64,000 bases of DNA from Eubacterium sp. (GTDB taxonomy: Bacteria; Bacillota; Clostridia; Oscillospirales; Acutalibacteraceae). Made by a program: the position numbers and the translations under genes. The notes under the pieces were generated by a model. That model ran no database searches, was not told the origin of the DNA, and saw nothing but the letters and a program-made list of their open reading frames with translations. The stretch covers positions 129,001 to 193,000 of the forward strand of contig JARHZA010000002.1 in NCBI GenBank assembly GCA_029258375.1. Reading direction: 5' to 3'. Below are positions 1 through 64,000 of this stretch, one piece after another (the first letter of the stretch is position 1; the number at the start of each line of letters is the position of its first letter).

Positions 1-858
1 ATAAAGAGATGGCATATCGTCTCTTTCTTTTGTATAAATAGGAATATCTTTGCAAAATAGTTTTTTTCTGTTTTCTTTTTCAAGAAGTTTCATTGAAACG
101 TTGTAATATGCCTGAACAGATGAAATAGTTCCAACAAAACTTTCTGTTGCATCATAGGCGTGAATTTTTAAATTCTTAACGTTTGCCATAAGTATATTAC
201 GTTGAAAAGAAATTTCATTTTTTGAATGAGCAGATGAAACGAGTGTTTCAAGAAGATATTTTTTCATAATAACAATGTTTACACTGTGGAAAACGTTGCC
301 ACTGTCTTTTTTATCAAGGCTCATTTCTGTGATTCTGCCGTCTTCTTCAACTTTGTCAAAACAGAGGATAGAAGAAATTTTATCAGGCATAGGAGCATTA
401 ACTCCAACAACAGTTATATCAGCACCACTTTCAATATGCTTATCAAATAAGTCACGACAGTCAAGTGAAAGAACATTGTTGCAGTCACTCATAATTACAT
501 AGGTTTGATTACTTTGTTCAAAGAAACTCTTGTTGCCATAAATTGCATCAATTCTGTTGCCCCACATTGTTGCACTACCTATGTTAAAAGGAGGAAGAAT
601 GAAAAGACCGTCATTTTTTCTGCTTAAATCCCAAGGTTTACCAGTTCCGACATGGTCCATAAGTGATTTAAAGTTTGCATTTGTTATAACACCAATTTTT
701 GTTATTCCGCTTTCAACCATATTTGAAAGTGGAAAGTCTATAAGTCTGTAACGAGAGCAAAATGGAACAGAGCCCATAGTTCTCATAGCAGTTATGCTAT
801 CAAGAGATTGTTCGTGTGTGTTTGCAAAAATAATACCTAAAACATTTTTACCTGTCAT
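1..858 (-). CDS. glgD: Glucose-1-phosphate adenylyltransferase, GlgD subunit (partial, 3' end outside window)
   Basis: This reading frame starts with ATG at 858 behind an AGGAGG-type site and stays open to the left edge, giving about 286 residues. The start MTGKNVLGIIFANTHEQSLD and the later RLIDFPLSN and MSDCNN segments resemble the nucleotidyltransferase fold of ADP-glucose pyrophosphorylase. The GGxGxRL signature of GlgC is absent, which is the mark of GlgD, the partner subunit that in Bacillota combines with GlgC to make ADP-glucose for glycogen. It lies 3 nt downstream of glgC and is the third gene of glgB-glgC-glgD. The C-terminal left-handed beta-helix is outside the window. Family assignment is firm; the catalytic contribution of GlgD is inferred from the family. 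Confidence 0.93.
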   Translation of the reverse strand, partial: MTGKNVLGIIFANTHEQSLDSITAMRTMGSVPFCSRYRLIDFPLSNMVESGITKIGVITNANFKSLMDHVGTGKPWDLSRKNDGLFILPPFNIGSATMWGNRIDAIYGNKSFFEQSNQTYVIMSDCNNVLSLDCRDLFDKHIESGADITVVGVNAPMPDKISSILCFDKVEEDGRITEMSLDKKDSGNVFHSVNIVIMKKYLLETLVSSAHSKNEISFQRNILMANVKNLKIHAYDATESFVGTISSVQAYYNVSMKLLEKENRKKLFCKDIPIYTKERDDMPSLY

Positions 859-861
859 TTC

Positions 862-2070
862 TTATACCTCCTCTCCAGATTTAATCATTACACCTGGTTC
901 AATATGTGTTCCACTTAAAATTTTTGCTTCTGAACCGATAACTGCAATGCCCCAGTTTTCTGGTTTTTCAAGTTTTTCTGGAATTTCGCCAATTTGTGCA
1001 TTTTCTTCAATAACTGCATTTTCAGCAATTATTGAATAATAAACTTTAGCACCTTTTTTGATTACTGCACCCGGCATAATAACACTGTATTTAACGTCTG
1101 CATCTTCTTCAATAGTAACGTTGTTAGAGATTACACTGTAATCAACATTACCTTCTATTTCGCATCCTTCTGAAATTGATGAATTTTCTACATTTGCGTT
1201 TTTGCCTATGTAATGAGGAGGGCTAACAGGATTACGGCTGTAAATTCTCCAACTCTTGTCACTTAAATCAAGGTCTACGTTAGGATTTATTATGTCAAGA
1301 TTTGCTTCCCAAAGAGAATCAATTGTGCCAACGTCTTTCCAGTAACCTTTAAATGGAAATGCAAACATTCTTTCATCAGCATCAAGCATAGAAGGAATAA
1401 TGTTTTTACCAAAATCGTTTGCAGAACCCTCTGTATTTTCATCTTGAATAAGATATTTTTTCAACTTGTCCCAACTAAACACATAAACACCCATAGATGC
1501 TTTATTTGATTTTGGCTTTTCTGGTTTTTCTGCAAATTCAAAAATTTTATCATTTTCGTCTGTTGCAAGAATACCGAAGCGTGACGCTTCTTCCCAAGGA
1601 ACTTCAATAACTGCTATTGTGCAAGCAGCATCATTCTTTTTGTGAAAATCAATCATTTTTGCATAATTCATTTTGTAAATATGGTCGCCTGAAAGTACAA
1701 CTACATACTTAGGATCATATTTTTCAATGAAGTTAATATTTTGATAAATTGCATTAGCAGTACCTTTATACCACTCAGCACCACCAATTGCTTCATAAGG
1801 TGAAAGAATGTGAACTCCACCATTTTGTCTATCAAGGTCCCAAGGTTGACCATTTCCTAAATAATCGTTAAGTTCAAGTGGTTGATATTGGGTTAAAACG
1901 CCAACTGTATAAATGCCACTATTAACGCAGTTTGAAAGAGGAAAGTCGATAATCCTATAATTTCCGCCGTATGGAACGGCAGGTTTTGCAATGTTTTTTG
2001 TTAAAACACCAAGTCTACTACCTTGACCGCCTGCAAGAAGCATTGCAACTACATTTGTTTTACTTGCCAT
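862..2070 (-). CDS. glgC: Glucose-1-phosphate adenylyltransferase GlgC
   Basis: GlgC makes ADP-glucose and pyrophosphate from ATP and glucose-1-phosphate, the committed step of bacterial glycogen synthesis in the cytoplasm. The protein (about 402 aa) opens with [15 protein letters not shown], the nucleotide-binding loop. It continues with [19 protein letters not shown], the [11 protein letters not shown] active-site segment and a C-terminal set of hexapeptide-like repeats (about 285-400). An upstream in-frame start at 2115 lies inside glgB. I prefer the ATG at 2070 because AAGGAGG sits just before it and because MASKTN matches the normal N-terminus. It starts 19 nt after glgB and runs into glgD, so the three are probably one transcript. 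Confidence 0.97.
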
Positions 2071-2089
2071 ATAAAATGTCCTCCTTGTT

Positions 2090-3967
2090 TTATATCTTTT
2101 CAATAAACACAGCATTTAAGCCACTAAGTTTTACACTTATGCTTTGGTCGAAGCCGTGCATTGGTTTTTTACTTGTTTTGTAAGTGCCTGTAAGTCTCGC
2201 TTTGTCACCACCGTATTTTTTTAAATTAGTGTTAAATATTACTTTATAAGTGCCTGTTTCAGGAACACCAATTCTGTAATCATCATGTGAATTAGGTGTG
2301 AAATTAAATATACCAATAATTTCTTTGCCTTTTTTATTCATACGGCGAAATGCAATTGTTGAGTTTGTATCATCATCGTTAGAAATCCAACTAAAACCAC
2401 TCCAATCATAGTCGATTTCCCATAATTCAGAGTGTTCTTTGTAGAAATGGTTCAATTCTTTAGTAAAGTTATGAAGTTGGGCGTGCTTTTCAAAATCAAG
2501 AAGAATCCAATCAAGACCTTCTTCATAAGCCCATTCTTTAAATTGACCAAATTCTTGACCCATAAATAACAACTTTTTACCAGGGTGTGCCATCATATAT
2601 GCAAGGAATAATCTCATTCCGTCGAACTTCATATCATATTCGCCAGGCATTTTACTAAGTAAACTACACTTACCGTGAACTACTTCATCGTGACTTATAG
2701 GAAGTATAAAGTTTTCTGAAAAAGCATAGAAAAAGCTAAATGTAATACATTTATGATTACCTTTTCTAAATAGTGGGTCTAAAGATGTGTAACGAAGCAT
2801 ATCGTTCATCCAACCCATATTCCATTTGAAATTAAATCCAAGACCTCCTTTATCAGGTGGCATTGTAATCATAGGCCAAGCAGTTGATTCTTCAGCAATC
2901 ATCATAACAGAAGGGTGCTCATTAAACATTGCTTTGTTAAGTTGTTTAAAGAATTCAACAGCTTCTAAATTTTCGTTTCCACCGTTAATATTAGGAGTCC
3001 ATTCTCCAAGCTCTCTTCCGTAATCGAGATAAAGCATAGATGCAACCGCATCAACTCTTAATCCGTCAAAGTGATATTTGTCTGCCCAGTACATTGCAGA
3101 TGAAATTAAAAAACTTCTAACTTCATTTCTGCCGTAGTCAAAAACTCTTGTGCCCCATTCTTTATGTTCGCCTTTTTGCATATCACTATACTCATATAGA
3201 GGCTCGCCATCAAATTCATATAAACCATGCGCATCTTTAGGAAAATGGGCAGGTACCCAGTCTAAAATAACGCCAATTCCAGCAGTGTGGCATTTATCTA
3301 CGAAATACATCAAATCAGTAGGTGTGCCATAGCGAGATGTTGGAGCAAAATATCCCGTTACTTGGTAGCCCCAAGAGCCGTCATAAGGGTATTCCATAAT
3401 TGGCATCATTTCAATATGAGTGTAACCCATTTCTTTAACATAAGGTATTAACTCATCTGCCATTTCTCTGTAAGATAAGAAGTTGCCGTCTTCGTGCCTT
3501 TTCCATGAACCAAAATGAATTTCATAAATGTTAACTGGCTTTTCAAGTATATTACTCTTTAAGCAATTTTCTGCCCACTTTTTGTCGTTCCATCTAAATT
3601 TTTCTAATTCATAAACTTTAGATGCTGTTCCAGGTCTTGTTTCGCAGTGAAATCCATAAGGGTCTGCTTTTTCAATTATTCTGCCATCTCTTGTGCGAAT
3701 TGCATATTTATAGCAGTCATATATATTTACACCACTTAAAACAATTTCCCAAATTCCTTGTGAAATTGGCATCATATAGTCAGCCTCAAAATCCCAACCA
3801 TTAAAATCACCTATAAGTGATACAGATTGTGCGTGAGGTGCCCATAAGCGAAATACAAATGTGTCATTTTTTATTCTATGAACTCCAAAAAATTCGTAAG
3901 ATTTGTAATTTTCCCCTTTGTGAAAAAGATATAGAGGAAATTGATATTCTTTCTTTACTTCGCCCAT
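2090..3967 (-). CDS. glgB: 1,4-alpha-glucan branching enzyme GlgB
   Basis: GlgB introduces alpha-1,6 branches into glycogen. The 625-residue protein has an N-terminal CBM48-like domain (about 20-115; [20 protein letters not shown]). It is followed by a GH13 barrel with all four conserved regions: [17 protein letters not shown] (nucleophile Asp), AEES (acid Glu) and ISHDEV. A C-terminal all-beta domain ends it. An ATG at 3976 touches the AAGGAG site, while ATG 3967 has a 9-nt spacing, so I use 3967. It is the first gene of glgBCD; a promoter lies at 4032-4060. No glycogen synthase is seen in the window. Confidence 0.97.
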
Positions 3968-4031
3968 AAGTGTCATCTCCTTAAAATATGTAAAAAATGT
4001 TTAGAGTATGCCTTTATTTTAATTCAAAATC

Positions 4032-4060
4032 ATTGTAGCATCTTGGTGCTTAATATTCAA
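4032..4060 (-). promoter_or_regulatory. Predicted promoter of glgBCD
   Basis: On the minus strand TTGAAT (4055-4060) and TACAAT (4032-4037) are 17 bp apart, and the -10 is preceded by TGC, an extended -10. It lies about 65 bp upstream of the glgB start. The rest of the 338-bp divergent gap (3968-4305) is AT-rich and shows nothing else I can name apart from the opposite-facing promoter. Confidence 0.6.
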
Positions 4061-4251
4061 GTGGTTTTTGGTTAGTTTGTTACAAGAAATTTTTTAAAAT
4101 GTTAAATAATTGTGCAATTTGTTACAAATTTCTGTAAAGTTTTTGTGCAAACTACTTGTTATGTGTTTTTGTGATAATTTTTTTAAAAAATCTTTGGAAA
4201 AAGTGTTGAAAAAATGAAGTTATAACAGTGCCATATTAAGTCAATTTGCTA

Positions 4252-4281
4252 TTGATTGCATATAAATGTTTATGATATAAT
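4252..4281 (+). promoter_or_regulatory. Predicted promoter of the ANTAR-dap-pur cluster
   Basis: TTGATT (4252-4257) and TATAAT (4276-4281) are 18 bp apart and end 24 bp before the GTG start at 4306. This is the only good sigma-A-like site seen ahead of the five genes that follow. Confidence 0.5.
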
Positions 4282-4305
4282 ACCCTATATAAAAGAGGTG
4301 AGTGC

Positions 4306-4821
4306 GTGAAAGATATTATTGTTGTTCATCCTGTAAAAGAAACAGCAATGAAAATCCGTGCCCTTATTGAAGAAGGCGGTTTTCACGTATCGCATATTTG
4401 TGCACTCGCATCATCTGCACTTGAAATTGCTTATTCAAAAAGAAACGGAATCATTGTTTGTCCGTTTGTAATGCGAGATATGTCTTCAACAGATTTAGCG
4501 TTTAGGCTTCCGCAAGATTTTGATGTTATCGCTCTTTCAACAAGTGGCTCAGAGCAGTATATGGGTAATATGATAACAATGCCTATGCCTATAAATGTTG
4601 ATGAATTTTTAAAAACTATTGCTATTTTATCTTCAAGTACATCAAGTTTTACTAAAAGAAGTAAAAGTGATGAAGAATATATTTCAAAGGCAAAAGAAGT
4701 TTTGATGAGCGGAAAGCATATGAGTGAAATAGAAGCACATAAGTTTTTGCAAACTGAAAGTATGAAAACGGGAAAGAATATTGTTATAATAGCAAGAAAT
4801 ATTCTTGATGAGTTTGCCTAA
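4306..4821 (+). CDS. ANTAR-domain RNA-binding antiterminator with a degenerate receiver
   Basis: The 171-residue protein has an N-terminal receiver-like fold (about 1-110) and a C-terminal ANTAR domain (about 120-171; AKEVLMSGKHMSEIEAHKFL then NIVIIARNIL). ANTAR proteins bind paired hairpins in nascent RNA and prevent termination. The receiver looks inactive. The acidic pair near the N-terminus is replaced by HP (residues 8-9), the phospho-acceptor position by Cys52 (IIVCPF) and the conserved Lys by Met (MPMPIN). It starts with GTG at 4306, spaced from AGAGGTG. It is followed 15 nt later by dapF, so it may be co-transcribed. Its RNA targets are not evident in the window. Confidence 0.85.
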   Translation: MKDIIVVHPVKETAMKIRALIEEGGFHVSHICALASSALEIAYSKRNGIIVCPFVMRDMSSTDLAFRLPQDFDVIALSTSGSEQYMGNMITMPMPINVDEFLKTIAILSSSTSSFTKRSKSDEEYISKAKEVLMSGKHMSEIEAHKFLQTESMKTGKNIVIIARNILDEFA

Positions 4822-4836
4822 TAGAGAGTTGGTATT

Positions 4837-5679
4837 ATGAAATTTACTAAAATGCACGGTTGCGGAAACGATTATGTTTATGTAAACTGTTTTGAAGAAA
4901 AAATAGAAGATGAAGAAAAGACTGCAAGATTTGTATCAGACCGCCATTTTGGTATTGGTGCAGATGGAATGATTTTGATTAAACCATCAAGTATTGCAGA
5001 TTTTGAAATGTGTATGTATAATGCAGACGGCTCAAGGGGCGCAATGTGTGGCAACGGAGTTCGCTGTGTAGCAAAATATGTTTATGATAATAAGTTAACT
5101 GATAAAAAGTTAATTTCAATTGAATCAATGGGTGCAATAAAAAATATTAACGTTTTTACAGAAGAAGACAAAGTTGTTTCTGCAAAAGTTGATATGGGTG
5201 CACCAATATTAAACGCAAAAAAAGTTCCAGTAAAAAGTGAAAGCGAAAAAGTTATTGGCAAGGAAATTACTGTTCTTGATAGAACATTTAATATGACTTG
5301 CGTTTCAATGGGCAACCCTCACGCAGTAATGTTTATTGAGGAAAGCCCTAAAGATTTTCCACTTGAAAAATATGGTCCTGTTTTTGAAAATAATGAAATC
5401 TTCCCAGATAGAACTAATGCAGAGTTTGCAAAAGTTATAGATAGAAAAAATATTGAAATGCGTGTTTGGGAACGTGGCTCAGCAGAAACCCTTGCTTGTG
5501 GCACAGGAAGTTGTGCAACAGTAGTTGCTGCTATTTTAAATGGCTATGTTGATAACGACGTAACAGTTCATCTTCTTGGTGGAGATTTAGATATTAGTTG
5601 GAGTGGAAATGAAGAAGACAGTGTGTTTATGACTGGCCCTGCAACAACAGTATTTAGTGGCGAAATTGATATAAAATAA
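4837..5679 (+). CDS. dapF: Diaminopimelate epimerase DapF
   Basis: DapF interconverts LL- and meso-diaminopimelate, supplying lysine and peptidoglycan precursors. At 280 residues it is the usual size. The N-terminus [16 protein letters not shown] and both catalytic cysteine motifs are present: [16 protein letters not shown] (about 65-80) and [14 protein letters not shown] (about 217-230). It follows the ANTAR gene by 15 nt and precedes dapL by 67 nt, which places two consecutive steps of the aminotransferase branch of lysine synthesis together. Confidence 0.97.
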
Positions 5680-5746
5680 TTCAGTTAGCCAAATTTAAGT
5701 TAGTAAAAATTTTAAAAAAGCAAATTATATGGAGGTTTAAAATATA

Positions 5747-6961
5747 ATGAAAATCAATGATAATTTCTTAAAAATCGAAGGTTCATACCTTTTTGCAACT
5801 GTTGCAAAAAAGCAACAAGAATACCAAAAGGCAAACCCTGATAAAGAAGTTATTCGTCTTTCAATTGGCGATGTAACAAGACCACTTGCACCAGCTGTAA
5901 TTGATGCTATGCACAAAGCAGTTGATGAAATGGCACACGAAGAAACATTCCAAGGTTATCCACCTGCTTATGGTTATGATTTTCTTCTTAATGCAATTCA
6001 AAAGAATGACTATGCTGATATTGGTGTAGATATTACTACTGACGAAATTTTTGTATCTGATGGTGCAAAGTCTGACTGCGGTAATATTGGCGATATCTTT
6101 AGCGTAGATAATAAAGTTGCTATCTGTGACCCAGTTTATCCAGTTTATCTTGATGCAAACATTATGGATGGCAGAAGTGGAGATAAAGGCGAAAATGGTC
6201 TTTTTGAAAATATCGTTTATATGCCTTGTACTGCTGAAAATGGATTTATGCCAGAATTGCCAAAAGAAAAGGTAGACGTTATTTATCTTTGTTTCCCTAA
6301 CAACCCAATTGGTGTAACTGCATCAAAAGAACAGCTTAAAGTTTGGGTTGATTATGCACTTGAAAATGACGCTCTTATTCTTTTTGACTCAGCATATAAA
6401 GCATTTATTACAGATGGTTCTCCAGAATCAATTTATGAAGTTGAAGGCGCTAAGAAATGCGCAATTGAATTCCGTTCATTCTCTAAAACAGCAGGATTTA
6501 CAGGTGTTCGTTGTGGCTACACAGTAGTGCCTAAGGAACTTGTATTTAATGGTGTAGAACTTAACTCATTATGGGCACGCCGTCAAGCTACAAAATTCAA
6601 CGGTGTTGGTTATATAACACAGCGTGCAGCAGAAGCTATTTATAGCGAAGAAGGTAAAAAGCAAACTAAAGAAGTTATTGAATATTATCAAAGAAACTCA
6701 AAGATTATTTTTGATGGTCTTACAGAAGTTGGATTTACTTGCTATGGTGCAAAGAATTCTCCTTATGTATGGCTTGCAGTTCCAGAAGGTATGACTTCTT
6801 GGGAATTCTTTGATGAACTTCTTGAAAAATGCCAAGTTGTTGGTACACCTGGTTCAGGTTTTGGTCCAAGTGGTGAAGGTTACTTAAGATTAACTGGTTT
6901 TGGTACTTATGAAAAAACTCTTGAAGCAGTTGATCGTATTAAAACAGTTTTCGGTAAATAA
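5747..6961 (+). CDS. dapL: LL-diaminopimelate aminotransferase DapL
   Basis: DapL converts tetrahydrodipicolinate directly to LL-diaminopimelate using glutamate and pyridoxal phosphate, bypassing the succinylated or acetylated intermediates. The protein is 404 residues, typical of the family. It shows [20 protein letters not shown], the [15 protein letters not shown] substrate region, the [11 protein letters not shown] motif and the PLP lysine in [12 protein letters not shown] (about 245-256). A GGAGG site precedes ATG 5747. Its position after dapF supports the DapL assignment over other class-I aminotransferases. Confidence 0.96.
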
Positions 6962-7005
6962 TTTTATTTAATATAAATTTAAAATAAAATTGGAGGATAT
7001 TTAAA

Positions 7006-7719
7006 ATGACAAAAACAGAACAGTTATACGAAGGTAAGGCTAAAAAAGTTTGGGCTACTGAAGACCCAGAAGTAGTTATCGTTGATTACAAAGACGATGC
7101 AACTGCTTTTAACGGCAAGAAAAAGGGCACAATCGTAGGTAAGGGCGTTGTAAACAACAAAATGTCTAACTACCTTATGCAAATCCTTGAAAAGAAGGGC
7201 GTTCCAACTCACTTTGTTGAAGAACTCTCAGACCGTGAAACAGTAGTTAAAAAAGTTGAAATCGTACCTCTTGAGGTTATTATCCGTAACCGTGCAGCAG
7301 GCTCAATCTGCAAAAGATTAGGTCTTGAAGAAGGTATGGAATTCATTGCTCCTTCTATTGAATTTTCTTATAAATGTGATGAACTTGATGATCCTCTTAT
7401 TTCTGAATATCATGCTATTTCTTGTGGTTTTGCAACAAGAGAAGAAGTTGATTTAATTACAGAAATGGCATTCAAAGTAAACGAAGTTCTTAAAGAATAC
7501 TTTGCATCAATCGGTGTAGAACTTATCGACTTTAAACTTGAATTTGGTAAAACAGCAGACGGCACAATCGTTCTTGCAGACGAAATTAGTCCTGATACTT
7601 GTCGTTTCTGGGATATTGAAACTCATGAAAAACTTGATAAAGACCGTTTCCGTCGTGACCTTGGCGGTGTAGAAGATGCTTATGCTGAAATGATGAAAAG
7701 AACAGGACTCGATAAATAA
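7006..7719 (+). CDS. purC: Phosphoribosylaminoimidazole-succinocarboxamide synthase PurC
   Basis: PurC joins CAIR and aspartate with ATP to give SAICAR in purine synthesis. The 237-residue protein begins [10 protein letters not shown] and carries the ATP-binding [16 protein letters not shown] stretch. It also has the [21 protein letters not shown] motif and the C-terminal [14 protein letters not shown] signature. GGAGG lies before ATG 7006. Its stop codon overlaps the purB start by one base (TAATG), so the two consecutive purine steps are translationally coupled. I see no purine riboswitch upstream. Confidence 0.97.
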
Positions 7720-9152
7720 TGTCAAATAATACTTATAATTCACCATTTAATGCTCGTTATGCCAGCAAAGAAATGCAATATATTTATTCTCCTGATTTTA
7801 AGTTTTCAACTTGGAGAAAACTTTGGATTGCACTTGCTGAAGCTGAAAACGAACTTGGCTTAAATGTTACTAAAGAACAAATTGAAGAATTAAAGGCTCA
7901 CGTTGATGATATCAACTATGAAGTGGCACAAGAATACGAAAAGAAATTCCGTCACGATGTAATGAGCCATGTTCATGCATACGGCGAACAGTGCCCTAAT
8001 GCAAAACCAATTATTCATCTTGGTGCAACAAGTTGTTATGTTTGCGATAATACAGATGTTATCACAATGAAAGAGGCTCTTCTTTTAATTAAAAAGAAAC
8101 TCGTTAACGCAATTGCATCAGTTGCAAAATTTGCTGATGAATATAAAGATATGCCATGTCTTGGATTTACTCATTTCCAACCAGCACAGCCAACAACAGT
8201 TGGTAAGCGTGCAACATTATGGCTTATGGATTTAGTTCTTGATTATCAAGAAATTGAACACGTTCTTGATACACTTATGCTTCTTGGTTCTAAGGGCACA
8301 ACAGGAACACAAGCATCTTTCCTTGAACTTTTTGAGGGCGACCACGAAAAGTGTAAAGAACTTGATAAAAAGATTGCTGAAAAAATGGGCTTTAAAGCTT
8401 GTTTCCCAGTAAGCGGTCAAACTTATGCAAGAAAACTTGATACAATCGTTTGCAATTGTCTTGCACTTATCGCACAGTCTTGTTGCAAATTCTCAAACGA
8501 TTTAAGACTTCTTCAAAATCTTAAAGAAATTGAAGAACCATTTGAGAAAAATCAAATTGGCTCATCTGCTATGGCATACAAACGTAACCCAATGAGAAGT
8601 GAAAGAATTGCATCTCTTTCTCGTTATGTTATGATTGATGCTCTTAACCCTGCTTGGACAGCATCTGCACAATGGTTTGAAAGAACACTTGATGATAGTG
8701 CAAACAAGCGTGTATCAGTTGCGGAAGCATTCCTTGCAACAGATGGTATACTTGATTTATATATCAATATAACAAGTGGACTTGTTGTTTATCCAAAAGT
8801 AATTGAGGCTCGCTTAATGAGCGAACTTCCATTTATGGCAACAGAAAATATTATGATGGATGCAGTTAAAAAAGGTGGAGACCGTCAGGAACTTCACGAA
8901 AAAATTCGTGTTCATTCAATGGCTGCTGGTGCAGTTGTTAAAGTTGAAGGTGGCAAAAACGACCTTGTTGACAGAATTGCAGCAGATCCTGCATTTATGA
9001 TGACTAAGGAAGAAATTCTTGCTATTATGAAACCAGAAAACTTTGTAGGAAGAGCTCCTGAACAAACTGCAGATTTCCTTCGTGAAACTGTTAAACCTAT
9101 TCTTGATGCGAACAAAGATTTGCTTGGAATAGATGTTGAAATAAACGTATAA
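7719..9152 (+). CDS. purB: Adenylosuccinate lyase PurB (long form)
   Basis: PurB removes fumarate from SAICAR and from adenylosuccinate. The superfamily signature GSSAMAYKRNPMRSE lies near residues 285-299, and TSCYVCDNTD and GFTHFQPAQPTTVGKR mark the other active-site regions. At 477 residues it is longer than the roughly 430-residue Bacillus-type enzyme. From memory it reads very like the animal-type enzyme, for example RHDVMSHVH and QWFERTLDDSANKR. It overlaps purC by one base and is closed by a strong terminator, so it ends the ANTAR-dapF-dapL-purC-purB cluster. Confidence 0.96.
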   Translation: MSNNTYNSPFNARYASKEMQYIYSPDFKFSTWRKLWIALAEAENELGLNVTKEQIEELKAHVDDINYEVAQEYEKKFRHDVMSHVHAYGEQCPNAKPIIHLGATSCYVCDNTDVITMKEALLLIKKKLVNAIASVAKFADEYKDMPCLGFTHFQPAQPTTVGKRATLWLMDLVLDYQEIEHVLDTLMLLGSKGTTGTQASFLELFEGDHEKCKELDKKIAEKMGFKACFPVSGQTYARKLDTIVCNCLALIAQSCCKFSNDLRLLQNLKEIEEPFEKNQIGSSAMAYKRNPMRSERIASLSRYVMIDALNPAWTASAQWFERTLDDSANKRVSVAEAFLATDGILDLYINITSGLVVYPKVIEARLMSELPFMATENIMMDAVKKGGDRQELHEKIRVHSMAAGAVVKVEGGKNDLVDRIAADPAFMMTKEEILAIMKPENFVGRAPEQTADFLRETVKPILDANKDLLGIDVEINV

Positions 9153-9156
9153 TAAT

Positions 9157-9194
9157 AAAAGTGGTATTTCAATTTTGAAATACCACTTTTTTAT
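9157..9194 (+). terminator. Intrinsic terminator after purB
   Basis: The arms AAAAGTGGTATTTCAA and its near-perfect complement flank a 4-nt loop and run into TTTTTTATT. The A-rich 5' side means it could also act on the opposite strand. Confidence 0.85.
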
Positions 9195-9227
9195 TAGAAT
9201 ACTAAATTAGAATATTTGACAAATAAA

Positions 9228-9270
9228 AAACGAAAGTTATTGTAAAAACAGTAACTTTCGTTTTATTTTT
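9228..9270 (-). terminator. Bidirectional terminator between purB and the tetR gene
   Basis: AAAACGAAAGTTA and TAACTTTCGTTTT pair around an 11-nt loop with T-rich tails on both strands. It lies just downstream of the minus-strand tetR stop at 9277 and so probably ends the hydrogenase-tetR transcript. Confidence 0.75.
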
Positions 9271-9276
9271 ATCTAA

Positions 9277-9804
9277 TTAAATAACTCTTTTTAAAATTGT
9301 TGTTGTAATTCTTTCTGCAAGGTATTCAACATCAATTTCTTTTCTTTCATAAAATGTTGTAATAATTAAACCTGTAACACCATTGCTTATGAAATCAATT
9401 ATAAATTTGGTGTCTTCTGGATTTGGACCACCAAGCTTTCTGATTTTGTTAAACTCTGTGCAGTATTCAATAATACTGTTTCTAATAAGTAGGGCAGTGT
9501 AGCCAGAAAGTGAAGAGTTAAGGCATTTTGTAAGGAAACTACGGTTATCTTTAACGTGGTTAAGATAAATAATAGTTGCATCAGTAATGTCTTTTGCATT
9601 TTTAGCAGTTTCAAGACAACCTGCCGTACTCTGTTTTATACTCCAGTCAACAAGTGCACCAATATCTTTAAAATGATAGTAGAAAGTTTGTCTGCTAATA
9701 TTGCACTCAGAAACAAGTGTAGTTACAGTAATTTTATCAAGATCATATTTATTTAAAAGAGAAGAAAATGCTCTGTATATATTTTCTTTAGTAGCTTTTG
9801 CCAT
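9277..9804 (-). CDS. TetR/AcrR-family regulator, DhaS-like
   Basis: The 175-residue protein has an N-terminal TetR helix-turn-helix (about 8-55; ITVTTLVSECNISRQTFYYHFKD) and a C-terminal ligand domain of the type found in dihydroxyacetone-kinase regulators such as DhaS. The ligand is unknown. It starts with ATG at 9804 and lies 56 nt downstream of the hydrogenase gene on the same strand. A 13-bp inverted repeat fills that gap, which suggests autoregulation or an internal operator. Whether it controls the hydrogenase is inference from position only. Confidence 0.88.
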   Translation of the reverse strand: MAKATKENIYRAFSSLLNKYDLDKITVTTLVSECNISRQTFYYHFKDIGALVDWSIKQSTAGCLETAKNAKDITDATIIYLNHVKDNRSFLTKCLNSSLSGYTALLIRNSIIEYCTEFNKIRKLGGPNPEDTKFIIDFISNGVTGLIITTFYERKEIDVEYLAERITTTILKRVI

Positions 9805-9820
9805 AATAGCCTCCGTATCA

Positions 9821-9858
9821 ATTTGTTATTGTGTAGTAGAAAAATCACAATAACAAAT
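9821..9858. promoter_or_regulatory. Inverted repeat, candidate TetR operator
   Basis: ATTTGTTATTGTG (9821-9833) and CACAATAACAAAT (9846-9858) are perfect complements separated by 12 bp. There is no T-run after either arm, so it is unlikely to be a terminator. It lies directly ahead of the tetR start at 9804 and directly after the hydrogenase stop. Confidence 0.5.
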
Positions 9859-9860
9859 GA

Positions 9861-11393
9861 TTATTCGCTTTCTTTTTTTGATTTATATTTTTGTTCAAGT
9901 TCGGTTAAATAATCAATATATTTTGAATTTAAAACAAGTTTGTTTTCTGTATCTCTTGCCATTGTGTTAACAGCAACAGTTGCTTTGTTAACTGGTGCAA
10001 TAGTACCAGCACCGGCAACACAACCACCAGGGCACGCCATACCTTCAAGAAGGTAACCGTCATATTTGCCTGTTTTAGCAATTTGAAGCATTTTTTTACA
10101 GTTAGGAAGACCTTCTGCTTTCATTGTGTGAACTTCTTTTTCAGGGTCAATTGCTTTAATAACGTTTTCTACTGCTTTAGCAACGCCACCACTAACGGCA
10201 AATCCGATGCCGTCTCCGCTTGCTTCAAGGAAAGATTCGCTTTCTTCACATTTTGAAATATCAATGTCTTTTGCTTCAAGAATAGAACTAAATTCTTCAA
10301 ATGTAAGAACAAAGTCAATATCACTTCTAATTGTTCTTCTGCTTGCTTCAAGCTTTTTAGCAGCGCAAGGACCAACAAAAACAACTTTGCAATCAGGGTG
10401 TTTTTCTTTTATAAGTCTACCGGTTAATACCATTGGTGTAAGTGCCATTGAAATGTATGGTTCGAACTCAGGGAAAAGTTTTTTAGCCATAACAGACCAT
10501 GCAGGGCAACAAGATGTAGCCATAAATGGTTGCTTTTCAGGAACTTCTTCTAAGAAATCTCTTGCTTCTGAAATTGTGCAAAGGTCAGCGCCAACTGCAA
10601 CTTCAATAACGTCTGTAAATCCAAGTTCTTTAAATGCAGTTCTAATTTGACCACCTGAAACGTTGCCAAACTGACCAGCGAAAGCAGGAGCAATTGCTGC
10701 ATAAACTGGTGTTTCGCTTTTTAGAGCTGTGATTGTTTGGAATATTTGGCTTTTATCAATAATAGCACTAAATGGACAGCTAACAAGGCACATACCGCAT
10801 GATACGCATTTGTCGTGATCAATTTCTGCTCTGCCATATTGGTCAGATTTAATTGCATTCATACCACAAACTTTAGCACATGGGCGTTCTTGTTTAACAA
10901 TAGCGTGATATTCGCAAACGTTAATACACATACCACATTTGATACATTTTTCTTGATCAATATAAGATCTACCGTCTTTGATTGAAATTGCTTTTTTAGG
11001 GCAAACTTCAACACAAGGGTGTTCAAGACAGTTTTGGCAAGCGTTTGTTACAAATACTTTCTTTTCTGGGCATTTGTTACAAGCAAATTTAATTATATCA
11101 ATAAGTGGTGGTTCATAGTATTTTTCATCAATAATACTTTCATCAATTCCGTCGCAAATTGAAGAGAAATCATCAAAGTTTCTAAGAGATAATCCCATTG
11201 CGGCACGAAGTCTTTCACCAACTACTGCACGCTCTACGAACACACTATCTCTGTATTGTGCAATTTCCCCTGTAATAATTTTATATGGTAAGTTCTCAAA
11301 TTTCTTTGGGTCCCACCCTTCATAAGCAAGTCTTGCAACTTCAGTAAAAATACTTTTACGTATTCTTGATTTAGTAGATTTTATTCCTCTCAT
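9861..11393 (-). CDS. [FeFe] hydrogenase, group-B-like, with multiple ferredoxin-type clusters
   Basis: The 510-residue protein has an N-terminal extension (about 1-110), several 4Fe-4S cysteine runs (about 118-215; CLEHPCVEVCPKKAI, CIKCGMCINVCEYHAI, CVSCGMCLVSCPFSAI) and a C-terminal hydrogenase domain. The H-cluster motifs are TSCCPAW, GPCAAKKLE and EGMACPGGCVAGAG. The second differs from the MPCxxKxxE of well-studied group A enzymes, which points to the little-characterised group B. The likely role is ferredoxin-linked H2 metabolism in the cytoplasm. A maturase, hydG, lies 7 kb away. ATG 11393 follows a GGAAAAGGA site. TetR lies downstream. Confidence 0.93.
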   Translation of the reverse strand: MRGIKSTKSRIRKSIFTEVARLAYEGWDPKKFENLPYKIITGEIAQYRDSVFVERAVVGERLRAAMGLSLRNFDDFSSICDGIDESIIDEKYYEPPLIDIIKFACNKCPEKKVFVTNACQNCLEHPCVEVCPKKAISIKDGRSYIDQEKCIKCGMCINVCEYHAIVKQERPCAKVCGMNAIKSDQYGRAEIDHDKCVSCGMCLVSCPFSAIIDKSQIFQTITALKSETPVYAAIAPAFAGQFGNVSGGQIRTAFKELGFTDVIEVAVGADLCTISEARDFLEEVPEKQPFMATSCCPAWSVMAKKLFPEFEPYISMALTPMVLTGRLIKEKHPDCKVVFVGPCAAKKLEASRRTIRSDIDFVLTFEEFSSILEAKDIDISKCEESESFLEASGDGIGFAVSGGVAKAVENVIKAIDPEKEVHTMKAEGLPNCKKMLQIAKTGKYDGYLLEGMACPGGCVAGAGTIAPVNKATVAVNTMARDTENKLVLNSKYIDYLTELEQKYKSKKESE

Positions 11394-11621
11394 ATTAAAT
11401 AATCCTTTTCCTAAACATCATATTTTATTTATACATATTTACAAAAATGTACTATTTGTCTTGTTTGCAATATGATAACACTTTATTAAATGAAAATCAA
11501 TGATAAAAGTAATAAATTTGACCTAAATTTAACAATCTTTTTTAGCAATTTAAGACATATGTAAAAAGTATGTCAAATCAAAATGAATAATATGAAAATT
11601 TAATTGTAAAAAATTGATAAA

Positions 11622-11658
11622 AAAATAACTCGATGAAATTAAAATAATCTCATCGAGT
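11622..11658 (-). terminator. Terminator of the nad operon
   Basis: ACTCGATGA (11628-11636) and TCATCGAGT (11650-11658) pair. On the minus strand the stem is followed by TATTTTTTTATC. It lies 17 nt downstream of the nadC stop. The remaining 230 bp up to the hydrogenase start (11394-11621) is AT-rich and probably holds the hydrogenase promoter. TTGATT-17-TATCAT and TTGTAA-16-TATGAT on the minus strand are two weak candidates. Confidence 0.8.
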
Positions 11659-11675
11659 CTAAACATTGATAATAA

Positions 11676-12503
11676 TTATTCAATTGGTTTTAGGTTTTTA
11701 AGGCTTATATCCATAATAGGAGCAGAGTGGGTAAGTGCACCGCTTGAAACGAAATCAACGCCAACTTCGGCAATCTCTTTAAGTCTTTCTTTAGTAACAT
11801 TTCCAGAACATTCTGTTTCTGCTCTGCCATCAATAATTTCAAGTGCCTTTTTCATTGTTTCATTATCCATATTATCAAGCATAATGATATCAGCACCAGC
11901 TTCAACAGCATCTTTAACTTGTTCTAAAGTTTCTGTTTCAATTTCAATTTTTCTAACGAAAGGAGCATAAGCTTTTGCCATTTCAATTGCTTTTTTTACA
12001 GAACCTGCTGCACCAATGTGATTATCTTTAAGAAGAACACCGTCTGAAAGGTTATAGCGGTGGTTTGTTGCGCCACCAACTTTAACGGCATATTTTTCAA
12101 ATGGGCGAAGGTTAGGTGTTGTTTTTCTTGTGTCAAGAAGAACTGTGTTATATCCTTCAAGTTCAGCAACATATTCTTTTGTAATTGTTGCAATACCACT
12201 CATACGCTGAAGATAATTAAGAGCAGTTCTTTCGCCTGAAAGTAATACTTTAACATCACCATAAATAACGCCAATGAGTTGACCTTTTTTTACAAAGTCG
12301 CCATCTTTTACATCTGTTTCAAAATAAGAAGATTCATCAAGAAGTTTAAAAGTTCTTTCAAAAACTTGAAGACCGCAAATTATTCCGTCTTGCTTACAAA
12401 TAAGGTCTGCTTTACCTTTTTTATCTTCAGGCATAACTGCGTTTGTAGAAACGTCTTCGCTTGTTATATCTTCTTTTAATGTATTAAGTATGTAATCATC
12501 CAT
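11676..12503 (-). CDS. nadC: Nicotinate-nucleotide pyrophosphorylase NadC
   Basis: NadC converts quinolinate and PRPP to nicotinate mononucleotide. Landmarks are LKEDITSEDVST near the N-terminus, the GERTALNYLQRMSGIATIT helix, LLDTRKTTPNLR and the VLLKDNHI substrate loop. The C-terminus has AGADIIMLDNM and VDFVSSGALTHS. The frame is open from 12563, overlapping nadB. I chose the ATG at 12503 (275 aa), 7 nt after the nadB stop, because it gives the family-typical N-terminus. ATG 12533 is a possible alternative with a 23-nt overlap. It is last in nadA-nadB-nadC. Confidence 0.95.
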   Translation of the reverse strand: MDDYILNTLKEDITSEDVSTNAVMPEDKKGKADLICKQDGIICGLQVFERTFKLLDESSYFETDVKDGDFVKKGQLIGVIYGDVKVLLSGERTALNYLQRMSGIATITKEYVAELEGYNTVLLDTRKTTPNLRPFEKYAVKVGGATNHRYNLSDGVLLKDNHIGAAGSVKKAIEMAKAYAPFVRKIEIETETLEQVKDAVEAGADIIMLDNMDNETMKKALEIIDGRAETECSGNVTKERLKEIAEVGVDFVSSGALTHSAPIMDISLKNLKPIE

Positions 12504-12510
12504 ATTTATT

Positions 12511-13833
12511 TTAATTGTTACACCACTTATCATAAAAGTCTTTATCCTCTCTTTTAATTTCATCCATAATGATTGATTTGAATTCTTTTTCCCTTACTTC
12601 TTTTTCTGGGTAAGAATTGAAGTCTATATCTGGTAGTTCGTTAATATCTTTTTTTGATTTATCTTTTGCGATAAAATCAGCAGCACGTTTTGAAAATACA
12701 AGGCTTTCAAGAAGGCTGTTTGATGCAAGTCTGTTCTTTCCGTGAACACCATTGCAAGCAGTTTCACCAACAGCATAGAGGTGCTCCATAGATGTTTCAC
12801 CATTTATACCTGTTTTAATTCCACCCATTAAATAGTGTTGACTTGGAGTAACTGGAACATTATCTTTTGTCATATCATATCCCTCTTCCATACAAGCTTC
12901 AAAAATGTTTGGAAAACGTTTTTGAGCTTCTTTACTTGTCATAGAAGGTAGGTTTAAATAGACGTGGTCTGTTCCGAATTTTTCCATTTCTTTACAAATT
13001 GCGTTAGTTACAACGTCTCTTGGCTGAAGTTCATCTGTAAATCTTTCTCCATTTTCGTTAAGAAGAACTGCGCCTTCGCCACGAACACTTTCGCTAATTA
13101 AAAATCTTCTGCCATCTTTTTTACTGTAAAGAGTAGTTGGATGAATTTGAATATAGTTAATGTCTTGAAGTTCAACACCGTGCTTTAAAGCAAGTGCAAA
13201 TGAATCTCCAGTAATATGTGGATAGTTGGTTGAATTGTTAAATAATCCACCAATACCACCAGTTGCAAGAATAATATCGTCTGCAACAATAAGTCCTTTT
13301 TCACCGTATTCGTCTTCACAAACAATACCGTAACAGGTGTTGTCTTTCTTTACAAGGTCAATCATAGTTGTTTGTGCTACAAAAGTAATATTTTTTCTTT
13401 CTTTTGCAATTGAAAGAAGAGTAGCAGTAATTTCTTTACCTGTTTCATCTTTGTGATGAAGGATTCTGTTTTGTCTGTGTGCACCTTCACGGGTATAGTC
13501 ATAACTGCCGTCATCACCTGTGTCAAACTTAACACCTAAATCAATAAGTGTTTTAATAACTTCTGGAGATGATTCAATCATTACTTTAACACTTTCTGGG
13601 TTGTTTTCGTAATGACCGGCCTTCATTGTGTCTTCAAAATAGCAGTTAAAGTCATCAAGATCTTTTAAAACACAAACTCCACCTTGTGCAAGGTAGGAAT
13701 CACATTCTTTTAAATCTTCTTTTGTGATAATAATAATCTCTTTATTAGAAGGAAGACAAAGTGCAGAAAATAATCCTGCAACTCCACTTCCAACTATAAC
13801 CGCATCAGTTTTAATATAGTCTTTGTTTTTCAT
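12511..13833 (-). CDS. nadB: L-aspartate oxidase NadB
   Basis: NadB oxidises L-aspartate to iminoaspartate, the first step of bacterial NAD synthesis; in an anaerobe fumarate is the likely electron acceptor. The 440-residue flavoprotein has the Rossmann FAD motif VIVGSGVAGLFSAL, SYLAQGGVCV, the catalytic-region REGAHRQNRILHHKDETG and the C-terminal GETACNGVHGKNRLASNSLLE. It starts 2 nt after the nadA stop and ends just before nadC. The helical C-terminal domain is shorter than in Escherichia coli (440 versus about 540 residues), which is common among clostridial relatives. Confidence 0.96.
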   Translation of the reverse strand: MKNKDYIKTDAVIVGSGVAGLFSALCLPSNKEIIIITKEDLKECDSYLAQGGVCVLKDLDDFNCYFEDTMKAGHYENNPESVKVMIESSPEVIKTLIDLGVKFDTGDDGSYDYTREGAHRQNRILHHKDETGKEITATLLSIAKERKNITFVAQTTMIDLVKKDNTCYGIVCEDEYGEKGLIVADDIILATGGIGGLFNNSTNYPHITGDSFALALKHGVELQDINYIQIHPTTLYSKKDGRRFLISESVRGEGAVLLNENGERFTDELQPRDVVTNAICKEMEKFGTDHVYLNLPSMTSKEAQKRFPNIFEACMEEGYDMTKDNVPVTPSQHYLMGGIKTGINGETSMEHLYAVGETACNGVHGKNRLASNSLLESLVFSKRAADFIAKDKSKKDINELPDIDFNSYPEKEVREKEFKSIIMDEIKREDKDFYDKWCNN

Positions 13834-13835
13834 AA

Positions 13836-14738
13836 TTACTTTGCCAACTCAAGCATTTTGTCAAGCGGTATTAGCGCCTCTTTTCTTGTTTTTTCATTTA
13901 TTTCAACCTCGTTTAAATTGTCTTTAAGACAGTTGTAAACTTTTTCGAGGGTGATTTTTTTCATATCTGCACAAATTGGAAGAGGTTCAGGGAAATAAAA
14001 AGTTTTGTCTTTATTTTGTTCTTTTAATTCATAAAGAACACCCATTTCTGTAACGATGATGAATTCATCATCTTCACAATCATTAACAAAATTAATAATT
14101 CCACTTGTTGAGCCAATATAGTCAGCCTCTTTAAGTGTTTCCTCTGGACATTCTGGGTGCATTAAAACTTTTACACCTTTGTGTGCATTTTTAATTGCAA
14201 TGATATCTTCTTTAGAAATGTTTTCGTGAATTGGGCAAAAACCATCGTTAAGAATAATATTTTTGTCTGAATTCTTTTTAACATAAGAACCAAGATTTTT
14301 ATCTGGTATAAAGAAAATATTTTTATTAGGAAGTGCATTTACAATTTTCAATGCGTTAGCACTTGTAACGCATACATCAGAAACAGTTTTAAGTTTTGCA
14401 GATGAATTTATGTAGCAAACAACAGCAAGGTCATCATACTTTTCTTTCATCTCAAGAACTTTTTCAACTGTTGCCATATGTGCCATAGGGCAGTCAGCAG
14501 TTGCATCTGGCATCAATACAGTTTTATCTGGGTTAAGAATTTTGGCAGATTCGCCCATAAATTCAACACCACAAAAAACAAGAACATCTGCAGGTGTGTT
14601 TTTAGCAATCTTTGCAAGATAAAAACTATCTCCAACATAGTCTGCTATTGCCTGAACTTCAGGTTCTACATAGTAGTGCGCAAGAATAACTGCGTTTTTT
14701 TCTTTTTTTAAATTTTCGATTTTATCTTTAATATTCAT
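13836..14738 (-). CDS. nadA: Quinolinate synthase NadA
   Basis: NadA condenses iminoaspartate with dihydroxyacetone phosphate on a 4Fe-4S cluster to give quinolinate. The 300-residue protein has AHYYVEPEVQAIADYVGDS, VFCGVEFMGESAKIL (first cluster Cys), the MHPECPEE segment (second) and CADMKKITLE (third). An upstream TTG at 14762 extends the frame, but ATG 14738 has the AAAGGAAAC site and matches the family, so I use it. It is the first gene of the operon, with a sigma-A-like promoter 47 bp upstream. Confidence 0.96.
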   Translation of the reverse strand: MNIKDKIENLKKEKNAVILAHYYVEPEVQAIADYVGDSFYLAKIAKNTPADVLVFCGVEFMGESAKILNPDKTVLMPDATADCPMAHMATVEKVLEMKEKYDDLAVVCYINSSAKLKTVSDVCVTSANALKIVNALPNKNIFFIPDKNLGSYVKKNSDKNIILNDGFCPIHENISKEDIIAIKNAHKGVKVLMHPECPEETLKEADYIGSTSGIINFVNDCEDDEFIIVTEMGVLYELKEQNKDKTFYFPEPLPICADMKKITLEKVYNCLKDNLNEVEINEKTRKEALIPLDKMLELAK

Positions 14739-14784
14739 AATTTTAGTTTCCTTTTGAAACAATTCTTTTAGATATACTTATTCT

Positions 14785-14813
14785 AATATATAATTATTTT
14801 TCTGCGATGTCAA
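14785..14813 (-). promoter_or_regulatory. Predicted promoter of nadABC
   Basis: On the minus strand TTGACA (14808-14813) is followed after 17 bp by TATATT (14785-14790). It is positioned 46 bp ahead of the nadA ATG. I could not recognise a NiaR operator nearby. Confidence 0.65.
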
Positions 14814-15139
14814 GAATTTATACACATAATCTTTCTTTTTGTAATAATACTACTAATACGATTAAAAAATACAGTTGTAATTAGGATGATTTTAATAATT
14901 TATTGAAGGTTTTAATAGGACCTATTTGATAATTGAACTAATTTGTTCCTAAATTAACAATAAAAATGCTTAATAACTGAAAAAATATAAACAAAAAAAT
15001 CGTTATATGTTTTAAAAAAGGGTATATTAAATATGAAAATAATATAATAAATAGGTTATAATATTCGATTTAAAAAAATTAGCATTAAAATCTAATAATA
15101 AAAAGCATAGTTTTAATAAAATAATTGTAATTGTTTTGT

Positions 15140-15175
15140 AATTTTCAACTTTTTTTAAAAAAATTGTTGAAAATT
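15140..15175. repeat. Long AT palindrome upstream of murA
   Basis: AATTTTCAAC (15140-15149) and GTTGAAAATT (15166-15175) are perfect complements, and the 16 nt between them are nearly self-complementary (a T-run followed by an A-run). It could extrude as a cruciform or bind a dimeric protein. No function is assigned. Confidence 0.6.
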
Positions 15176-15180
15176 GAAAA

Positions 15181-15219
15181 TAGCAATATTTAACAAATTC
15201 CCCTTATTTAGCAATATTT
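15181..15219 (+). repeat. Direct repeat of TAGCAATATTT
   Basis: TAGCAATATTT occurs at 15181-15191 and again at 15209-15219, 28 bp apart, immediately after the palindrome at 15140-15175. It may be a protein-binding site for murA control; that is only inference. Confidence 0.45.
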
Positions 15220-15436
15220 TGTATGATATAGCCATATATATTGTTGTTTTGATATAATAATTTTTATTACAAAAGTGTATATAATTATTAAAAAGTCTTT
15301 ATTTTTTTGTTATACTTTGATATAATAACTTGGTCGTATAGATATAACTATACTTATTTTTAGATTTTAACTACTTTTTTATATAGAATTATACAAATAT
15401 CACTACTTAGAATTGACAACACAAGAGGTAAGCAAC

Positions 15437-16726
15437 TTGGAAAATTTTGTTATTAACGGCGGTAAAGAGCTTTTTGGCGAGGTTAATATCAGTGGTGCAA
15501 AAAATGCTGCGGTTGCAATTATACCAGCGGCTATACTTGCTGATGACATCGTAAGAATAGAAAATATACCTAATATATCAGACGTTTCACTTATTATTAA
15601 AATTCTCGACAGCATGGGTGCTGGGGTTAAACTTATAAACAAAGATACAATTGAAATAGATTCAAGCACACTTAAATATCAAAGTGTTCCTTATGAATTA
15701 ACATCACATTTTAGAGCAAGCTATTATTTAATTGGTGCAATGCTTGGCAGATTTAAAAAGGCTGAAGTAGCTATGCCAGGTGGTTGTAATTTTGGCGTTC
15801 GCCCAATAGACCAACATATTAAAGGTTTTGAAATGCTTGGTGCAGATGTTGATGTTGTAAACGGAATGGTTTGTGCTAATGCAGAAAAATTAGTTGGTAC
15901 TTCAATTTATATGGACGTAGTATCAGTTGGTGCAACAATAAATGTTATGCTTGCTGCAGTTCTTTCAAGAGGACTTACAGTTATTGAAAATGCTGCAAAA
16001 GAGCCTCATATTGTAGACCTTGCAAACTTCCTTAACTCAATGGGCGCAGATGTTCGTGGCGCTGGTACAGACGTTATTAAAATCCGTGGTGTAGAAAAAA
16101 TGCACGGATGCACATATTCTATTATCCCAGACCAAATCGAAGCAGGAACATATATGGTTGCTGTTGCCGCTTGTGGTGGCGATGTTCTTGTTAAAAATGT
16201 AATACCAAAGCACCTTGAATCAATTAGTGCAAAACTTGAAGAGGCAGGATCAGAAATTATTGAATATGATGATGCAGTTCGTGTTACTCGTTTTAAACCA
16301 CTTAATAAGTGCAATGTAAAAACAATGCCACATCCTGGTTTTCCAACAGATATGCAACCTCAAATGGCAGTGCTTCTTTCTGTTGCAAATGGAACATCAA
16401 TTCTTTCTGAATCAGTTTGGGACAATCGTTTCCAATATGTTGGTCAACTTACAAGAATGGGCGCAAATATTCAAGTTGATGGCAAAGTTGCAGTTATTGA
16501 AGGTGTGCCAGAATTAACAGGTGTTAAAGTTAAGGCAACAGATTTGCGTGCAGGTGCGGCAATGATTATTGCAGGTATGGTAGCAAACGGCGAAACAGTT
16601 GTTCAAAATATAGAATATATTGACCGTGGTTATGAAGATGTTGTAGAGAAGTTCTCAGCACTTGGAGCAGATATTAAAAGAGTTCAAGTTCCAGATTATG
16701 AAGATAACACAGTTAATGTAGGTTAA
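15437..16726 (+). CDS. murA: UDP-N-acetylglucosamine 1-carboxyvinyltransferase MurA
   Basis: MurA transfers enolpyruvate from PEP to UDP-GlcNAc, the first committed step of peptidoglycan synthesis and the fosfomycin target. The conserved Lys lies in ISGAKNAAVAI. The catalytic Cys is kept in MPGGCNFGVRPIDQHIKGF, so fosfomycin sensitivity at this residue would be expected. The frame is open from a TTG at 15413, but AGAGGT (15424-15429) lies 7 nt before the TTG at 15437. That start gives MENFVINGGKELFGEV (429 aa), the normal N-terminus. A short hairpin separates it from the next gene. Confidence 0.95.
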   Translation: MENFVINGGKELFGEVNISGAKNAAVAIIPAAILADDIVRIENIPNISDVSLIIKILDSMGAGVKLINKDTIEIDSSTLKYQSVPYELTSHFRASYYLIGAMLGRFKKAEVAMPGGCNFGVRPIDQHIKGFEMLGADVDVVNGMVCANAEKLVGTSIYMDVVSVGATINVMLAAVLSRGLTVIENAAKEPHIVDLANFLNSMGADVRGAGTDVIKIRGVEKMHGCTYSIIPDQIEAGTYMVAVAACGGDVLVKNVIPKHLESISAKLEEAGSEIIEYDDAVRVTRFKPLNKCNVKTMPHPGFPTDMQPQMAVLLSVANGTSILSESVWDNRFQYVGQLTRMGANIQVDGKVAVIEGVPELTGVKVKATDLRAGAAMIIAGMVANGETVVQNIEYIDRGYEDVVEKFSALGADIKRVQVPDYEDNTVNVG

Positions 16727-16739
16727 AATTTACTAAGTA

Positions 16740-16758
16740 GGGCGACAGTTTGTCGCCC
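16740..16758 (+). terminator. Hairpin after murA, weak terminator or attenuator
   Basis: GGGCGACA and TGTCGCCC form a perfect 8-bp stem with a 3-nt loop. The tail TTAATTAGATTTT is only partly T-rich, so read-through into the next two genes is likely. Confidence 0.5.
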
Positions 16759-16781
16759 TTAATTAGATTTTGGAGAAAAAT

Positions 16782-17570
16782 ATGGCAAAAGTCTGTCAAC
16801 TATTTTCCGGCAGTAGCGGAAATTCAATTTACATAGGTATGAGTGATGGTGGTTTTCTTGTTGATATAGGTGTTTCAGCAAAAAAATGTGAAATCGCTTT
16901 AAATAATATAGGAGTATCTCCTAATAGTATTAAAGGTGTTTTTGTAACACACGAGCACAAAGACCACGCAGCGGGGGTTCGTGTTTTTGCAAGTAGATAT
17001 AAAATACCTGTTTTTGCATCACCAGAAACATTAAACGAAATGCGTATTGCAGGCACCGTTAATGAAAAAGTAAATACATTTGAAATAAATAACACTTTTG
17101 ATTTTGCTGGAAGTCTTGTTGAACACTTCCACAACTCACACGATTCAGTTAGTTGTCTTGGTTATAAATTTACTATGCCAGACGGCAGAAAAATTTCTGT
17201 TTGCACAGATACAGGTTATATAACTGATGAGGCAAGAGAAAAACTTTATGGCACAGATATGATTTTTCTTGAATCTAATCACGAAGAATCTATTCTTCAA
17301 AATGGGCCATATCCTTATATACTCAAACAAAGAATTATGTCTAAAGAAGGTCATCTCTCAAACTATGACGCAGGTGAATTTGCAAAAGAACTTATTGAGA
17401 GCGGTACAACTCGTTTTGTTCTCTCTCATTTGAGCAGAGAAAATAACGTTCCAGAAATCGCAAGGCAAACAACTGTTGCGGCACTTGATGAAGTTGGCGC
17501 AAAAGAAAATGACGATTATCGTATTTATGTTGCTAAGCCTGAAAATGATGGAGGTCTTATTGTATTATGA
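16782..17570 (+). CDS. MBL-fold metallohydrolase, YycJ/WalJ-like
   Basis: The 262-residue cytoplasmic protein has the metallo-beta-lactamase metal motif THEHKDHAAG (about 58-67), later metal ligands in VEHFHNSHDS and a further DTGYIT segment. It closely resembles YycJ/WalJ, linked in Bacillota to cell-wall homeostasis and DNA repair; its substrate is not settled. A TTG at 16770 extends the frame, but the TGGAGA site favours ATG 16782. It overlaps rlmH by 4 nt (ATGA), the same neighbour pairing known for yycJ-type genes in many Bacillota. Confidence 0.88.
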   Translation: MAKVCQLFSGSSGNSIYIGMSDGGFLVDIGVSAKKCEIALNNIGVSPNSIKGVFVTHEHKDHAAGVRVFASRYKIPVFASPETLNEMRIAGTVNEKVNTFEINNTFDFAGSLVEHFHNSHDSVSCLGYKFTMPDGRKISVCTDTGYITDEAREKLYGTDMIFLESNHEESILQNGPYPYILKQRIMSKEGHLSNYDAGEFAKELIESGTTRFVLSHLSRENNVPEIARQTTVAALDEVGAKENDDYRIYVAKPENDGGLIVL

Positions 17571-18046
17571 TAAGTGTAAATGTTGTTTGTGTTGGCAAAT
17601 TAAAAGAATCTTATTTACGTGACGGCTGTAATGAATATATTAAAAGACTGTCTGCGTTTTCAAAAGTTAATGTTATAGAAGTACAAGAAGAAAGATGTTC
17701 TGATAATCCTTCACAAAACGAAATAAAAACCGTTATTGAAAAAGAAGGAAACAGAATAATATCTAAAATACCAAAGGGCAGTATTGTTATTCCAATGTGT
17801 ATTGAGGGCAAAGAATACAGTTCGCCTGATTTTTCAGCAGAACTTGAAAAAATTAGTATGAATTATTCTTCAGTAACTTTTGTTATTGGTGGTTCGTTTG
17901 GTCTTTCTGATGAAGTTAAATCACTTGGTAAACTTAAATTGTCATTTGGCAAGATGACTCTTCCACATCAACTTGCAAGAATGATTCTTTTAGAACAAGT
18001 TTATCGTGCTTTTTCAATTAGTAATAATTCAAAATATCACAAATAA
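17567..18046 (+). CDS. rlmH: 23S rRNA pseudouridine-1915 N3-methyltransferase RlmH
   Basis: RlmH is a SPOUT-class enzyme that methylates pseudouridine 1915 in helix 69 of 23S rRNA. The 159-residue protein has the usual length. It also shows the trefoil-knot motifs FVIGGSFGLSDEVK (SAM-binding glycine loop) and the C-terminal MTLPHQLARMILLEQVYRAF followed by YHK. The start overlaps the upstream MBL gene by 4 nt, indicating coupling. A terminator follows 10 nt after the stop. Confidence 0.96.
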   Translation: MISVNVVCVGKLKESYLRDGCNEYIKRLSAFSKVNVIEVQEERCSDNPSQNEIKTVIEKEGNRIISKIPKGSIVIPMCIEGKEYSSPDFSAELEKISMNYSSVTFVIGGSFGLSDEVKSLGKLKLSFGKMTLPHQLARMILLEQVYRAFSISNNSKYHK

Positions 18047-18056
18047 ATAAAAACTT

Positions 18057-18086
18057 AAGCTAAGAATTATATTCTTGGCTTTTTAT
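18057..18086 (+). terminator. Terminator after rlmH
   Basis: AAGCTAAGAAT pairs with ATTCTTGGCTT around a 3-nt loop, followed by TTTATTTTTT. Confidence 0.75.
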
Positions 18087-18134
18087 TTTTTCTAATACAT
18101 TATTTAAGATGTGTTTAAAAAATCAAATCTTCCA

Positions 18135-18163
18135 TTGTATATAACTAATTTGTGTGCTATTAT
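18135..18163 (+). promoter_or_regulatory. Predicted promoter of hydG
   Basis: TTGTAT (18135-18140) and TATTAT (18158-18163) are 17 bp apart, with TGC immediately before the -10 (extended -10). Transcription would start near 18170, giving a leader of about 160 nt before hydG. Confidence 0.6.
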
Positions 18164-18169
18164 GATAAA

Positions 18170-18283
18170 AGAATGTACTGATTATAAAGGAATTTCCTGA
18201 ATAAGAAGACGCTTATTAAGAATATTGGGGGAAGTGAACCCTTTTCTAACCTGCGTCTTGTTTGATGCAGGTTGTTTTTTTAT
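18170..18283 (+). promoter_or_regulatory. Riboswitch-like leader with terminator ahead of hydG
   Basis: An intrinsic terminator is formed by CCTGCGTC (18250-18257) and GATGCAGG (18264-18271) followed by TTGTTTTTTTATC. Upstream, AAGACGC (18206-18212) is perfectly complementary to GCGTCTT (18253-18259), which overlaps the left arm of the terminator, so the two pairings exclude each other. AAGACG is also the loop of a hairpin with arms AATAAG and CTTATT, so the antiterminator could be a pseudoknot. A further stem at 18216-18249 caps a GGG-CCC hairpin. The layout predicts that stabilising the upstream fold turns hydG on. I do not recognise a known riboswitch class. Confidence 0.65.
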
Positions 18284-18330
18284 CTACATTAAATGTTTTG
18301 AAGGGTGAAAAAATCTGGAGGTAATTTACA

Positions 18331-19752
18331 ATGTATGATGTAAACTCAAAACACGCAGAGGAATTTATTAGCCATGAAGAAATATTAGATACATTGGCTT
18401 ATGCTGATGAAAACAAAGATAATATTAAATTGGTTGAATCTTTAATTGAAAAAGCAAAGTTAAGAAAAGGTCTTTCGCATAGGGAAGCATCTGTGCTTCT
18501 TGCCTGCGATAATTCAGAGATGAATGAAAAGATTTTTAAACTTGCCGAACAAATAAAAAAAGATTTTTATGGCAATCGTATTGTTATGTTTGCGCCTTTA
18601 TATTTGTCTAACTATTGTGTAAATGGTTGCACATATTGCCCATATCATTCAAAAAACAAGCATATTGCTCGTAAACAACTTACTCAAGAAGAAATTCGCA
18701 AAGAAGTTATTGCACTTCAAGATATGGGTCATAAACGTTTGGCATTAGAGGCAGGCGAAGATCCTGTTCGTAATACTATGGATTACTACCTTGAAAGCAT
18801 AAATACAATTTATAGTATTAAACACAGAAATGGTGCAATTCGCCGTGTTAATATCAATATTGCTGCAACAACAGTAGATAATTATCGTCTTTTAAAAGAG
18901 GCTGGAATTGGTACTTATATTTTATTCCAAGAAACATATCATAAAGAAAGTTATTTAAAACTTCATCCAACAGGACCAAAGCATAATTATGATTATCACA
19001 CAGAGGCAATGGACCGTGCTATGGAAGGCGGAATTGACGATGTAGGTATTGGTGTATTGTTTGGACTTGATAAATACCGTTATGAGTTTGCAGGCCTTCT
19101 TATGCATGCAGAACATTTAGAGGCTGCTTTTGGTGTTGGTCCACACACAATTAGTGTTCCAAGACTTCGTGATGCAGATGATATAGATTCATCTTCTTTT
19201 ACAAATGGAATTAGTGATGATATTTTTGCAAAAATTGTTGCTTGTATTCGTATTGCTGTTCCTTATACAGGTATGATTATGTCTACAAGAGAAAGTAAAG
19301 AAACAAGGGAAAGAGTTCTTCATCTTGGTGTTTCACAAATTAGTGGTGCTTCAAAAACAAGCGTTGGTGGATATTCAAGTCCAGAACCTGAAGAAGAAAA
19401 CTCTTCTCAATTTGAAGTTGCTGATAATCGCACACTTGATGAAGTTGTTCGTTGGCTTATGGAAATGGATTATATTCCAAGTTTTTGTACTGCTTGTTAT
19501 CGTGCAGGAAGAACAGGCGATAGATTTATGTCTTTGTGCAAAAGTGGACAAATTCAAAACTGCTGTCATCCAAATGCGTTAATGACACTTGAAGAATATC
19601 TTATGGACTACGCATCTCCTGAAACAAAAGCAATTGGAGATAAGTTGATTGAACGAGAAATCTTAAATGTGCCAAACGAAAAGGCTCGTGCAACCGTAAT
19701 AGAAAATCTTAATTTAATACGTAAAAATCAGGGACGAGATTTTAGATTTTAA
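18331..19752 (+). CDS. hydG: [FeFe] hydrogenase maturation radical SAM enzyme HydG
   Basis: HydG cleaves tyrosine to supply CO and cyanide ligands for the H-cluster of [FeFe] hydrogenase. The 473-residue protein has the radical-SAM motif CVNGCTYC (about 91-98) and the ThiH-like barrel. It also carries the C-terminal auxiliary-cluster cysteines in FCTACYRAGRTGDRFMSLCK, which separate HydG from ThiH. TCTGGAGG precedes ATG 18331. HydE and HydF are not in the window. The gene stands alone between a regulatory leader and a terminator, about 7 kb from a hydrogenase it could mature. Confidence 0.96.
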   Translation: MYDVNSKHAEEFISHEEILDTLAYADENKDNIKLVESLIEKAKLRKGLSHREASVLLACDNSEMNEKIFKLAEQIKKDFYGNRIVMFAPLYLSNYCVNGCTYCPYHSKNKHIARKQLTQEEIRKEVIALQDMGHKRLALEAGEDPVRNTMDYYLESINTIYSIKHRNGAIRRVNINIAATTVDNYRLLKEAGIGTYILFQETYHKESYLKLHPTGPKHNYDYHTEAMDRAMEGGIDDVGIGVLFGLDKYRYEFAGLLMHAEHLEAAFGVGPHTISVPRLRDADDIDSSSFTNGISDDIFAKIVACIRIAVPYTGMIMSTRESKETRERVLHLGVSQISGASKTSVGGYSSPEPEEENSSQFEVADNRTLDEVVRWLMEMDYIPSFCTACYRAGRTGDRFMSLCKSGQIQNCCHPNALMTLEEYLMDYASPETKAIGDKLIEREILNVPNEKARATVIENLNLIRKNQGRDFRF

Positions 19753-19759
19753 AAAATAT

Positions 19760-19793
19760 AAGGCAGAGGGAATATCTCTCTGCCTTGTTTTTA
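19760..19793 (+). terminator. Terminator after hydG
   Basis: AAGGCAGAG pairs with CTCTGCCTT with a short interior bulge and is followed by GTTTTTAT. Confidence 0.8.
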
Positions 19794-19800
19794 TATAGTT

Positions 19801-21621
19801 TTAAATGAATTTTACATTATTTTCTTTAATCCAGTGGTATATTTGAACGATATATGCAAGCACTTGAGGTCCTCGCATTAGCTGACCGTACCAAGGCTCT
19901 GTAAGGGCATTAGGATTGTGCATTAACTCACGCACCTTATTCTTGTTTAAAAGTTCTCCTAAAGGCGAATTTTTGTCTGTGATAGCTTCTTCTGTCATCA
20001 TACAAACTTCTTTAAAGTAAACAGGGTTATGAGTTTTAGGATATGGGCTTTTTTTACGCCAAGTGATTTCATAAGGTAATTCGTTTTCAAATGCTTTTCT
20101 TAAAACACCTTTTTCTCTGCCGTTAAGAGATTTAATATTCCAAGGCATATTATAAGCATATTCAACAATTCTATAATCGCAAAACGGAACACGTACCTCA
20201 AGAGAACTTTCCATACTCATTATATCTTTTCGATATAAAAGTGTTTGCATAAACCAGTCAAGATTTAGCATAAACATCTCTCTCATACGTTTTTCTATTT
20301 TATTATCAGAATCAAGGTAAGATGTTTTATTTACTGTTTCAAGATAACGTTCGTGAACATATTCATCGCCGTTTGGAAGAAAACCATTTCTTAAAATACT
20401 GTGACGAACATCTGTTGAACGGCTCCAAGGAAAAGTTTCTTCAAACAAAATATCTTTATTGTGATACCAAGGGTAACCTCCAAAAATTTCGTCTGCACAT
20501 TCTCCAGATAACGCAACTTTGTTTTCTTTTTTTACCTCTTTGCAAAAAAGAAGTAAAGAAGAATCAACATCAGTAAAACCCGGAAGAGTTCTTGCTTTTG
20601 TACTGTCAATTAGAGCCTTTGCAACATCTTTGTTATCAAGAATAATATTGTGGTGCTTGCTTCCTATATAGTTTGAAATTAAATCTATATAGTCACTATC
20701 CTTGTTTGGTTGAAACACACTTGATTTAAAGTATTTATCATTGTCAACATAATCAACTGAATAAGTGTTAAGTGTTTCGTTTTTCTCTTTAAAATATTCG
20801 CTTGCAATTTGGCTTATGATTGAAGAATCAAGGCCACCGCTTAAAAATGTGCATAGTGGAACATCTGAAACAAGTTGACGTTGGATTGCATCTTTGACAA
20901 GAAAATGTGTGTGCATTATAGTTTCGCTTTCATTTTCTTTATGTTCTTTAGCTTCAAGTTTCCAGTATTGTTTTATAGTTGTTTTGTCATCTTTATAATA
21001 CATATAAGAAGCAGGTGGCAGTTCGCTTATATCCTTAAATATTGCATTACCAATAGTTTTAGCAGGACCAAGCATAAAAATTTCATAAAGTCCAATTTTG
21101 TCAACTTCCGTTGTTATTTCTGGAATTAGTAGCAGACTCTTTATTCGGCTTGCAAATGCAAAGACACCATCTTTTAGGGAATAAAATAATGGCTTAACAC
21201 CTATTCTGTCTCTGCATAAAAACATTTCTTTTTCTTCATCATCCCATATTGCATAAGCAAAAATACCATTTAGTTTTTCACAAGACTTTTCTTTCCATTT
21301 ATGATATGCTTTTAAAACAACTTCTGTATCACAATGAGTTTCAAAAGTATAACCATAGTTTTCGAGTTCGTGACGAATTTCATCTGTATTGTATATTTCC
21401 CCATTGTAAACAATTGTGTATTTTCCAAAACGCATAGGTTGTGAACCTTTTTCTGGATCTATAACAGAAAGGCGCCTGTGAATTAAAGCAATGTAAGGTT
21501 TTATAAATTCGCCCTTTGCATCTGGGCCACGCATTTTTAAACTTTCACTAATGTTTTCAATAAGAGGGTAACGGTCTCTTAAATCAATGTTTTTAGTTAA
21601 AATTCCTGCGATACCGCACAT
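19801..21621 (-). CDS. asnB: Glutamine-hydrolysing asparagine synthetase AsnB
   Basis: AsnB makes asparagine from aspartate with glutamine and ATP. The 606-residue protein begins MCGIAGIL, whose Cys2 becomes the catalytic N-terminal nucleophile of the class-II amidotransferase domain (about 1-200). The C-terminal synthetase domain has the PP-loop FLSGGLDSSII (about 245) and SGECADEIFGGYPWY. The frame extends to 21630, but only ATG 21621 exposes Cys2, and GAGGTG lies 7-8 nt before it. It is a single gene facing the hydG terminator. Confidence 0.96.
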   Translation of the reverse strand: MCGIAGILTKNIDLRDRYPLIENISESLKMRGPDAKGEFIKPYIALIHRRLSVIDPEKGSQPMRFGKYTIVYNGEIYNTDEIRHELENYGYTFETHCDTEVVLKAYHKWKEKSCEKLNGIFAYAIWDDEEKEMFLCRDRIGVKPLFYSLKDGVFAFASRIKSLLLIPEITTEVDKIGLYEIFMLGPAKTIGNAIFKDISELPPASYMYYKDDKTTIKQYWKLEAKEHKENESETIMHTHFLVKDAIQRQLVSDVPLCTFLSGGLDSSIISQIASEYFKEKNETLNTYSVDYVDNDKYFKSSVFQPNKDSDYIDLISNYIGSKHHNIILDNKDVAKALIDSTKARTLPGFTDVDSSLLLFCKEVKKENKVALSGECADEIFGGYPWYHNKDILFEETFPWSRSTDVRHSILRNGFLPNGDEYVHERYLETVNKTSYLDSDNKIEKRMREMFMLNLDWFMQTLLYRKDIMSMESSLEVRVPFCDYRIVEYAYNMPWNIKSLNGREKGVLRKAFENELPYEITWRKKSPYPKTHNPVYFKEVCMMTEEAITDKNSPLGELLNKNKVRELMHNPNALTEPWYGQLMRGPQVLAYIVQIYHWIKENNVKFI

Positions 21622-21699
21622 AAAAATCACCTCATACTAATTGTATGCACAAAAAAATAAATAGATAAACAAAAAAATTAAAAAAATTTAAAAAAACAC

Positions 21700-21728
21700 T
21701 TGACTATATGTGTTTCGTATGGTATATT
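21700..21728 (+). promoter_or_regulatory. Promoter of the tRNA-Thr/tRNA-Tyr unit
   Basis: TTGACT (21700-21705) and TATATT (21723-21728) are 17 bp apart, ending 19 bp before the first tRNA. A small hairpin (AGCGTT/AACGCT) lies between. Confidence 0.7.
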
Positions 21729-21746
21729 ATTGGAGCGTTGAGAAAC

Positions 21747-21822
21747 GCTGGTGTAGCTCAGTTGGTAGAGCAGCTGATTTGTAATCAGCAGGTCAGGGGT
21801 TCGAGTCCGTTCACCAGCTCCA
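21747..21822 (+). tRNA. tRNA-Thr (anticodon UGU)
   Basis: The acceptor arms GCTGGTG and CACCAGC pair and CCA is encoded. The anticodon stem GCTGA/TCAGC holds the loop TTTGTAA, giving UGU for the ACA codon. The D-arm (TAGCTCAGTTGGTAGAGCA) and T-loop (GGTTCGAGTCC) are canonical. It is followed 6 nt later by tRNA-Tyr in the same unit. Confidence 0.97.
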
Positions 21823-21828
21823 CAACGT

Positions 21829-21913
<85 letters not shown>

Positions 21914-21914
21914 G

Positions 21915-21952
21915 ATAAGGAATCAAGATTTTCTTGATTCCTTATTTTTTTT
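21915..21952 (+). terminator. Terminator of the tRNA unit
   Basis: ATAAGGAATCAAG pairs perfectly with CTTGATTCCTTAT around a 5-nt loop and is followed by a run of T, two bases after tRNA-Tyr. Confidence 0.9.
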
Positions 21953-21970
21953 GTATAACAAAATAGATTT

Positions 21971-22001
21971 AAAGAGGTTAGTTTATTGCTAACCTCTTTT
22001 T
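21971..22001 (-). terminator. Hairpin downstream of the glycosyltransferase gene
   Basis: AAAGAGGTTAG and CTAACCTCTTT form an 11-bp stem with a 7-nt loop directly after the minus-strand stop at 22003. The plus side ends in TTTTTATT; the minus side is less T-rich, so it may serve both strands. Confidence 0.65.
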
Positions 22002-22002
22002 A

Positions 22003-22971
22003 TTATTCATTATCATCATTATCAAGATTTAATTTTATAGATTCAATTATGTATTTAGGTCTATGTTTAGTTTCAAGATAAATTTTTCCAATATATTCAC
22101 CGATTACACCAAGCATAAATAAGTTTAAACCGCCAATTGCCCAAATTGAAACGCCAATGCTCGCCCAGCCAAGAACGGCTTTTCCAAGAAGTTTACTAAC
22201 AAGACAATAAATAAGCATTATTACACTTACGAATAAAGCAAACACTCCTAAACTAAGAGCCATTTTAAGTGGTTTAATACTAAATGAAGTAACACCCTCA
22301 AAAGCAAAAGAAATCATCTTTTTTAATGAATATTTAGATTTTCCTGCAAATCTTTCTTTGCGTTCGTATGATACAGTTGAACTTTTTAATCCTATTTGTG
22401 GAACAATACCTCTTAAAAAAATATTTACTTCATCAAATTGTGAAAGTGCTTCAAGTGCTTTTTTGCTCATAAGTCTATAATCTGCGTGATTAAAAACTAA
22501 TTCAACACCAATCATATTCATAAATTTATAAAACGATTCTGCTGTAAATCTTTTGAAAAAAGTATCTGTTGTTCTTGAATTACGAACACCGTAAACAATT
22601 TCATCACCTAAAAGGAAGTTGTCTACCATTTTTTCTATTACATTTACATCATCTTGCAAGTCTGCATCAAGGCTTATAACTGCATCTGCATATTCTTTTG
22701 CAGTCATTAAACCGGCAAGAAGCGCATTTTGATGGCCTTTATTTCTTGATAAATTTATTCCAGCAAAAATATTATCTTTATTGCATAAAGAATCTATTAT
22801 ATCCCAAGTATTATCATTAGAACCATCATTCACAAAAGCAATTTTACTATTTTTGCTTATTTTATTTCTTTCAATCATTGAAAACATAATATTTTTTAAT
22901 TGTGATGAAGTTTCTAAAAGAACATCTTGTTCATTATAGCAAGGTATGACAAGCCATACACATTTATCCAT
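22003..22971 (-). CDS. Family 2 glycosyltransferase, GtrB/polyprenyl-phosphate type
   Basis: The 322-residue protein has an N-terminal GT-A domain with LVIPCYNEQDVL, FVNDGSNDNTWDII, LSRNKGHQNALLAGL and the metal-binding SLDADLQDD motif (about 98-106). Two C-terminal membrane spans follow (about 228-256 and 266-294). This build matches GtrB/DPM1-like enzymes that load a sugar onto undecaprenyl phosphate at the inner face of the membrane. A GT-C-like membrane protein is transcribed divergently next door, the expected acceptor-side partner. The sugar and final target are unknown. Confidence 0.9.
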   Translation of the reverse strand: MDKCVWLVIPCYNEQDVLLETSSQLKNIMFSMIERNKISKNSKIAFVNDGSNDNTWDIIDSLCNKDNIFAGINLSRNKGHQNALLAGLMTAKEYADAVISLDADLQDDVNVIEKMVDNFLLGDEIVYGVRNSRTTDTFFKRFTAESFYKFMNMIGVELVFNHADYRLMSKKALEALSQFDEVNIFLRGIVPQIGLKSSTVSYERKERFAGKSKYSLKKMISFAFEGVTSFSIKPLKMALSLGVFALFVSVIMLIYCLVSKLLGKAVLGWASIGVSIWAIGGLNLFMLGVIGEYIGKIYLETKHRPKYIIESIKLNLDNDDNE

Positions 22972-23100
22972 TTAATCCCTCTTTAATATATTTTTAAACT
23001 AAATTATATTATAAAGAGTTTGTTATTTCGTGTCAACAAACAATAGATTGTGTAAAAATTTGTTTATTTAACTTATATTGTGTATAACGGTTAAATTTTA

Positions 23101-23130
23101 TTGACACATTATAAAACTACGTATTATAAT
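23101..23130 (+). promoter_or_regulatory. Predicted promoter of the GT-C-like gene
   Basis: TTGACA (23101-23106) and TATAAT (23125-23130) are 18 bp apart, about 38 bp before the ATG at 23169. Confidence 0.7.
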
Positions 23131-23168
23131 TGAAAAGTATTGATTAAAATAAATATTGGGGGATACTT

Positions 23169-25070
23169 ATGAAATTTATTTCAAAAGAATATAAGCGCAT
23201 AGAGTGCAAAGTTCTTGATATTCTTTGTGTAATTGGATTTGCGCTTGTAATAGGTGTTGTAATTATAAAAGCAGCGTTTGAAATATTTGGAATTAAATAT
23301 GCTTTCATAAATAACATAACATTTCCGATAATTAGTATTTTTGCTAATCTTGTTATACTAAAGTTAGTTCAAACAGTTTTAGCAATAAAGCAAATAAAAC
23401 TTAAAGAAGAACACTATATTTCAATAGGTGTTGTTTTTACTGCTGTATTTATATTTTATTTGATTTTTCTTAAACAAAAAAACTTTATTTATTATTGGGA
23501 TTTTAGTAGTTATCTTGTTAGACAGTATGATTTAGAATCAACATTTGTTTTCGGTATTAAGGGCGGAATAGTTTCAATATTAAGATCTTTGTCTGAAGAT
23601 TACACTCAGTTTATAAATGTGTTTACTGAATTTCCATTTTGTCTGACAGATAGAACAGGTGATAGTTATCTTCTTTCGCAACTCTTTAATATCTATTTAC
23701 CAATTCTTGTTTTATTATCAGGTTTGATAATAAAAATGGAAGAGTTATTATCTGTTGAAAAGAAAAACGTGTTTTTCTTTTTATCTTTTGCAGCCACTGC
23801 GTTATTTCCTATGCTTCACAACGCAGCATCATTTAGTCAACCAGACTGGTTTGGAATTGTATTCGCATTAGCTATAATTATACTTACAATTGATTTCAAA
23901 TTTGAAAAAAATGATTATCTTCTTTATATAACACTATTTATATCCACTGCTTGCCTTGTTGTTACAAGACGTTGGTATTTATATTTTATTGTTGGTTACT
24001 ATGTAATTTATAGTTTAAATGTTTTAATAAACTCAATTAGTTTAATTCGTAGTGGTAATAAAAAACAAGGTTTAGGTCAAATTAGAAATATTTTAGTTTT
24101 CGGCATTATTTCACTTGTATTAGTTGTTTTATTATTCCATAAAATGATTATTCATATAATTTCTTTTAACTATGCTGATAGATATGCATTTTATAACTAT
24201 GGTGGTATATCAATAGAACTAGCTGCGCAATTTGCAGTTGTTGGGATAATGGGAATAATAATTCTTTTTGGTATAATTTATTCAATTGTAAAAAAGAGTG
24301 GATTATCTTATGTTGCTTCTTCAATTTTAGGATGGTCAATCACAATACTATTATTTACACGAATCCAAAATCTTGGTTTTCACCATCATTTAATGTTGGT
24401 TCCATATTATATTATTCTTATATTAGTAGGCATAGCCTCAGTGCTTAAAATAAAAAAAGAAAAACTTTATCGTGTGGCGCTTGTTGTTTGTGTTGCCGTA
24501 ATTACACTTCAACCATTTTTAAGTTTTTCAAGATGTTCTGTTTACTATACTAAAATATATAGTGTGCTTACTGCGCCACAGGCAAATAAAGAAAAAGTTT
24601 TAGAAGTTTCAGACTGGGTAGAAAATAATTGCGGTGATGAAAAGGTATATATGATTCCTCATTCAATAAAATACAACCCTGATTTATTCAAAAATGTTAA
24701 ACTTCCAGATAAAAGTCTTTATGATAATATTGCATTTGGGTTTGATATTTTTGGCACGCACAAGTTCCCAGTTGAAATATTTGAATCGAAATATGTAATA
24801 ACTGCAGATCCTTTTCCAAATTCTGGAAACAAAGAAGGTTTATCAAATAAACTTAACGATGTTTTTCTTCAAATAAGAGATGAAAAATATAAATTATTAG
24901 AAAGTTTTGATATGGGTGATGGCGTAACATTTTATGCTTATGAGCGTGTTGTTCCTGTTGATGAAAAAGAAGTTTCTATATATCGTGACGCTTTTAAAGA
25001 AGAGAATGAAAAATATCCAGATTTATTTAGTGATGTGTTTAATTCATATTTAGAACAAAAGAATTTTTAG
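23169..25070 (+). CDS. Large polytopic membrane protein, GT-C glycosyltransferase-like
   Basis: This 633-residue protein has about a dozen hydrophobic spans from residue 16 to about 465, then a soluble C-terminal domain (about 470-633). The first long loop contains YYWDFSSYLVRQY (about 108-120), an acidic motif at the place where GT-C enzymes carry their catalytic Asp. This resembles ArnT/mannosyltransferase-type enzymes that take sugars from polyprenyl phosphate outside the membrane. I cannot assign it to a named family. The divergent GtrB-like gene could supply its donor. ATG 23169 follows GGGGGATA. A terminator lies after the stop. Confidence 0.65.
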   Translation: MKFISKEYKRIECKVLDILCVIGFALVIGVVIIKAAFEIFGIKYAFINNITFPIISIFANLVILKLVQTVLAIKQIKLKEEHYISIGVVFTAVFIFYLIFLKQKNFIYYWDFSSYLVRQYDLESTFVFGIKGGIVSILRSLSEDYTQFINVFTEFPFCLTDRTGDSYLLSQLFNIYLPILVLLSGLIIKMEELLSVEKKNVFFFLSFAATALFPMLHNAASFSQPDWFGIVFALAIIILTIDFKFEKNDYLLYITLFISTACLVVTRRWYLYFIVGYYVIYSLNVLINSISLIRSGNKKQGLGQIRNILVFGIISLVLVVLLFHKMIIHIISFNYADRYAFYNYGGISIELAAQFAVVGIMGIIILFGIIYSIVKKSGLSYVASSILGWSITILLFTRIQNLGFHHHLMLVPYYIILILVGIASVLKIKKEKLYRVALVVCVAVITLQPFLSFSRCSVYYTKIYSVLTAPQANKEKVLEVSDWVENNCGDEKVYMIPHSIKYNPDLFKNVKLPDKSLYDNIAFGFDIFGTHKFPVEIFESKYVITADPFPNSGNKEGLSNKLNDVFLQIRDEKYKLLESFDMGDGVTFYAYERVVPVDEKEVSIYRDAFKEENEKYPDLFSDVFNSYLEQKNF

Positions 25071-25085
25071 AATATAGTAAAAATA

Positions 25086-25114
25086 AAAAGGCAAGTGATA
25101 GCACTTGCCTTTTA
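25086..25114. terminator. Bidirectional terminator
   Basis: AAAAGGCAAGTG and CACTTGCCTTTT flank a 4-nt loop between two converging genes (stops at 25070 and 25118), with A- and T-rich shoulders. Confidence 0.85.
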
Positions 25115-25117
25115 TGT

Positions 25118-25693
25118 TTACATCATAATCATTAAGTTTTGCATTTCGTTTACTATTTCTGGCATATATTCTGTCATTGCAGCAACACCAAGTCCAAGAA
25201 ATAAGAATAAATAAATAATTAAAAAAATCACAATAAATGCAATTGCCACTATTGATAAAATCATACCAATTTTATTTAATAGTTTTGCAGTATTAAAATC
25301 AGATGAATTTCTTAATCTTTCTACGCTTGCAAGTCTATTATTACCAATAAGAGCAGGAATCCAAGATAAACCGATAAAACCAAATAAAATAATAACAAGT
25401 GAAACAATTCCACAAATTTTAGCGTCATTTATTTTTGACTTGTCCTTATCGATTATGTACATATCTTGAGGATTAAATGGCTGTTGTTGATAATTATTAT
25501 ATTGTTGTTGCTGATAGTTAGTTTGGTTTGACTCATCTTTGTTTTTATCATTTATTGGATCATAGTAACAACCTTGATATTGTTGATTACTTTGATAATA
25601 TTGTTCATTGCTATTAAAAGTTGAAGTTCCACATTGTGAGCAGAAATTTTCGTTATCATTGCATTGTTTGCCACAAGTTGCACAAATTTTCAT
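25118..25693 (-). CDS. Zinc-ribbon membrane protein of unknown function
   Basis: The 191-residue protein begins with a zinc ribbon (CATCGKQCNDNENFCSQCG, about 4-22). It continues with a Gln/Asn/Tyr-rich low-complexity linker (about 30-80) and two or three membrane spans (about 95-120 and 140-175). This zinc-ribbon plus membrane layout is common in Bacillota, but the function is not known. The frame extends to 25729, but ATG 25693 has the AAGAGG site and begins right at the ribbon. Confidence 0.8.
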   Translation of the reverse strand: MKICATCGKQCNDNENFCSQCGTSTFNSNEQYYQSNQQYQGCYYDPINDKNKDESNQTNYQQQQYNNYQQQPFNPQDMYIIDKDKSKINDAKICGIVSLVIILFGFIGLSWIPALIGNNRLASVERLRNSSDFNTAKLLNKIGMILSIVAIAFIVIFLIIYLFLFLGLGVAAMTEYMPEIVNEMQNLMIMM

Positions 25694-25762
25694 ATCAATA
25701 CCTCTTTTCGTCTTCATAATAACATACAAGTGTTTAAATTATCAAGAGTTTTATTATATAAT

Positions 25763-26335
25763 TTAAATATTAGGTAAAACACTTTGAATAATTATATTCC
25801 CATTTTCTTTTAGCCATTTGTGGCTTTCTTCGTAATTAGGCAAAACTGTTTTTACTTCGTTCCAAAAACGTTTAGAATGATTCATTTCTTTTAAATGGCA
25901 AAGTTCGTGAACTATTATATAATCAATTACATTATCTGGTGTTAACATAAGAAGACAGTTAAAATTCAAATTCCTTTTGCTGCTACAACTGCCCCAGCGA
26001 GTTTTTTGGCATTTTATGGATATTTTGTTATAAGAAATGCCCATTATTTTCGCATAATAATCAACTTTGATAGGTATTATTTCTTTTGCTTTATCTTTTA
26101 ATTTTAAAATATCATAATCACTCAATGGTTTTAAATATTTTAATTTTGAAGTTGAATTTTCATAGCTTTTTAAGTTGTTTTCTATCCAATCACGTTTAGA
26201 ATCTATTAAATTATATACCTCTTCATCGGTCATATTTAAAGGAACTCTAACAACGATTTTTGATTTACTATAAATTTGTATTGCATATGATTTGCGGTTG
26301 CTTTTAATTATCTTGTATTCTAAATTTAATTTCAT
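25763..26335 (-). CDS. YgjP-like zinc metallopeptidase (DUF45/M48-type)
   Basis: The 190-residue protein carries the zinc motif HELCH at about 143-147 followed by the downstream NHSKRFW. The conserved TRWGSCSSKRNLNFN stretch is seen at about 112-126; all three mark the YgjP/DUF45 family. It has no signal peptide, so it is probably cytoplasmic. Substrates are unknown. It lies 69 nt upstream of the zinc-ribbon gene on the same strand and could be co-transcribed. Confidence 0.9.
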   Translation of the reverse strand: MKLNLEYKIIKSNRKSYAIQIYSKSKIVVRVPLNMTDEEVYNLIDSKRDWIENNLKSYENSTSKLKYLKPLSDYDILKLKDKAKEIIPIKVDYYAKIMGISYNKISIKCQKTRWGSCSSKRNLNFNCLLMLTPDNVIDYIIVHELCHLKEMNHSKRFWNEVKTVLPNYEESHKWLKENGNIIIQSVLPNI

Positions 26336-26437
26336 TTTATAATTATTCTCTCTAAGGAATTTTTATATAGTTATATTATAATATTGAAAAAATATAATCA
26401 AGAATTATATTATAGCGTTTATGAGTATAACACTTAG

Positions 26438-26465
26438 TTGACAAAATTATTTATATGGATAAAAT
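26438..26465 (+). promoter_or_regulatory. Predicted promoter of the Bce-type operon
   Basis: TTGACA (26438-26443) and TAAAAT (26460-26465) are 16 bp apart, 46 bp ahead of the response regulator ATG at 26512. Confidence 0.5.
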
Positions 26466-26511
26466 TATTTTATAATAAATATCTATCATCATTTTATGAA
26501 GGGAATTTTAT

Positions 26512-27183
26512 ATGTATCGTGTTTTAATAGTTGAGGATGATGTTTCACTTGCCAATGCAATGAAAAAATATATTGAAACTTGGGGAAACAAAGTTTTTTG
26601 TGCTAAAAACTTTCAAGATATTGTTTCTGATTTCTTAGAAGTAGAGCCTCATATAGTTTTAGTTGATATAAATCTTCCTTTTTATAATGGTTATCATTGG
26701 TGTAGCGAAATAAGAAAAATTTCTAATGTTCCAATAATGTTTATATCTTCTGCATCAGATAATATGAACATTGTTATGGCAATGAATATTGGTGGAGATG
26801 ATTTTGTTTCAAAGCCTCTTGATTTGAACGTTATGAATGCTAAAATTCAAGCACTATTGAGGCGTACGTATGATATGAATACAAATATTCCAATTTTAGA
26901 GCATAGAGGTGCTGTTTTAAATCTAAACAACACAAATTTAACATATAACAATAAAACATTGGAATTAACAAAGAATGATTTTAGAATTTTACAAACACTT
27001 TTAGAAAATAAAGGAAAAATAGTTAGTAGAGATTCTTTGATGACGAAACTTTGGCAAGTAGATTCTTATGTTGAAGAAAATACATTAACTGTAAATGTTA
27101 ACAGACTTAGAAAAAAATTAGAGAGTATTGGACTTAATGATTTTATAATTACAAAAGTCGGTGCAGGATATATTATTGAATAG
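26512..27183 (+). CDS. OmpR-family response regulator, BceR-like
   Basis: The 223-residue protein has a receiver domain with the acidic pair EDD near residue 9, the phospho-acceptor in VDINLPFYNG (about 51) and SKPLD. It ends in a winged-helix DNA-binding domain (about 125-223). Its partner kinase begins 14 nt downstream. With the ABC transporter that follows, it matches BceRS-BceAB modules of Bacillota that sense and resist cell-wall-active peptides. ATG 26512 follows GAAGGGAA. Confidence 0.9.
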   Translation: MYRVLIVEDDVSLANAMKKYIETWGNKVFCAKNFQDIVSDFLEVEPHIVLVDINLPFYNGYHWCSEIRKISNVPIMFISSASDNMNIVMAMNIGGDDFVSKPLDLNVMNAKIQALLRRTYDMNTNIPILEHRGAVLNLNNTNLTYNNKTLELTKNDFRILQTLLENKGKIVSRDSLMTKLWQVDSYVEENTLTVNVNRLRKKLESIGLNDFIITKVGAGYIIE

Positions 27184-27197
27184 GTTAGGAAAATGTA

Positions 27198-28205
27198 GTG
27201 AAAAAAGAAAAGTGGTATTATTTAGTTCTTAATTATTTTAAACAAAACAAAATAACAAATATAACAATTTTAATTTTTGTTATAATTTTTGCAATAATGT
27301 TTTATTTATATGAACTTGAGAAAGAGGCTTTATTTTATGCACTTGTACTTTGTGCTGTGTTTTTATTTGTTGTTTTTTTAATAGATTTTTATTTCTATAT
27401 AAAAGAACACAAAAAGCGTCTTAAAATAATTAAAAGCATAAATGTTATGATAGAGGATTTACCAATTCCAAAAACTCTTGCAGAAAAAGATTTTGAAGAA
27501 ATGCTGGTTGAGCAAAACAAACTTTTAAACGAATGTTTAACTACTTGGCACACAGAACGTAATGAGAGTATAGATTACTATACTACATGGGTTCATCAAA
27601 TAAAAACGCCAATTTCTGTTATGCAGTTAATTCTTCAAAGTCAAGATTCTGAAGAATACCGTGAACTATCATTTGAGTTATTTAGAATTGAACAATATGT
27701 GGAAATGGTTCTAACATATTTGCGCCTTGAAAGTGACACCTCTGACTATATTTTTAAAGAATGTGATTTAGATGTTATAATAAGGCAAGTGATTCATAAA
27801 TATGCATCACAATTTGTTCGCAAAAAGATTAGCCTTAAGTATACTCCTAAATCAACAAAAATTATTACAGACGAAAAGTGGATGACTTTTATAATTGAGC
27901 AAGTATTATCTAACAGCATTAAATATACAAATGAAGGCTCTGTATCTATTGAAGTTTTACCACAAAATATTTTAAAAATTTCCGATACGGGCATAGGAAT
28001 TGCAAAAGAGGATATACCAAGAATTTTTGAAAAAGGTTTTACTGGTTATAATGGTCACTTTGATAAAAAAGCAACTGGACTTGGATTATACTTATGTAAA
28101 ATGGCAGCAGATAACTTGTCTGTTAAAATAAGTGCAGATTCAACACCAGGCGTAGGAACAACAATTTATATTGATTACAATAACGAAAAGTTAGAGGTTG
28201 AATAA
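27198..28205 (+). CDS. Sensor histidine kinase, BceS-like (intramembrane-sensing type)
   Basis: The 335-residue protein has two membrane spans close together (about 15-35 and 42-65) with almost no extracellular loop. It carries the phospho-acceptor motif YYTTWVHQIKTPISVMQ (His near 133) and HATPase motifs around LSNSIKY, ISDTGIGI and GLGLYL. BceS-type kinases do not sense directly but read the state of the paired ABC permease. It starts with GTG at 27198 behind TTAGGA. A regulatory hairpin separates it from the transporter genes. Confidence 0.92.
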   Translation: MKKEKWYYLVLNYFKQNKITNITILIFVIIFAIMFYLYELEKEALFYALVLCAVFLFVVFLIDFYFYIKEHKKRLKIIKSINVMIEDLPIPKTLAEKDFEEMLVEQNKLLNECLTTWHTERNESIDYYTTWVHQIKTPISVMQLILQSQDSEEYRELSFELFRIEQYVEMVLTYLRLESDTSDYIFKECDLDVIIRQVIHKYASQFVRKKISLKYTPKSTKIITDEKWMTFIIEQVLSNSIKYTNEGSVSIEVLPQNILKISDTGIGIAKEDIPRIFEKGFTGYNGHFDKKATGLGLYLCKMAADNLSVKISADSTPGVGTTIYIDYNNEKLEVE

Positions 28206-28218
28206 TTTACCTTGCAAA

Positions 28219-28285
28219 AATGTCACATTAAACGGCTGAAATGTCACTTAATTAAATTTTAGTGATTCAGCCGTTTTGTTATAAT
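28219..28285 (+). promoter_or_regulatory. Hairpin, direct repeats and -10 ahead of the Bce-like ABC genes
   Basis: AATGTCAC occurs at 28219-28226 and 28240-28247, 21 bp apart (two helical turns), as expected for an OmpR-family regulator site. AACGGCTGAA (28231-28240) pairs with TTCAGCCGTT, giving a long hairpin that ends in TTTTGTT and may terminate the kinase transcript. A TATAAT (28280-28285) follows 25 bp before ATG 28311. The -35 is poor, as for an activated promoter. Confidence 0.55.
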
Positions 28286-28310
28286 TTGAGATGTAAGGGA
28301 GGTCGTTTTT

Positions 28311-29078
28311 ATGGCAATATTCGAGGCAAAAAGCCTTCAAAAAATTTATACAACAAGATTTGGAGGAAATCAGGTTAAAGCATTATCAAATGTATCTTTT
28401 TCTGTTGAAGAAGGTGAGTACATTGCAATTATGGGTGAATCCGGTTCTGGTAAAACAACGTTGCTAAATATATTAGCAGCACTTGATAGACCAACAAGTG
28501 GTGAAGTTTTACTTGAGGGAAAATCATTATTATCGGTTAAAGAAAAAGAACTATGTGCTTTTAGAAGAGATAATTTAGGATTTGTGTTTCAAGATTTTAA
28601 CCTTTTAGATACATTTACTATTAAAGATAACATTTTTCTTCCATTGGTTTTATCTAATAAAAGTTATGATGAAATGAATAAAAGATTAGTTCCAATAGCA
28701 AAAAAGTTAGGAATAGTTGACTTGTTGGAAAAATATCCTTATGAAGTATCTGGTGGTCAAAAGCAAAGAGCAGCGGTTGCTCGTGCTCTTATAACAGAAC
28801 CTAAACTTGTTTTGGCAGATGAGCCAACAGGTGCTTTAGATTCACGCTCAACAGATAGTCTTCTTAAAATTTTTAACGAAATAAATAATGAGGGACAAAC
28901 AATTTTAATGGTTACACACTCAACTAAGGCTGCAAGCCACGCAAGTAGGGTTTTGTTTATTAAAGATGGGGTTGTATTTCATCAAATTTATCGTGGAAAC
29001 AATAATGATGATAAAATGTATCAGCAAATTTCAGATACTTTAACACTATTGTCAACAGGCGGTGATGGAAATGAATAA
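28311..29078 (+). CDS. ABC transporter ATPase, BceA-like (MacB/LolD type)
   Basis: The 255-residue ATPase has Walker A GESGSGKTT, the Q-loop FVFQDFNLLD, the signature SGGQKQRAAVARAL, Walker B LVLADEPTGALD and the His switch MVTHS. It powers the FtsX-type permease that follows with an 8-nt overlap. In this context the role is defence against antimicrobial peptides by target protection, together with signalling to the BceS-like kinase. GGAGGTC lies before ATG 28311. Confidence 0.93.
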   Translation: MAIFEAKSLQKIYTTRFGGNQVKALSNVSFSVEEGEYIAIMGESGSGKTTLLNILAALDRPTSGEVLLEGKSLLSVKEKELCAFRRDNLGFVFQDFNLLDTFTIKDNIFLPLVLSNKSYDEMNKRLVPIAKKLGIVDLLEKYPYEVSGGQKQRAAVARALITEPKLVLADEPTGALDSRSTDSLLKIFNEINNEGQTILMVTHSTKAASHASRVLFIKDGVVFHQIYRGNNNDDKMYQQISDTLTLLSTGGDGNE

Positions 29079-31038
29079 CAAATTTTTTCCAAAACTTGCA
29101 GTTGATAATATAAAGAAAAACAGCAAAACATATATTCCTTATATTATTACTTGCATAGTTACCGTATCAGTTTTTTATATTATCAAGTCACTTTCGTTAA
29201 ACCCTGGACTTACAGAAATGATTGGTTCTCAAACATTATCAGAAATAATGTTTTTAGGTAGTATAATTGATGCTATTTTCTCTTTGATTTTTTTGTTTTA
29301 TACAAATAGCTTTTTGGTAAAACGAAGAAAAAAAGAGTTTGCTGTTTTTAATATTCTTGGTATGGAAAAAAAGCATCTTGCAATAACTTTAGCATGGGAA
29401 ACCTTGTTTGTTACTTTGATTAGTATTTTTGGCGGTTTATTATTAGGAATAGCTCTTGATAAAGTTATGTTTTTAGTAATAACAAAAATGCTTAAGTCTT
29501 ATATTAGTTTAGGGTTTTTTATTTCAAAAAGTGCTATTGTATCAACTATTATTATATTTATTGCAATATTTATCTTAATTTATCTAAATACAATAAGGCA
29601 GATTCATATATCTAATCCTGTTGACCTGTTAAAAGAGAAAAATGTAGGCGAAAAAGAACCAAAATCTAAATTGTTAATTGCTATTTTAGGTGCTATTTGT
29701 TTAGCAATTGGCTATTATCTTGCAATAACAACTAAAAATCCAATTGCATCTATTTGGGTGTTTTTTATAGCAGTTATTTTAGTTATTGCCGGAACATATA
29801 TGTTGTTTACTGCCGGCAGTATTGCATTTTTAAAACTTTTAAGAAAAAATAAAAATTATTACTACAAAACTAAGCATTTTATAAGCGTTTCAGGTATGAT
29901 GTACAGAATGAAACAAAATGCAGTAGGGCTTGCTAATATTTGTATTCTTTCTACAATGGTTCTTGTAATGATCTCATCAACAAGCAGTTTAATGATTGGT
30001 ATGGAAGAAATAAATCATAATCGCTTTCCTAATGATATTTCAATTTATACCAACGAAAGTTCAATTGATGAAAATGAAGAACAAGTAAATATTGTTAAAG
30101 ACATACAAAAAAAGAATAATTTAAAAGTTACTAAAGAACAAAAGTATAAATATTTGGCTTTTTCAGGTTATGTAAAAGGAGATTCTTATGATGCAGGATT
30201 TTCTCCTTTAAGTGAAGTTCTATGTTTTGTTCCACTTTCTGACTATAACGAAGCAATGGGAACAGACATGACTTTAAATAAAAATGAAGTTTTATTGTAT
30301 TCAAATAGGTCAAAATATAAAGAAGACAAAATTAAAGTTCTTGATAAAGAATATAATATTAAAGAAAAACTAAATAGTTTTTTAGGTAATGGTATTATTG
30401 AATCAAATGTTGCGCCAACAAAGTTTATAGTTGTTTCTGATATGAATGAGCTAAATGATATATACCAAAACCAAAAAAATACTTTAAAAGAATTTTCAAA
30501 AGAAATAAGAACTTATTATGGCTTTGATATAGCTGCAAGTGAAGATGAAAAGAAAGTAATATATAGTGAAATAAAAAATGAATTAGAAGAAAATGACTAT
30601 AATACAACGGTTGAGTCTAATGTAGGCGCAAGAGAAAGTTTTATGAGCCTTTACGGTGGATTCTTCTTTATAGGATTGTTCCTTGGTGCTTTGTTCATAA
30701 TGGCAACTGTTTTAATAATTTATTACAAGCAAATTTCTGAAGGTTATGAAGATAAAGAACGTTTTGAAATTATGCAAAAAGTAGGTATGAGTCATGAAGA
30801 AGTTAAGTCTTCTATTCATTCGCAAATTTTAACGGTGTTCTTTTTACCATTAGTTGTAGCAGGCATACACGTTTCAGCTGCACTTCCTTTAATTTTAAAA
30901 TTATTATCTACTTTAGGTCTTAATAATGCAGGATTGTATATTATTTGTACACTTGTTAGTTTTGTTGCTTTTGCAATAATGTATGTTGTAGTATATTTAT
31001 TGACTTCAAAAGTATACTATAAAATTGTTACAAGATAG
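29071..31038 (+). CDS. FtsX-domain ABC permease, BceB-like
   Basis: This protein of about 655 residues has the BceB layout. One N-terminal span is followed by spans near 55-75, 105-135, 150-175, 200-250 and 285-310. A large extracellular domain follows (about 310-525), then three C-terminal spans ending at about 650. The extracellular domain of this family contacts peptide antibiotics. Frame-compatible starts exist at 29062 (GTG), 29065 and 29071. I favour 29071 because AGGCGG is spaced 8 nt before it. Its start overlaps the ATPase. Confidence 0.9.
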   Translation: MNNKFFPKLAVDNIKKNSKTYIPYIITCIVTVSVFYIIKSLSLNPGLTEMIGSQTLSEIMFLGSIIDAIFSLIFLFYTNSFLVKRRKKEFAVFNILGMEKKHLAITLAWETLFVTLISIFGGLLLGIALDKVMFLVITKMLKSYISLGFFISKSAIVSTIIIFIAIFILIYLNTIRQIHISNPVDLLKEKNVGEKEPKSKLLIAILGAICLAIGYYLAITTKNPIASIWVFFIAVILVIAGTYMLFTAGSIAFLKLLRKNKNYYYKTKHFISVSGMMYRMKQNAVGLANICILSTMVLVMISSTSSLMIGMEEINHNRFPNDISIYTNESSIDENEEQVNIVKDIQKKNNLKVTKEQKYKYLAFSGYVKGDSYDAGFSPLSEVLCFVPLSDYNEAMGTDMTLNKNEVLLYSNRSKYKEDKIKVLDKEYNIKEKLNSFLGNGIIESNVAPTKFIVVSDMNELNDIYQNQKNTLKEFSKEIRTYYGFDIAASEDEKKVIYSEIKNELEENDYNTTVESNVGARESFMSLYGGFFFIGLFLGALFIMATVLIIYYKQISEGYEDKERFEIMQKVGMSHEEVKSSIHSQILTVFFLPLVVAGIHVSAALPLILKLLSTLGLNNAGLYIICTLVSFVAFAIMYVVVYLLTSKVYYKIVTR

Positions 31039-31046
31039 GGGCAGCT

Positions 31047-31541
31047 ATGGGTAGTTTTAATTTGTCTAAAGTTAAAAAAATTGTTTTACCTATTTTAGTG
31101 CTGTTTTTGTTAATTTCATTATCTGCTTGCAAATTTAATTATATGAAGTCTCAAGATGTTGAAAATATGATTGATAATATTGTAGGTAATATAAGTAAAT
31201 CACAAATTACAAAAGATGAAAACTTAATTGGAAAAAGAACTTCAAATGATTATTATACAGGTCAATATAATTCAAAATGTGAAAACCAAATTGGCAGAGA
31301 TGTTATTTTTGGTGGTGGTTCAATAAAAGAAAAAAGCATTAAAATTAGTGGCACAATAAAAACTGAAAAAGGAAAAGCAATAATAAGAGTTCGTCAAAAT
31401 GAAGATGTTAAAGAGTATTCCGTAAATAATGACGAGGTTTTTGTTGCTGAACTAAGTTTAGAAAATGGTGGTAATTATATTATGATTGATTACGATGATT
31501 TTAGCGGAACGGTTCAAATTTTTTCAGAGTATTCTAAGTAA
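31047..31541 (+). CDS. Small lipoprotein linked to the Bce-type transporter
   Basis: The 164-residue protein has a signal peptide with lipobox LSAC (Cys about 27), so it should be anchored on the outer face of the membrane. The rest is a small beta-rich domain (for example SIKISGTIKTEKGKAIIRVR and GNYIMIDYDDFSGTVQIF). I do not recognise the family. It lies 8 nt after the permease and is closed by a terminator, so it is the last gene of the operon and may assist peptide sensing or capture. Confidence 0.8.
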   Translation: MGSFNLSKVKKIVLPILVLFLLISLSACKFNYMKSQDVENMIDNIVGNISKSQITKDENLIGKRTSNDYYTGQYNSKCENQIGRDVIFGGGSIKEKSIKISGTIKTEKGKAIIRVRQNEDVKEYSVNNDEVFVAELSLENGGNYIMIDYDDFSGTVQIFSEYSK

Positions 31542-31548
31542 TTATAAA

Positions 31549-31588
31549 TAAAAGAGGCCTATTTATTATAGGTCTCTTTTATTTTTTT
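31549..31588 (+). terminator. Terminator of the Bce-type operon
   Basis: AAAAGAGGCCTA and TAGGTCTCTTTT pair around a 7-nt loop and are followed by ATTTTTTTATT. Confidence 0.85.
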
Positions 31589-31589
31589 A

Positions 31590-31641
31590 TTGACAAAAAT
31601 AGATTTTGGGTATAATATAACAGTGTTATATAACGGTGTTA
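31590..31641 (+). promoter_or_regulatory. Promoter and tandem palindromic operator of the TetR gene
   Basis: TTGACA (31590-31595) and TATAAT (31611-31616) are 15 bp apart. Immediately downstream are TAACAGTGTTA (31618-31628) and TAACGGTGTTA (31631-31641), two palindromes repeated every 13 bp. Their position at the likely transcription start suggests autorepression by the TetR protein encoded next. Confidence 0.65.
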
Positions 31642-31658
31642 TATATGGGAGTGGCAAG

Positions 31659-32276
31659 ATGATTGATTCAAAACAAAATACTCTTGATTCGATTAGAAAA
31701 TCAGCAATATGTGAATTTTCTGAAAAAGGGTTTAATTTAGCATCATTAAGAAATATTGTTAAAAATGCTGGTGTTACAACAGGTGCTTTTTATGGTTATT
31801 TCAAAAGCAAAGAAGAATTGTTTGAGTCACTTGTTAGTGATTCTTATAATTATGTTTTAAATAATTATCGTGAAACTCTTAATTCTTTTCAATCAATTCC
31901 TGAAGAATTGCAACCGGATTCTATGGGCGAAATGTCAACGCAATATATGATGAGTGTTTTACTTTATGCTTATGAACATTTAGATGAATTCAAACTATTA
32001 CTTTGTTGTTCAAAAGGAACAAGATTTGAGTTTATGATTGACGAAATGGTAGAAATTGAAACTAAGGCAACGCACGATTATATGGAAGTGCTTGAAAGGC
32101 TTGGACATCCGTCGCCAAAAATAGACGAACGACTTGAACATATTCTGATTACTGGAATGTTTAGTGCATTTTTTGAACTTATAATTCACAAAATGCCACT
32201 TGAGAATGCAAAAAAATATTTAACTGAATTGTGTGATTTTTATACAGCAGGTTGGATTAAGATTATGGAGCAGTAA
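31659..32276 (+). CDS. TetR/AcrR-family regulator beside the paired ABC transporters
   Basis: The 205-residue protein has a standard N-terminal helix-turn-helix (about 12-52; LASLRNIVKNAGVTTGAFYGYFKSKEELF) and a TetR-type effector domain. The frame is open from 31590, but ATG 31659 follows GGGAGTGG and starts MIDSKQN, the usual length before the helix-turn-helix. Two ABC half-transporter genes follow 120 bp later, the usual arrangement for control of an exporter. A different palindrome, shared with the heme genes, lies between them. Confidence 0.88.
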   Translation: MIDSKQNTLDSIRKSAICEFSEKGFNLASLRNIVKNAGVTTGAFYGYFKSKEELFESLVSDSYNYVLNNYRETLNSFQSIPEELQPDSMGEMSTQYMMSVLLYAYEHLDEFKLLLCCSKGTRFEFMIDEMVEIETKATHDYMEVLERLGHPSPKIDERLEHILITGMFSAFFELIIHKMPLENAKKYLTELCDFYTAGWIKIMEQ

Positions 32277-32297
32277 TGCTCTATAATTTTTAACATA

Positions 32298-32317
32298 GAG
32301 TTAGCAACGGCTAACTC
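32298..32317. promoter_or_regulatory. Shared palindromic operator, site 1 (ABC pair)
   Basis: GAGTTAGC (32298-32305) and GCTAACTC (32310-32317) are perfect 8-bp arms with a 4-bp spacer, 80 bp before the first ABC gene. It has the same core, GTTAGC-N4-GCTAAC, as sites at 36003 and 37447. A separate hairpin (GAAAACG/CGTTTTC) lies downstream at 32340-32360. Confidence 0.7.
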
Positions 32318-32396
32318 ACTTGTAAATTCTATATATTAAGAAAACGACTGCAGCGTTTTCAATATTATAATATTTTTAATTAAAGGGGGAGATCGC

Positions 32397-34169
32397 TTGA
32401 AAAAGCAATCAATTTTATCAAGGTTGATGAGCTATGCAGGTAAGCATAGATATTTAACCTACTCTTCGTGGATACTATCATCAATAAGTGCGTTAATTGC
32501 TCTTGTTCCTTTTTGGTATATATGGAGAATTTTGAAGGAAGTTCTCGCAGTTGCTCCGAATTTTAGTAGTGCAGCAAATTTAGAGTATTATGGCTGGATG
32601 GCAGTTTTGTTTGCTGTTTTATCATTGTTAATTTACATTTGTGGACTTATGTGTTCTCATATTTCGGCGTTTCGTGTTGCATCAAATATTAGAATTGAAC
32701 TTGTAAATCACATTACAAAGTTGACACTTGGATTTGCTGATGATTTTGGCAGTGGTAAATTAAGAAAAATTATAAATGAATCAAGTGCAGCAACAGAAAC
32801 ATATCTTGCACACCAGTTGCCCGATAAAGCCGGTGCAATTGCAACTCCTATTGGTCTTTTAATCTGCCTTTTCGTTTTTGATTGGCGTCTTGGTCTTTTA
32901 AGCCTTATTCCTGTTGTTCTTGGTTTTTTAATTATGACTTCAATGACAGGTAAAAAAATGACAGAAAAAATGAAACAATACCAAGATGCGCTTGATGATA
33001 TGTCTAATGAAGCAGTTGAATATGTTAGAGGTATTCCTGTTGTTAAAACTTTTGGGCAAACAGTTTTTTCTTTTAAAAAGTTTAAAAATTCTATTGATCA
33101 ATATAGCAAGTGGGTTATTGCATATACAAAAGAACTTAGAAAACCTATGACATTTTATACTGCTGCAATAAACGGCGTTTTTGTATTTTTAATTGCAGGT
33201 GCTTTGTTGATTACAAAAAATGGTGTAACAAGTGAATTTATTCTTAATTTAATATTTTACATAATAATTACACCAGTTATTTCTTTAACATTAACGAAAA
33301 TTATGTTTATGAGCGAAGACCATATGATTGTTTCAGATGCAATTAGCAGAATTGATAGTGTGTTAGAGATTAAGCCTTTGGCGGAATCAAATTCACCACA
33401 AAAGCCAAAAAATACATCTGTTGAAATGGATAATGTAAGTTTTAGTTATGATGGCGAAAATGATGTTGTTAAAAATGTTTCGTTAAATGTTAAGCCAGGT
33501 CACATAGTTGCACTTGTTGGGCCTTCTGGTGGAGGCAAAACTACTATTGTAAATCTTATTGCAAGATTTTTTGATGCAAAAAGTGGAACTGTTAAAATTG
33601 GTGGAGTAGATGTTAAAGATATTTCAAAAGAAGAACTTATGAATATGGTATCTTTTGTATTCCAAAACAGCAAACTTATTAAAGGTTCAGTAATTGAAAA
33701 TGTTCGAATGGGTAATAAAAATGCTACTGATGATGAAGTTATTAAGGCTTTAAAATCTGCTCAGTGCTTAGATATTATTGAAAAATTGCCTCAAGGTTTA
33801 GATACAATTATTGGAACAGAGGGCACTTATTTATCTGGTGGCGAACAGCAAAGAATTGCTATTGCACGTGCAATACTTAAAAATTCACCAATTATTATAC
33901 TTGATGAGGCTACAGCGTTTGCCGATCCTGATAACGAAGCAAAAGTTCAATCTGCATTTAAAGAACTTGCAAAAGGCAAAACCGTTATTATGATTGCACA
34001 TCGTCTTTCAACGGTTGTTAATGCGGATTATATTTATGTTGTTTCAGATGGAGAAATAGTAGAATCTGGAAGTCCTAAAGAACTTTATTCAAACAACGGA
34101 TTGTTCTCAAAAATGTGGCAAGATTATCAAAAATCTGCTCAGTGGAAAGTTGCAAAGGAGGTTTTATAA
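32397..34169 (+). CDS. ABC half-transporter (membrane plus ATPase), first of a heterodimer
   Basis: The 590-residue protein has a six-span exporter-type membrane domain (about 18-310) and an ATPase domain (about 335-575) with GPSGGGKTT, LSGGEQQRIAIARAI, IIILDEATAFADPD and the IAHRLS switch. The residue after Walker B is Glu, as in a competent site. The closest group I can suggest is the YbtP/YbtQ-IrtAB-like pairs, exporter-fold proteins that import siderophores, or heme/porphyrin efflux pairs. TTG 32397 follows GGGGGAG. The next gene starts 2 nt after the stop. Confidence 0.85.
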   Translation: MKKQSILSRLMSYAGKHRYLTYSSWILSSISALIALVPFWYIWRILKEVLAVAPNFSSAANLEYYGWMAVLFAVLSLLIYICGLMCSHISAFRVASNIRIELVNHITKLTLGFADDFGSGKLRKIINESSAATETYLAHQLPDKAGAIATPIGLLICLFVFDWRLGLLSLIPVVLGFLIMTSMTGKKMTEKMKQYQDALDDMSNEAVEYVRGIPVVKTFGQTVFSFKKFKNSIDQYSKWVIAYTKELRKPMTFYTAAINGVFVFLIAGALLITKNGVTSEFILNLIFYIIITPVISLTLTKIMFMSEDHMIVSDAISRIDSVLEIKPLAESNSPQKPKNTSVEMDNVSFSYDGENDVVKNVSLNVKPGHIVALVGPSGGGKTTIVNLIARFFDAKSGTVKIGGVDVKDISKEELMNMVSFVFQNSKLIKGSVIENVRMGNKNATDDEVIKALKSAQCLDIIEKLPQGLDTIIGTEGTYLSGGEQQRIAIARAILKNSPIIILDEATAFADPDNEAKVQSAFKELAKGKTVIMIAHRLSTVVNADYIYVVSDGEIVESGSPKELYSNNGLFSKMWQDYQKSAQWKVAKEVL

Positions 34170-34171
34170 AT

Positions 34172-35902
34172 ATGATTCAAAAACTTCAAAAAAGATTTGC
34201 TTTATCAGAGCAAGGGGCAAAGGATCTTATTAAAGGTTGCCTTGCGTGTGCGCTTCAAAACATATCTTTTCTATTTCCAGTAACTTTACTTTATTATCTT
34301 GTTTCAGACCTTATGAACGGTGGCGTTGGTAAAGATAGAATAGCGTTTTATGTTGTTGGTTCTATTTTATCAGTGTGCTTTATTTTATTGGCAACATATA
34401 TTCAGTACAATGCAACTTACCTTGCAACTTATGTTGAAAGTGGAAAAAGAAGAATATCTGTTGCAGAGCAACTTAGAAAATTACCTTTGTCTTATTTTGG
34501 TAAAAAAGATTTAGCAGATTTAACAAGCACAATTATGGCAGATTGCACATTTTTAGAAACTGCATTTTCACACTTTATTCCTGAACTTTCAGGTTCAATT
34601 ATTTCAACTGTTCTTATTTCTATCAGTTTATTTTTCTTTGATTGGCGAATGGCATTGGCAGCATTTTGGGTTGTTCCAGTTTCATTTATAATTGTTATGT
34701 TAACTTCAAAAATTCAAGAAAAAGAAAACAATAGATCTATGAAAACAAAAATTGTTTGTGCAGATGGTATTCAAGAATGTATTGAAACAATGCAAGATTT
34801 AAAAGCAAACAATGCAGAAAAAGAATATTTAAAAGGATTAAATAAAAAAATTAAAGCAGTAGAAAAGCAGGCAATTAGAACAGAATTAAGGCTTGCAGTT
34901 TGTATGGTTTTGCCTGGTTTGGTTTTAAAACTCGGCATTGCAACTGTTGCACTTGTTGGCGTAACTCTTCTTGTAAAGGGGTCAATAAATGTTTTAACAC
35001 TGTTTATGTTTCTTCTTGTAGCATCACGTCTTTATGACCCAATGCAAGCAGCTTTAAATAATCTTGCAGCAATTATAGCAAGCAGAACAAATATTTCTCG
35101 TATGAATGAAATACTTTATCATCCGGTTCAGCAAGGCAAAGAAAACCTTTCAAATAATGGTTGTGATATAGTTTTTGAAAATGTAGGATTTTCATATAAT
35201 TCAAACGAAACAGTTTTAAATAACGTTTCTTTTTCAGCAAAACAAGGCGAAGTAACTGCACTTGTTGGACCTTCAGGTGGTGGCAAAACAACCGTTTCAC
35301 GCCTTGCATCACGATTTTGGGATGTTAATAAAGGTAAAATAACTGTTGGTGGTATGGATATATCAAAAGTTGATCCTGAAGTTCTTATGTCGCTCTATTC
35401 AATAGTTTTCCAAGATGTTACTTTGTTTAACAACAGTATTATGGAAAATATTCGTATAGGTAAAAAAGATGCAACAGATGAAGAAGTCTTGGCAGCTGCT
35501 CATCTTGCAAATTGTGATGAATTTGCAGAAAGGTTACCAGAAAAATGGCAAACGAATATTGGCGAAAACGGTTGTGAACTTTCTGGAGGGGAACGTCAAA
35601 GAATTTCTATTGCACGTGCATTCTTAAAAGATGCACCAATAATTTTGCTTGATGAGGCAACGGCAAGCCTTGATGTAGAAAACGAAACAACAATTCAGTC
35701 TGCTATATCTCGTTTGATTAAAAATAAAACAGTTTTAATTATTGCGCACCGTATGCGTACTGTTGTTGGTGCAGATAAAATTGTAGTGTTGTCTGATGGA
35801 TGTGTTGCTGAACAAGGTACTCCAGATGATTTATATAAACAAAATGGCATTTATAAACGTATGGTTGATATACAGTCTAACAGTCAAAACTGGACTATTT
35901 AA
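34172..35902 (+). CDS. ABC half-transporter (membrane plus ATPase), second of a heterodimer
   Basis: This 576-residue partner has the same layout: six spans (about 22-300), then an ATPase with GPSGGGKTT, LSGGERQRISIARAF, IILLDEATASLD and IAHRMR. The frame is open from 34115 inside the previous gene, but AAGGAGG before ATG 34172 fixes the start. Both ATPase sites look intact. The operator shared with the heme operon suggests the substrate is a siderophore, heme or a porphyrin; the direction of transport cannot be read from sequence. A strong terminator follows. Confidence 0.85.
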   Translation: MIQKLQKRFALSEQGAKDLIKGCLACALQNISFLFPVTLLYYLVSDLMNGGVGKDRIAFYVVGSILSVCFILLATYIQYNATYLATYVESGKRRISVAEQLRKLPLSYFGKKDLADLTSTIMADCTFLETAFSHFIPELSGSIISTVLISISLFFFDWRMALAAFWVVPVSFIIVMLTSKIQEKENNRSMKTKIVCADGIQECIETMQDLKANNAEKEYLKGLNKKIKAVEKQAIRTELRLAVCMVLPGLVLKLGIATVALVGVTLLVKGSINVLTLFMFLLVASRLYDPMQAALNNLAAIIASRTNISRMNEILYHPVQQGKENLSNNGCDIVFENVGFSYNSNETVLNNVSFSAKQGEVTALVGPSGGGKTTVSRLASRFWDVNKGKITVGGMDISKVDPEVLMSLYSIVFQDVTLFNNSIMENIRIGKKDATDEEVLAAAHLANCDEFAERLPEKWQTNIGENGCELSGGERQRISIARAFLKDAPIILLDEATASLDVENETTIQSAISRLIKNKTVLIIAHRMRTVVGADKIVVLSDGCVAEQGTPDDLYKQNGIYKRMVDIQSNSQNWTI

Positions 35903-35912
35903 TATTTAGTTT

Positions 35913-35947
35913 AAAGGCTTGTCAATATTGGTTGGCAAGCCTTTTTG
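35913..35947 (+). terminator. Terminator after the ABC pair
   Basis: AAAGGCTTG and CAAGCCTTT close a stem with an inner CAA/TTG pairing, followed by TTTTTGCTTTT. Confidence 0.85.
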
Positions 35948-35971
35948 CTTTTGATTACAAATTTTCATTTC

Positions 35972-36000
35972 TTGACAAATTACTAACATAGTGTTAACAT
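35972..36000 (+). promoter_or_regulatory. Promoter of the HMA-regulator unit
   Basis: TTGACA (35972-35977) and TAACAT (35995-36000) are 17 bp apart. The spacer holds TAACA (35984-35988) and TGTTA (35992-35996) three bases apart. That resembles the TetR tandem site at 31618, though with wider spacing. Transcription would start near 36007, inside the operator. Confidence 0.6.
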
Positions 36001-36002
36001 TT

Positions 36003-36030
36003 AATTAAGTTAGCAATCGCTAACTTAATT
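36003..36030. promoter_or_regulatory. Shared palindromic operator, site 2 (HMA-regulator)
   Basis: AATTAAGTTAGC (36003-36014) and GCTAACTTAATT (36019-36030) are perfect 12-bp arms around a 4-bp spacer. This is the longest of the three sites and overlaps the expected transcription start, a typical place for a repressor. It precedes the gene for the DtxR-like/NEAT regulator, so autoregulation is likely. Confidence 0.78.
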
Positions 36031-36070
36031 ATAATTTAGTATCTTAAAATAATATAAGGAGAGTATTGTT

Positions 36071-36319
36071 ATGGTAAAAATCACTTTAAAAGTTGAAGGT
36101 ATGGCTTGTGGAATGTGCGAATCGCACGTGAATGAAACTATAAGAAAAAATTTTGAAGTAAAAAAAGTTACATCATCACACAAAAAAGGTCTAACAGAAA
36201 TTATATCTGAAAATCCTTTAGATGAAGAAGCCGTTAAAAAAGCAGTTAACGAAACTGGTTATCAAGTATTATCAATAAACACAGAACCTTATGTAAAAAA
36301 AGGACTTTTCAGTCGTTAA
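36071..36319 (+). CDS. Small HMA-domain metal-binding protein
   Basis: The 82-residue protein is a heavy-metal-associated ferredoxin-like fold with the metal motif GMACGMCESHV (about 12-22), as in CopZ-type copper chaperones. The C-terminus ends in a basic GLFSR tail. No P-type ATPase is nearby. Instead it is the first gene after a palindromic operator and is followed 54 nt later by the heme-type regulator, so it may bind iron or another metal linked to heme handling. That role is inference. TAAGGAG precedes ATG 36071. Confidence 0.85.
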   Translation: MVKITLKVEGMACGMCESHVNETIRKNFEVKKVTSSHKKGLTEIISENPLDEEAVKKAVNETGYQVLSINTEPYVKKGLFSR

Positions 36320-36373
36320 TTATGATTTTATTAAATATATAATAAATTTTCAGTTTAAGGGGTTAATATAATT

Positions 36374-37207
36374 ATGTCTAATGCATCAGATATTTTAAGG
36401 TTGCGAGTTCTAATTTGTTTTTTAAAATCGGATATTGATGATTGCACAGTAACTGGTATTTCAAGAGTTTTAAATGAAGAAAAATACACTGTAAGCAGAG
36501 CTATGGCAGCTCTTGAAAAAGATGATTACATAAATCGTGATGACGTTAGAAATCCTATTATTACTGAAAAAGGTTATAAAAAAGCAGTTGAGTATTCAGA
36601 AAAAATTGAAGTAATAATGAACTACTTACTTTGTAAAGATGTTGATATAGAGAGTGCAAAAAAAGATGCTTTTAATATAGCACTTTATTGTAGTGATAAA
36701 GCAATTGATGTTATAAGAAAAACTGAAGAACGAAATAGAATAAAGTATGAATTAAGGGAACAAAAACAATTTAGTGGTTCAACTTTATGCGAAAAATTGC
36801 GTGATGGATGTTATCGCATACCTTTTATAATTTGCAGAGAGCATATTGAAAATGGCAGTAATCTTTCTATGGCAAACGAAGGTTTTGAACATCCTTGTAA
36901 TATTTATGTTAAAAACGGAGTTGGCGAAATACAAATTCGCTCAAAACAAATAACAATGAAATCAAAGTTAGATGGTTCTGTTATGAGTGGAAGAGTTAAA
37001 AGTATTAAATATTTTGATTCCGGTAGATATGTTAGTGCAGAATCTAACGGGCAAGTGTTTTCTTTTCCAGCAAGTGCTTTAAACTTTTTAAATGTCGGTT
37101 TTGGTGAAGGTCAAGTTCTTCAAGGCAGTATTTCTTTAAAAATGGAATGTGCTTGTGGTAGTGTAAGTATGCCAGAATCAACTGCTCTTTTAACACTAAT
37201 CATATAA
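36374..37207 (+). CDS. DtxR-like winged-helix regulator fused to a NEAT-like (heme-binding) domain
   Basis: The 277-residue protein has no signal peptide. Residues 5-120 resemble DtxR/MntR repressors: a winged helix (about 24-68; TVSRAMAALEKDDYINRD) and dimerisation helices. The metal ligands are missing: the family CxxEH motif reads FNIALY (100-105) and the HRLLE motif reads SEKIE (75-79). Residues 144-277 read as a NEAT domain, with DGCYRIP, SMANEGFEHPCNIYVKNG (165-182) and the KQITMKS strand. The surface NEAT protein downstream has the matching DGIYEIP, SMAASSF and VVKDG. NEAT domains normally bind heme outside cells, so I infer a cytoplasmic heme-sensing regulator of the local palindromes. 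Confidence 0.78.
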   Translation: MSNASDILRLRVLICFLKSDIDDCTVTGISRVLNEEKYTVSRAMAALEKDDYINRDDVRNPIITEKGYKKAVEYSEKIEVIMNYLLCKDVDIESAKKDAFNIALYCSDKAIDVIRKTEERNRIKYELREQKQFSGSTLCEKLRDGCYRIPFIICREHIENGSNLSMANEGFEHPCNIYVKNGVGEIQIRSKQITMKSKLDGSVMSGRVKSIKYFDSGRYVSAESNGQVFSFPASALNFLNVGFGEGQVLQGSISLKMECACGSVSMPESTALLTLII

Positions 37208-37250
37208 TTTTAAAGTAAGTAATAACAAAAACTAAAGATATTTAAAAAAG

Positions 37251-37288
37251 TGGATAATAATGTTGCAACACTGCAACATTATTATCCA
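37251..37288. repeat. Perfect 17-bp inverted repeat after the regulator gene
   Basis: TGGATAATAATGTTGCA (37251-37267) and its exact complement (37272-37288) flank a 4-nt loop. There is no T-run, so it is not an ordinary terminator. Part of the arm, AATAATGTTGCA, recurs at 37335-37346. It may protect or process the transcript, or be a protein site. Confidence 0.7.
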
Positions 37289-37364
37289 TTGCTAATTTAT
37301 ATGAATTACTTATGAATACGGGCATATTCTTAAATAATGTTGCAAAAGTGCTACAACCTCGATA

Positions 37365-37394
37365 GTGACAACTTTAATGAACGGATGCTATAAT
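37365..37394 (+). promoter_or_regulatory. Promoter of the surface heme-uptake operon
   Basis: GTGACA (37365-37370) and TATAAT (37389-37394) are 18 bp apart, with TGC before the -10 (extended -10). Transcription would begin near 37401, about 208 nt before the NEAT gene, leaving a long leader with the hairpin at 37407 and the operator at 37447. Confidence 0.6.
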
Positions 37395-37406
37395 AACATT
37401 GCTAAC

Positions 37407-37436
37407 AAAGCCGCTTTAATAAAGCGTGCTTTTTTT
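37407..37436 (+). terminator. Terminator-like hairpin in the heme operon leader
   Basis: AAAGC (37407-37411) pairs with GCTTT (37428-37432), and inside it GCTTT (37413-37417) pairs with AAAGC (37421-37425). A run of seven T follows. It lies just downstream of the predicted start, so it could attenuate the operon. Confidence 0.55.
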
Positions 37437-37446
37437 GATAGGTCAA

Positions 37447-37462
37447 GTTAGCAAATGCTAAC
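37447..37462. promoter_or_regulatory. Shared palindromic operator, site 3 (heme operon)
   Basis: GTTAGC (37447-37452) and GCTAAC (37457-37462) are 6-bp arms with a 4-bp spacer, matching the cores at 32300 and 36009. It lies in the leader, 146 bp before the NEAT gene start and downstream of the predicted promoter, so it could act as a roadblock or serve a second promoter. Confidence 0.65.
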
Positions 37463-37608
37463 AAACAAAAATTCAATTATAATCATCTTGATTTTAGATG
37501 AAAGGAAAGGAGATTTATTATAGTTGGATTAACGACTTATAAATTTAGCAATAAATTATATGCTTCCATAATCATCTCAATATAACAAACTAAGGGGGAC
37601 TTTTGTAA

Positions 37609-39390
37609 ATGACATTTGCAAAAAATAATTTCTTTAAGCGCAGTGTTTCTTTTATTTTAACCATTGTTATGGTTTTAAGTATGGGTGCGATAAGTGCTTT
37701 TGCACAGGACACAAAAGAAACAAAAAAATATAATGTTCCAATCAAATCTTTAACAACTGCTGCACCAATTAAACCGGTTAAAGATGCATTTGCTAAGGCT
37801 TTTGGTAATAGCGTAACAGTTACAGTCAATGAAGATGGAACAAAAACTGCAAGAATTAAAAATCATCACATGGTAATCAATTTCTTTGGAAAAAATTATG
37901 ATGCTAACGTTTCTTCAATTGTTGATGCAGATGAATCAACAGAAGGTGTACAAAAGCCAGTAATTCATTCAACAAAAGAAGAAGTTTACACAAACGGCAT
38001 TGGCTCATCAGAACAAGTTAAAATAACAGTGCCAGATGAGTTTTCTATTCCACTTAACCTTGATAAAAAAGGTTCTCAAAAAATTTCAATCACAGTTGAC
38101 TTTATGGATGCGATGAAGGGTGGTAAACCTTCACCAACAACAGTAACTCTAACTCTTGATACTGAAAATGTTAGTGTTGATACATCAGAACTTAAATCAC
38201 TTATTGATGAATATTCAAAAATTTCAAATGAAAACTATACTTCTGAAAGTTATGCAAAACTTCAAGCAGCAATAGAAAAGGCTAAAGGTGTTGTTGAAAA
38301 ACCTGAAAGTTTAGATAATGTAAGTTCAATGATTAAAGAATTAAAGGCTGCTAAAGATGGTCTTAAATATCAAGGTGCAGATTATAAAGCAGTTGATGAG
38401 GCACTTGCAAAAATTCCAGCAGACAGTTCAATTTACACAGAAGAATCTTGGGCTGCAGTAGAGGCTGCAAAAAATGCAGTAGTAAATGGTCTTGATAAAA
38501 CTCAACAAAATAAAGTTAATGCTTATGCTGCTGCAATAGAAAAAGCAGTTAAAGAACTTGTTCTTAAAGATGCTAATTACACAGAAGTTCAAAAAGCAAT
38601 AAATTCTGTACCACAAGATTTATCTAAATTTACAGATGAATCTGTTATGGTGCTTAAAGATGCAATTAAGGCAGTTCAATATGGTCTTAAAGCAGATAAA
38701 CAAAATGAAGTAAACGCAATGGCAGCTGCAATTACAGCAGCAGTTGCTGGTTTAAAAGAAAAAGATGATAATTCTTCAAACAACGATGAAGTAATTGATA
38801 TCAAAAATCTTAAAGACGGTATTTATGAAATTCCAGTTGCTCTTTGGAATGCAACACAAGATAAACCATCTATGGCAGCATCTTCATTTAATGGAACCGC
38901 AAGAATAGTTGTTAAAGATGGACAGAAAACAGTTTACATTTACACAAAACCAATGACTTTTGGTGCAATAACTGCAAGTTTACAAGAAATGAAAGTTCAG
39001 CAAGTAAATGGTAAATGGGTTGAGGCAAAAGTTGAAACAAAGAGCAAAGATGGTAATCCAAATTGTTTCTCTTTTGAACTTGATGAATTAAAAGAATATT
39101 TAACAGCAAAAGTTAATCCTCATGTAGATATGATGGGCAATCAAGATATTGATGCAAGATTAAAATTTAATCTTGGTGCAATTAAAATGATTTCTGATAA
39201 TGCAGATGAAAAACCACTTACACCTCCAGCAGAAAGTGGTAATAGTTCTGCAAATGGAATTAGCCCAAACACTGGCAATGATTCAAGCGTTGTTATTTGG
39301 TATGTACTTTTGATTACATCAGCAGGTGCTTTACTTACAATGCTTTCAATAAATAAACGTAAACCACGTGAAAACGAAAATAAACAATAA
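37609..39390 (+). CDS. Cell-wall-anchored NEAT-domain heme-binding protein with FIVAR-like repeats
   Basis: The 593-residue protein has a signal peptide (cut after AFA, residue 32), an unassigned beta-rich domain (about 40-190) and three FIVAR-like helical repeats (about 192-255, 256-321, 322-386). A NEAT domain (about 400-523; DGIYEIPVALWNATQDKPSMAASSF) and a sortase-type tail follow (SPNTG at 552-556, membrane span, basic end). The NEAT C-terminal strand normally carries YxxxY, whose first Tyr binds heme iron. Here that stretch reads HVDMMGNQDIDARLKF with no Tyr, so ligation may use His or Met, or be lost. It would capture heme at the surface and pass it to the Shp-like protein. GGGGGAC precedes ATG 37609. 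Confidence 0.85.
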   Translation: MTFAKNNFFKRSVSFILTIVMVLSMGAISAFAQDTKETKKYNVPIKSLTTAAPIKPVKDAFAKAFGNSVTVTVNEDGTKTARIKNHHMVINFFGKNYDANVSSIVDADESTEGVQKPVIHSTKEEVYTNGIGSSEQVKITVPDEFSIPLNLDKKGSQKISITVDFMDAMKGGKPSPTTVTLTLDTENVSVDTSELKSLIDEYSKISNENYTSESYAKLQAAIEKAKGVVEKPESLDNVSSMIKELKAAKDGLKYQGADYKAVDEALAKIPADSSIYTEESWAAVEAAKNAVVNGLDKTQQNKVNAYAAAIEKAVKELVLKDANYTEVQKAINSVPQDLSKFTDESVMVLKDAIKAVQYGLKADKQNEVNAMAAAITAAVAGLKEKDDNSSNNDEVIDIKNLKDGIYEIPVALWNATQDKPSMAASSFNGTARIVVKDGQKTVYIYTKPMTFGAITASLQEMKVQQVNGKWVEAKVETKSKDGNPNCFSFELDELKEYLTAKVNPHVDMMGNQDIDARLKFNLGAIKMISDNADEKPLTPPAESGNSSANGISPNTGNDSSVVIWYVLLITSAGALLTMLSINKRKPRENENKQ

Positions 39391-39427
39391 TTTTGTCTTG
39401 AATTTATATAATTAAATGACAAAAAAC

Positions 39428-39467
39428 CAGTGACGTCTTCTTAACAATGGTTAAGAGGTCGTCACTG
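39428..39467 (+). other. Intercistronic hairpin between the NEAT and Shp-like genes
   Basis: CAGTGACG and CGTCACTG close a long stem, extended inward by CTTCTTAAC/GTTAAGAGG with small mismatches. The tail TTCTGCTTT is weakly T-rich. It may reduce expression of downstream genes or set an mRNA processing point. Confidence 0.6.
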
Positions 39468-39497
39468 TTCTGCTTTAAAAATTTAGAGGTGAATATA

Positions 39498-40277
39498 ATG
39501 ACTAAATCAAAAAAACAAATATTATCAATAATATGTATGGCTCTTGTTTTTGCCGTAATGATTCCATTTTCTGCTTTTGCAGGTGAATTAAAAGATGGTG
39601 CTTACTTGATTGGAAGAAAAACATCTTATGTAAATCCTGATACTGGCAAAACAGAAGACGGTGGCACAAATATAGCACTTGGCGAAAGTATGTGTTCAAG
39701 TATTATAGATGACCAAATGTTAGTTGAAAAATCAAATGGCAAAACTTATGTAACTATTGGCGTTGGTCTTATGTCTAACGTTGAAAATGTAAAAATAAAA
39801 GTTCAAGATAAAAATGGAAAATACCGTGATGCAAAAATTACAAAAACTGGCAGTTGTAAACGTGATGGCGACACTTGTAATCATTATCGTTTTGAAGTTG
39901 ATTCAGAAGATAAAAAAATTAGCCCAGTTCTTTTTGTAACTCCTATGGGAAGGGACGTTCAGTTCTTTATAATTCCTGATGTAAAATCTGCAAAGGCAGG
40001 AACAGGCAATTTCGTTAGTGAAATGGTTAAAGAAAAGTCAAAAGAAACTACTGCCCCTGCAGAAACTACAACAGAAACAACTACTGAACAAGCAACAGAA
40101 ACAACGGTTTTAGAAACTACTACCGAAGTTGTTGCTGAAACGGAAGAAACAAAATCAAATAGCAAAATACCTTTTATAATTGGTGGTGTTGTTGCAGTAG
40201 TTGTTATTGGCGCAGGTGTAGGCTATTTTTGTTTTTATAAAAAGAAAAAAGGCAAGGAGAAAATAGATGAAAATTAA
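39498..40277 (+). CDS. Membrane-anchored heme-binding protein, Shp-like
   Basis: The 259-residue protein has a signal peptide (cut after AFA, about 28) and an Shp-like heme domain (about 30-175; LKDGAYLIGRKTSYVNP, VTIGVGLMSNVENV, PVLFVTPMGRDVQFFIIPDVKS). A Thr/Glu-rich spacer and a C-terminal membrane span with a basic tail follow. In streptococci Shp uses two Met to hold heme and passes it from Shr to HtsA; candidate Met residues are present here but I cannot place the ligands. Two Cys (SCKRDGDTC) could form a disulfide. ATG 39498 follows GAGGTG. It overlaps the next gene by 11 nt. Confidence 0.8.
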   Translation: MTKSKKQILSIICMALVFAVMIPFSAFAGELKDGAYLIGRKTSYVNPDTGKTEDGGTNIALGESMCSSIIDDQMLVEKSNGKTYVTIGVGLMSNVENVKIKVQDKNGKYRDAKITKTGSCKRDGDTCNHYRFEVDSEDKKISPVLFVTPMGRDVQFFIIPDVKSAKAGTGNFVSEMVKEKSKETTAPAETTTETTTEQATETTVLETTTEVVAETEETKSNSKIPFIIGGVVAVVVIGAGVGYFCFYKKKKGKEKIDEN

Positions 40278-41175
40278 AAAGTTAGTCTCGCTTATTCTTG
40301 CGGTAGTAATTGTTTTATCGTTTGCAGGTTGTGTAAATCAGCACGCTAATAAAGAAAATAATGAAGGCACAAGTTTAAAAAATAAAGATTATCGCATTGC
40401 TGCAACATCTGTTGCAACTTGCGAGATTTTAGAGGCACTTGGTGTTGAAAGTGAACACGTTATCGGTATACCACATTCAGATGCGTATACAGTTCCAAAA
40501 GTATATGAAAATGCAAAGAGCCTTGGCAATCCAATGGCACCAGATATGGAAATATTAAAGTCATTAAATGCAGATATAGTTTTTACTCCTAACTCACTTG
40601 AAGGAGAATTGAAACAAAAATATGACGATATTGGCGTTAAAAGTTATTTCCTTAATTTAAAAAGTGTTGATGGAATGTATGCCTCAATTAAAGATATTGG
40701 AAATATGTTAGGAAAAACAGAAGAAGCAGATAAATTGGTTAAGGAATACGAGCAGTTTAAAGCAGAATTATCTGAAGAAAACAAAAACGAAAATCCACCA
40801 AAAGTTTTGATACTTATGGGACTTCCTGGCTCTTACGTTGTTGCAACAGAAAGTAGTTATGTTGGTAGCCTTGTTAAACTTGCAGGTGCAGAAAACGTTT
40901 ATGGCGACGGCGATGGTTCAGACTTTTTAAACGTAAATGTTGAAGATATGTTAAATAAAAAGCCAGATATAATTTTAAGAACTGCCCACGCTCTACCTGA
41001 GCAAGTTAAAATAATGTTTGAAGATGAATTTAAAACAAATGATATTTGGAAACATTTTGATGCTGTTAAAAATGGAAAGGTTTATGACCTTGATAACAAT
41101 AAATGTGGTATGAGTGCAACATTTAGATATAAAGATGCAATAAACGATTTAAAAACAGTATTATATGAAAAATAA
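40267..41175 (+). CDS. Heme ABC transporter substrate-binding lipoprotein, IsdE/HtsA-like
   Basis: The 302-residue lipoprotein (lipobox SFAGC, Cys about 22) has the two-lobed helical-backbone fold of cluster-III binding proteins (about 40-302). Two features match IsdE, which holds heme by one Met and one His: GNPMAPDMEIL in the N-lobe (Met about 98) and RTAHALPEQV in the C-lobe (His about 242). It should take heme from the Shp-like protein and deliver it to the permease encoded next. It starts inside the 3' end of the Shp-like gene (11-nt overlap), showing close coupling. Confidence 0.88.
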   Translation: MKIKKLVSLILAVVIVLSFAGCVNQHANKENNEGTSLKNKDYRIAATSVATCEILEALGVESEHVIGIPHSDAYTVPKVYENAKSLGNPMAPDMEILKSLNADIVFTPNSLEGELKQKYDDIGVKSYFLNLKSVDGMYASIKDIGNMLGKTEEADKLVKEYEQFKAELSEENKNENPPKVLILMGLPGSYVVATESSYVGSLVKLAGAENVYGDGDGSDFLNVNVEDMLNKKPDIILRTAHALPEQVKIMFEDEFKTNDIWKHFDAVKNGKVYDLDNNKCGMSATFRYKDAINDLKTVLYEK

Positions 41176-41246
41176 CCTGTTTGCTTTAAATGAAATGAAG
41201 TAACAATTGTTTAATTACTAATTGTTACATAGGGAGGTCAAATTTT

Positions 41247-42239
41247 TTGATAAGTAAAAGAAAGAAAATTCTATCTTTTGTTATTACGGCAGCAGGTCTT
41301 TTTGTTCTGTTTTTGTTTGCGGTTAATACTGGTAGTTTAAAGGTTTCTGCCTCTGAACTTTTTAGAGGTTTGTTTATAGAATTTAATCAAGATGTAGCAA
41401 CAATATACGATTTGCGTTTTCCACGTATATTTATTGCTATGTTTGGTGGTGCTGCCACTGCTGTTTCAGGTGTTCTTTTGCAAGCAGTAATGAAAAATCC
41501 ACTTGCAGATCCTGGTATAATTGGCGTTAGCAGTGGTGCAAGTCTTACAGCAGTTTTGATTACTGCTTTTTTCCCATCATTATTTTTCTTTACACCTTTA
41601 TTTGCATTTCTTGGTGGTATGCTTGCGTTCTTTTTAGTTTATAGTTTGTCTTATAAAGGCGGTCTTTCTCCATTAAGAATTATTTTAGTTGGTGTTGCTG
41701 TTAATGCAATGTTTACAGGTTTAATGAGTGCATTCAATTCTGGAACAGGCAGTAATTTTTCAGGAGTTGCAAGCATAGTGAATGCAAATATTACTATGAA
41801 AACTTGGAACGATTTTAAAACCCTTTTAATATATGTTTTAATAGGTCTTATTGCCTCTATTTTTATATGCAATCAGTGTAATTTGTTAGCACTTGAAGAT
41901 AAAACAGCTCGCTCTTTGGGTATAAATGTTACTCGTAGTCGCATTATTATTTCAATTGTTGCAGTAATGCTTGCAAGTATTTCAACTGCTATAATTGGGC
42001 CAATTAGTTTTCTTGGTCTTATTGTTCCACATATTGCAAGACTTTTAGTTGGAAGTAACCACAAAATTCTTATTCCATACAGTATTCTTTTAGGTGCGTT
42101 TACTTTGCTCCTTGCAGACACAGTTGGCAGAACAATTGCACAACCTTATGAAATTTCTGCATCAATAATAATGTCTGTTATTGGTGGTCCATTCTTTATT
42201 ATTTTACTTAGGAGGTCTAAACAAAATTATGGCGGATAA
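41247..42239 (+). CDS. Heme ABC transporter permease, FecCD family (IsdF/HtsB-like)
   Basis: The 330-residue permease has about ten membrane spans. Family motifs include DLRFPRIFIAMFGGAATAVSGVLLQAVMKNPLADPGIIGVSSGASL, which I give here only as its ends at residues 48 and 92, and the later FLGLIVPHIARLLVG and LLADTVGR. It would import heme through a homodimer with the ATPase encoded next. TTG 41247 is preceded by GGGAGGTC. Its 3' end overlaps the ATPase start by 11 nt. Confidence 0.9.
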   Translation: MISKRKKILSFVITAAGLFVLFLFAVNTGSLKVSASELFRGLFIEFNQDVATIYDLRFPRIFIAMFGGAATAVSGVLLQAVMKNPLADPGIIGVSSGASLTAVLITAFFPSLFFFTPLFAFLGGMLAFFLVYSLSYKGGLSPLRIILVGVAVNAMFTGLMSAFNSGTGSNFSGVASIVNANITMKTWNDFKTLLIYVLIGLIASIFICNQCNLLALEDKTARSLGINVTRSRIIISIVAVMLASISTAIIGPISFLGLIVPHIARLLVGSNHKILIPYSILLGAFTLLLADTVGRTIAQPYEISASIIMSVIGGPFFIILLRRSKQNYGG

Positions 42240-43005
42240 TTTATTTTTAGTAAAAGACCTTTCTTTTTCTTATGGAAAACACGAAGTAATAAAGGGACTT
42301 GATTTAACTATACACGAAGGTACAGTAACAACACTTATAGGTGCAAACGGTTGTGGCAAAAGTACATTGTTTAATCTTATGACAAAAAATCTTAAACCAA
42401 ATTCAGGCACTATTGAACTAAATGGAAAAAATATTGCAGATGTTAAATTAAAAGACTTTGCAAAAAAGGTTGCTATTGTTCATCAATATAATACTGCTCC
42501 AGTTGATTTATCTGTTGAAAAACTTGTGTCTTATGGTAGGACACCTTATCATAAATTAGGTATGACTAATGATTCAAAAACAGATGAAGAAAAAGTGAAG
42601 TGGGCAATGGAAATTACACACACTTTAAAATTAAAAGATAAACCTGTTGCAGAACTTTCTGGTGGTCAAAAGCAACGTGTTTGGATTGCAATGGCACTTG
42701 CTCAAGATACAAAAATACTTTTTCTTGATGAGCCAACAACTTATTTAGATATAAGATATCAACTTCAAATATTAAAACTTATTCGTAAACTTAATCGTGA
42801 ATATGGCATAACAATTGTTATGGTTCTTCACGACGTAAATCAGTCTCTTTATTATAGTGACGAAATTGTTGCTATGAAAGACGGCAAAATGATTGCACAC
42901 GGTGAACCTGAAAAAATTATAACAAGTGAACTTGTAAAATCGGTTTATGATGTTGATCTTGATATTCAAAAGGTAGACGGAAAGCCATTCGTAATTCCTG
43001 TTTGA
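42229..43005 (+). CDS. Heme ABC transporter ATPase, FecE/HmuV-like
   Basis: The 258-residue ATPase has Walker A GANGCGKST, the Q-loop AIVHQYNTAP, the signature LSGGQKQRVWIAMALAQ, Walker B ILFLDEPTTYLD and the His switch MVLHDVNQ. The tyrosine in TTYLDIRYQ is typical of iron/cobalamin-type importers. The frame is open from 42181 within the permease gene, but AGGAGG fixes ATG 42229. It is the last gene of the surface heme operon and is followed by a terminator. Confidence 0.92.
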   Translation: MADNLFLVKDLSFSYGKHEVIKGLDLTIHEGTVTTLIGANGCGKSTLFNLMTKNLKPNSGTIELNGKNIADVKLKDFAKKVAIVHQYNTAPVDLSVEKLVSYGRTPYHKLGMTNDSKTDEEKVKWAMEITHTLKLKDKPVAELSGGQKQRVWIAMALAQDTKILFLDEPTTYLDIRYQLQILKLIRKLNREYGITIVMVLHDVNQSLYYSDEIVAMKDGKMIAHGEPEKIITSELVKSVYDVDLDIQKVDGKPFVIPV

Positions 43006-43010
43006 TATTA

Positions 43011-43046
43011 AAAAGCCTATTGATTTTTTCATTAGGCTTTTTATTT
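43011..43046 (+). terminator. Terminator of the heme-uptake operon
   Basis: AAAAGCCTA and TAGGCTTTT flank a 13-nt loop and run into TTTATTTT. Confidence 0.8.
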
Positions 43047-43060
43047 TAAATAAAAGATAG

Positions 43061-43089
43061 TTGACAAAAATTTTTCAACTTGATATTAT
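43061..43089 (+). promoter_or_regulatory. Promoter of the sodium symporter gene
   Basis: TTGACA (43061-43066) and TATTAT (43084-43089) are exactly 17 bp apart, giving a leader of about 90 nt before ATG 43185. Confidence 0.7.
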
Positions 43090-43126
43090 TGACTATAATA
43101 TATTTTTATCATTGTAAAGTTAATAA

Positions 43127-43152
43127 CGCCCACAAGTAGCTATTGTTGGGCG
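43127..43152 (+). promoter_or_regulatory. Leader hairpin before the sodium symporter gene
   Basis: CGCCCACAA (43127-43135) pairs with TTGTTGGGCG (43143-43152) with one bulged base and a 7-nt loop, followed by CTGTTTTATTTT. It could be an attenuator. I see no extra aptamer-like fold in the short leader. Confidence 0.5.
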
Positions 43153-43184
43153 CTGTTTTATTTTAAAAAGGAGTATGTAAACTT

Positions 43185-44588
43185 ATGAGCAAACACACTC
43201 TTCAGGAACGAGATGGTTTTAGAAATAAAAGGGGATTTATACTTGCCTGTATAGGTTCTGCCGTTGGAATGGGAAACATATGGCGTTTTCCAATAATGGT
43301 TTCAAAATATGGTGGATTAACATTCTTAATTCCGTATGTGTTTTTTGTTGCCTTAATCGCTTCAACTGGTGTTATCGAAGAATTTGCACTTGGTCGCCGT
43401 GCAGGAGCAGGCCCTGTTGGTGCATTTGGTATGTGTACAGAAGAAAGAAATGGCAATAAGCGAGTGGGCAATATTGTTGGTGCACTTCCAATTTTGGGTG
43501 CAATGATGTTGGCAATTGGCTACACTGTAGTGCTTGGTTGGATTTTTAAGTATACTTGGATGGGCATATCTGGCAGTCTTTTCAATATGGGGCAAGATAT
43601 GGCAGTTATTGGTGGAACTTTTGGTAACACTGCACCAGAGGCAAAAACAATTAGTGAAGCAGTCTCAATGATGTTTAACGGTGGCTTGTTCAGTGTTGGT
43701 AATGGTGTATGGCAAGTAATTGGTCTTGCAATATCATTAACTATTATGGCACTTGGAATTGGCAGAGGAATTGAAAAAGCAAACAAATTTATGATGCCTG
43801 TTTTATTCTTTTTGTTTGTAGTGTTAGCGTTATATATTTCAACTCTTGCAGGCGCAAGCGAAGGCTATAAGTATATCTTCACTTTAAATCCTAAAGGTTT
43901 GTTAAATGTAGAAGTATGGATTTATGCTTTTGGTCAAGCATTTTTCTCATTATCTGTTGCTGGAAATGGTTCGGTTATTTACGGTTCTTATTTGCCAAAA
44001 AATGAAGATATTCCAGCATCTGCAAAAAATGTAGCAATATTTGATACAATTGCTGCAACACTTGCTATGTTTGTAATTTTGCCAGCTATGAGTGTTGGCA
44101 ACGTTGCACCAGATGCAACTGGCCCAGGGCTTATGTTCGTTTACCTACCAAATGTATTTAACGGAATGGTTGGCGGCCGAATTGTTGGTATGGTTTTCTT
44201 TGTTTGTGTATTGTTTGCTGGCATTTCTTCAATTATAAATTTATATGAAGCGCCAGTTGCCTTGCTTCAAGAAATGTTCCATTTAAAACGTATACCTTCA
44301 GTTCTTATAATTGGTTCTATCGGCGCAATTATTTCTTTGATGATTCAACCTTGGACTTCTCAGTGGATGGATATAGTTTCAATTTATATTTGTCCTATGG
44401 GTGCATTGTTAGCAGGTATAATGTTCTTTTGGGTTCTTAAAAAAGAAACTGCGTTGGAAGCAGTTAATGAGGGACGTTTAAATGGCAAAAAAATTGGTAA
44501 GTGGTTCCACCCAGTAGGTAAATATGTGTATTGCCTTTTTGCACTTGTAGCTTTAATAGCGGGCGCTATTTTTGGTGGAATTGGGTAA
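43185..44588 (+). CDS. Sodium-dependent transporter, NSS/SNF family
   Basis: The 467-residue protein has the neurotransmitter:sodium symporter fold with about eleven spans. The span-1 motif IGSAVGMGNIWRFP (about 24-37), which forms the sodium and substrate site, is intact, and span 6 has SLSVAGNGSVIYGSYL. Bacterial members import amino acids such as leucine, tryptophan or tyrosine, or other amines; the substrate cannot be told here. It is a single gene between its own promoter and a strong terminator. Confidence 0.93.
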   Translation: MSKHTLQERDGFRNKRGFILACIGSAVGMGNIWRFPIMVSKYGGLTFLIPYVFFVALIASTGVIEEFALGRRAGAGPVGAFGMCTEERNGNKRVGNIVGALPILGAMMLAIGYTVVLGWIFKYTWMGISGSLFNMGQDMAVIGGTFGNTAPEAKTISEAVSMMFNGGLFSVGNGVWQVIGLAISLTIMALGIGRGIEKANKFMMPVLFFLFVVLALYISTLAGASEGYKYIFTLNPKGLLNVEVWIYAFGQAFFSLSVAGNGSVIYGSYLPKNEDIPASAKNVAIFDTIAATLAMFVILPAMSVGNVAPDATGPGLMFVYLPNVFNGMVGGRIVGMVFFVCVLFAGISSIINLYEAPVALLQEMFHLKRIPSVLIIGSIGAIISLMIQPWTSQWMDIVSIYICPMGALLAGIMFFWVLKKETALEAVNEGRLNGKKIGKWFHPVGKYVYCLFALVALIAGAIFGGIG

Positions 44589-44602
44589 ATAAATATAAAA
44601 TT

Positions 44603-44635
44603 AAAGCACCAAGCTAATGCTTGGTGCTTTTTGTT
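44603..44635. terminator. Bidirectional terminator
   Basis: AAAGCACCAAGC and GCTTGGTGCTTT form a perfect 12-bp stem with a 4-nt loop and TTTTTG tail, between converging stops at 44588 and 44643. Confidence 0.9.
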
Positions 44636-44642
44636 ATTTATA

Positions 44643-45686
44643 TTAGTTTTGTTCACTTGCTTTTTCATTTACAGTGTTTTCAATTGCATTAAATAAAGAT
44701 TTTTCATTTGACTGTGGAACGTCACAGGCATAGTGCCAAATCATCATACCACCTAAGCCAGAATCAATAGCAAGTTCTGTTTTTTTAGCTATGTCATCAT
44801 AAGTGTTAAATGATGCGGTTAAACCACGTTCTTCATCTTTTGCAAAACCTTTTTCGTCAATTTTATCAATATATTCTTTGTAGTCATACCAAACTGCTTC
44901 CTGTGTTGTTGGTCGTGCGTAGAAAGGTACTCCTAAATCAAGTTTTGCCTTGTCATAACCTGCTTTTTCAAATTTTTTAATATCATCTTCTGCAATTTTA
45001 TATGATGCGTGAGTTCCGTCTTTATCCCATAAATCGTAGCTCATAACTTCAATTCTATCAACAACTGCTTTTGCGTCTTTAGATAGTTTTGCATCCCATC
45101 CTGAAAGAGCCATACCGATTTCGTATTTTTCACCAAGAACTTTATCAAGCGATAAAATAAAGTTGCTATAAACTTTCCAGTTTTTATTTTTTATTGCATA
45201 TTCATAGTCGAAGAAAATACCGTCAAAATTGTATTTATCTAAAACATTTTTAATGTTTTCTTCAAGTTTGCCACTTTCAAATGCTTTGTTGTGGCGATCA
45301 GCCTTGTCTTGCATTTGCTTATTCCAATCATCAGTTTCAATCTGTGCATCAGGGCCTAAAATATTAAGATATATTTTTTTATTTTCTTTATTATTTATTC
45401 CAGATTTTAGTGTTTCTAAAACTTCGTCAAAATCTTCATCTAAAGTAACGTTGCCATCTTCATCAAATTTAGCACAACCAAAGAATATGAAGTCTGTTAT
45501 TTGATCAAAATGAGAAGTATCAAGATTTTCTTTGTCTCTTAAATTATTAGCAACTATGTAAGCAGTTGTTCTAAAGTCATCAATTTTTAATGGTGTTGAT
45601 TCAACTTTTTTAGAACAAGCAGAAAATAATGTAATAAGCATTGTTACTGTTAATAAAGTAATTATAATTTTTTTGATTTTTGCCAT
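44643..45686 (-). CDS. Glycoside hydrolase family 18 lipoprotein
   Basis: The 347-residue protein has a signal peptide with lipobox LFSAC (Cys about 24). A GH18 barrel follows, with the catalytic DxxDxDxE-type motif as FDGIFFDYEYA (Glu about 168), IEVMSYDLWD and the barrel-closing GLGGMMIWHYACD. Family members cleave beta-1,4-linked N-acetylglucosamine polymers such as chitin, host N-glycan cores or peptidoglycan. As a membrane-anchored enzyme it could trim host glycans or the cell's own wall. GGGGGAAA precedes ATG 45686. Confidence 0.9.
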   Translation of the reverse strand: MAKIKKIIITLLTVTMLITLFSACSKKVESTPLKIDDFRTTAYIVANNLRDKENLDTSHFDQITDFIFFGCAKFDEDGNVTLDEDFDEVLETLKSGINNKENKKIYLNILGPDAQIETDDWNKQMQDKADRHNKAFESGKLEENIKNVLDKYNFDGIFFDYEYAIKNKNWKVYSNFILSLDKVLGEKYEIGMALSGWDAKLSKDAKAVVDRIEVMSYDLWDKDGTHASYKIAEDDIKKFEKAGYDKAKLDLGVPFYARPTTQEAVWYDYKEYIDKIDEKGFAKDEERGLTASFNTYDDIAKKTELAIDSGLGGMMIWHYACDVPQSNEKSLFNAIENTVNEKASEQN

Positions 45687-45782
45687 AAAATTTCCCCCTA
45701 AGATAATTCATACATATTTGTAAGAATGTAAATAGTAATTTATCATAATTATAAGTATTTTTCAATATACAAATAAATTAAG

Positions 45783-45819
45783 AAAAAAGGTTCTGATTAA
45801 AAATCAGAACCTTTTTGTA
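45783..45819 (-). terminator. Terminator downstream of the desulfoferrodoxin gene
   Basis: AAAAAGGTTCTGATT and AATCAGAACCTTTTT flank a 3-nt loop, 15 nt after the minus-strand stop at 45834. It is symmetrical and could act on both strands. Confidence 0.85.
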
Positions 45820-45833
45820 ATTTGAATTTTAAA

Positions 45834-46214
45834 TTAAACTTGTTTTACCCATAAACCATGTAAGTTGCAATAAGCCATTGCAGAAATAACTTTATCGTCA
45901 TCGCAAATCATAAATGTTGCTTCTGGTTTTTCGCCAGGTTTTAGGCATTTACGCTGATTACCTTGTTCAGTTTCTAAAGTAATCCATTCAATAAGGTGTT
46001 CTTCTGTCATTGGGTGTTCTACTGAACTAACTGTTACTGTAACTTTATTTCCTTCAATAGAAATAACAGGTACGTGTTTTTCAGTAGCAGCGTCGGTTGA
46101 ATTTGGAACGATTTCTTCCATTTTTTCGCCACAACACATAATAGGAACACCACTGTTTTTTACGAACGCAACAATGTTTTTACAATGTTTACAGATGTAG
46201 AATTTCATTTCCAT
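45834..46214 (-). CDS. Desulfoferrodoxin (superoxide reductase)
   Basis: The 126-residue protein has an N-terminal desulforedoxin domain (YICKHCKN and MCCGEKM, about 6-35), which binds a rubredoxin-like iron. A superoxide reductase domain follows with the active-site iron ligands in EKHVPV, VEHPMTEEHLIEWI and AYCNLHGLWV. It reduces superoxide to hydrogen peroxide without making oxygen, a defence typical of strict anaerobes. ATG 46214 is spaced 7 nt from AAGGGTG. It is probably transcribed alone. Confidence 0.95.
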   Translation of the reverse strand: MEMKFYICKHCKNIVAFVKNSGVPIMCCGEKMEEIVPNSTDAATEKHVPVISIEGNKVTVTVSSVEHPMTEEHLIEWITLETEQGNQRKCLKPGEKPEATFMICDDDKVISAMAYCNLHGLWVKQV

Positions 46215-46292
46215 AAATAATCACCCTTTAATAATATATTGAGATTTATAATCCCTAACGTCATTATAACATAACAATATATTTTAATACAA

Positions 46293-46964
46293 CTAATTTT
46301 TATCGTGGTTTATAAACATTACTATAAATGTAAAAATAAGACCAATGTTTGCGATTAAAACAGCTTTTATTGAAAGTGAATTTGTTATTAAAGCACCTAT
46401 TGCACCACCAATAATAAAAAATAAAATAATTCCTAAATACTCAAATGTTTGTGTTAATTCTTTTTTGTTTTTTGTTGATAAATAATTAAAAAAGTGTTCT
46501 GTGCCACTTCTTAAATTTCCTGTGCACATTGTTGTTGCGATTGCATTGTCATTTATTTTTCTAAAACTTTGAACTTGCAAAGAACAAACAAAAGACACAA
46601 GTGCATTTGATATATTGTTACATATTTTTGTTTGTGGAATAAATGCCACAATAGTTAAAACTATTATTTCAAAAAGAATTGTTATTTGACGCCAGTGAAG
46701 AAGTTTTGCCTCAATAAATTTATTGTGTATAAATTCACATATAAGTATACCTATTATAAATGAAAAAATTGGAATTAAGTAAATTAAACTTTCTCTAATA
46801 TGTCCATTTGCAAATTTTATGCCCATCAAAACAATGTTTCCCGTTTGTGCGTTTGCAAATACTGCGCCACGTCCTATATATGTATAGGCATCTAAAAAAC
46901 CGCCAACTATTGCAAGTATAGCGCCTAAAAAATATGTTTCGGACATTTGTTTTTTAGTTTTCAT
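46293..46964 (-). CDS. YoaK/DUF1275-family membrane protein
   Basis: The 223-residue protein has six or seven hydrophobic spans and the family motif GGFLDAYTYI-GRGAVFANAQTGN near the N-terminus, with later ATTMCTGNLRSG. DUF1275 proteins are widespread inner-membrane proteins of unproven function, sometimes suggested to be transporters. The frame extends to 46997, but ATG 46964 (MKTKKQMSE) fits the family start. GAGGTT lies about 12 nt upstream, a slightly long spacing. Confidence 0.88.
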   Translation of the reverse strand: MKTKKQMSETYFLGAILAIVGGFLDAYTYIGRGAVFANAQTGNIVLMGIKFANGHIRESLIYLIPIFSFIIGILICEFIHNKFIEAKLLHWRQITILFEIIVLTIVAFIPQTKICNNISNALVSFVCSLQVQSFRKINDNAIATTMCTGNLRSGTEHFFNYLSTKNKKELTQTFEYLGIILFFIIGGAIGALITNSLSIKAVLIANIGLIFTFIVMFINHDKN

Positions 46965-47088
46965 TTTGTTGTTAACCTCAATAAATAATATATACAATAT
47001 ATTATCACTTTGATTACAGTATGTAAATAGAAATGATTTTTTAAAATTGGTTTAAAAAATATGTAATATATATGTAAAAAAATTCATA

Positions 47089-47105
47089 TTTGACGTGAAT
47101 TTGAC
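47089..47105 (+). promoter_or_regulatory. Pho-box-like direct repeat
   Basis: TTTGAC occurs at 47089-47094 and 47100-47105 with an 11-bp period, 57 bp before the phosphate transporter start. PhoP/PhoB-type regulators bind direct repeats with this period, and a PhoPR-like pair is encoded in the same unit. Repeats of TATGTAA at 47060-47076 lie just upstream. Confidence 0.5.
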
Positions 47106-47161
47106 ATAAAATAAGTTTGCTTTTAACTAAAAACATTTAATCTTTTTGCGAGGTGATAATA

Positions 47162-48925
47162 ATGGATTTAAATTCTATACTTTCAATGGTTGGTGGACTT
47201 GCTCTCTTTCTTTATGGTATGCAGTTTATGGGCAACCAACTTGAAAAAATGTCTGGTGGTAAACTTGAACGTATTCTTGAAAAAATGACAGACAAAACTT
47301 ATAAAGGTGTACTTCTTGGCTGTGCCGTAACAGCTGTAATTCAGTCTTCTTCAGCAGTAACTGTAATGGTAGTCGGATTTGTAAATTCTGGTATTATGCA
47401 GTTATCTCGTGCAATTGGCGTTATTATGGGTGCAAACGTAGGTACAACTGTTACAGCTTGGATTTTATCTTTAACAGGTTTAAGTGGTGATAGTTTAATT
47501 GTTAATTTACTTAAGCCTTCAACATTTGCTCCAGTTCTTGCAGTAATTGGTGTGTTTGTTTTAATGTTCTGCAAAAAAGAAAAAGTAAAAAATATTGGTG
47601 GTATTGCAACAGGCTTTGCAATTTTAATGATGGGTATGACATTTATGAGTGATGCAATGTCTGGTCTTGCATCAAACGAAGAATTTACTTCAATTCTTGT
47701 TAAATTTAGCAACCCATTATTAGGTGTTTTAGTAGGTGCTCTTCTTACTGCAGTAATTCAGTCTTCAAGTGCTTCTGTTGGTATTTTACAGGCACTTGCA
47801 ATTTCAGGCAGTGTATCTTTTGCAACTGCATTTCCAATTATTCTTGGTCAAAACATTGGTACTTGTATCACTGCTCTTATATCTTCACTTGGAACAAATA
47901 AAAATGCAAAAAGAGCAGCGTTTGCACATTTCTATTTCAATGTAATTGGTGTAATTTTGGCACTTATAATTTTCTATGGTGGCAACGCAATATTTGGCTT
48001 ACCATTCTTAAATAAGGCTGCATCTGCATCTGATATTGCTATTATGCACACAGCGTTTAACTTGTTTGCAACTGCAGTTCTTTTACCTTTTACAAAGCAA
48101 CTTGAATTTCTTGCTACTAAAACTATTAAAGATAGTAAGAAAGATGAATCAAAGGTTGATCCAGCACAAAAAGCTCTTATCGAAGATAGATTCTTTATCA
48201 ACCCTGCTTATGCAGTTGAAAAGTGTAAAGATGTAACAATTGAAATGGCAAATATTGTTGAAAAGATGTCACTTTCTGCATTATCAATTATTAAAAATTA
48301 TTCAGAAGAAAAAGCAAATACAATTTTAGAAAATGAAAAAACAACAGATAAATATGAAGAAATTCTTGAAACTTACCTTGTTAAGATAAGTGCAATGGAT
48401 TTGAATGATGAAGTAAGTAAAGATGTATTTGTGCTCCATCACGCTATTGAGAATTTTGAAAAAATCGGTGACTACAGCGAAGATATACTCAAAGCAAGAG
48501 TTGCGATTAACGAAAGAAAATATTCTTTGTCTGAACAAGCAAAATATGAACTTTCAGTAATGATTGCTGCCTTAACAAAAACAATCAATCTTACTATGGA
48601 AGCATTTAGAGAAAATGACTTTTCAAAGGCAAAGCAAATTGAACCACTTGAAAATGTTATTGATAATTTGAAAAAACAACTTAAAAACAGACACTTAAAA
48701 CGTGTTGAAGAGGGAGAATGTTCAGTTCAAAACGGTTTCCTTTATCTTGATCTTATAAATGCTTTTGAAAGAATAGCAGATCACTGTTCTGATATTGCAG
48801 TTTCTATGATTGAACTTGAAAGTGGCGATTATAATGTTCATACTTACGTTCGTGAAATCAAGGAAACTGACAAAGAATTTATAGAAAATCTTGATTCACA
48901 TCTTGAAAAATACTCTTTAAACTGA
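47162..48925 (+). CDS. Na/phosphate cotransporter family protein with PhoU-like domain
   Basis: The 587-residue protein has two copies of the NptA repeat, each with a QSSSA motif (VIQSSSAVTVMVVGF about 62 and VIQSSSASVGIL about 202), in an N-terminal membrane half (about 1-320). The C-terminal PhoU-like helical half covers about 345-585. The fusion resembles NptA/YjbB-type proteins that move phosphate; some act in export. The frame opens at GTG 47153, but GAGGTG places the start at ATG 47162. A response regulator and kinase follow, suggesting phosphate-linked control. Confidence 0.92.
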   Translation: MDLNSILSMVGGLALFLYGMQFMGNQLEKMSGGKLERILEKMTDKTYKGVLLGCAVTAVIQSSSAVTVMVVGFVNSGIMQLSRAIGVIMGANVGTTVTAWILSLTGLSGDSLIVNLLKPSTFAPVLAVIGVFVLMFCKKEKVKNIGGIATGFAILMMGMTFMSDAMSGLASNEEFTSILVKFSNPLLGVLVGALLTAVIQSSSASVGILQALAISGSVSFATAFPIILGQNIGTCITALISSLGTNKNAKRAAFAHFYFNVIGVILALIIFYGGNAIFGLPFLNKAASASDIAIMHTAFNLFATAVLLPFTKQLEFLATKTIKDSKKDESKVDPAQKALIEDRFFINPAYAVEKCKDVTIEMANIVEKMSLSALSIIKNYSEEKANTILENEKTTDKYEEILETYLVKISAMDLNDEVSKDVFVLHHAIENFEKIGDYSEDILKARVAINERKYSLSEQAKYELSVMIAALTKTINLTMEAFRENDFSKAKQIEPLENVIDNLKKQLKNRHLKRVEEGECSVQNGFLYLDLINAFERIADHCSDIAVSMIELESGDYNVHTYVREIKETDKEFIENLDSHLEKYSLN

Positions 48926-48965
48926 AATAATATAGATAATATTTAAACTTTGCGGAGGTGTTATT

Positions 48966-49640
48966 ATGCCGCTTATATATGTTCTTGAAGATGACGAGAG
49001 TGTTAGAGAACTTGAACTTTATGCTTTAAAAGGTAATGGATACGAGGTTGCTGGATTTTCAGAACCTAAATCTTTTTATAAAGCACTTGAAAAAAGAAAA
49101 CCAGATTTAATTGTTATTGATGTTATGCTACCTGGTGAAGATGGTATTTCTATAACAAAAAACATTCGTGCTAATACAAAGTTTAGAAATATACCAATAA
49201 CAATGGTAACTGCAAAAACATCTGAACTTGATGCAGTTAGAGGGCTTGACTGTGGTGCTGATGATTATATTACAAAGCCTTTTTCTGTTATGATTTTTCT
49301 TTCAAGAATTAAAGCGTTACTTAGAAGAACTGAAAATAGTGACGAAAGAAAGTTTTATGAATATAAATCAATAAAACTTGATGATAAAAAGCATAAAGTT
49401 TATTCTTTTGATGAAGAAGTTGAACTAACTTATAAAGAATATGAAATACTTAAATTTTTGATTTTAAATAGGGGCATTGCTGTTACAAGAGAACAACTTT
49501 TAAATAAAGTTTGGGGTTATGATAGCGAAAGCGAATCAAGAACAGTAGATAGTCACATTTTAACATTAAGAAAAAAACTTGGCGACAGTGGTTCACTAAT
49601 AGAAACAATTCGCCACGTTGGTTATAAATTGGGAGAATAA
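48966..49640 (+). CDS. OmpR-family response regulator, PhoP-like
   Basis: The 224-residue protein has the receiver residues EDDES (about 8-12), VIDVMLPGEDG (phospho-acceptor about 52), TAKT and KPF, then a winged-helix domain (about 125-224) ending GYKLG. GCGGAGG precedes ATG 48966. It sits 40 nt after the phosphate transporter and is followed by its likely kinase, so a role in the phosphate response is inferred from position and the Pho-box-like repeat upstream. Confidence 0.92.
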   Translation: MPLIYVLEDDESVRELELYALKGNGYEVAGFSEPKSFYKALEKRKPDLIVIDVMLPGEDGISITKNIRANTKFRNIPITMVTAKTSELDAVRGLDCGADDYITKPFSVMIFLSRIKALLRRTENSDERKFYEYKSIKLDDKKHKVYSFDEEVELTYKEYEILKFLILNRGIAVTREQLLNKVWGYDSESESRTVDSHILTLRKKLGDSGSLIETIRHVGYKLGE

Positions 49641-49704
49641 GTTAAATTTGTTTTAAACTTGCTATGTTGTTTTTTAGCATAGCAGAAAGGCAATTAAAAT
49701 AGTT

Positions 49705-51015
49705 ATGGTAAATAAAATATTTAATAATGGTCTTATTGTTGGGCTTACATCTGTTTTGCTTACAGTTATTTTTTCTGTTTTAGTTGTTTTTGGTTTTTTT
49801 GAAAGCCAAATTAAAAATGATTTAAAAGAAGAAACAAAGTCTATTGCTGTTGCACTTAATAACGGAGTTGATGTAAGTTTTTACAAAAATCAAAAGGCAA
49901 GAATAACCCTTATTGATTCTAAAGGTAACGTTCTTTTTGATAATCAAACAAAAACATTATCAACAGATAATCATCTTGAACGTCCAGAAATTAAAGAAGC
50001 TATTCAAAACGGAGAAGGTCAGGTTATAAGAAGATCTTCTACAATGGATTCAACAACTTATTACTATGCACTTCTTCTTGAAAACTCAAATATTCTTCGT
50101 GTTTCTATGAACACAAACAGCATTACTTTAATGTTTACAAAAACCATTTATTTAATTGCAGTAATTGCTCTTTTTGTAATTATTCTTTCACTTGTTCTTG
50201 CATATAAACTTTCTAAAAAAATAGTTAAACCTATTGAAGAAATAACAGAAAATCTTGATGATATAAAAGATAGTCCTTATGAAGAGTTAAAACCTTTTAC
50301 AGATAAAATTAAAGCTCAGGTTGAAGCTGAAAAGAAACTCTCCCAAATGAAAAGGCAGTTCACAGCCAATGTTTCACACGAATTAAAAACACCATTAACT
50401 TCAATATCTGGTTATGCAGAATTGCTTGAGGGTGGTATGGTTAAAAGTGAGGATGTTTCTAAAATAGGTAGAATTATTCATAAAGAATCACAGCGTCTTA
50501 TAGGTCTAACTCACGATATTATTCAGCTTTCACAACTTGAAGAATATGACTATAAACCAATACTTGATGCAGTTGATTTGAATAAAATAACAGAATCTTG
50601 TGTTGAAACATTAGAAGGCAAAGCAGAAAAGAAAAATGTAAAGATTCACTATGAAGGTGAAACTGCTAAGATTAAAGGCACAAAGTCTCTTGTTGAAGAA
50701 CTTGCCTATAATATAATAGAAAATGCAATTAAATATAATGTTGATAATGGTGAAGTTTTTGTAACAGTTAAAGACCTTGAAGATTATTCAGTTTTAATTG
50801 TTAAAGATACTGGTATTGGTATTCCTCAAAAATATCAAGAACGAGTATTTGAAAGATTTTTTAGAGTTGATAAATCTCGTTCAAAAGAAACAGGTGGTAC
50901 AGGCCTTGGACTTGCAATAGTTAAACATACTGTTGATTACCTTGGTGGTTCACTAACTCTTAAAAGTGATTTGAATGTTGGCACAACAATTACTGTTAAA
51001 TTATTAAAACAATAA
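49705..51015 (+). CDS. Sensor histidine kinase, PhoR-like
   Basis: The 436-residue kinase has an N-terminal span (about 10-30), an extracellular domain (about 31-145) and a second span (about 146-168). A HAMP-like linker, the phospho-acceptor motif FTANVSHELKTPLTSISGYAELL (ends at about 214 and 236) and HATPase motifs follow (ENAIKYN, VKDTGIGIP, GGTGLGLAIVKH). This is the PhoR/WalK-like class. A small hairpin (TGCTATG/CATAGCA, 49660-49684) lies in the 64-nt gap after the regulator gene. A terminator follows. Confidence 0.92.
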   Translation: MVNKIFNNGLIVGLTSVLLTVIFSVLVVFGFFESQIKNDLKEETKSIAVALNNGVDVSFYKNQKARITLIDSKGNVLFDNQTKTLSTDNHLERPEIKEAIQNGEGQVIRRSSTMDSTTYYYALLLENSNILRVSMNTNSITLMFTKTIYLIAVIALFVIILSLVLAYKLSKKIVKPIEEITENLDDIKDSPYEELKPFTDKIKAQVEAEKKLSQMKRQFTANVSHELKTPLTSISGYAELLEGGMVKSEDVSKIGRIIHKESQRLIGLTHDIIQLSQLEEYDYKPILDAVDLNKITESCVETLEGKAEKKNVKIHYEGETAKIKGTKSLVEELAYNIIENAIKYNVDNGEVFVTVKDLEDYSVLIVKDTGIGIPQKYQERVFERFFRVDKSRSKETGGTGLGLAIVKHTVDYLGGSLTLKSDLNVGTTITVKLLKQ

Positions 51016-51048
51016 AAGAAAAATAATATTCTTAATGGACAATATTAT

Positions 51049-51085
51049 GAAAAAAGACTCTTGAAGTAATTCAAGAGTCTTTTTG
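51049..51085. terminator. Bidirectional terminator
   Basis: AAAAAGACTCTTGAA and TTCAAGAGTCTTTTT flank a 4-nt loop between converging stops at 51015 and 51096. Confidence 0.9.
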
Positions 51086-51095
51086 TTTGCTTATA

Positions 51096-52313
51096 TTATA
51101 TATTGCTTTTGTTAAATTTCTTTGCCCAAGGTTTTACACAAACAAGGCAAATAGCTGTTCCAGCTAATGCAATTATTAGCCAAATTAAAAGTGTAAAACT
51201 CCAACCACGACTTTCTGATAAAACTGCAATACCGTAAGTTGAAATTGCACTGCCTATATATGTGCAAGAATTTAGAATTCCTGATGCAGTTGAAACATTG
51301 CCGTATTTTTTGAAAAATGGTGGAATCATACAAATTAAAATAAGATTTACGCCGTGCATTGATGCGGTTAAAAGTGCAGAGAATAACACAGATAGTGGTG
51401 CACTTGAACCAGATAAGAAATATAATGCTAATGCAGATAAAGCACCAACGCCAAAAATAACACCAGAACACATAAGTGGATTCTTAAACTTCATTCTGTA
51501 AAGAACAGATGAAACTTGAAAACTAATAATTCCAAAAATAGGAAGTACAACACCAGTTAAAATTGAAATAATGTTGCTCATATTATATGTTTCAGTGATA
51601 TAAGATGGCATCCAAGTTGTAACACCGTCTCTTAACATACCTTGAAGTATTATTGCAATCATTACACCAATCATTAAAGGTGTAAAGAAAATTTTAATAG
51701 AACTATTATTTGATTGCTCTTTTGATTCTTTCTTTTGAGGCTTGATTTCGTAAGAATATTTATTCCAAACTAAAAGCATTATTAAGCCTAACCCAGCAGA
51801 GAAAAAGAAAACAGATTTCCAGTTGAATAAAGATATAAGTAAAGGAGCTGCTAAATATACAACAATTGTTCCAAGTGAACTACCCCAAGAAACTTTTACT
51901 GCAACTTTTGCGTAATCGGCCTCTGTTAAAAGTGTTGTCATTAGTTGAACAAGTGGTGGCCATAAAAATGCTTGGGCAAAACCGTTTATACACCAAACAA
52001 TAAGCATTTGGTATGGGCTGTTACAAATAGGTATCAAAATATTCATAATTATAGTAACTAAAAGTCCACAAGAAACTAATTTTTTTGGAGAAAATTTATC
52101 ACCACATATACCACTAATAATTTGACCAGCACCATAAGTGATGAAGCTGCCAGTTAGTGATAGTGAAAGTAAACTTTTTGAAATTCCTGTATCAATTACC
52201 ATTTGTGAAATAACAGCACCATAGTTTATTCTTGTTATGTAACTTATCATATAAGTAATTGCAAAAAGAAGAGCCAAGTTGTTGATTTGCCTTTTGTTTT
52301 TTAATTTTTCCAT
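51096..52313 (-). CDS. MFS transporter, organophosphate:phosphate antiporter-like
   Basis: The 405-residue protein has about twelve membrane spans. Motifs of the GlpT/UhpT-like branch are visible: TRINYGAVISQM in the first part, GAGQIISGICGDKFSPKKL in the span 2-3 loop and the NGFAQAFLWPPLVQLM segment. This suggests exchange of a phosphorylated compound for phosphate, which fits its position beside the phosphate genes and downstream of a phosphodiesterase. The substrate is not certain. Confidence 0.82.
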   Translation of the reverse strand: MEKLKNKRQINNLALLFAITYMISYITRINYGAVISQMVIDTGISKSLLSLSLTGSFITYGAGQIISGICGDKFSPKKLVSCGLLVTIIMNILIPICNSPYQMLIVWCINGFAQAFLWPPLVQLMTTLLTEADYAKVAVKVSWGSSLGTIVVYLAAPLLISLFNWKSVFFFSAGLGLIMLLVWNKYSYEIKPQKKESKEQSNNSSIKIFFTPLMIGVMIAIILQGMLRDGVTTWMPSYITETYNMSNIISILTGVVLPIFGIISFQVSSVLYRMKFKNPLMCSGVIFGVGALSALALYFLSGSSAPLSVLFSALLTASMHGVNLILICMIPPFFKKYGNVSTASGILNSCTYIGSAISTYGIAVLSESRGWSFTLLIWLIIALAGTAICLVCVKPWAKKFNKSNI

Positions 52314-52452
52314 TTTCTATTTACCTTTTAATATTATATTACTTATTTATCTTATACATTTTATAGACAATATGATTATTTTATTATTACATAGTAATGA
52401 TGTCAAGAATTATTTATACAAATTAAAAATTATGTAAAATCGTATGGCTATA

Positions 52453-52486
52453 AAAAAAGCAAACAGTAAATTCTGTTTGCTTCTTT
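52453..52486 (-). terminator. Terminator after the phosphodiesterase gene
   Basis: AAGCAAACAG (52457-52466) pairs with CTGTTTGCTT (52473-52482) around a 6-nt loop; the minus strand continues into a run of T. Confidence 0.8.
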
Positions 52487-52493
52487 TATTATA

Positions 52494-53459
52494 TTATCTT
52501 TTAATTACAAATGTCATTCGTTCTTGGATGGTGAATGCTCCGTGACCGTTTTTGAATCCACCGTGGTCAGAGGTAATAAGAATTAGCCAATCTTCAGTGT
52601 CGTATGTGTCACGAGATTCGATAGCATCAATAATTTTTCTTCCGTCGATTTCACAGCTTTTATAAGCTTCAACATATTTTGGGTTTTTTGTGGAAAATCC
52701 AGATTCGTGCCCACAATGGTCTGTATGTTCAATAATTGCAAAAATATAGTCGCTACATTCTTTTGAATTCAAATCTTTTAAAACATTATCACATAATTCA
52801 GTATCATTTTTACCAAGAACAAAATTAACATTTAAGTTTTTATCCTTAGTATATTTCTTTTCATTTATATATGTAGAATTTTTTGTTTCAAAATGGCCGT
52901 CCCAAGAAGTGTAAAAAGATGAAGAATCAATTGTGCCACTTTCAACAAGTGTTGTTAAGTTTGTTAAATGTGAATTGTCTTTTCTAATATCATTAGAAAC
53001 AATACCAAATTTATATGCCCATATGCCGGTGATTATAGAACACCAGCCCGGAGCTGTAGATGTTTCTTGTTTATTAAAATATGGGTAATTAATACCACCA
53101 CAGTAAGATAAATTAGCATCTGCACCAGTATTTAACAAATATTTAATTCCGCCGTTTGGAACTTCATTCATAAATGAAAGAGCATCTACACGGCAACCAT
53201 CATATCCAATAATTATTGCTTTTTTCTTTGTTTTACCTTCTTTAAGGGGCGATGAAAAATGGTCATCTATATATTTATATAATTCAGTTTGAGGAATTGC
53301 AGTTTCAATTGTGTTTTTAAAAAAATCAATAGAATTAACTTTATTCTTATAGTCAATAATTGTATCTGCTTTGTTGCTTTTCATTTCTTTTAAAGGACAT
53401 GAAACAGCAAAACACTTGGTTAAAAAAGAAACTAAAGAGTTTTGAAATGATATAGACAA
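52494..53459 (-). CDS. Alkaline-phosphatase-superfamily phosphodiesterase/phosphatase
   Basis: The 321-residue protein carries the metal-binding pattern of the superfamily: Asp in IIGYDGCRVD (about 68), the nucleophile Thr/Ser region in QETSTAPGWCSIITG (about 130), Asp and His in EHTDHCGHESG and SDHGG near the C-terminus with a later His. There is no signal peptide, so it is probably cytoplasmic. It could hydrolyse a phospho-monoester or diester brought in by the downstream MFS transporter, though a terminator separates them. TTG 53459 follows AAAGGAAG. Confidence 0.82.
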   Translation of the reverse strand: MSISFQNSLVSFLTKCFAVSCPLKEMKSNKADTIIDYKNKVNSIDFFKNTIETAIPQTELYKYIDDHFSSPLKEGKTKKKAIIIGYDGCRVDALSFMNEVPNGGIKYLLNTGADANLSYCGGINYPYFNKQETSTAPGWCSIITGIWAYKFGIVSNDIRKDNSHLTNLTTLVESGTIDSSSFYTSWDGHFETKNSTYINEKKYTKDKNLNVNFVLGKNDTELCDNVLKDLNSKECSDYIFAIIEHTDHCGHESGFSTKNPKYVEAYKSCEIDGRKIIDAIESRDTYDTEDWLILITSDHGGFKNGHGAFTIQERMTFVIKR

Positions 53460-53814
53460 TATAATCTTCCTTTCAAATATATTGGTGTGTTAAATTAAAA
53501 ACAATAATTGTAATATAAAATACAAATTTTAACAAAATTTATAATTTGTAACTTTTTTATTCTATCATATTTAAATCTAATTTACAATTTATATTATCGT
53601 TTTATCACAATTTATTTGAACAAGATTTTTATTTTTTCCATTTTTGGAAAATTATCGTTTGTGACACAAATTCAAATGTTAAAATAACGCTTAAGTATGA
53701 CAATAATATATCTAACATTGACAATAATAGTGCAATAAATTCAAAAAATATACTTTTATAGACAAAATTGTATGAATGTATTATGAAAAAAGTTAATTTT
53801 TTAACAATAATCTA
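53460..53814. other. AT-rich divergent spacer
   Basis: This 355-bp region has no reading frame I can support. It contains GTTAA/TTAAC as a short inverted repeat near 53790-53805 and probably the phosphodiesterase promoter on the minus strand. I see nothing else of note. Confidence 0.6.
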
Positions 53815-53870
53815 TTGCAATTCTGAAAAGATTGATATATAATGCAAGTGTAAGTTGAACTGACATTTAC
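53815..53870 (+). promoter_or_regulatory. Promoter and possible TetR site of the redox operon
   Basis: TTGCAA (53815-53820) and TATAAT (53838-53843) are 17 bp apart, 37 bp before the TetR gene. An imperfect palindrome TGTAA...TTACA spans about 53849-53871 at the transcription start and is a candidate autoregulatory site. Confidence 0.65.
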
Positions 53871-53880
53871 AGGAGGAAAC

Positions 53881-54504
53881 ATGTCACTACAAGAAGTTAG
53901 AGAACAAAATAAGAAGAAAGTCATTGAAAATGCTCTTAGGTTGTTTTTAAACAATGGAATTGAAAATACTAAGGTAGTGGACGTTGCTGTTGCAAGTGGG
54001 TTAACAGAAAGATCTGTTTTTCGTTATTTCGATACAAAGGCAGATTTAGTGTTGGCTGCGGCAATGCACTTTTTCAACCATGAAGTTGATGTTTTACATT
54101 CTTTTTGGAATGAGATTGACAAGAGTGGCGAGAACGGACACGAAAAAGTGTATCAAGTCCTTTTAGCATATGCAATGTTGTTTTTTGATGAAAAGAAATC
54201 TTTAATTTTTGTTCAGGAAGCAGAAATTTATCTATATCGCTCAAATATGCTGGATACCATAAGACCAAGCCCTATAAAGTCTTATAAAAGCAAGGATGGC
54301 CCTTTAAGTATAGCAATATGCGAAGGTATAGAAGACGGAAGTATAATAGAAAGCAGAAATTTAGAATTATTTTATTTTAATGCTTTTGATAGTTTACTTG
54401 GCTTGTTGCAAAAAATGGCAACAACTGCTTATGAAGACTTGAGTGAAGAAGAGCAAAAAGAGCGACTTGTTCATTTTTGCAAAATGTTAGTTCAAAGTAT
54501 ATAA
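53881..54504 (+). CDS. TetR/AcrR-family regulator of the redox operon
   Basis: The 207-residue protein has a TetR helix-turn-helix (about 8-55; NTKVVDVAVASGLTERSVFRYFDTKADLVL) and a variable effector domain. ATG 53881 follows AGGAGG. The four genes that follow are spaced by 2-23 nt, so it is very likely the first gene of, and regulator for, this operon. Since TetR proteins often sense the substrate of the pathway they control, its ligand may reveal what the operon acts on. Confidence 0.9.
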   Translation: MSLQEVREQNKKKVIENALRLFLNNGIENTKVVDVAVASGLTERSVFRYFDTKADLVLAAAMHFFNHEVDVLHSFWNEIDKSGENGHEKVYQVLLAYAMLFFDEKKSLIFVQEAEIYLYRSNMLDTIRPSPIKSYKSKDGPLSIAICEGIEDGSIIESRNLELFYFNAFDSLLGLLQKMATTAYEDLSEEEQKERLVHFCKMLVQSI

Positions 54505-54527
54505 AAATTTGACAAGGAGAGAAAACT

Positions 54528-55367
54528 ATGAACGAAACAAAACAAAGAAAAGTTGAAGTACTTTTCAAATGGATCATGTTTACTGCAGCAATCACTGGTA
54601 TGGCAATGATTTCAGCATATTATCCAGTACAGGGTAATATTCCTCTTATCATAATTCCATCAATTATGGTTCTTATTTTTGCAAAACCAGTATTTTTTGA
54701 AAAATTAAAATTAACAACTCTTATTGTTGTTCGTGTTTTAGTTGTATTTGCAGCACTTGAATTATTTAAAAGACAACTTTATGTAAACATTTGTTTATGG
54801 GCATTGATCATTAACATTTTAGAAGCAACCTTTACAGATTTATTACGCCACAAAAAATACTTTAATGCAGTATCAGGTTTTGCACTTGCTGCAGGTGTTT
54901 TAGCACTTAGTGGTGCTTGGGCAGAAGGTGCTCCTATGGGTCAGTTCTACACAGTAACAGGTGCTCTTCCAGTAGTTACACTCTGCTACATAATTGCTTA
55001 CACATTATGGAACTGGATCTTCGTTACAAACGAATTTTCACCATCAGTTGCTTTAATGCACGTAGGTTTCTTAAGTGCACCAATCATTGGTTGTATTTGC
55101 AGCGCATGGATGGGACCTTTCGGTGGTCTTGGAATGTGGCTCTTATTAAGAGCTAACAGCTTAGCAATCGGCGGATGGCTTCAAATTGGTGCAAAATCAT
55201 GGTTCGAAAAAGAATATCATGATGATAAATTTGCTAAGTTTGTAGATTGGACACATACTAAACCAGTACAAATCGTTTGTATGATTATAAACGTAGCATT
55301 GATAGTAACTTGTCTTGTTATTGCATATAAGACAGGAACACTTGGATTACCAAACTTATTTGTTTAA
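54528..55367 (+). CDS. Polytopic membrane protein A of the redox operon
   Basis: The 279-residue protein has about eight hydrophobic spans and no catalytic motif I recognise. Segments LIINILEATFTDL (about 93-105), FNAVSGFALAAGVLALSGAW (112-131) and YTLWNWIFVTNEFSPSVAL (158-176) line up in order with LAINIIEAITRDI, VMNAIAGVFLLLTLTGW and YDFWNVAYCYNCISTRAM in the protein at 58088. The two therefore look like distant paralogues, possibly two halves of one membrane complex. Spacing and shared orientation put it in the operon with two flavoproteins. Confidence 0.75.
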   Translation: MNETKQRKVEVLFKWIMFTAAITGMAMISAYYPVQGNIPLIIIPSIMVLIFAKPVFFEKLKLTTLIVVRVLVVFAALELFKRQLYVNICLWALIINILEATFTDLLRHKKYFNAVSGFALAAGVLALSGAWAEGAPMGQFYTVTGALPVVTLCYIIAYTLWNWIFVTNEFSPSVALMHVGFLSAPIIGCICSAWMGPFGGLGMWLLLRANSLAIGGWLQIGAKSWFEKEYHDDKFAKFVDWTHTKPVQIVCMIINVALIVTCLVIAYKTGTLGLPNLFV

Positions 55368-55379
55368 AGGAGAAAAACT

Positions 55380-56909
55380 ATGCAAACTTTTGATGCAATT
55401 GTAATCGGAGCAGGTAATGGTGGTTTAGCTACAGCTGCCACTTTAGCTGAAAAAGGAAAAAAAGTAATCATCTTTGAAAAACACAACATTCCTGGTGGAT
55501 GTGGTACAAGTTTTAGAAGAGGACGTTTTGAATTTGAAGTTGCTTTACACCAATTAAGTAGCATGGGTTCTAAAGAAAAACCAGGCGATTTAAGAAAGCA
55601 GTTCCGTCGCTATGGTATTGAAGATGAAATCAACTGGATTGAAATTAAAGAATTATTCCGTGTTAACTTTGCAGATGGCACAGGCGTAAGCTTACCTTCA
55701 GACCGTGCTAAATGCGAAGAACACTTAGGCGAAGTATTCCCTAAAGAAAAGGAAAATATTAAAAAGTATTTTGAAACTGTATATGCTTTCTGTAAAGAAG
55801 CAGCTGAGTTTGCTGAAAAGAGTGCTGAAAGCACAGGCGAACCAGGAGCAGTTAAAAAAGCAATAATGAAAATGGGATTCCCTAAAATGTATCCAACTCT
55901 TGCTAAATACGGCTTAAAGAGCACACAAGAAGTTTTAGATGAATTCTTTAATGATGAACATTTAAAATTAGCTTTAAGTGCGTACTGGTGTTTCATGGGT
56001 ATGCCTCCTCAGAGATTCCCATTTTCAATCCTTGCTAAATGTACTAATTTCTATATTGAAGATAAGCCATATTATCTCCAAGGTACATCAATGATGATGA
56101 ACCAAGCAATTTTAGAAGCAGCAAAACGTATGGGCGCTGTTGCTAAAATGAACTGCGGAGTTAAAAAGATTATCATCGAAAACGGCAAAGCTGTTGGTGT
56201 AATCGATGATAACGGTGAAGAATATCGTGCTAAGAAAGTTATTTCTAACATCTCTCCTCTTCACACATACGGTGCTCTTATGGACGAAAATGAAGTTCCA
56301 GAATCAGCAAGAGAATATTTAAAACCATACACAGTAGGTATCAGTGCAATTACTTGTTTCATTGGTCTTGACTGTACTCCAGAAGAAATTGGATTTACAA
56401 CATCATTCACACTTAACTACAAGAGCGATGATGCAAACAAAGACTTTAAAGATGCTTACAAATTATTACCAGAAAACGACCCACTTGTTGCTACTTGCTA
56501 CACAGTTGATGATCCAAACGTTTCTCCTGCAGGAACAAGCGTTATCACAGCAGGTACATTAAAGTACGGCGCTGAATGGGAAAAATTATCTCCTGAAGAA
56601 TATTACGAAAAGAAATATGAAGCAGGACGCAGAATTGTTGCACGTCTTGAAGAAATGTATCCTGGAATCACAGAACACATTGAAGAAATGGAAGTTGCAA
56701 CTCCATTAACACATATGAGATATTTGAACCACCCAGGTGGCGCAATCTATGGATATGAACAAGACTTAATGCAGTCTGTATTCTTCTTCCCTAACGAAAG
56801 CCAGATTGAAAACTTAGAGTTTGCAAGCGGTTGGGTAAACGCTTGCGGATTTGGTCCTAACTATTTATATGGCGATAAAGTAGCTCTCAAAATTGCAAAG
56901 GAGATATAA
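55380..56909 (+). CDS. Phytoene-desaturase-like FAD-dependent oxidoreductase
   Basis: The 509-residue protein has the FAD Rossmann motif VIGAGNGGLATAATLAEKG (about 6-24) and NIPGGCGTSFRRGRFEFE. The C-terminal flavin-contact segment reads FASGWVNACGFGPNYLYGDK (about 483-502), the layout of the phytoene desaturase / carotenoid isomerase / retinol saturase group. Members desaturate, isomerise or reduce long hydrophobic polyenes. No carotenoid biosynthesis gene is nearby. The reductase encoded 2 nt downstream suggests it works in the reducing direction on a dietary or membrane lipid; this is inference. AAAGGAG precedes ATG 55380. Confidence 0.85.
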   Translation: MQTFDAIVIGAGNGGLATAATLAEKGKKVIIFEKHNIPGGCGTSFRRGRFEFEVALHQLSSMGSKEKPGDLRKQFRRYGIEDEINWIEIKELFRVNFADGTGVSLPSDRAKCEEHLGEVFPKEKENIKKYFETVYAFCKEAAEFAEKSAESTGEPGAVKKAIMKMGFPKMYPTLAKYGLKSTQEVLDEFFNDEHLKLALSAYWCFMGMPPQRFPFSILAKCTNFYIEDKPYYLQGTSMMMNQAILEAAKRMGAVAKMNCGVKKIIIENGKAVGVIDDNGEEYRAKKVISNISPLHTYGALMDENEVPESAREYLKPYTVGISAITCFIGLDCTPEEIGFTTSFTLNYKSDDANKDFKDAYKLLPENDPLVATCYTVDDPNVSPAGTSVITAGTLKYGAEWEKLSPEEYYEKKYEAGRRIVARLEEMYPGITEHIEEMEVATPLTHMRYLNHPGGAIYGYEQDLMQSVFFFPNESQIENLEFASGWVNACGFGPNYLYGDKVALKIAKEI

Positions 56910-56911
56910 GC

Positions 56912-58075
56912 ATGGCAAAGAATATTAAAGAAACATTATTATCAACTTTAGTTCACGGTGAGGAAGTATTAGAAAACATCAGCGTACTTCGTTCTGTAAA
57001 CCAAGATCCAATTCCAACAGAAAACCTTGCCGATGCAACTGTTAGAAAAATTCATAAAGAATTAAAATTAGTTATTAACGAAATTATTGATACTGGCAAA
57101 AATGCTAAGATCATTCGTTTCACAAGTGAAGATGGTTATTTACCACCATTCGAAGCTGGTCAATACATCAATGTATTTATGGAAATTGATGGCGTTCGTG
57201 TTTGCCGCCCTTACAGCTTATCTTCTTCACCAAGACAAAGAGCATACTATGAAATCACAGTTGCTCAAATTAAAGATGGTTTTGTATCAGAATACTTAAC
57301 AACACAGGCAAAAGTTGGCGACCATTTAACAGCTAACGGCCCTGCTGGTGTATTCCATTATCAACCAGTATTCCATTCTAAGAAGTCATTATTCTTAGCA
57401 GGTGGCAGTGGTATCACTCCATTCTTAAGTATGATTCGTGAAATTCTTGATAAGAATTTAGACCGTGATATCGTATTATTATACGGTACTAACACAGAAA
57501 AACAGGCTTTATATCATGAAGAATTCTTAGAATATGCTAAGAGACATGATAACTTCAAATATCACCTTGTTGTTTCTGGTGATGATCCAACTTGGAACGG
57601 TCCAAAAGGCTTTATCGATGCTAAACTTATCGAAGAACTTGTTGGCGATTATTCAGAAAGAACTGCTTACATTTGTGGTCCACAAATTATGAACCAGTTC
57701 TGCCAAGAAGAATTAAAGAAATTAGGTTTCCCTAAGAAACGTATTCGTCGTGAAATGTTTGGTGCAACAAGAAACATTATGCAAGAAGCTGGTTGGCCTT
57801 CAGAACTTACTGGTAACGAAGTATTTAAAATGAAAGTTGGCGATCAAATCGTTGACGCAAAGGCTAATGAACCAATCTTAGTTGCACTTGAAAGAGCAGG
57901 CATCCGTGTAAACGTTTGCTGCCGTAGTGGTGAATGTAGCTTATGCCGTGTTAAACTTGTAGACGGTAAAGTATTCCTTGCTAAGGGCATTCTTCTTCGT
58001 AAAGCAGACGAAAAGTACGGATACATCCACTCCTGTAAAGCATATCCAATTAGCGATATAGAAATCGAATTATAG
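56912..58075 (+). CDS. Flavin reductase with C-terminal 2Fe-2S ferredoxin domain
   Basis: The 387-residue protein has an N-terminal extension (about 1-50) and an FNR-type FAD domain with CRPYSLSSSP (about 93-102). An NAD(P) domain follows with LAGGSGITPFLSM and YICGPQIMNQF. It ends in a plant-type 2Fe-2S domain with CCRSGECSLC and the final SCKAYP (about 331-378). It would pass electrons from NAD(P)H through FAD and the cluster to a partner. Its position between the phytoene-desaturase-like enzyme and a membrane protein makes those the likely acceptors. AAGGAG precedes ATG 56912. Confidence 0.9.
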   Translation: MAKNIKETLLSTLVHGEEVLENISVLRSVNQDPIPTENLADATVRKIHKELKLVINEIIDTGKNAKIIRFTSEDGYLPPFEAGQYINVFMEIDGVRVCRPYSLSSSPRQRAYYEITVAQIKDGFVSEYLTTQAKVGDHLTANGPAGVFHYQPVFHSKKSLFLAGGSGITPFLSMIREILDKNLDRDIVLLYGTNTEKQALYHEEFLEYAKRHDNFKYHLVVSGDDPTWNGPKGFIDAKLIEELVGDYSERTAYICGPQIMNQFCQEELKKLGFPKKRIRREMFGATRNIMQEAGWPSELTGNEVFKMKVGDQIVDAKANEPILVALERAGIRVNVCCRSGECSLCRVKLVDGKVFLAKGILLRKADEKYGYIHSCKAYPISDIEIEL

Positions 58076-58087
58076 GAGGCGTAAATA

Positions 58088-59014
58088 ATGGGTTTCTTTT
58101 TTACTGGATATACAGCTCAAACTGTTTTAGCGTTTATCGCTTTAGTAGCAGTTTTAATCATTCTTAATGAAGTTACACGTAGAAGCAAAATTGCAAGCAT
58201 CATCTGTTATGGTGTACTTCCTGCAATTATCCTTATCGGTATCATTGCTGGATTTATTAGCAGCCCTTCAACAAAAACTTGGTTCGGAACAGTTAAAACA
58301 TTCTCTGCTCTTGCCGGTGTTTGGGGCTTCTTAATCATCAGATATACAAAAGCTGGCAATACAAAATTTGCTAACTACTTCCCAGTTGCAATTTTAGCAA
58401 TTAACATTATTGAAGCAATTACTCGTGACATTGAAGTATTTAATACTTACAAAACAATGACTGTAGACGAAGCTGGTTTAACAATGCTTGGTGGTCCTTG
58501 GAACGTTATGAATGCTATTGCTGGTGTGTTCTTGTTATTAACATTAACAGGCTGGGTTGGCATTAAAGTTTCAAACACAAAGTCAAAGGATATGGTTTGG
58601 GCAGACCAATTATGGTTCTGGATCTTAGCTTATGACTTCTGGAATGTTGCTTATTGTTACAACTGTATTTCAACTCGTGCAATGTATTCAGGTGTATCTC
58701 TCATCGTTGCTTGCACAATTGCTGAGTTCGTATTCAAGAAAGGTGTATGGCTTCAACACCGTGCACAAACACTTGCACTCTTTGGTATGTTCTCATTGGC
58801 ATTTGACTATTCAGCAAACCCAATGTTTGGTATTGAAGCATCAATGAATCCAAAAGCATGGACAGTTTTAAGTGCTATTGCACTTATCGTAAACTTTGCA
58901 GTATTTGTATACGAAATTTACGTTATCTGCAAGTACAAACGCAATCCATTAAAGGATGAAATGTACACACACTTAAAGGCATATGATGCTAACTTAAAAG
59001 CAAACAACTTATAA
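58088..59014 (+). CDS. Polytopic membrane protein B of the redox operon (possibly DUF5692)
   Basis: The 308-residue protein has about eight hydrophobic spans and a short charged C-terminal tail. From memory it resembles the uncharacterised DUF5692 family; I could not check this. It shares an ordered set of motifs with protein A at 54528, including a Trp-Asn pair in a span (FWNVAY here, LWNWIF there). It has conserved-looking Trp, Asp and Cys residues (QLWFWILAYDFWNVAYCYNC, about 174-193) that might sit near a cofactor or substrate. It is the last gene of the operon, 12 nt after the reductase. Confidence 0.75.
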   Translation: MGFFFTGYTAQTVLAFIALVAVLIILNEVTRRSKIASIICYGVLPAIILIGIIAGFISSPSTKTWFGTVKTFSALAGVWGFLIIRYTKAGNTKFANYFPVAILAINIIEAITRDIEVFNTYKTMTVDEAGLTMLGGPWNVMNAIAGVFLLLTLTGWVGIKVSNTKSKDMVWADQLWFWILAYDFWNVAYCYNCISTRAMYSGVSLIVACTIAEFVFKKGVWLQHRAQTLALFGMFSLAFDYSANPMFGIEASMNPKAWTVLSAIALIVNFAVFVYEIYVICKYKRNPLKDEMYTHLKAYDANLKANNL

Positions 59015-59050
59015 TTTTAAATTAAATTTAATATCTTGAAAAGAAACGTG

Positions 59051-59086
59051 CTTCTCAAGTCCTTATGGGCTTGAGAAGTTTTTTTG
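59051..59086 (+). terminator. Terminator of the redox operon
   Basis: CTTCTCAAG and CTTGAGAAG pair with an inner CC/GG, followed by TTTTTTTG, 36 nt after the stop at 59014. Confidence 0.9.
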
Positions 59087-59169
59087 TTATATATTACTCA
59101 ATTTTTTTATTATAAAATAATCAAAATATAATATATTTAACACATAATTGTAGATGATAAAAAAACTTC

Positions 59170-59198
59170 TTGAAAAATAGTGTTTAAAATGGTAAAAT
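59170..59198 (+). promoter_or_regulatory. Predicted promoter of ilvD
   Basis: TTGAAA (59170-59175) and TAAAAT (59193-59198) are 17 bp apart, about 120 bp before ATG 59320. I saw no T-box or leader-peptide attenuator in the leader. Confidence 0.5.
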
Positions 59199-59319
59199 AT
59201 ATAGAATTATTGTGGGATATAGTATAGATTATTAGATTTATTTGTTATTCTACAATTAACATATTAGTAATTATAAAATTGTATTTTTGAAAATCCGTTT
59301 GATATTTGGAGATATTTTT

Positions 59320-60981
59320 ATGAGATCAGATTTAATTAAAGAAGGCCCATCAAGAGCAGCACATCGTTCTCTTTTACGTGCACTCGGAATCGATGAACTT
59401 GAAATGAAAAGACCTTTTGTTGCTGTTGTCAATTCAAAAAGTGACTATATTCCAGGTCATATGCATCTCGATAAAATCGCTGAGCAGGTTAAAGCCGGTA
59501 TTCGTAATGCTGGTGGTGTTCCTTTTGAATTTAACACAATAGGCGTGTGTGACGGTATTGCAATGAATCATAAAGGTATGAAATATAGCCTTTGCTCACG
59601 TGAACTTATTGCTGATTCAATTGAAGTTATGTTAACTGCTCATCCTCTTGATGCAGTTGTGTTTATTCCAAACTGTGATAAAGTAGTGCCAGGTATGCTA
59701 CTTGCAGCTTGTCGCTTAAATCTTCCTTGTATTTTTATTTCTGGCGGCCCTATGCTTCCAGGTAAAGGAACAGAAACTGATACAGGCATCGGCCTTTCAG
59801 AAGTTTTCGAATACACTGGTAAATACAATGTTGGCAATATGAGCCTTGAAAATCTTGAATCATGTGCATTTACTGCTTGCCCAACTTGCGGATCTTGCAG
59901 TGGTATGTACACAGCAAACTCAATGAATTGCCTTACAGAAACTATTGGTATGTCTTTGCCTGGTTCTGGTACAATTCCTGCAGTTATGAGTGCAAGACTT
60001 AGACTTGCAAAAATGGCTGGCGAACGTGTTATGGATCTTCTTAAAGAAGATATAAAACCAAGTGATATTATTACAGAAAAAGCAATAGAAAATGCTATGC
60101 GCACAGATATGGCTATTGGTTGCTCAACAAATACAATTCTTCATTTAACTGCGATTGCTCATGCAGCAGGACACGACATTGATCTTAAAATTCTTGATGA
60201 ATACGGCAGAAAAACACCACAAATTTGCAAACTTAACCCTGCTTCATCTGTGTTTATTACTGATCTTAACGAAGTAGGTGGCATTCAAGCAGTTATGAAG
60301 GAACTTGCTCGTGGAGATATGATTAACACAGATTCACTTACAGTTAGTGGAACTGTTGCAGACCGTATTGCCGTTGCTCCTGATGCTGACGGCGAAATTA
60401 TTCGTAAAATTGATGATCCATTTTCTGCTGATGGTGGTATTGCCGTTCTTTGGGGCAATCTTGCAGAAGAAGGCTCAGTAGTTAAAAAAGGTGCGGTTCT
60501 TCCTGAAATGATGAAGCACAAAGGTCCTGCAAAGTGCTATAATAGCGAAGAAGACGCAATTGCCGCTATAAATGGTGGTAAAGTTGTTGCTGGCGATGTT
60601 GTTGTTATTCGTTATGAAGGTCCAAAAGGTGGCCCAGGTATGAGAGAAATGCTTTCTCCAACATCTGCTATTGTTGGTATGGGCCTTGGCAATTCTGTTG
60701 CTCTTCTTACCGATGGTCGTTTTAGTGGTGCTACACGTGGCGCATCAATTGGTCACGTTAGCCCAGAAGCTGCAGTTGGTGGTACTATTGCGCTTGTTGA
60801 AGATGGCGATGAAATTGAAATTGATATTCCTGCAAGAATTCTTAGAGTAAATGTTTCCGATGAAGTTCTTGCTGAAAGAAAAGCAAAATGGCAGCCTCCT
60901 GTTCAAGAACTTTCTGGCTACCTTAAAAGATATGCTCAGCACGTAACAAGTGGCTCACAAGGTGCTGTTTTTGAAGATTGA
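59320..60981 (+). CDS. ilvD: Dihydroxy-acid dehydratase IlvD
   Basis: IlvD dehydrates dihydroxy acids to the 2-keto acids of valine, isoleucine and pantothenate synthesis, using an iron-sulfur cluster. The 553-residue protein has the cluster cysteines in [14 protein letters not shown] (about 112-125) and [20 protein letters not shown] (about 184-203), plus [16 protein letters not shown] near the C-terminus. The frame opens at 59287, but TTGGAG before ATG 59320 and [19 protein letters not shown] fix the start. An ABC ATPase gene follows 33 nt later with no terminator between. Confidence 0.95.
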
Positions 60982-61014
60982 TTAAAATGTTAATAAAAAG
61001 GAAAGAGTGTAATC

Positions 61015-61836
61015 ATGGATAATGATGTTGCTATTTCGGTTAAAAACGTCTCAATGGCGTTTAACCTTAATAAAGAAAAAGTTGATAACCTTAAAGAATA
61101 TGTTATTAAGTTTGTTACTCGTAAACTTGAATACAAAAAATTCTATGCGTTAGACAACATAAATTTTGAAGTGAAAAAAGGCGAACACCTTGCTATTTTG
61201 GGCTTTAACGGTGCCGGTAAAAGTACACTTCTTAAAACTATTGTAGGTGTTTATAAACCTACAACTGGTAGTGTAGAAAAATGTGGTGTAATTGCTCCAC
61301 TTCTTGAACTCGGTGCAGGTTTTGATCCTAACTACACAGGTAAAGAAAATATATTTTTATATGGAGCTATTCTTGGCTATTCAAGGGAATATATTGAATC
61401 TAAATATGATGAAATAGTTGAATTTTCTGAACTCGGTCATTTTATAAATGTACCTTTAAAAAACTACTCTTCAGGTATGAGAGCACGCCTTGGCTTTTCA
61501 ATTGCAACTGCAGTTGATCCAGATGTTTTGATTTTAGATGAAGTATTATCTGTTGGTGATGCCAAGTTTAGAACAAAAAGTCTTAAAAAAGTACAATCAA
61601 TGTTCGATAGAGGCGTAACTGTTCTTTTTGTATCTCATAGCATTCAGCAAGTTAAAGCAATTTGTGATAAAGCTATTCTTTTGGACAAGGGCAAAATTGT
61701 TGCTCAAGGCGATGTAGAAGAAGTTTCTGCAATTTATGAAGAAATGACTGCTGGAAAACGTGTTTCAAAGGCAAAAGCTATTAAAGAAGAAACAGAAATT
61801 TTAGGAAAAACTAATTCTACAAAACAAGCCGACTAA
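61015..61836 (+). CDS. Polysaccharide/teichoic-acid export ABC ATPase, TagH/Wzt-like, without adjacent permease
   Basis: The 273-residue ATPase has Walker A GFNGAGKST, the TagH-type LLELGAGFDPNYTGKENIFLYGAILG segment (about 97-122), the short signature YSSGMRARLGFSIA, Walker B VLILDEVLSVGD and FVSHS. This branch exports lipid-linked polymers such as teichoic acid or O-antigen with a TagG/Wzm permease. No permease gene flanks it here, so it is an orphan ATPase or pairs with a distant permease. It may be co-transcribed with ilvD. AAAGGAAAG precedes ATG 61015. Confidence 0.92.
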   Translation: MDNDVAISVKNVSMAFNLNKEKVDNLKEYVIKFVTRKLEYKKFYALDNINFEVKKGEHLAILGFNGAGKSTLLKTIVGVYKPTTGSVEKCGVIAPLLELGAGFDPNYTGKENIFLYGAILGYSREYIESKYDEIVEFSELGHFINVPLKNYSSGMRARLGFSIATAVDPDVLILDEVLSVGDAKFRTKSLKKVQSMFDRGVTVLFVSHSIQQVKAICDKAILLDKGKIVAQGDVEEVSAIYEEMTAGKRVSKAKAIKEETEILGKTNSTKQAD

Positions 61837-61869
61837 GTGTATTTTGTTAATATAAAACAAATAAAAAAT

Positions 61870-61904
61870 AAAACTGACTTCCTTATGAAGCCAGTTTTGT
61901 TTTT
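61870..61904 (+). terminator. Terminator after the TagH-like gene
   Basis: AAAACTG and CAGTTTT with inner CTTC/GAAG form the stem, followed by GTTTTTG. Confidence 0.8.
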
Positions 61905-61972
61905 GCAAATAATTTCCAGTTTGATTTTTAAATACTATTCTGTTATGATATTTTAGTAAAGGAGTTGAGGAT

Positions 61973-63013
61973 ATGAGTGATATAATTAACGAAAAAGAAT
62001 ATTTTATATATCTTTTATCATGCCATTTGAATGGTTTAACTCCTAAAGGCGAAAAAAATATAAATTGGAACTTGATTTATGAATTGGCAAAAAAGCATAG
62101 TGTTGTATCTATGATTGCACACGTAATAAAAGATTTGCCAAGGCATTTTTGGCCAGAAGATAAAATTCTTTCTAAATTTAATAAAGAATTAGAATCAACT
62201 GTGCAAAAATATGAGTTCAAAATGAAAACACTTTTTACTTTTATTACTGCCCTTAGTAATGCAAAAATATCACATCTTTTACTAAAAGGTGCTATTTTAA
62301 GAAATCTTTATCCTTCTCCTGAACTTCGTATTAGCAGTGATACTGATGTAATCGTTAAGCCTTCTGAGTTTTTTGAAGCTTTAGATTCATTAAAAGATAA
62401 AGGTTTTAGTGTTGATTTGGTTGAAAATAATGTGGCAACAATTAAGTGTGGCACAGAAACATTTGAACTTAACACAGAACTGGAAAATATAAATATTCAA
62501 AGCAAGATTTATTTTTCTACACCTTTTGATGATATAAGTGAAAAAAGTGGTTATACATATAAATTAAAACCAATTTATCATTTGCTTTATGTTATTACAC
62601 ATATTGCACATCACCTTGCAATTGGTGGCGTAGGAGTTAAAATGATTATGGATATTGATGCAATTATTCGTAATTATCCAGAAATAAATATAGATCATTT
62701 TCTTGAACTTTGTGATAATATTAAAATAAGAAAAACGGCTTCTGCACTTATTGCACTTTCAAAAAAATGGTTTAAAACACCTATTGCAATTGATTTTACT
62801 TTTGAAGATAAAGAAAATGAAATGTTTTTTGAAAACTTTTCAAATATTGTAATTTTAAGAAAATCTGCTAAAGATTATTTTGATGAGAAAGCTCAAAATG
62901 ATAAAAAAGCAAATAAATTAAAAATGTTTTTCAAAGGTTTTAAAAATAATTCTGAAAGTGATAATATACCTCAAATAAGATTAGATGTTTTAGAAGAACT
63001 TGAAATGAAATAA
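61973..63013 (+). CDS. Nucleotidyltransferase-fold protein (PF14907-like)
   Basis: The 346-residue protein carries the family pattern LLLKGAILRNLYPSPELRISSDTDVIV (ends at about 100 and 126), in which the SDTDV acidic pair is the likely metal site of a Pol-beta-type nucleotidyltransferase. YVITHIAHHL (about 206-215) and a helical C-terminus follow. Members are often encoded near capsule, teichoic acid or RiPP genes, but their reaction is unproven. The upstream TagH-like ATPase suggests a surface polymer link. AAAGGAG precedes the ATG. Confidence 0.82.
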   Translation: MSDIINEKEYFIYLLSCHLNGLTPKGEKNINWNLIYELAKKHSVVSMIAHVIKDLPRHFWPEDKILSKFNKELESTVQKYEFKMKTLFTFITALSNAKISHLLLKGAILRNLYPSPELRISSDTDVIVKPSEFFEALDSLKDKGFSVDLVENNVATIKCGTETFELNTELENINIQSKIYFSTPFDDISEKSGYTYKLKPIYHLLYVITHIAHHLAIGGVGVKMIMDIDAIIRNYPEINIDHFLELCDNIKIRKTASALIALSKKWFKTPIAIDFTFEDKENEMFFENFSNIVILRKSAKDYFDEKAQNDKKANKLKMFFKGFKNNSESDNIPQIRLDVLEELEMK

Positions 63014-63031
63014 AGTTAATAACAAAAATAT

Positions 63032-63067
63032 AAAGTCATCAACATATTGTTGGTGACTTTTTTTATT
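63032..63067 (+). terminator. Terminator after the nucleotidyltransferase gene
   Basis: AAAGTCA and TGACTTT with inner CAAC/GTTG form the stem, followed by TTTTATT. The 200 bp up to the next gene hold nothing further I can name. Confidence 0.85.
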
Positions 63068-63270
63068 GTTTTTAGTTAAATATATTTAATGAATATTGAG
63101 TTTGTTTTGCGATTAAATTTATATTAAATAGAAATCTTCATAAAAGTATTTAGCAAAATGACTAAAACATAAATAATAAATGTTAAAAATATATTTAAAA
63201 TGCTTGAAGTTATCTTTTTTATAAAGTAGAATGAAAAAAAGTAAGTGTTTTAATTTAAGGAGGCATTTTT

Positions 63271-64000
63271 ATGGAAAAACGTATTTATTCTTGTGCCACT
63301 GCTCATCTTGATACTATTTGGAATTGGGATTTTGAGCACACTGTTTCAACTTGTCTTTACAATACACTTTATAAAAATTTTAAACTATTTAAAAAGTACC
63401 CTGATTATAAATTTAATTTTGAGGGTTCTTATCGTTATGAATTATTTGAAGAATATTATCCAGAAGCATTTGAAATTTTAAAAAAGTATATTGAAGAGGG
63501 CAGGTGGAATGTTACCGGCAGCGCTTATGAAAATGGCGATGTTAACGTTCCATCTCCAGAAGCATTATTTAGAAATATACTTTATGGAAATAGCTATTTT
63601 TATAAAAAATTCGGTAAACGTAGCAAAGAAATCTATCTTCCAGACTGTTTTGGCTTTGGCTATGCTCTGCCATCTATAATTAATCATAGCAATCTTCTTG
63701 GATTTACAACACAAAAGTTAACTTGGGGTTCTGCTTATGGTACTCCGTTTGATATAGGTTATTGGCAGGGCGTAAATGGAAAATCGTGTTTTGCTTGCCT
63801 TAATCCAGATTCATATTCACTTTCATATAGAAATGTTCGAAATAAAAAAGATAATGTAAAAAAATTAAAAGAAAACGAAGAAAAATATAATTTGCCTTGG
63901 ACTTTTTCATTTCACGGCACTGGTGATCAAGGAGGTTCACCAAAAGAGTGTTCAGTAAAAGTGTTACAAAAAGAAATAAACGAAAATTATAAAAATGATG
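63271..64000 (+). CDS. Glycoside hydrolase family 38 alpha-mannosidase (partial, 3' end outside window)
   Basis: The frame opens with ATG 63271 behind AAGGAGG and stays open to the right edge (about 243 codons). The zinc-binding HLDTIWNWDFEHT near residue 12 and the nucleophile segment LPDCFGFGYALPSII (Asp about 124) are the GH38 hallmarks. These enzymes hydrolyse alpha-mannosides, for example from host or fungal N-glycans. There is no signal peptide, so it probably acts on imported oligosaccharides. The C-terminal domains are not in the window. Confidence 0.92.
   Translation, partial: MEKRIYSCATAHLDTIWNWDFEHTVSTCLYNTLYKNFKLFKKYPDYKFNFEGSYRYELFEEYYPEAFEILKKYIEEGRWNVTGSAYENGDVNVPSPEALFRNILYGNSYFYKKFGKRSKEIYLPDCFGFGYALPSIINHSNLLGFTTQKLTWGSAYGTPFDIGYWQGVNGKSCFACLNPDSYSLSYRNVRNKKDNVKKLKENEEKYNLPWTFSFHGTGDQGGSPKECSVKVLQKEINENYKND

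Follow-up and report, generated by a model that had tools for sequence, protein, structure and literature searches.

The 64,000-nucleotide stretch of Eubacterium sp. DNA analyzed here (contig JARHZA010000002.1, positions 129,001 to 193,000 of the forward strand), referred to as the window, encodes a regulator of 277 amino acids in which a DtxR-type half is followed by a NEAT domain. The features of the region around it are listed below in window positions.

31590..32276, + strand: TetR-family regulator upstream of the ABC pair (PF00440, E 7.3e-14)
32300..32315, unstranded: box GTTAGCAACGGCTAAC upstream of the ABC exporter-type pair
32397..34169, + strand: ABC exporter-type half transporter A
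34115..35902, + strand: ABC exporter-type half transporter B (start uncertain)
35972..36000, + strand: promoter-like site upstream of the HMA-regulator genes (TTGACA-17-TAACAT, 10/12, consensus match only)
36009..36024, unstranded: box GTTAGCAATCGCTAAC, just downstream of the promoter-like site at 35972..36000 (13-bp arms in all, 36002-36031)
36071..36319, + strand: small protein with an HMA domain (82 aa; PF00403, E 1.8e-7), 54 nt ahead of the regulator gene
36374..37207, + strand: 277-aa NEAT-DtxR fusion regulator, from the ATG start through the stop codon (full-length relatives)
36374..36751, + strand: DtxR/MntR-type winged helix with dimerization helices, without the metal motif (residues 1-126)
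36788..37204, + strand: NEAT domain of the fusion regulator (residues about 139-277; profile and model)
36869..36871, + strand: codon of M166, the putative distal heme ligand (in SMAN, opening the short helix at 166-170)
37169..37171, + strand: codon of M266 (in SMPES; hairpin preceding the last strand), proposed proximal heme ligand
37249..37290, both strands: strong near-perfect stem in the gap between the regulator and NEAT genes (19 pairs, 17-bp perfect arms), terminator-like
37365..37394, + strand: promoter-like site upstream of the heme-uptake operon (GTGACA-18-TATAAT, 11/12, consensus match only)
37447..37462, unstranded: box GTTAGCAAATGCTAAC upstream of the NEAT-Shp-IsdE operon
37609..39390, + strand: secreted surface protein whose single NEAT domain spans residues 400-521 (PF05031, E 2.2e-18)
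39447..40277, + strand: Shp-type surface heme-binding protein (PF11545, E 3.5e-43)
40267..41175, + strand: IsdE heme-binding lipoprotein (TIGR03659, 364 bits, cut-off 298.65)
41247..42239, + strand: FecCD-type ABC permease (PF01032, E 6.7e-87)
42181..43005, + strand: ABC ATPase of the importer

The HMA gene and the regulator gene probably form one transcript. Promoter-like matches were not clearly enriched at the HMA-regulator site, where 16 were found versus 11.4 (sd 3.4) in shuffles.

The two halves of the fusion regulator

Sequence and predicted fold identify the N-terminal half as a winged helix with dimerization helices of the DtxR/MntR type, both being features of that family, from which the metal-binding motif is gone. 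The places of the metal site read SEKIE and KDAFNIALY in the fusion regulator, compared with RH and DACRIEH in a feo-linked DtxR of the same genome (L124:5311-5685) whose neighboring Feo genes were confirmed by Pfam. Residues 99-105 are AFNIALY where a CxxEH or ExxEH motif would be expected, and SEKIE occupies the place of the preceding-helix histidine (MntR H77 type). In all 44 fusion members residue 103 is other than E and residue 104 other than H; three (L129, L140, L141) have C or E at 100, and a single one (L042, at 77) has a histidine at 77 or 78. The placing of the N-terminal D/E ligands, sought in columns 6-11, is uncertain, the register of helix 1 against MntR being unsure. The winged helix itself is strongly conserved, with R42 in 40/44 and K37 in 35/44 members. 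The recognition helices of ordinary DtxR-type proteins also carry the K37 and R42 letters; by eye, the arginine is present in 31 of 40 rows, missing from eight and not visible in one, and valine replaces it in four box-bearing DtxR loci (L031, L107, L109 and L110). A stand-alone DtxR-like protein at L045:1477-1851 combines a fusion-like winged helix with a partial metal site, EACKLEH, and is possibly an intermediate form.

The C-terminal half is a NEAT domain by profile and by model, the predicted structure having the immunoglobulin-like fold of such domains. PF05031 scores the fusion regulator at 20.4 bits, below the Pfam gathering threshold of 32.8, and matches 26 of 30 fusion members at E <= 0.1 (best 1.2e-6); PRK11050 gives 33.6 bits against a curated cut-off of 153, and Fe_dep_repr_C an E of 0.22. 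Scores under the curated Pfam and NCBIfam cut-offs may be the reason that the protein carries no name. When the NEAT half was compared by hhalign with window-type surface NEATs, the first half aligned (E 1e-7) and the last strands were unreliable, and profile-profile alignment with the neighboring Shp proteins gave nothing usable.

The NEAT domains known so far are extracellular heme carriers that pass heme along. The fusion regulator, unlike the usual NEAT protein, is cytoplasmic as judged by hydropathy: no signal-peptide-like stretch was found in 30 fusion members, whose hydropathy maximum over the first 40 aa is 1.64, versus 2.27-2.56 for three secreted neighbors, and this rules out that it is a surface protein. 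An artefact of assembly or reading frame is ruled out by the recurrence of the full-length fusion in many independent genomes. An earlier note on this DNA had described the protein as a cytoplasmic fusion of a DtxR-type half without its metal motif and a NEAT half, and that description holds throughout: the fusion has full-length relatives in many genomes, profile and predicted fold support both domain assignments, and CxxEH, present in the feo-linked DtxR, is missing from 44/44 members. Structure prediction, used to look for a C-terminal fold unrelated to NEAT, returned the NEAT fold.

The fusion family and its genomic surroundings

The earlier note had also called for a search for the same fusion in other Clostridia, and it was found there. 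It occurs in 12/394 genomes of the window's own order (G000, G008, G072, G121, G134, G141, G252, G297, G344, G411, G428 and G433), with one more of the same 394 carrying a fusion fragment and ten more matched by the DtxR half only; in 16/392 genomes from the order to which the Lachnospiraceae relative L058 belongs, where one copy has an in-frame stop; and in 4/398 genomes drawn across the phylum, two of which were already counted. The 26 named fusion loci, some of which are cut or broken, include Faecalicatena, Diplocloster, Pseudoflavonifractor, Merdimmobilis and uncultured Lachnospiraceae and Clostridia. The fusion is a conserved family of over 40 sequences. A viral origin was ruled out by a scan of viral contigs, which gave 40 pattern matches and no relative of the fusion.

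Our alignment A3 holds the window protein and 22 of the 26 named loci, with L076, L077, L079 and L081 omitted as broken or cut; A4 adds seven unnamed relatives to A3, without the fragments L044, L055 and L056 and without copies of loci already named. In the 46-row set these are joined by 14 of the 16 loci from the search in the order of L058 and by two tandem paralogues (L134 and L138), leaving out L127 (same as L058), L142 (broken frame) and the surface protein L132:1-1288, and the 44-row set is the same without the two paralogues. L143-L145 are in neither set, and near-identical pairs, for example L060/L061, L065/L066 and L078/L080, were retained and counted separately. The paralogues are degenerate copies lying directly upstream of a fusion gene (L134:2339-3172 and L138:2350-3189, both on the minus strand); that of L134 is matched by the DtxR dimerization domain and has lost both methionines discussed below, and such tandem copies could possibly make a hetero-pair of regulators. 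Broken second copies with in-frame stops are present at L081:4835-5413 (G297 contig C10) and L056 (G134 contig C16), and G297 and G134 each have an intact one besides.

The association of the regulator with heme-uptake genes, which the earlier note had suggested, is supported both in the window and across the family. At least one of NEAT, Shp, IsdE or FecCD lies within 10 kb of the regulator in 16/26 named loci, and such genes, a CydDC-like ABC pair, or both, in 22/26; the remaining four (L071, L072, L073 and L077) run out <=725 bp downstream. These 10-kb counts are rough, the cleaning of open reading frames having missed the IsdE of L080 and the HMA gene of the window. The NEAT protein of L063 was found by our own iterated profile only, Pfam finding nothing in it, and the totals of 16 and 22 do not depend on it because L063 also has IsdE and FecCD. 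At L144, from the same phylum outside the class, a fusion gene that keeps both methionines shares 4 nt with the ATPase gene of a FecCD-type importer. Among the 394 genomes of the order, another NEAT protein (E 1e-5) is present in 11/12 with the fusion versus 6/382 without it (Fisher 1.9e-16, descent ignored), and in the twelfth fusion genome, G008, the only NEAT match is the fusion itself. No NEAT match at E 1e-4 was found in 7/26 genomes of the named loci, both Diplocloster genomes included.

By their scores the ABC pairs that we tested are CydDC-like and fall short of CydDC proper, lying below the NCBIfam equivalog cut-offs: the CydD-like proteins of L065, L092, L125 and L058 reach 395.9, 401.2, 414 and 405.8 bits against 435, and the CydC-like protein of L092 reaches 289.7 against 329. 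E. coli CydDC has been described as a heme transporter (PMC10374445). At L064, L065, L066, L070 and L079 a CydDC-like pair with a box upstream is the only detected partner of the regulator, and the genomes of L064-L066 have no NEAT match at E 1e-4. No ferrochelatase (PF00762) was found in the 18 genomes searched, of which 12 carry the fusion and 6 do not, and one was found in 8/14 control genomes. On this evidence, which covers PF00762 as the one heme route searched, heme, if used by these organisms, should come from outside.

The GTTAG-N6-CTAAC box

The window has exactly three copies of the palindrome GTTAGCN4GCTAAC, one each before the ABC pair, the HMA-regulator genes and the NEAT operon; the 1.7 Mb genome has eight, versus 0 for the reversed pattern. 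The looser 16-bp box GTTAG-N6-CTAAC is found 14 times in the window's genome versus three for the control, and the 415 kb of the 26 loci contain 52 copies versus three of the reversed pattern; 35 of those 52 lie <=1.5 kb from the regulator, spread over 21/26 loci. The earlier note had named the three palindromes as sites at which to test binding by the fusion, and this needs amending: they are not specific to it. In the window's own genome a box lies between the divergent DtxR and feoA genes of L124 and another between feoA and feoB, and further boxes precede a second secreted NEAT-type protein accompanied by a CydDC-like pair (L092), another CydDC-like pair (L125), a DUF3793-flavodoxin operon (L093) and an LCM-type methyltransferase (L091). 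Among 38 hand-picked genomes, the 24 without the fusion hold 108 boxes versus 34 for the control and the 14 with it 159 versus 21, with medians of 3 and 10.5 boxes per genome. A Feo or DtxR gene lies by the box in 12 of 23 stretches taken one each from genomes without the fusion, and the base profiles of 34 regulator-adjacent and 23 feo/DtxR-adjacent boxes are closely similar.

As judged from these sequence contexts, GTTAG-N6-CTAAC is an iron box: its presence at feoA, DtxR and feoB together with its enrichment in genomes without the fusion makes it very likely that ordinary DtxR reads it. A private operator of the fusion regulator is rejected on the same grounds, and because the box is common to feoAB and ordinary DtxR, the palindromes are no proof of binding by the fusion. 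The TetR-family protein of the window is an unlikely reader, relatives of that gene, the only TetR relatives covered by the comparison, being within 10 kb in 4/26 loci versus the box in 21/26.

Some boxes are centered in very long perfect palindromes with arms of 19-27 bp (L070:11025-11074, L081:4759-4798, L081:5713-5766 and L082:10969-11012), whose length far exceeds operator needs and two of which end in ATAACCCC...GGGGTTAT. Three boxes stand upstream of the DUF3793 and flavodoxin genes at L093:6412-7747 (window genome C3:431411 on); this pair also occurs <=10 kb from the regulator at L059, and next to boxes where the genome lacks the fusion, for example L098, and by this placement DUF3793 may belong to a clostridial iron-starvation regulon. 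The leucine-carboxyl-methyltransferase-like gene at L091:4459-5307 has a single perfect box just upstream.

Candidate heme ligands and the proposed mechanism

The YxxxY heme motif occurs after residue 250 in only 1/44 fusion members, and two methionines are the more likely ligands than the classical NEAT tyrosine. Conservation within the fusion NEAT domain is among the highest in the SMAN and HMPES segments: M166 (36/44) follows S165 (43/44) and opens a short helix, and M266 (36/44) lies in the hairpin that leads into the last strand. When the NEAT-only model is aligned by VIA-align, its last aligned residue pairs with IsdA 178, IsdH 654 and Shp 165, and counting 12 back from this end leads to IsdA Y166, IsdH Y642, Shp M153 and residue 265 of the fusion, next to M266. 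This register assumes no gap in the last 13 residues, and because VIA-align gives ranges only, a slip of one or two is possible. We take IsdA Y166 and IsdH Y642, residue numbers that appear in PDB titles, to be heme ligands. Shp M153 has been reported at a heme-ligand position, and the ChtD and ChtE domains studied also lack the tyrosines in a paper whose title claims heme binding (PMC5026354).

Because the count from the end lands on 265, beside M266, we propose a methionine pair like that of Shp, with H265 as an alternative where it is present. Both methionines are found in 35 of 46 rows, neither in eight, M166 only in one and M266 only in two. Fisher's test gives 1.5e-6 for this coupling with descent ignored, and on the tree each methionine changes six times, too few events for the independent-pairs sign test (median p 0.5). 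Their predicted position at or beside known NEAT/Shp ligand places, and their being mostly kept or lost together, suggests Shp-like bis-methionine heme binding. The loci L063 and L074 lack both methionines and are still heme-type, which means either that the ligand differs there or that heme binding is not essential. H265 is present in 34/44 members and H250 in 29/44, the window protein having S and Q at these places; Y213 (43/44) and C175 (32/44) are other possible ligands.

We consider it probable that the protein senses heme in the cytoplasm as a one-component regulator and acts at iron-box promoters, heme and DNA binding both being inferred. The earlier note's reading, in which heme sensing took the place of metal sensing, is supported in part. 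Heme imported by the adjacent NEAT-Shp-IsdE-FecCD system would most likely be bound by the NEAT domain of the regulator, the likeliest ligands being M166 and M266 in the manner of streptococcal Shp, and not a NEAT tyrosine. Heme would then alter the affinity of the dimer for the GTTAG-N6-CTAAC boxes that stand before the regulator gene itself, before the uptake operon and before the ABC transporter genes. The feoAB boxes are probably read also by the iron-sensing DtxR, and since the boxes are common to the proposed targets and to feoAB/DtxR, a single promoter would integrate iron and heme supply. The likeliest sign is that the heme-loaded form represses uptake in a feedback, as metal-loaded DtxR represses, although this is the weakest step of the proposal and we lean to feedback repression only slightly over heme-released repression.

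Release from the DNA by heme is the basis of one alternative, in which the fusion is an apo-repressor of heme efflux or uptake genes and heme induces the ABC pair, in the manner of PefR and HrtR. PefR, HrtR and HatR work in this way (PMC11442138), and the CydDC-like exporter-type pair is the only detected partner in L062, L064, L065, L066, L070 and L079, with a box 41-183 nt upstream of the pair in five of the six, L062 ending at the gene. However, uptake genes are among the partners in 16/26 loci, where induction by heme would lead to runaway uptake, and DtxR-type proteins bind DNA when loaded with metal. We regard this alternative as possible but doubtful.

It also has to be considered whether the feo-linked DtxR alone could read every box, as the similar profiles of fusion-adjacent and feo/DtxR-adjacent boxes would allow. 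DtxR would then control the heme operons, and the fusion would act elsewhere, or would buffer and hand on cytoplasmic heme with no regulatory role. This is in keeping with the occurrence of the box at feoAB and in genomes without the fusion, but the conservation of the winged helix (R42 40/44, K37 35/44) would be needless in a mere heme chaperone, and fusion genomes are richer in boxes (10.5 versus 3), a comparison that is confounded by their larger heme gene set; we think it unlikely. The regulator might instead control the heme locus with a NEAT domain that senses another tetrapyrrole or an iron chelate, or that is a protein-contact or dimerization module only. The near absence of YxxxY after residue 250 (1/44), the rows without either methionine (8/46), the several fusion loci with a CydDC-like pair as the only detected partner and the genomes without a NEAT match (7/26) would all fit such a domain. 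The high conservation of SMAN and HMPES (S165 43/44, M166 36/44, M266 36/44) and the independent identification of the window neighbors as heme-uptake genes, IsdE lying above its cut-off, argue against it, and we judge it quite improbable.

The proposed heme sensor-regulator differs from DtxR, MntR and IdeR, including Streptococcus MtsR, in the loss of CxxEH from 44/44 members, and whereas DtxR and IdeR carry an SH3-like domain at the C-terminus, the fusion has its NEAT domain there. In contrast to Shp and to the NEAT domains of IsdX1, IsdX2-N5, Hbp2-N2 and IsdA-C, it is cytoplasmic, has a DNA-binding module attached and lacks YxxxY. MtsR controls shr-shp-sia by iron (PMC6593403). The heme-responsive regulators named in two papers, as far as their available text goes, are Irr, PefR, HrtR, HbrL, HatR, HsmR, FhtR, HemP/HmuP and two-component systems, and the families reviewed there are MarR, TetR, Fur and LysR besides the two-component systems, and not DtxR (PMC11442138, PMC12670364). 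PefR and HsmR (MarR) and HrtR and HatR (TetR) are one-component heme-responsive proteins with the role proposed for the fusion, that of a soluble regulator linking the cytoplasmic heme pool to heme transport genes (PMC11442138, PMC12670364), but the proposed targets of the fusion include uptake genes, and in PefR the heme pocket is formed by helices of the regulator fold, while in the fusion it would be a separate, captured beta-sandwich domain. Iron and heme signals meet in one network, as proposed here, through DtxR and HrrSA of C. glutamicum (PMC12327846), and at a promoter through P. aeruginosa PhuS at the Fur site of prrF1 (PMC12670364); the present case differs in that heme would be read, by means of an added domain, by a protein related to the iron regulator itself.

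The earlier note knew of no described regulator of this build, and the literature agrees as far as it was covered: neither a NEAT-containing transcription regulator nor a heme-responsive DtxR-family regulator is described in the available text of the literature matches listed, among which subscription papers and preprints are scarcely represented. New in the present analysis are the methionine pair at or near known ligand places and the identity of the palindromes with the box common to feoAB and ordinary DtxR. Our evaluation tips in favor of a surface heme-relay NEAT domain having been captured as a cytosolic heme receptor on a DtxR module without a metal site, competing for or sharing the iron box with DtxR, which among the literature matches listed would be the first NEAT-based transcription factor and the first heme-reading regulator of the DtxR fold. 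If this is true, a domain swap turned a metal regulator into a heme regulator, and this would account for how heme-scavenging Clostridia that lack ferrochelatase might distinguish heme from free iron. The family of over 40 sequences offers ready comparisons, including natural members without the methionine pair.
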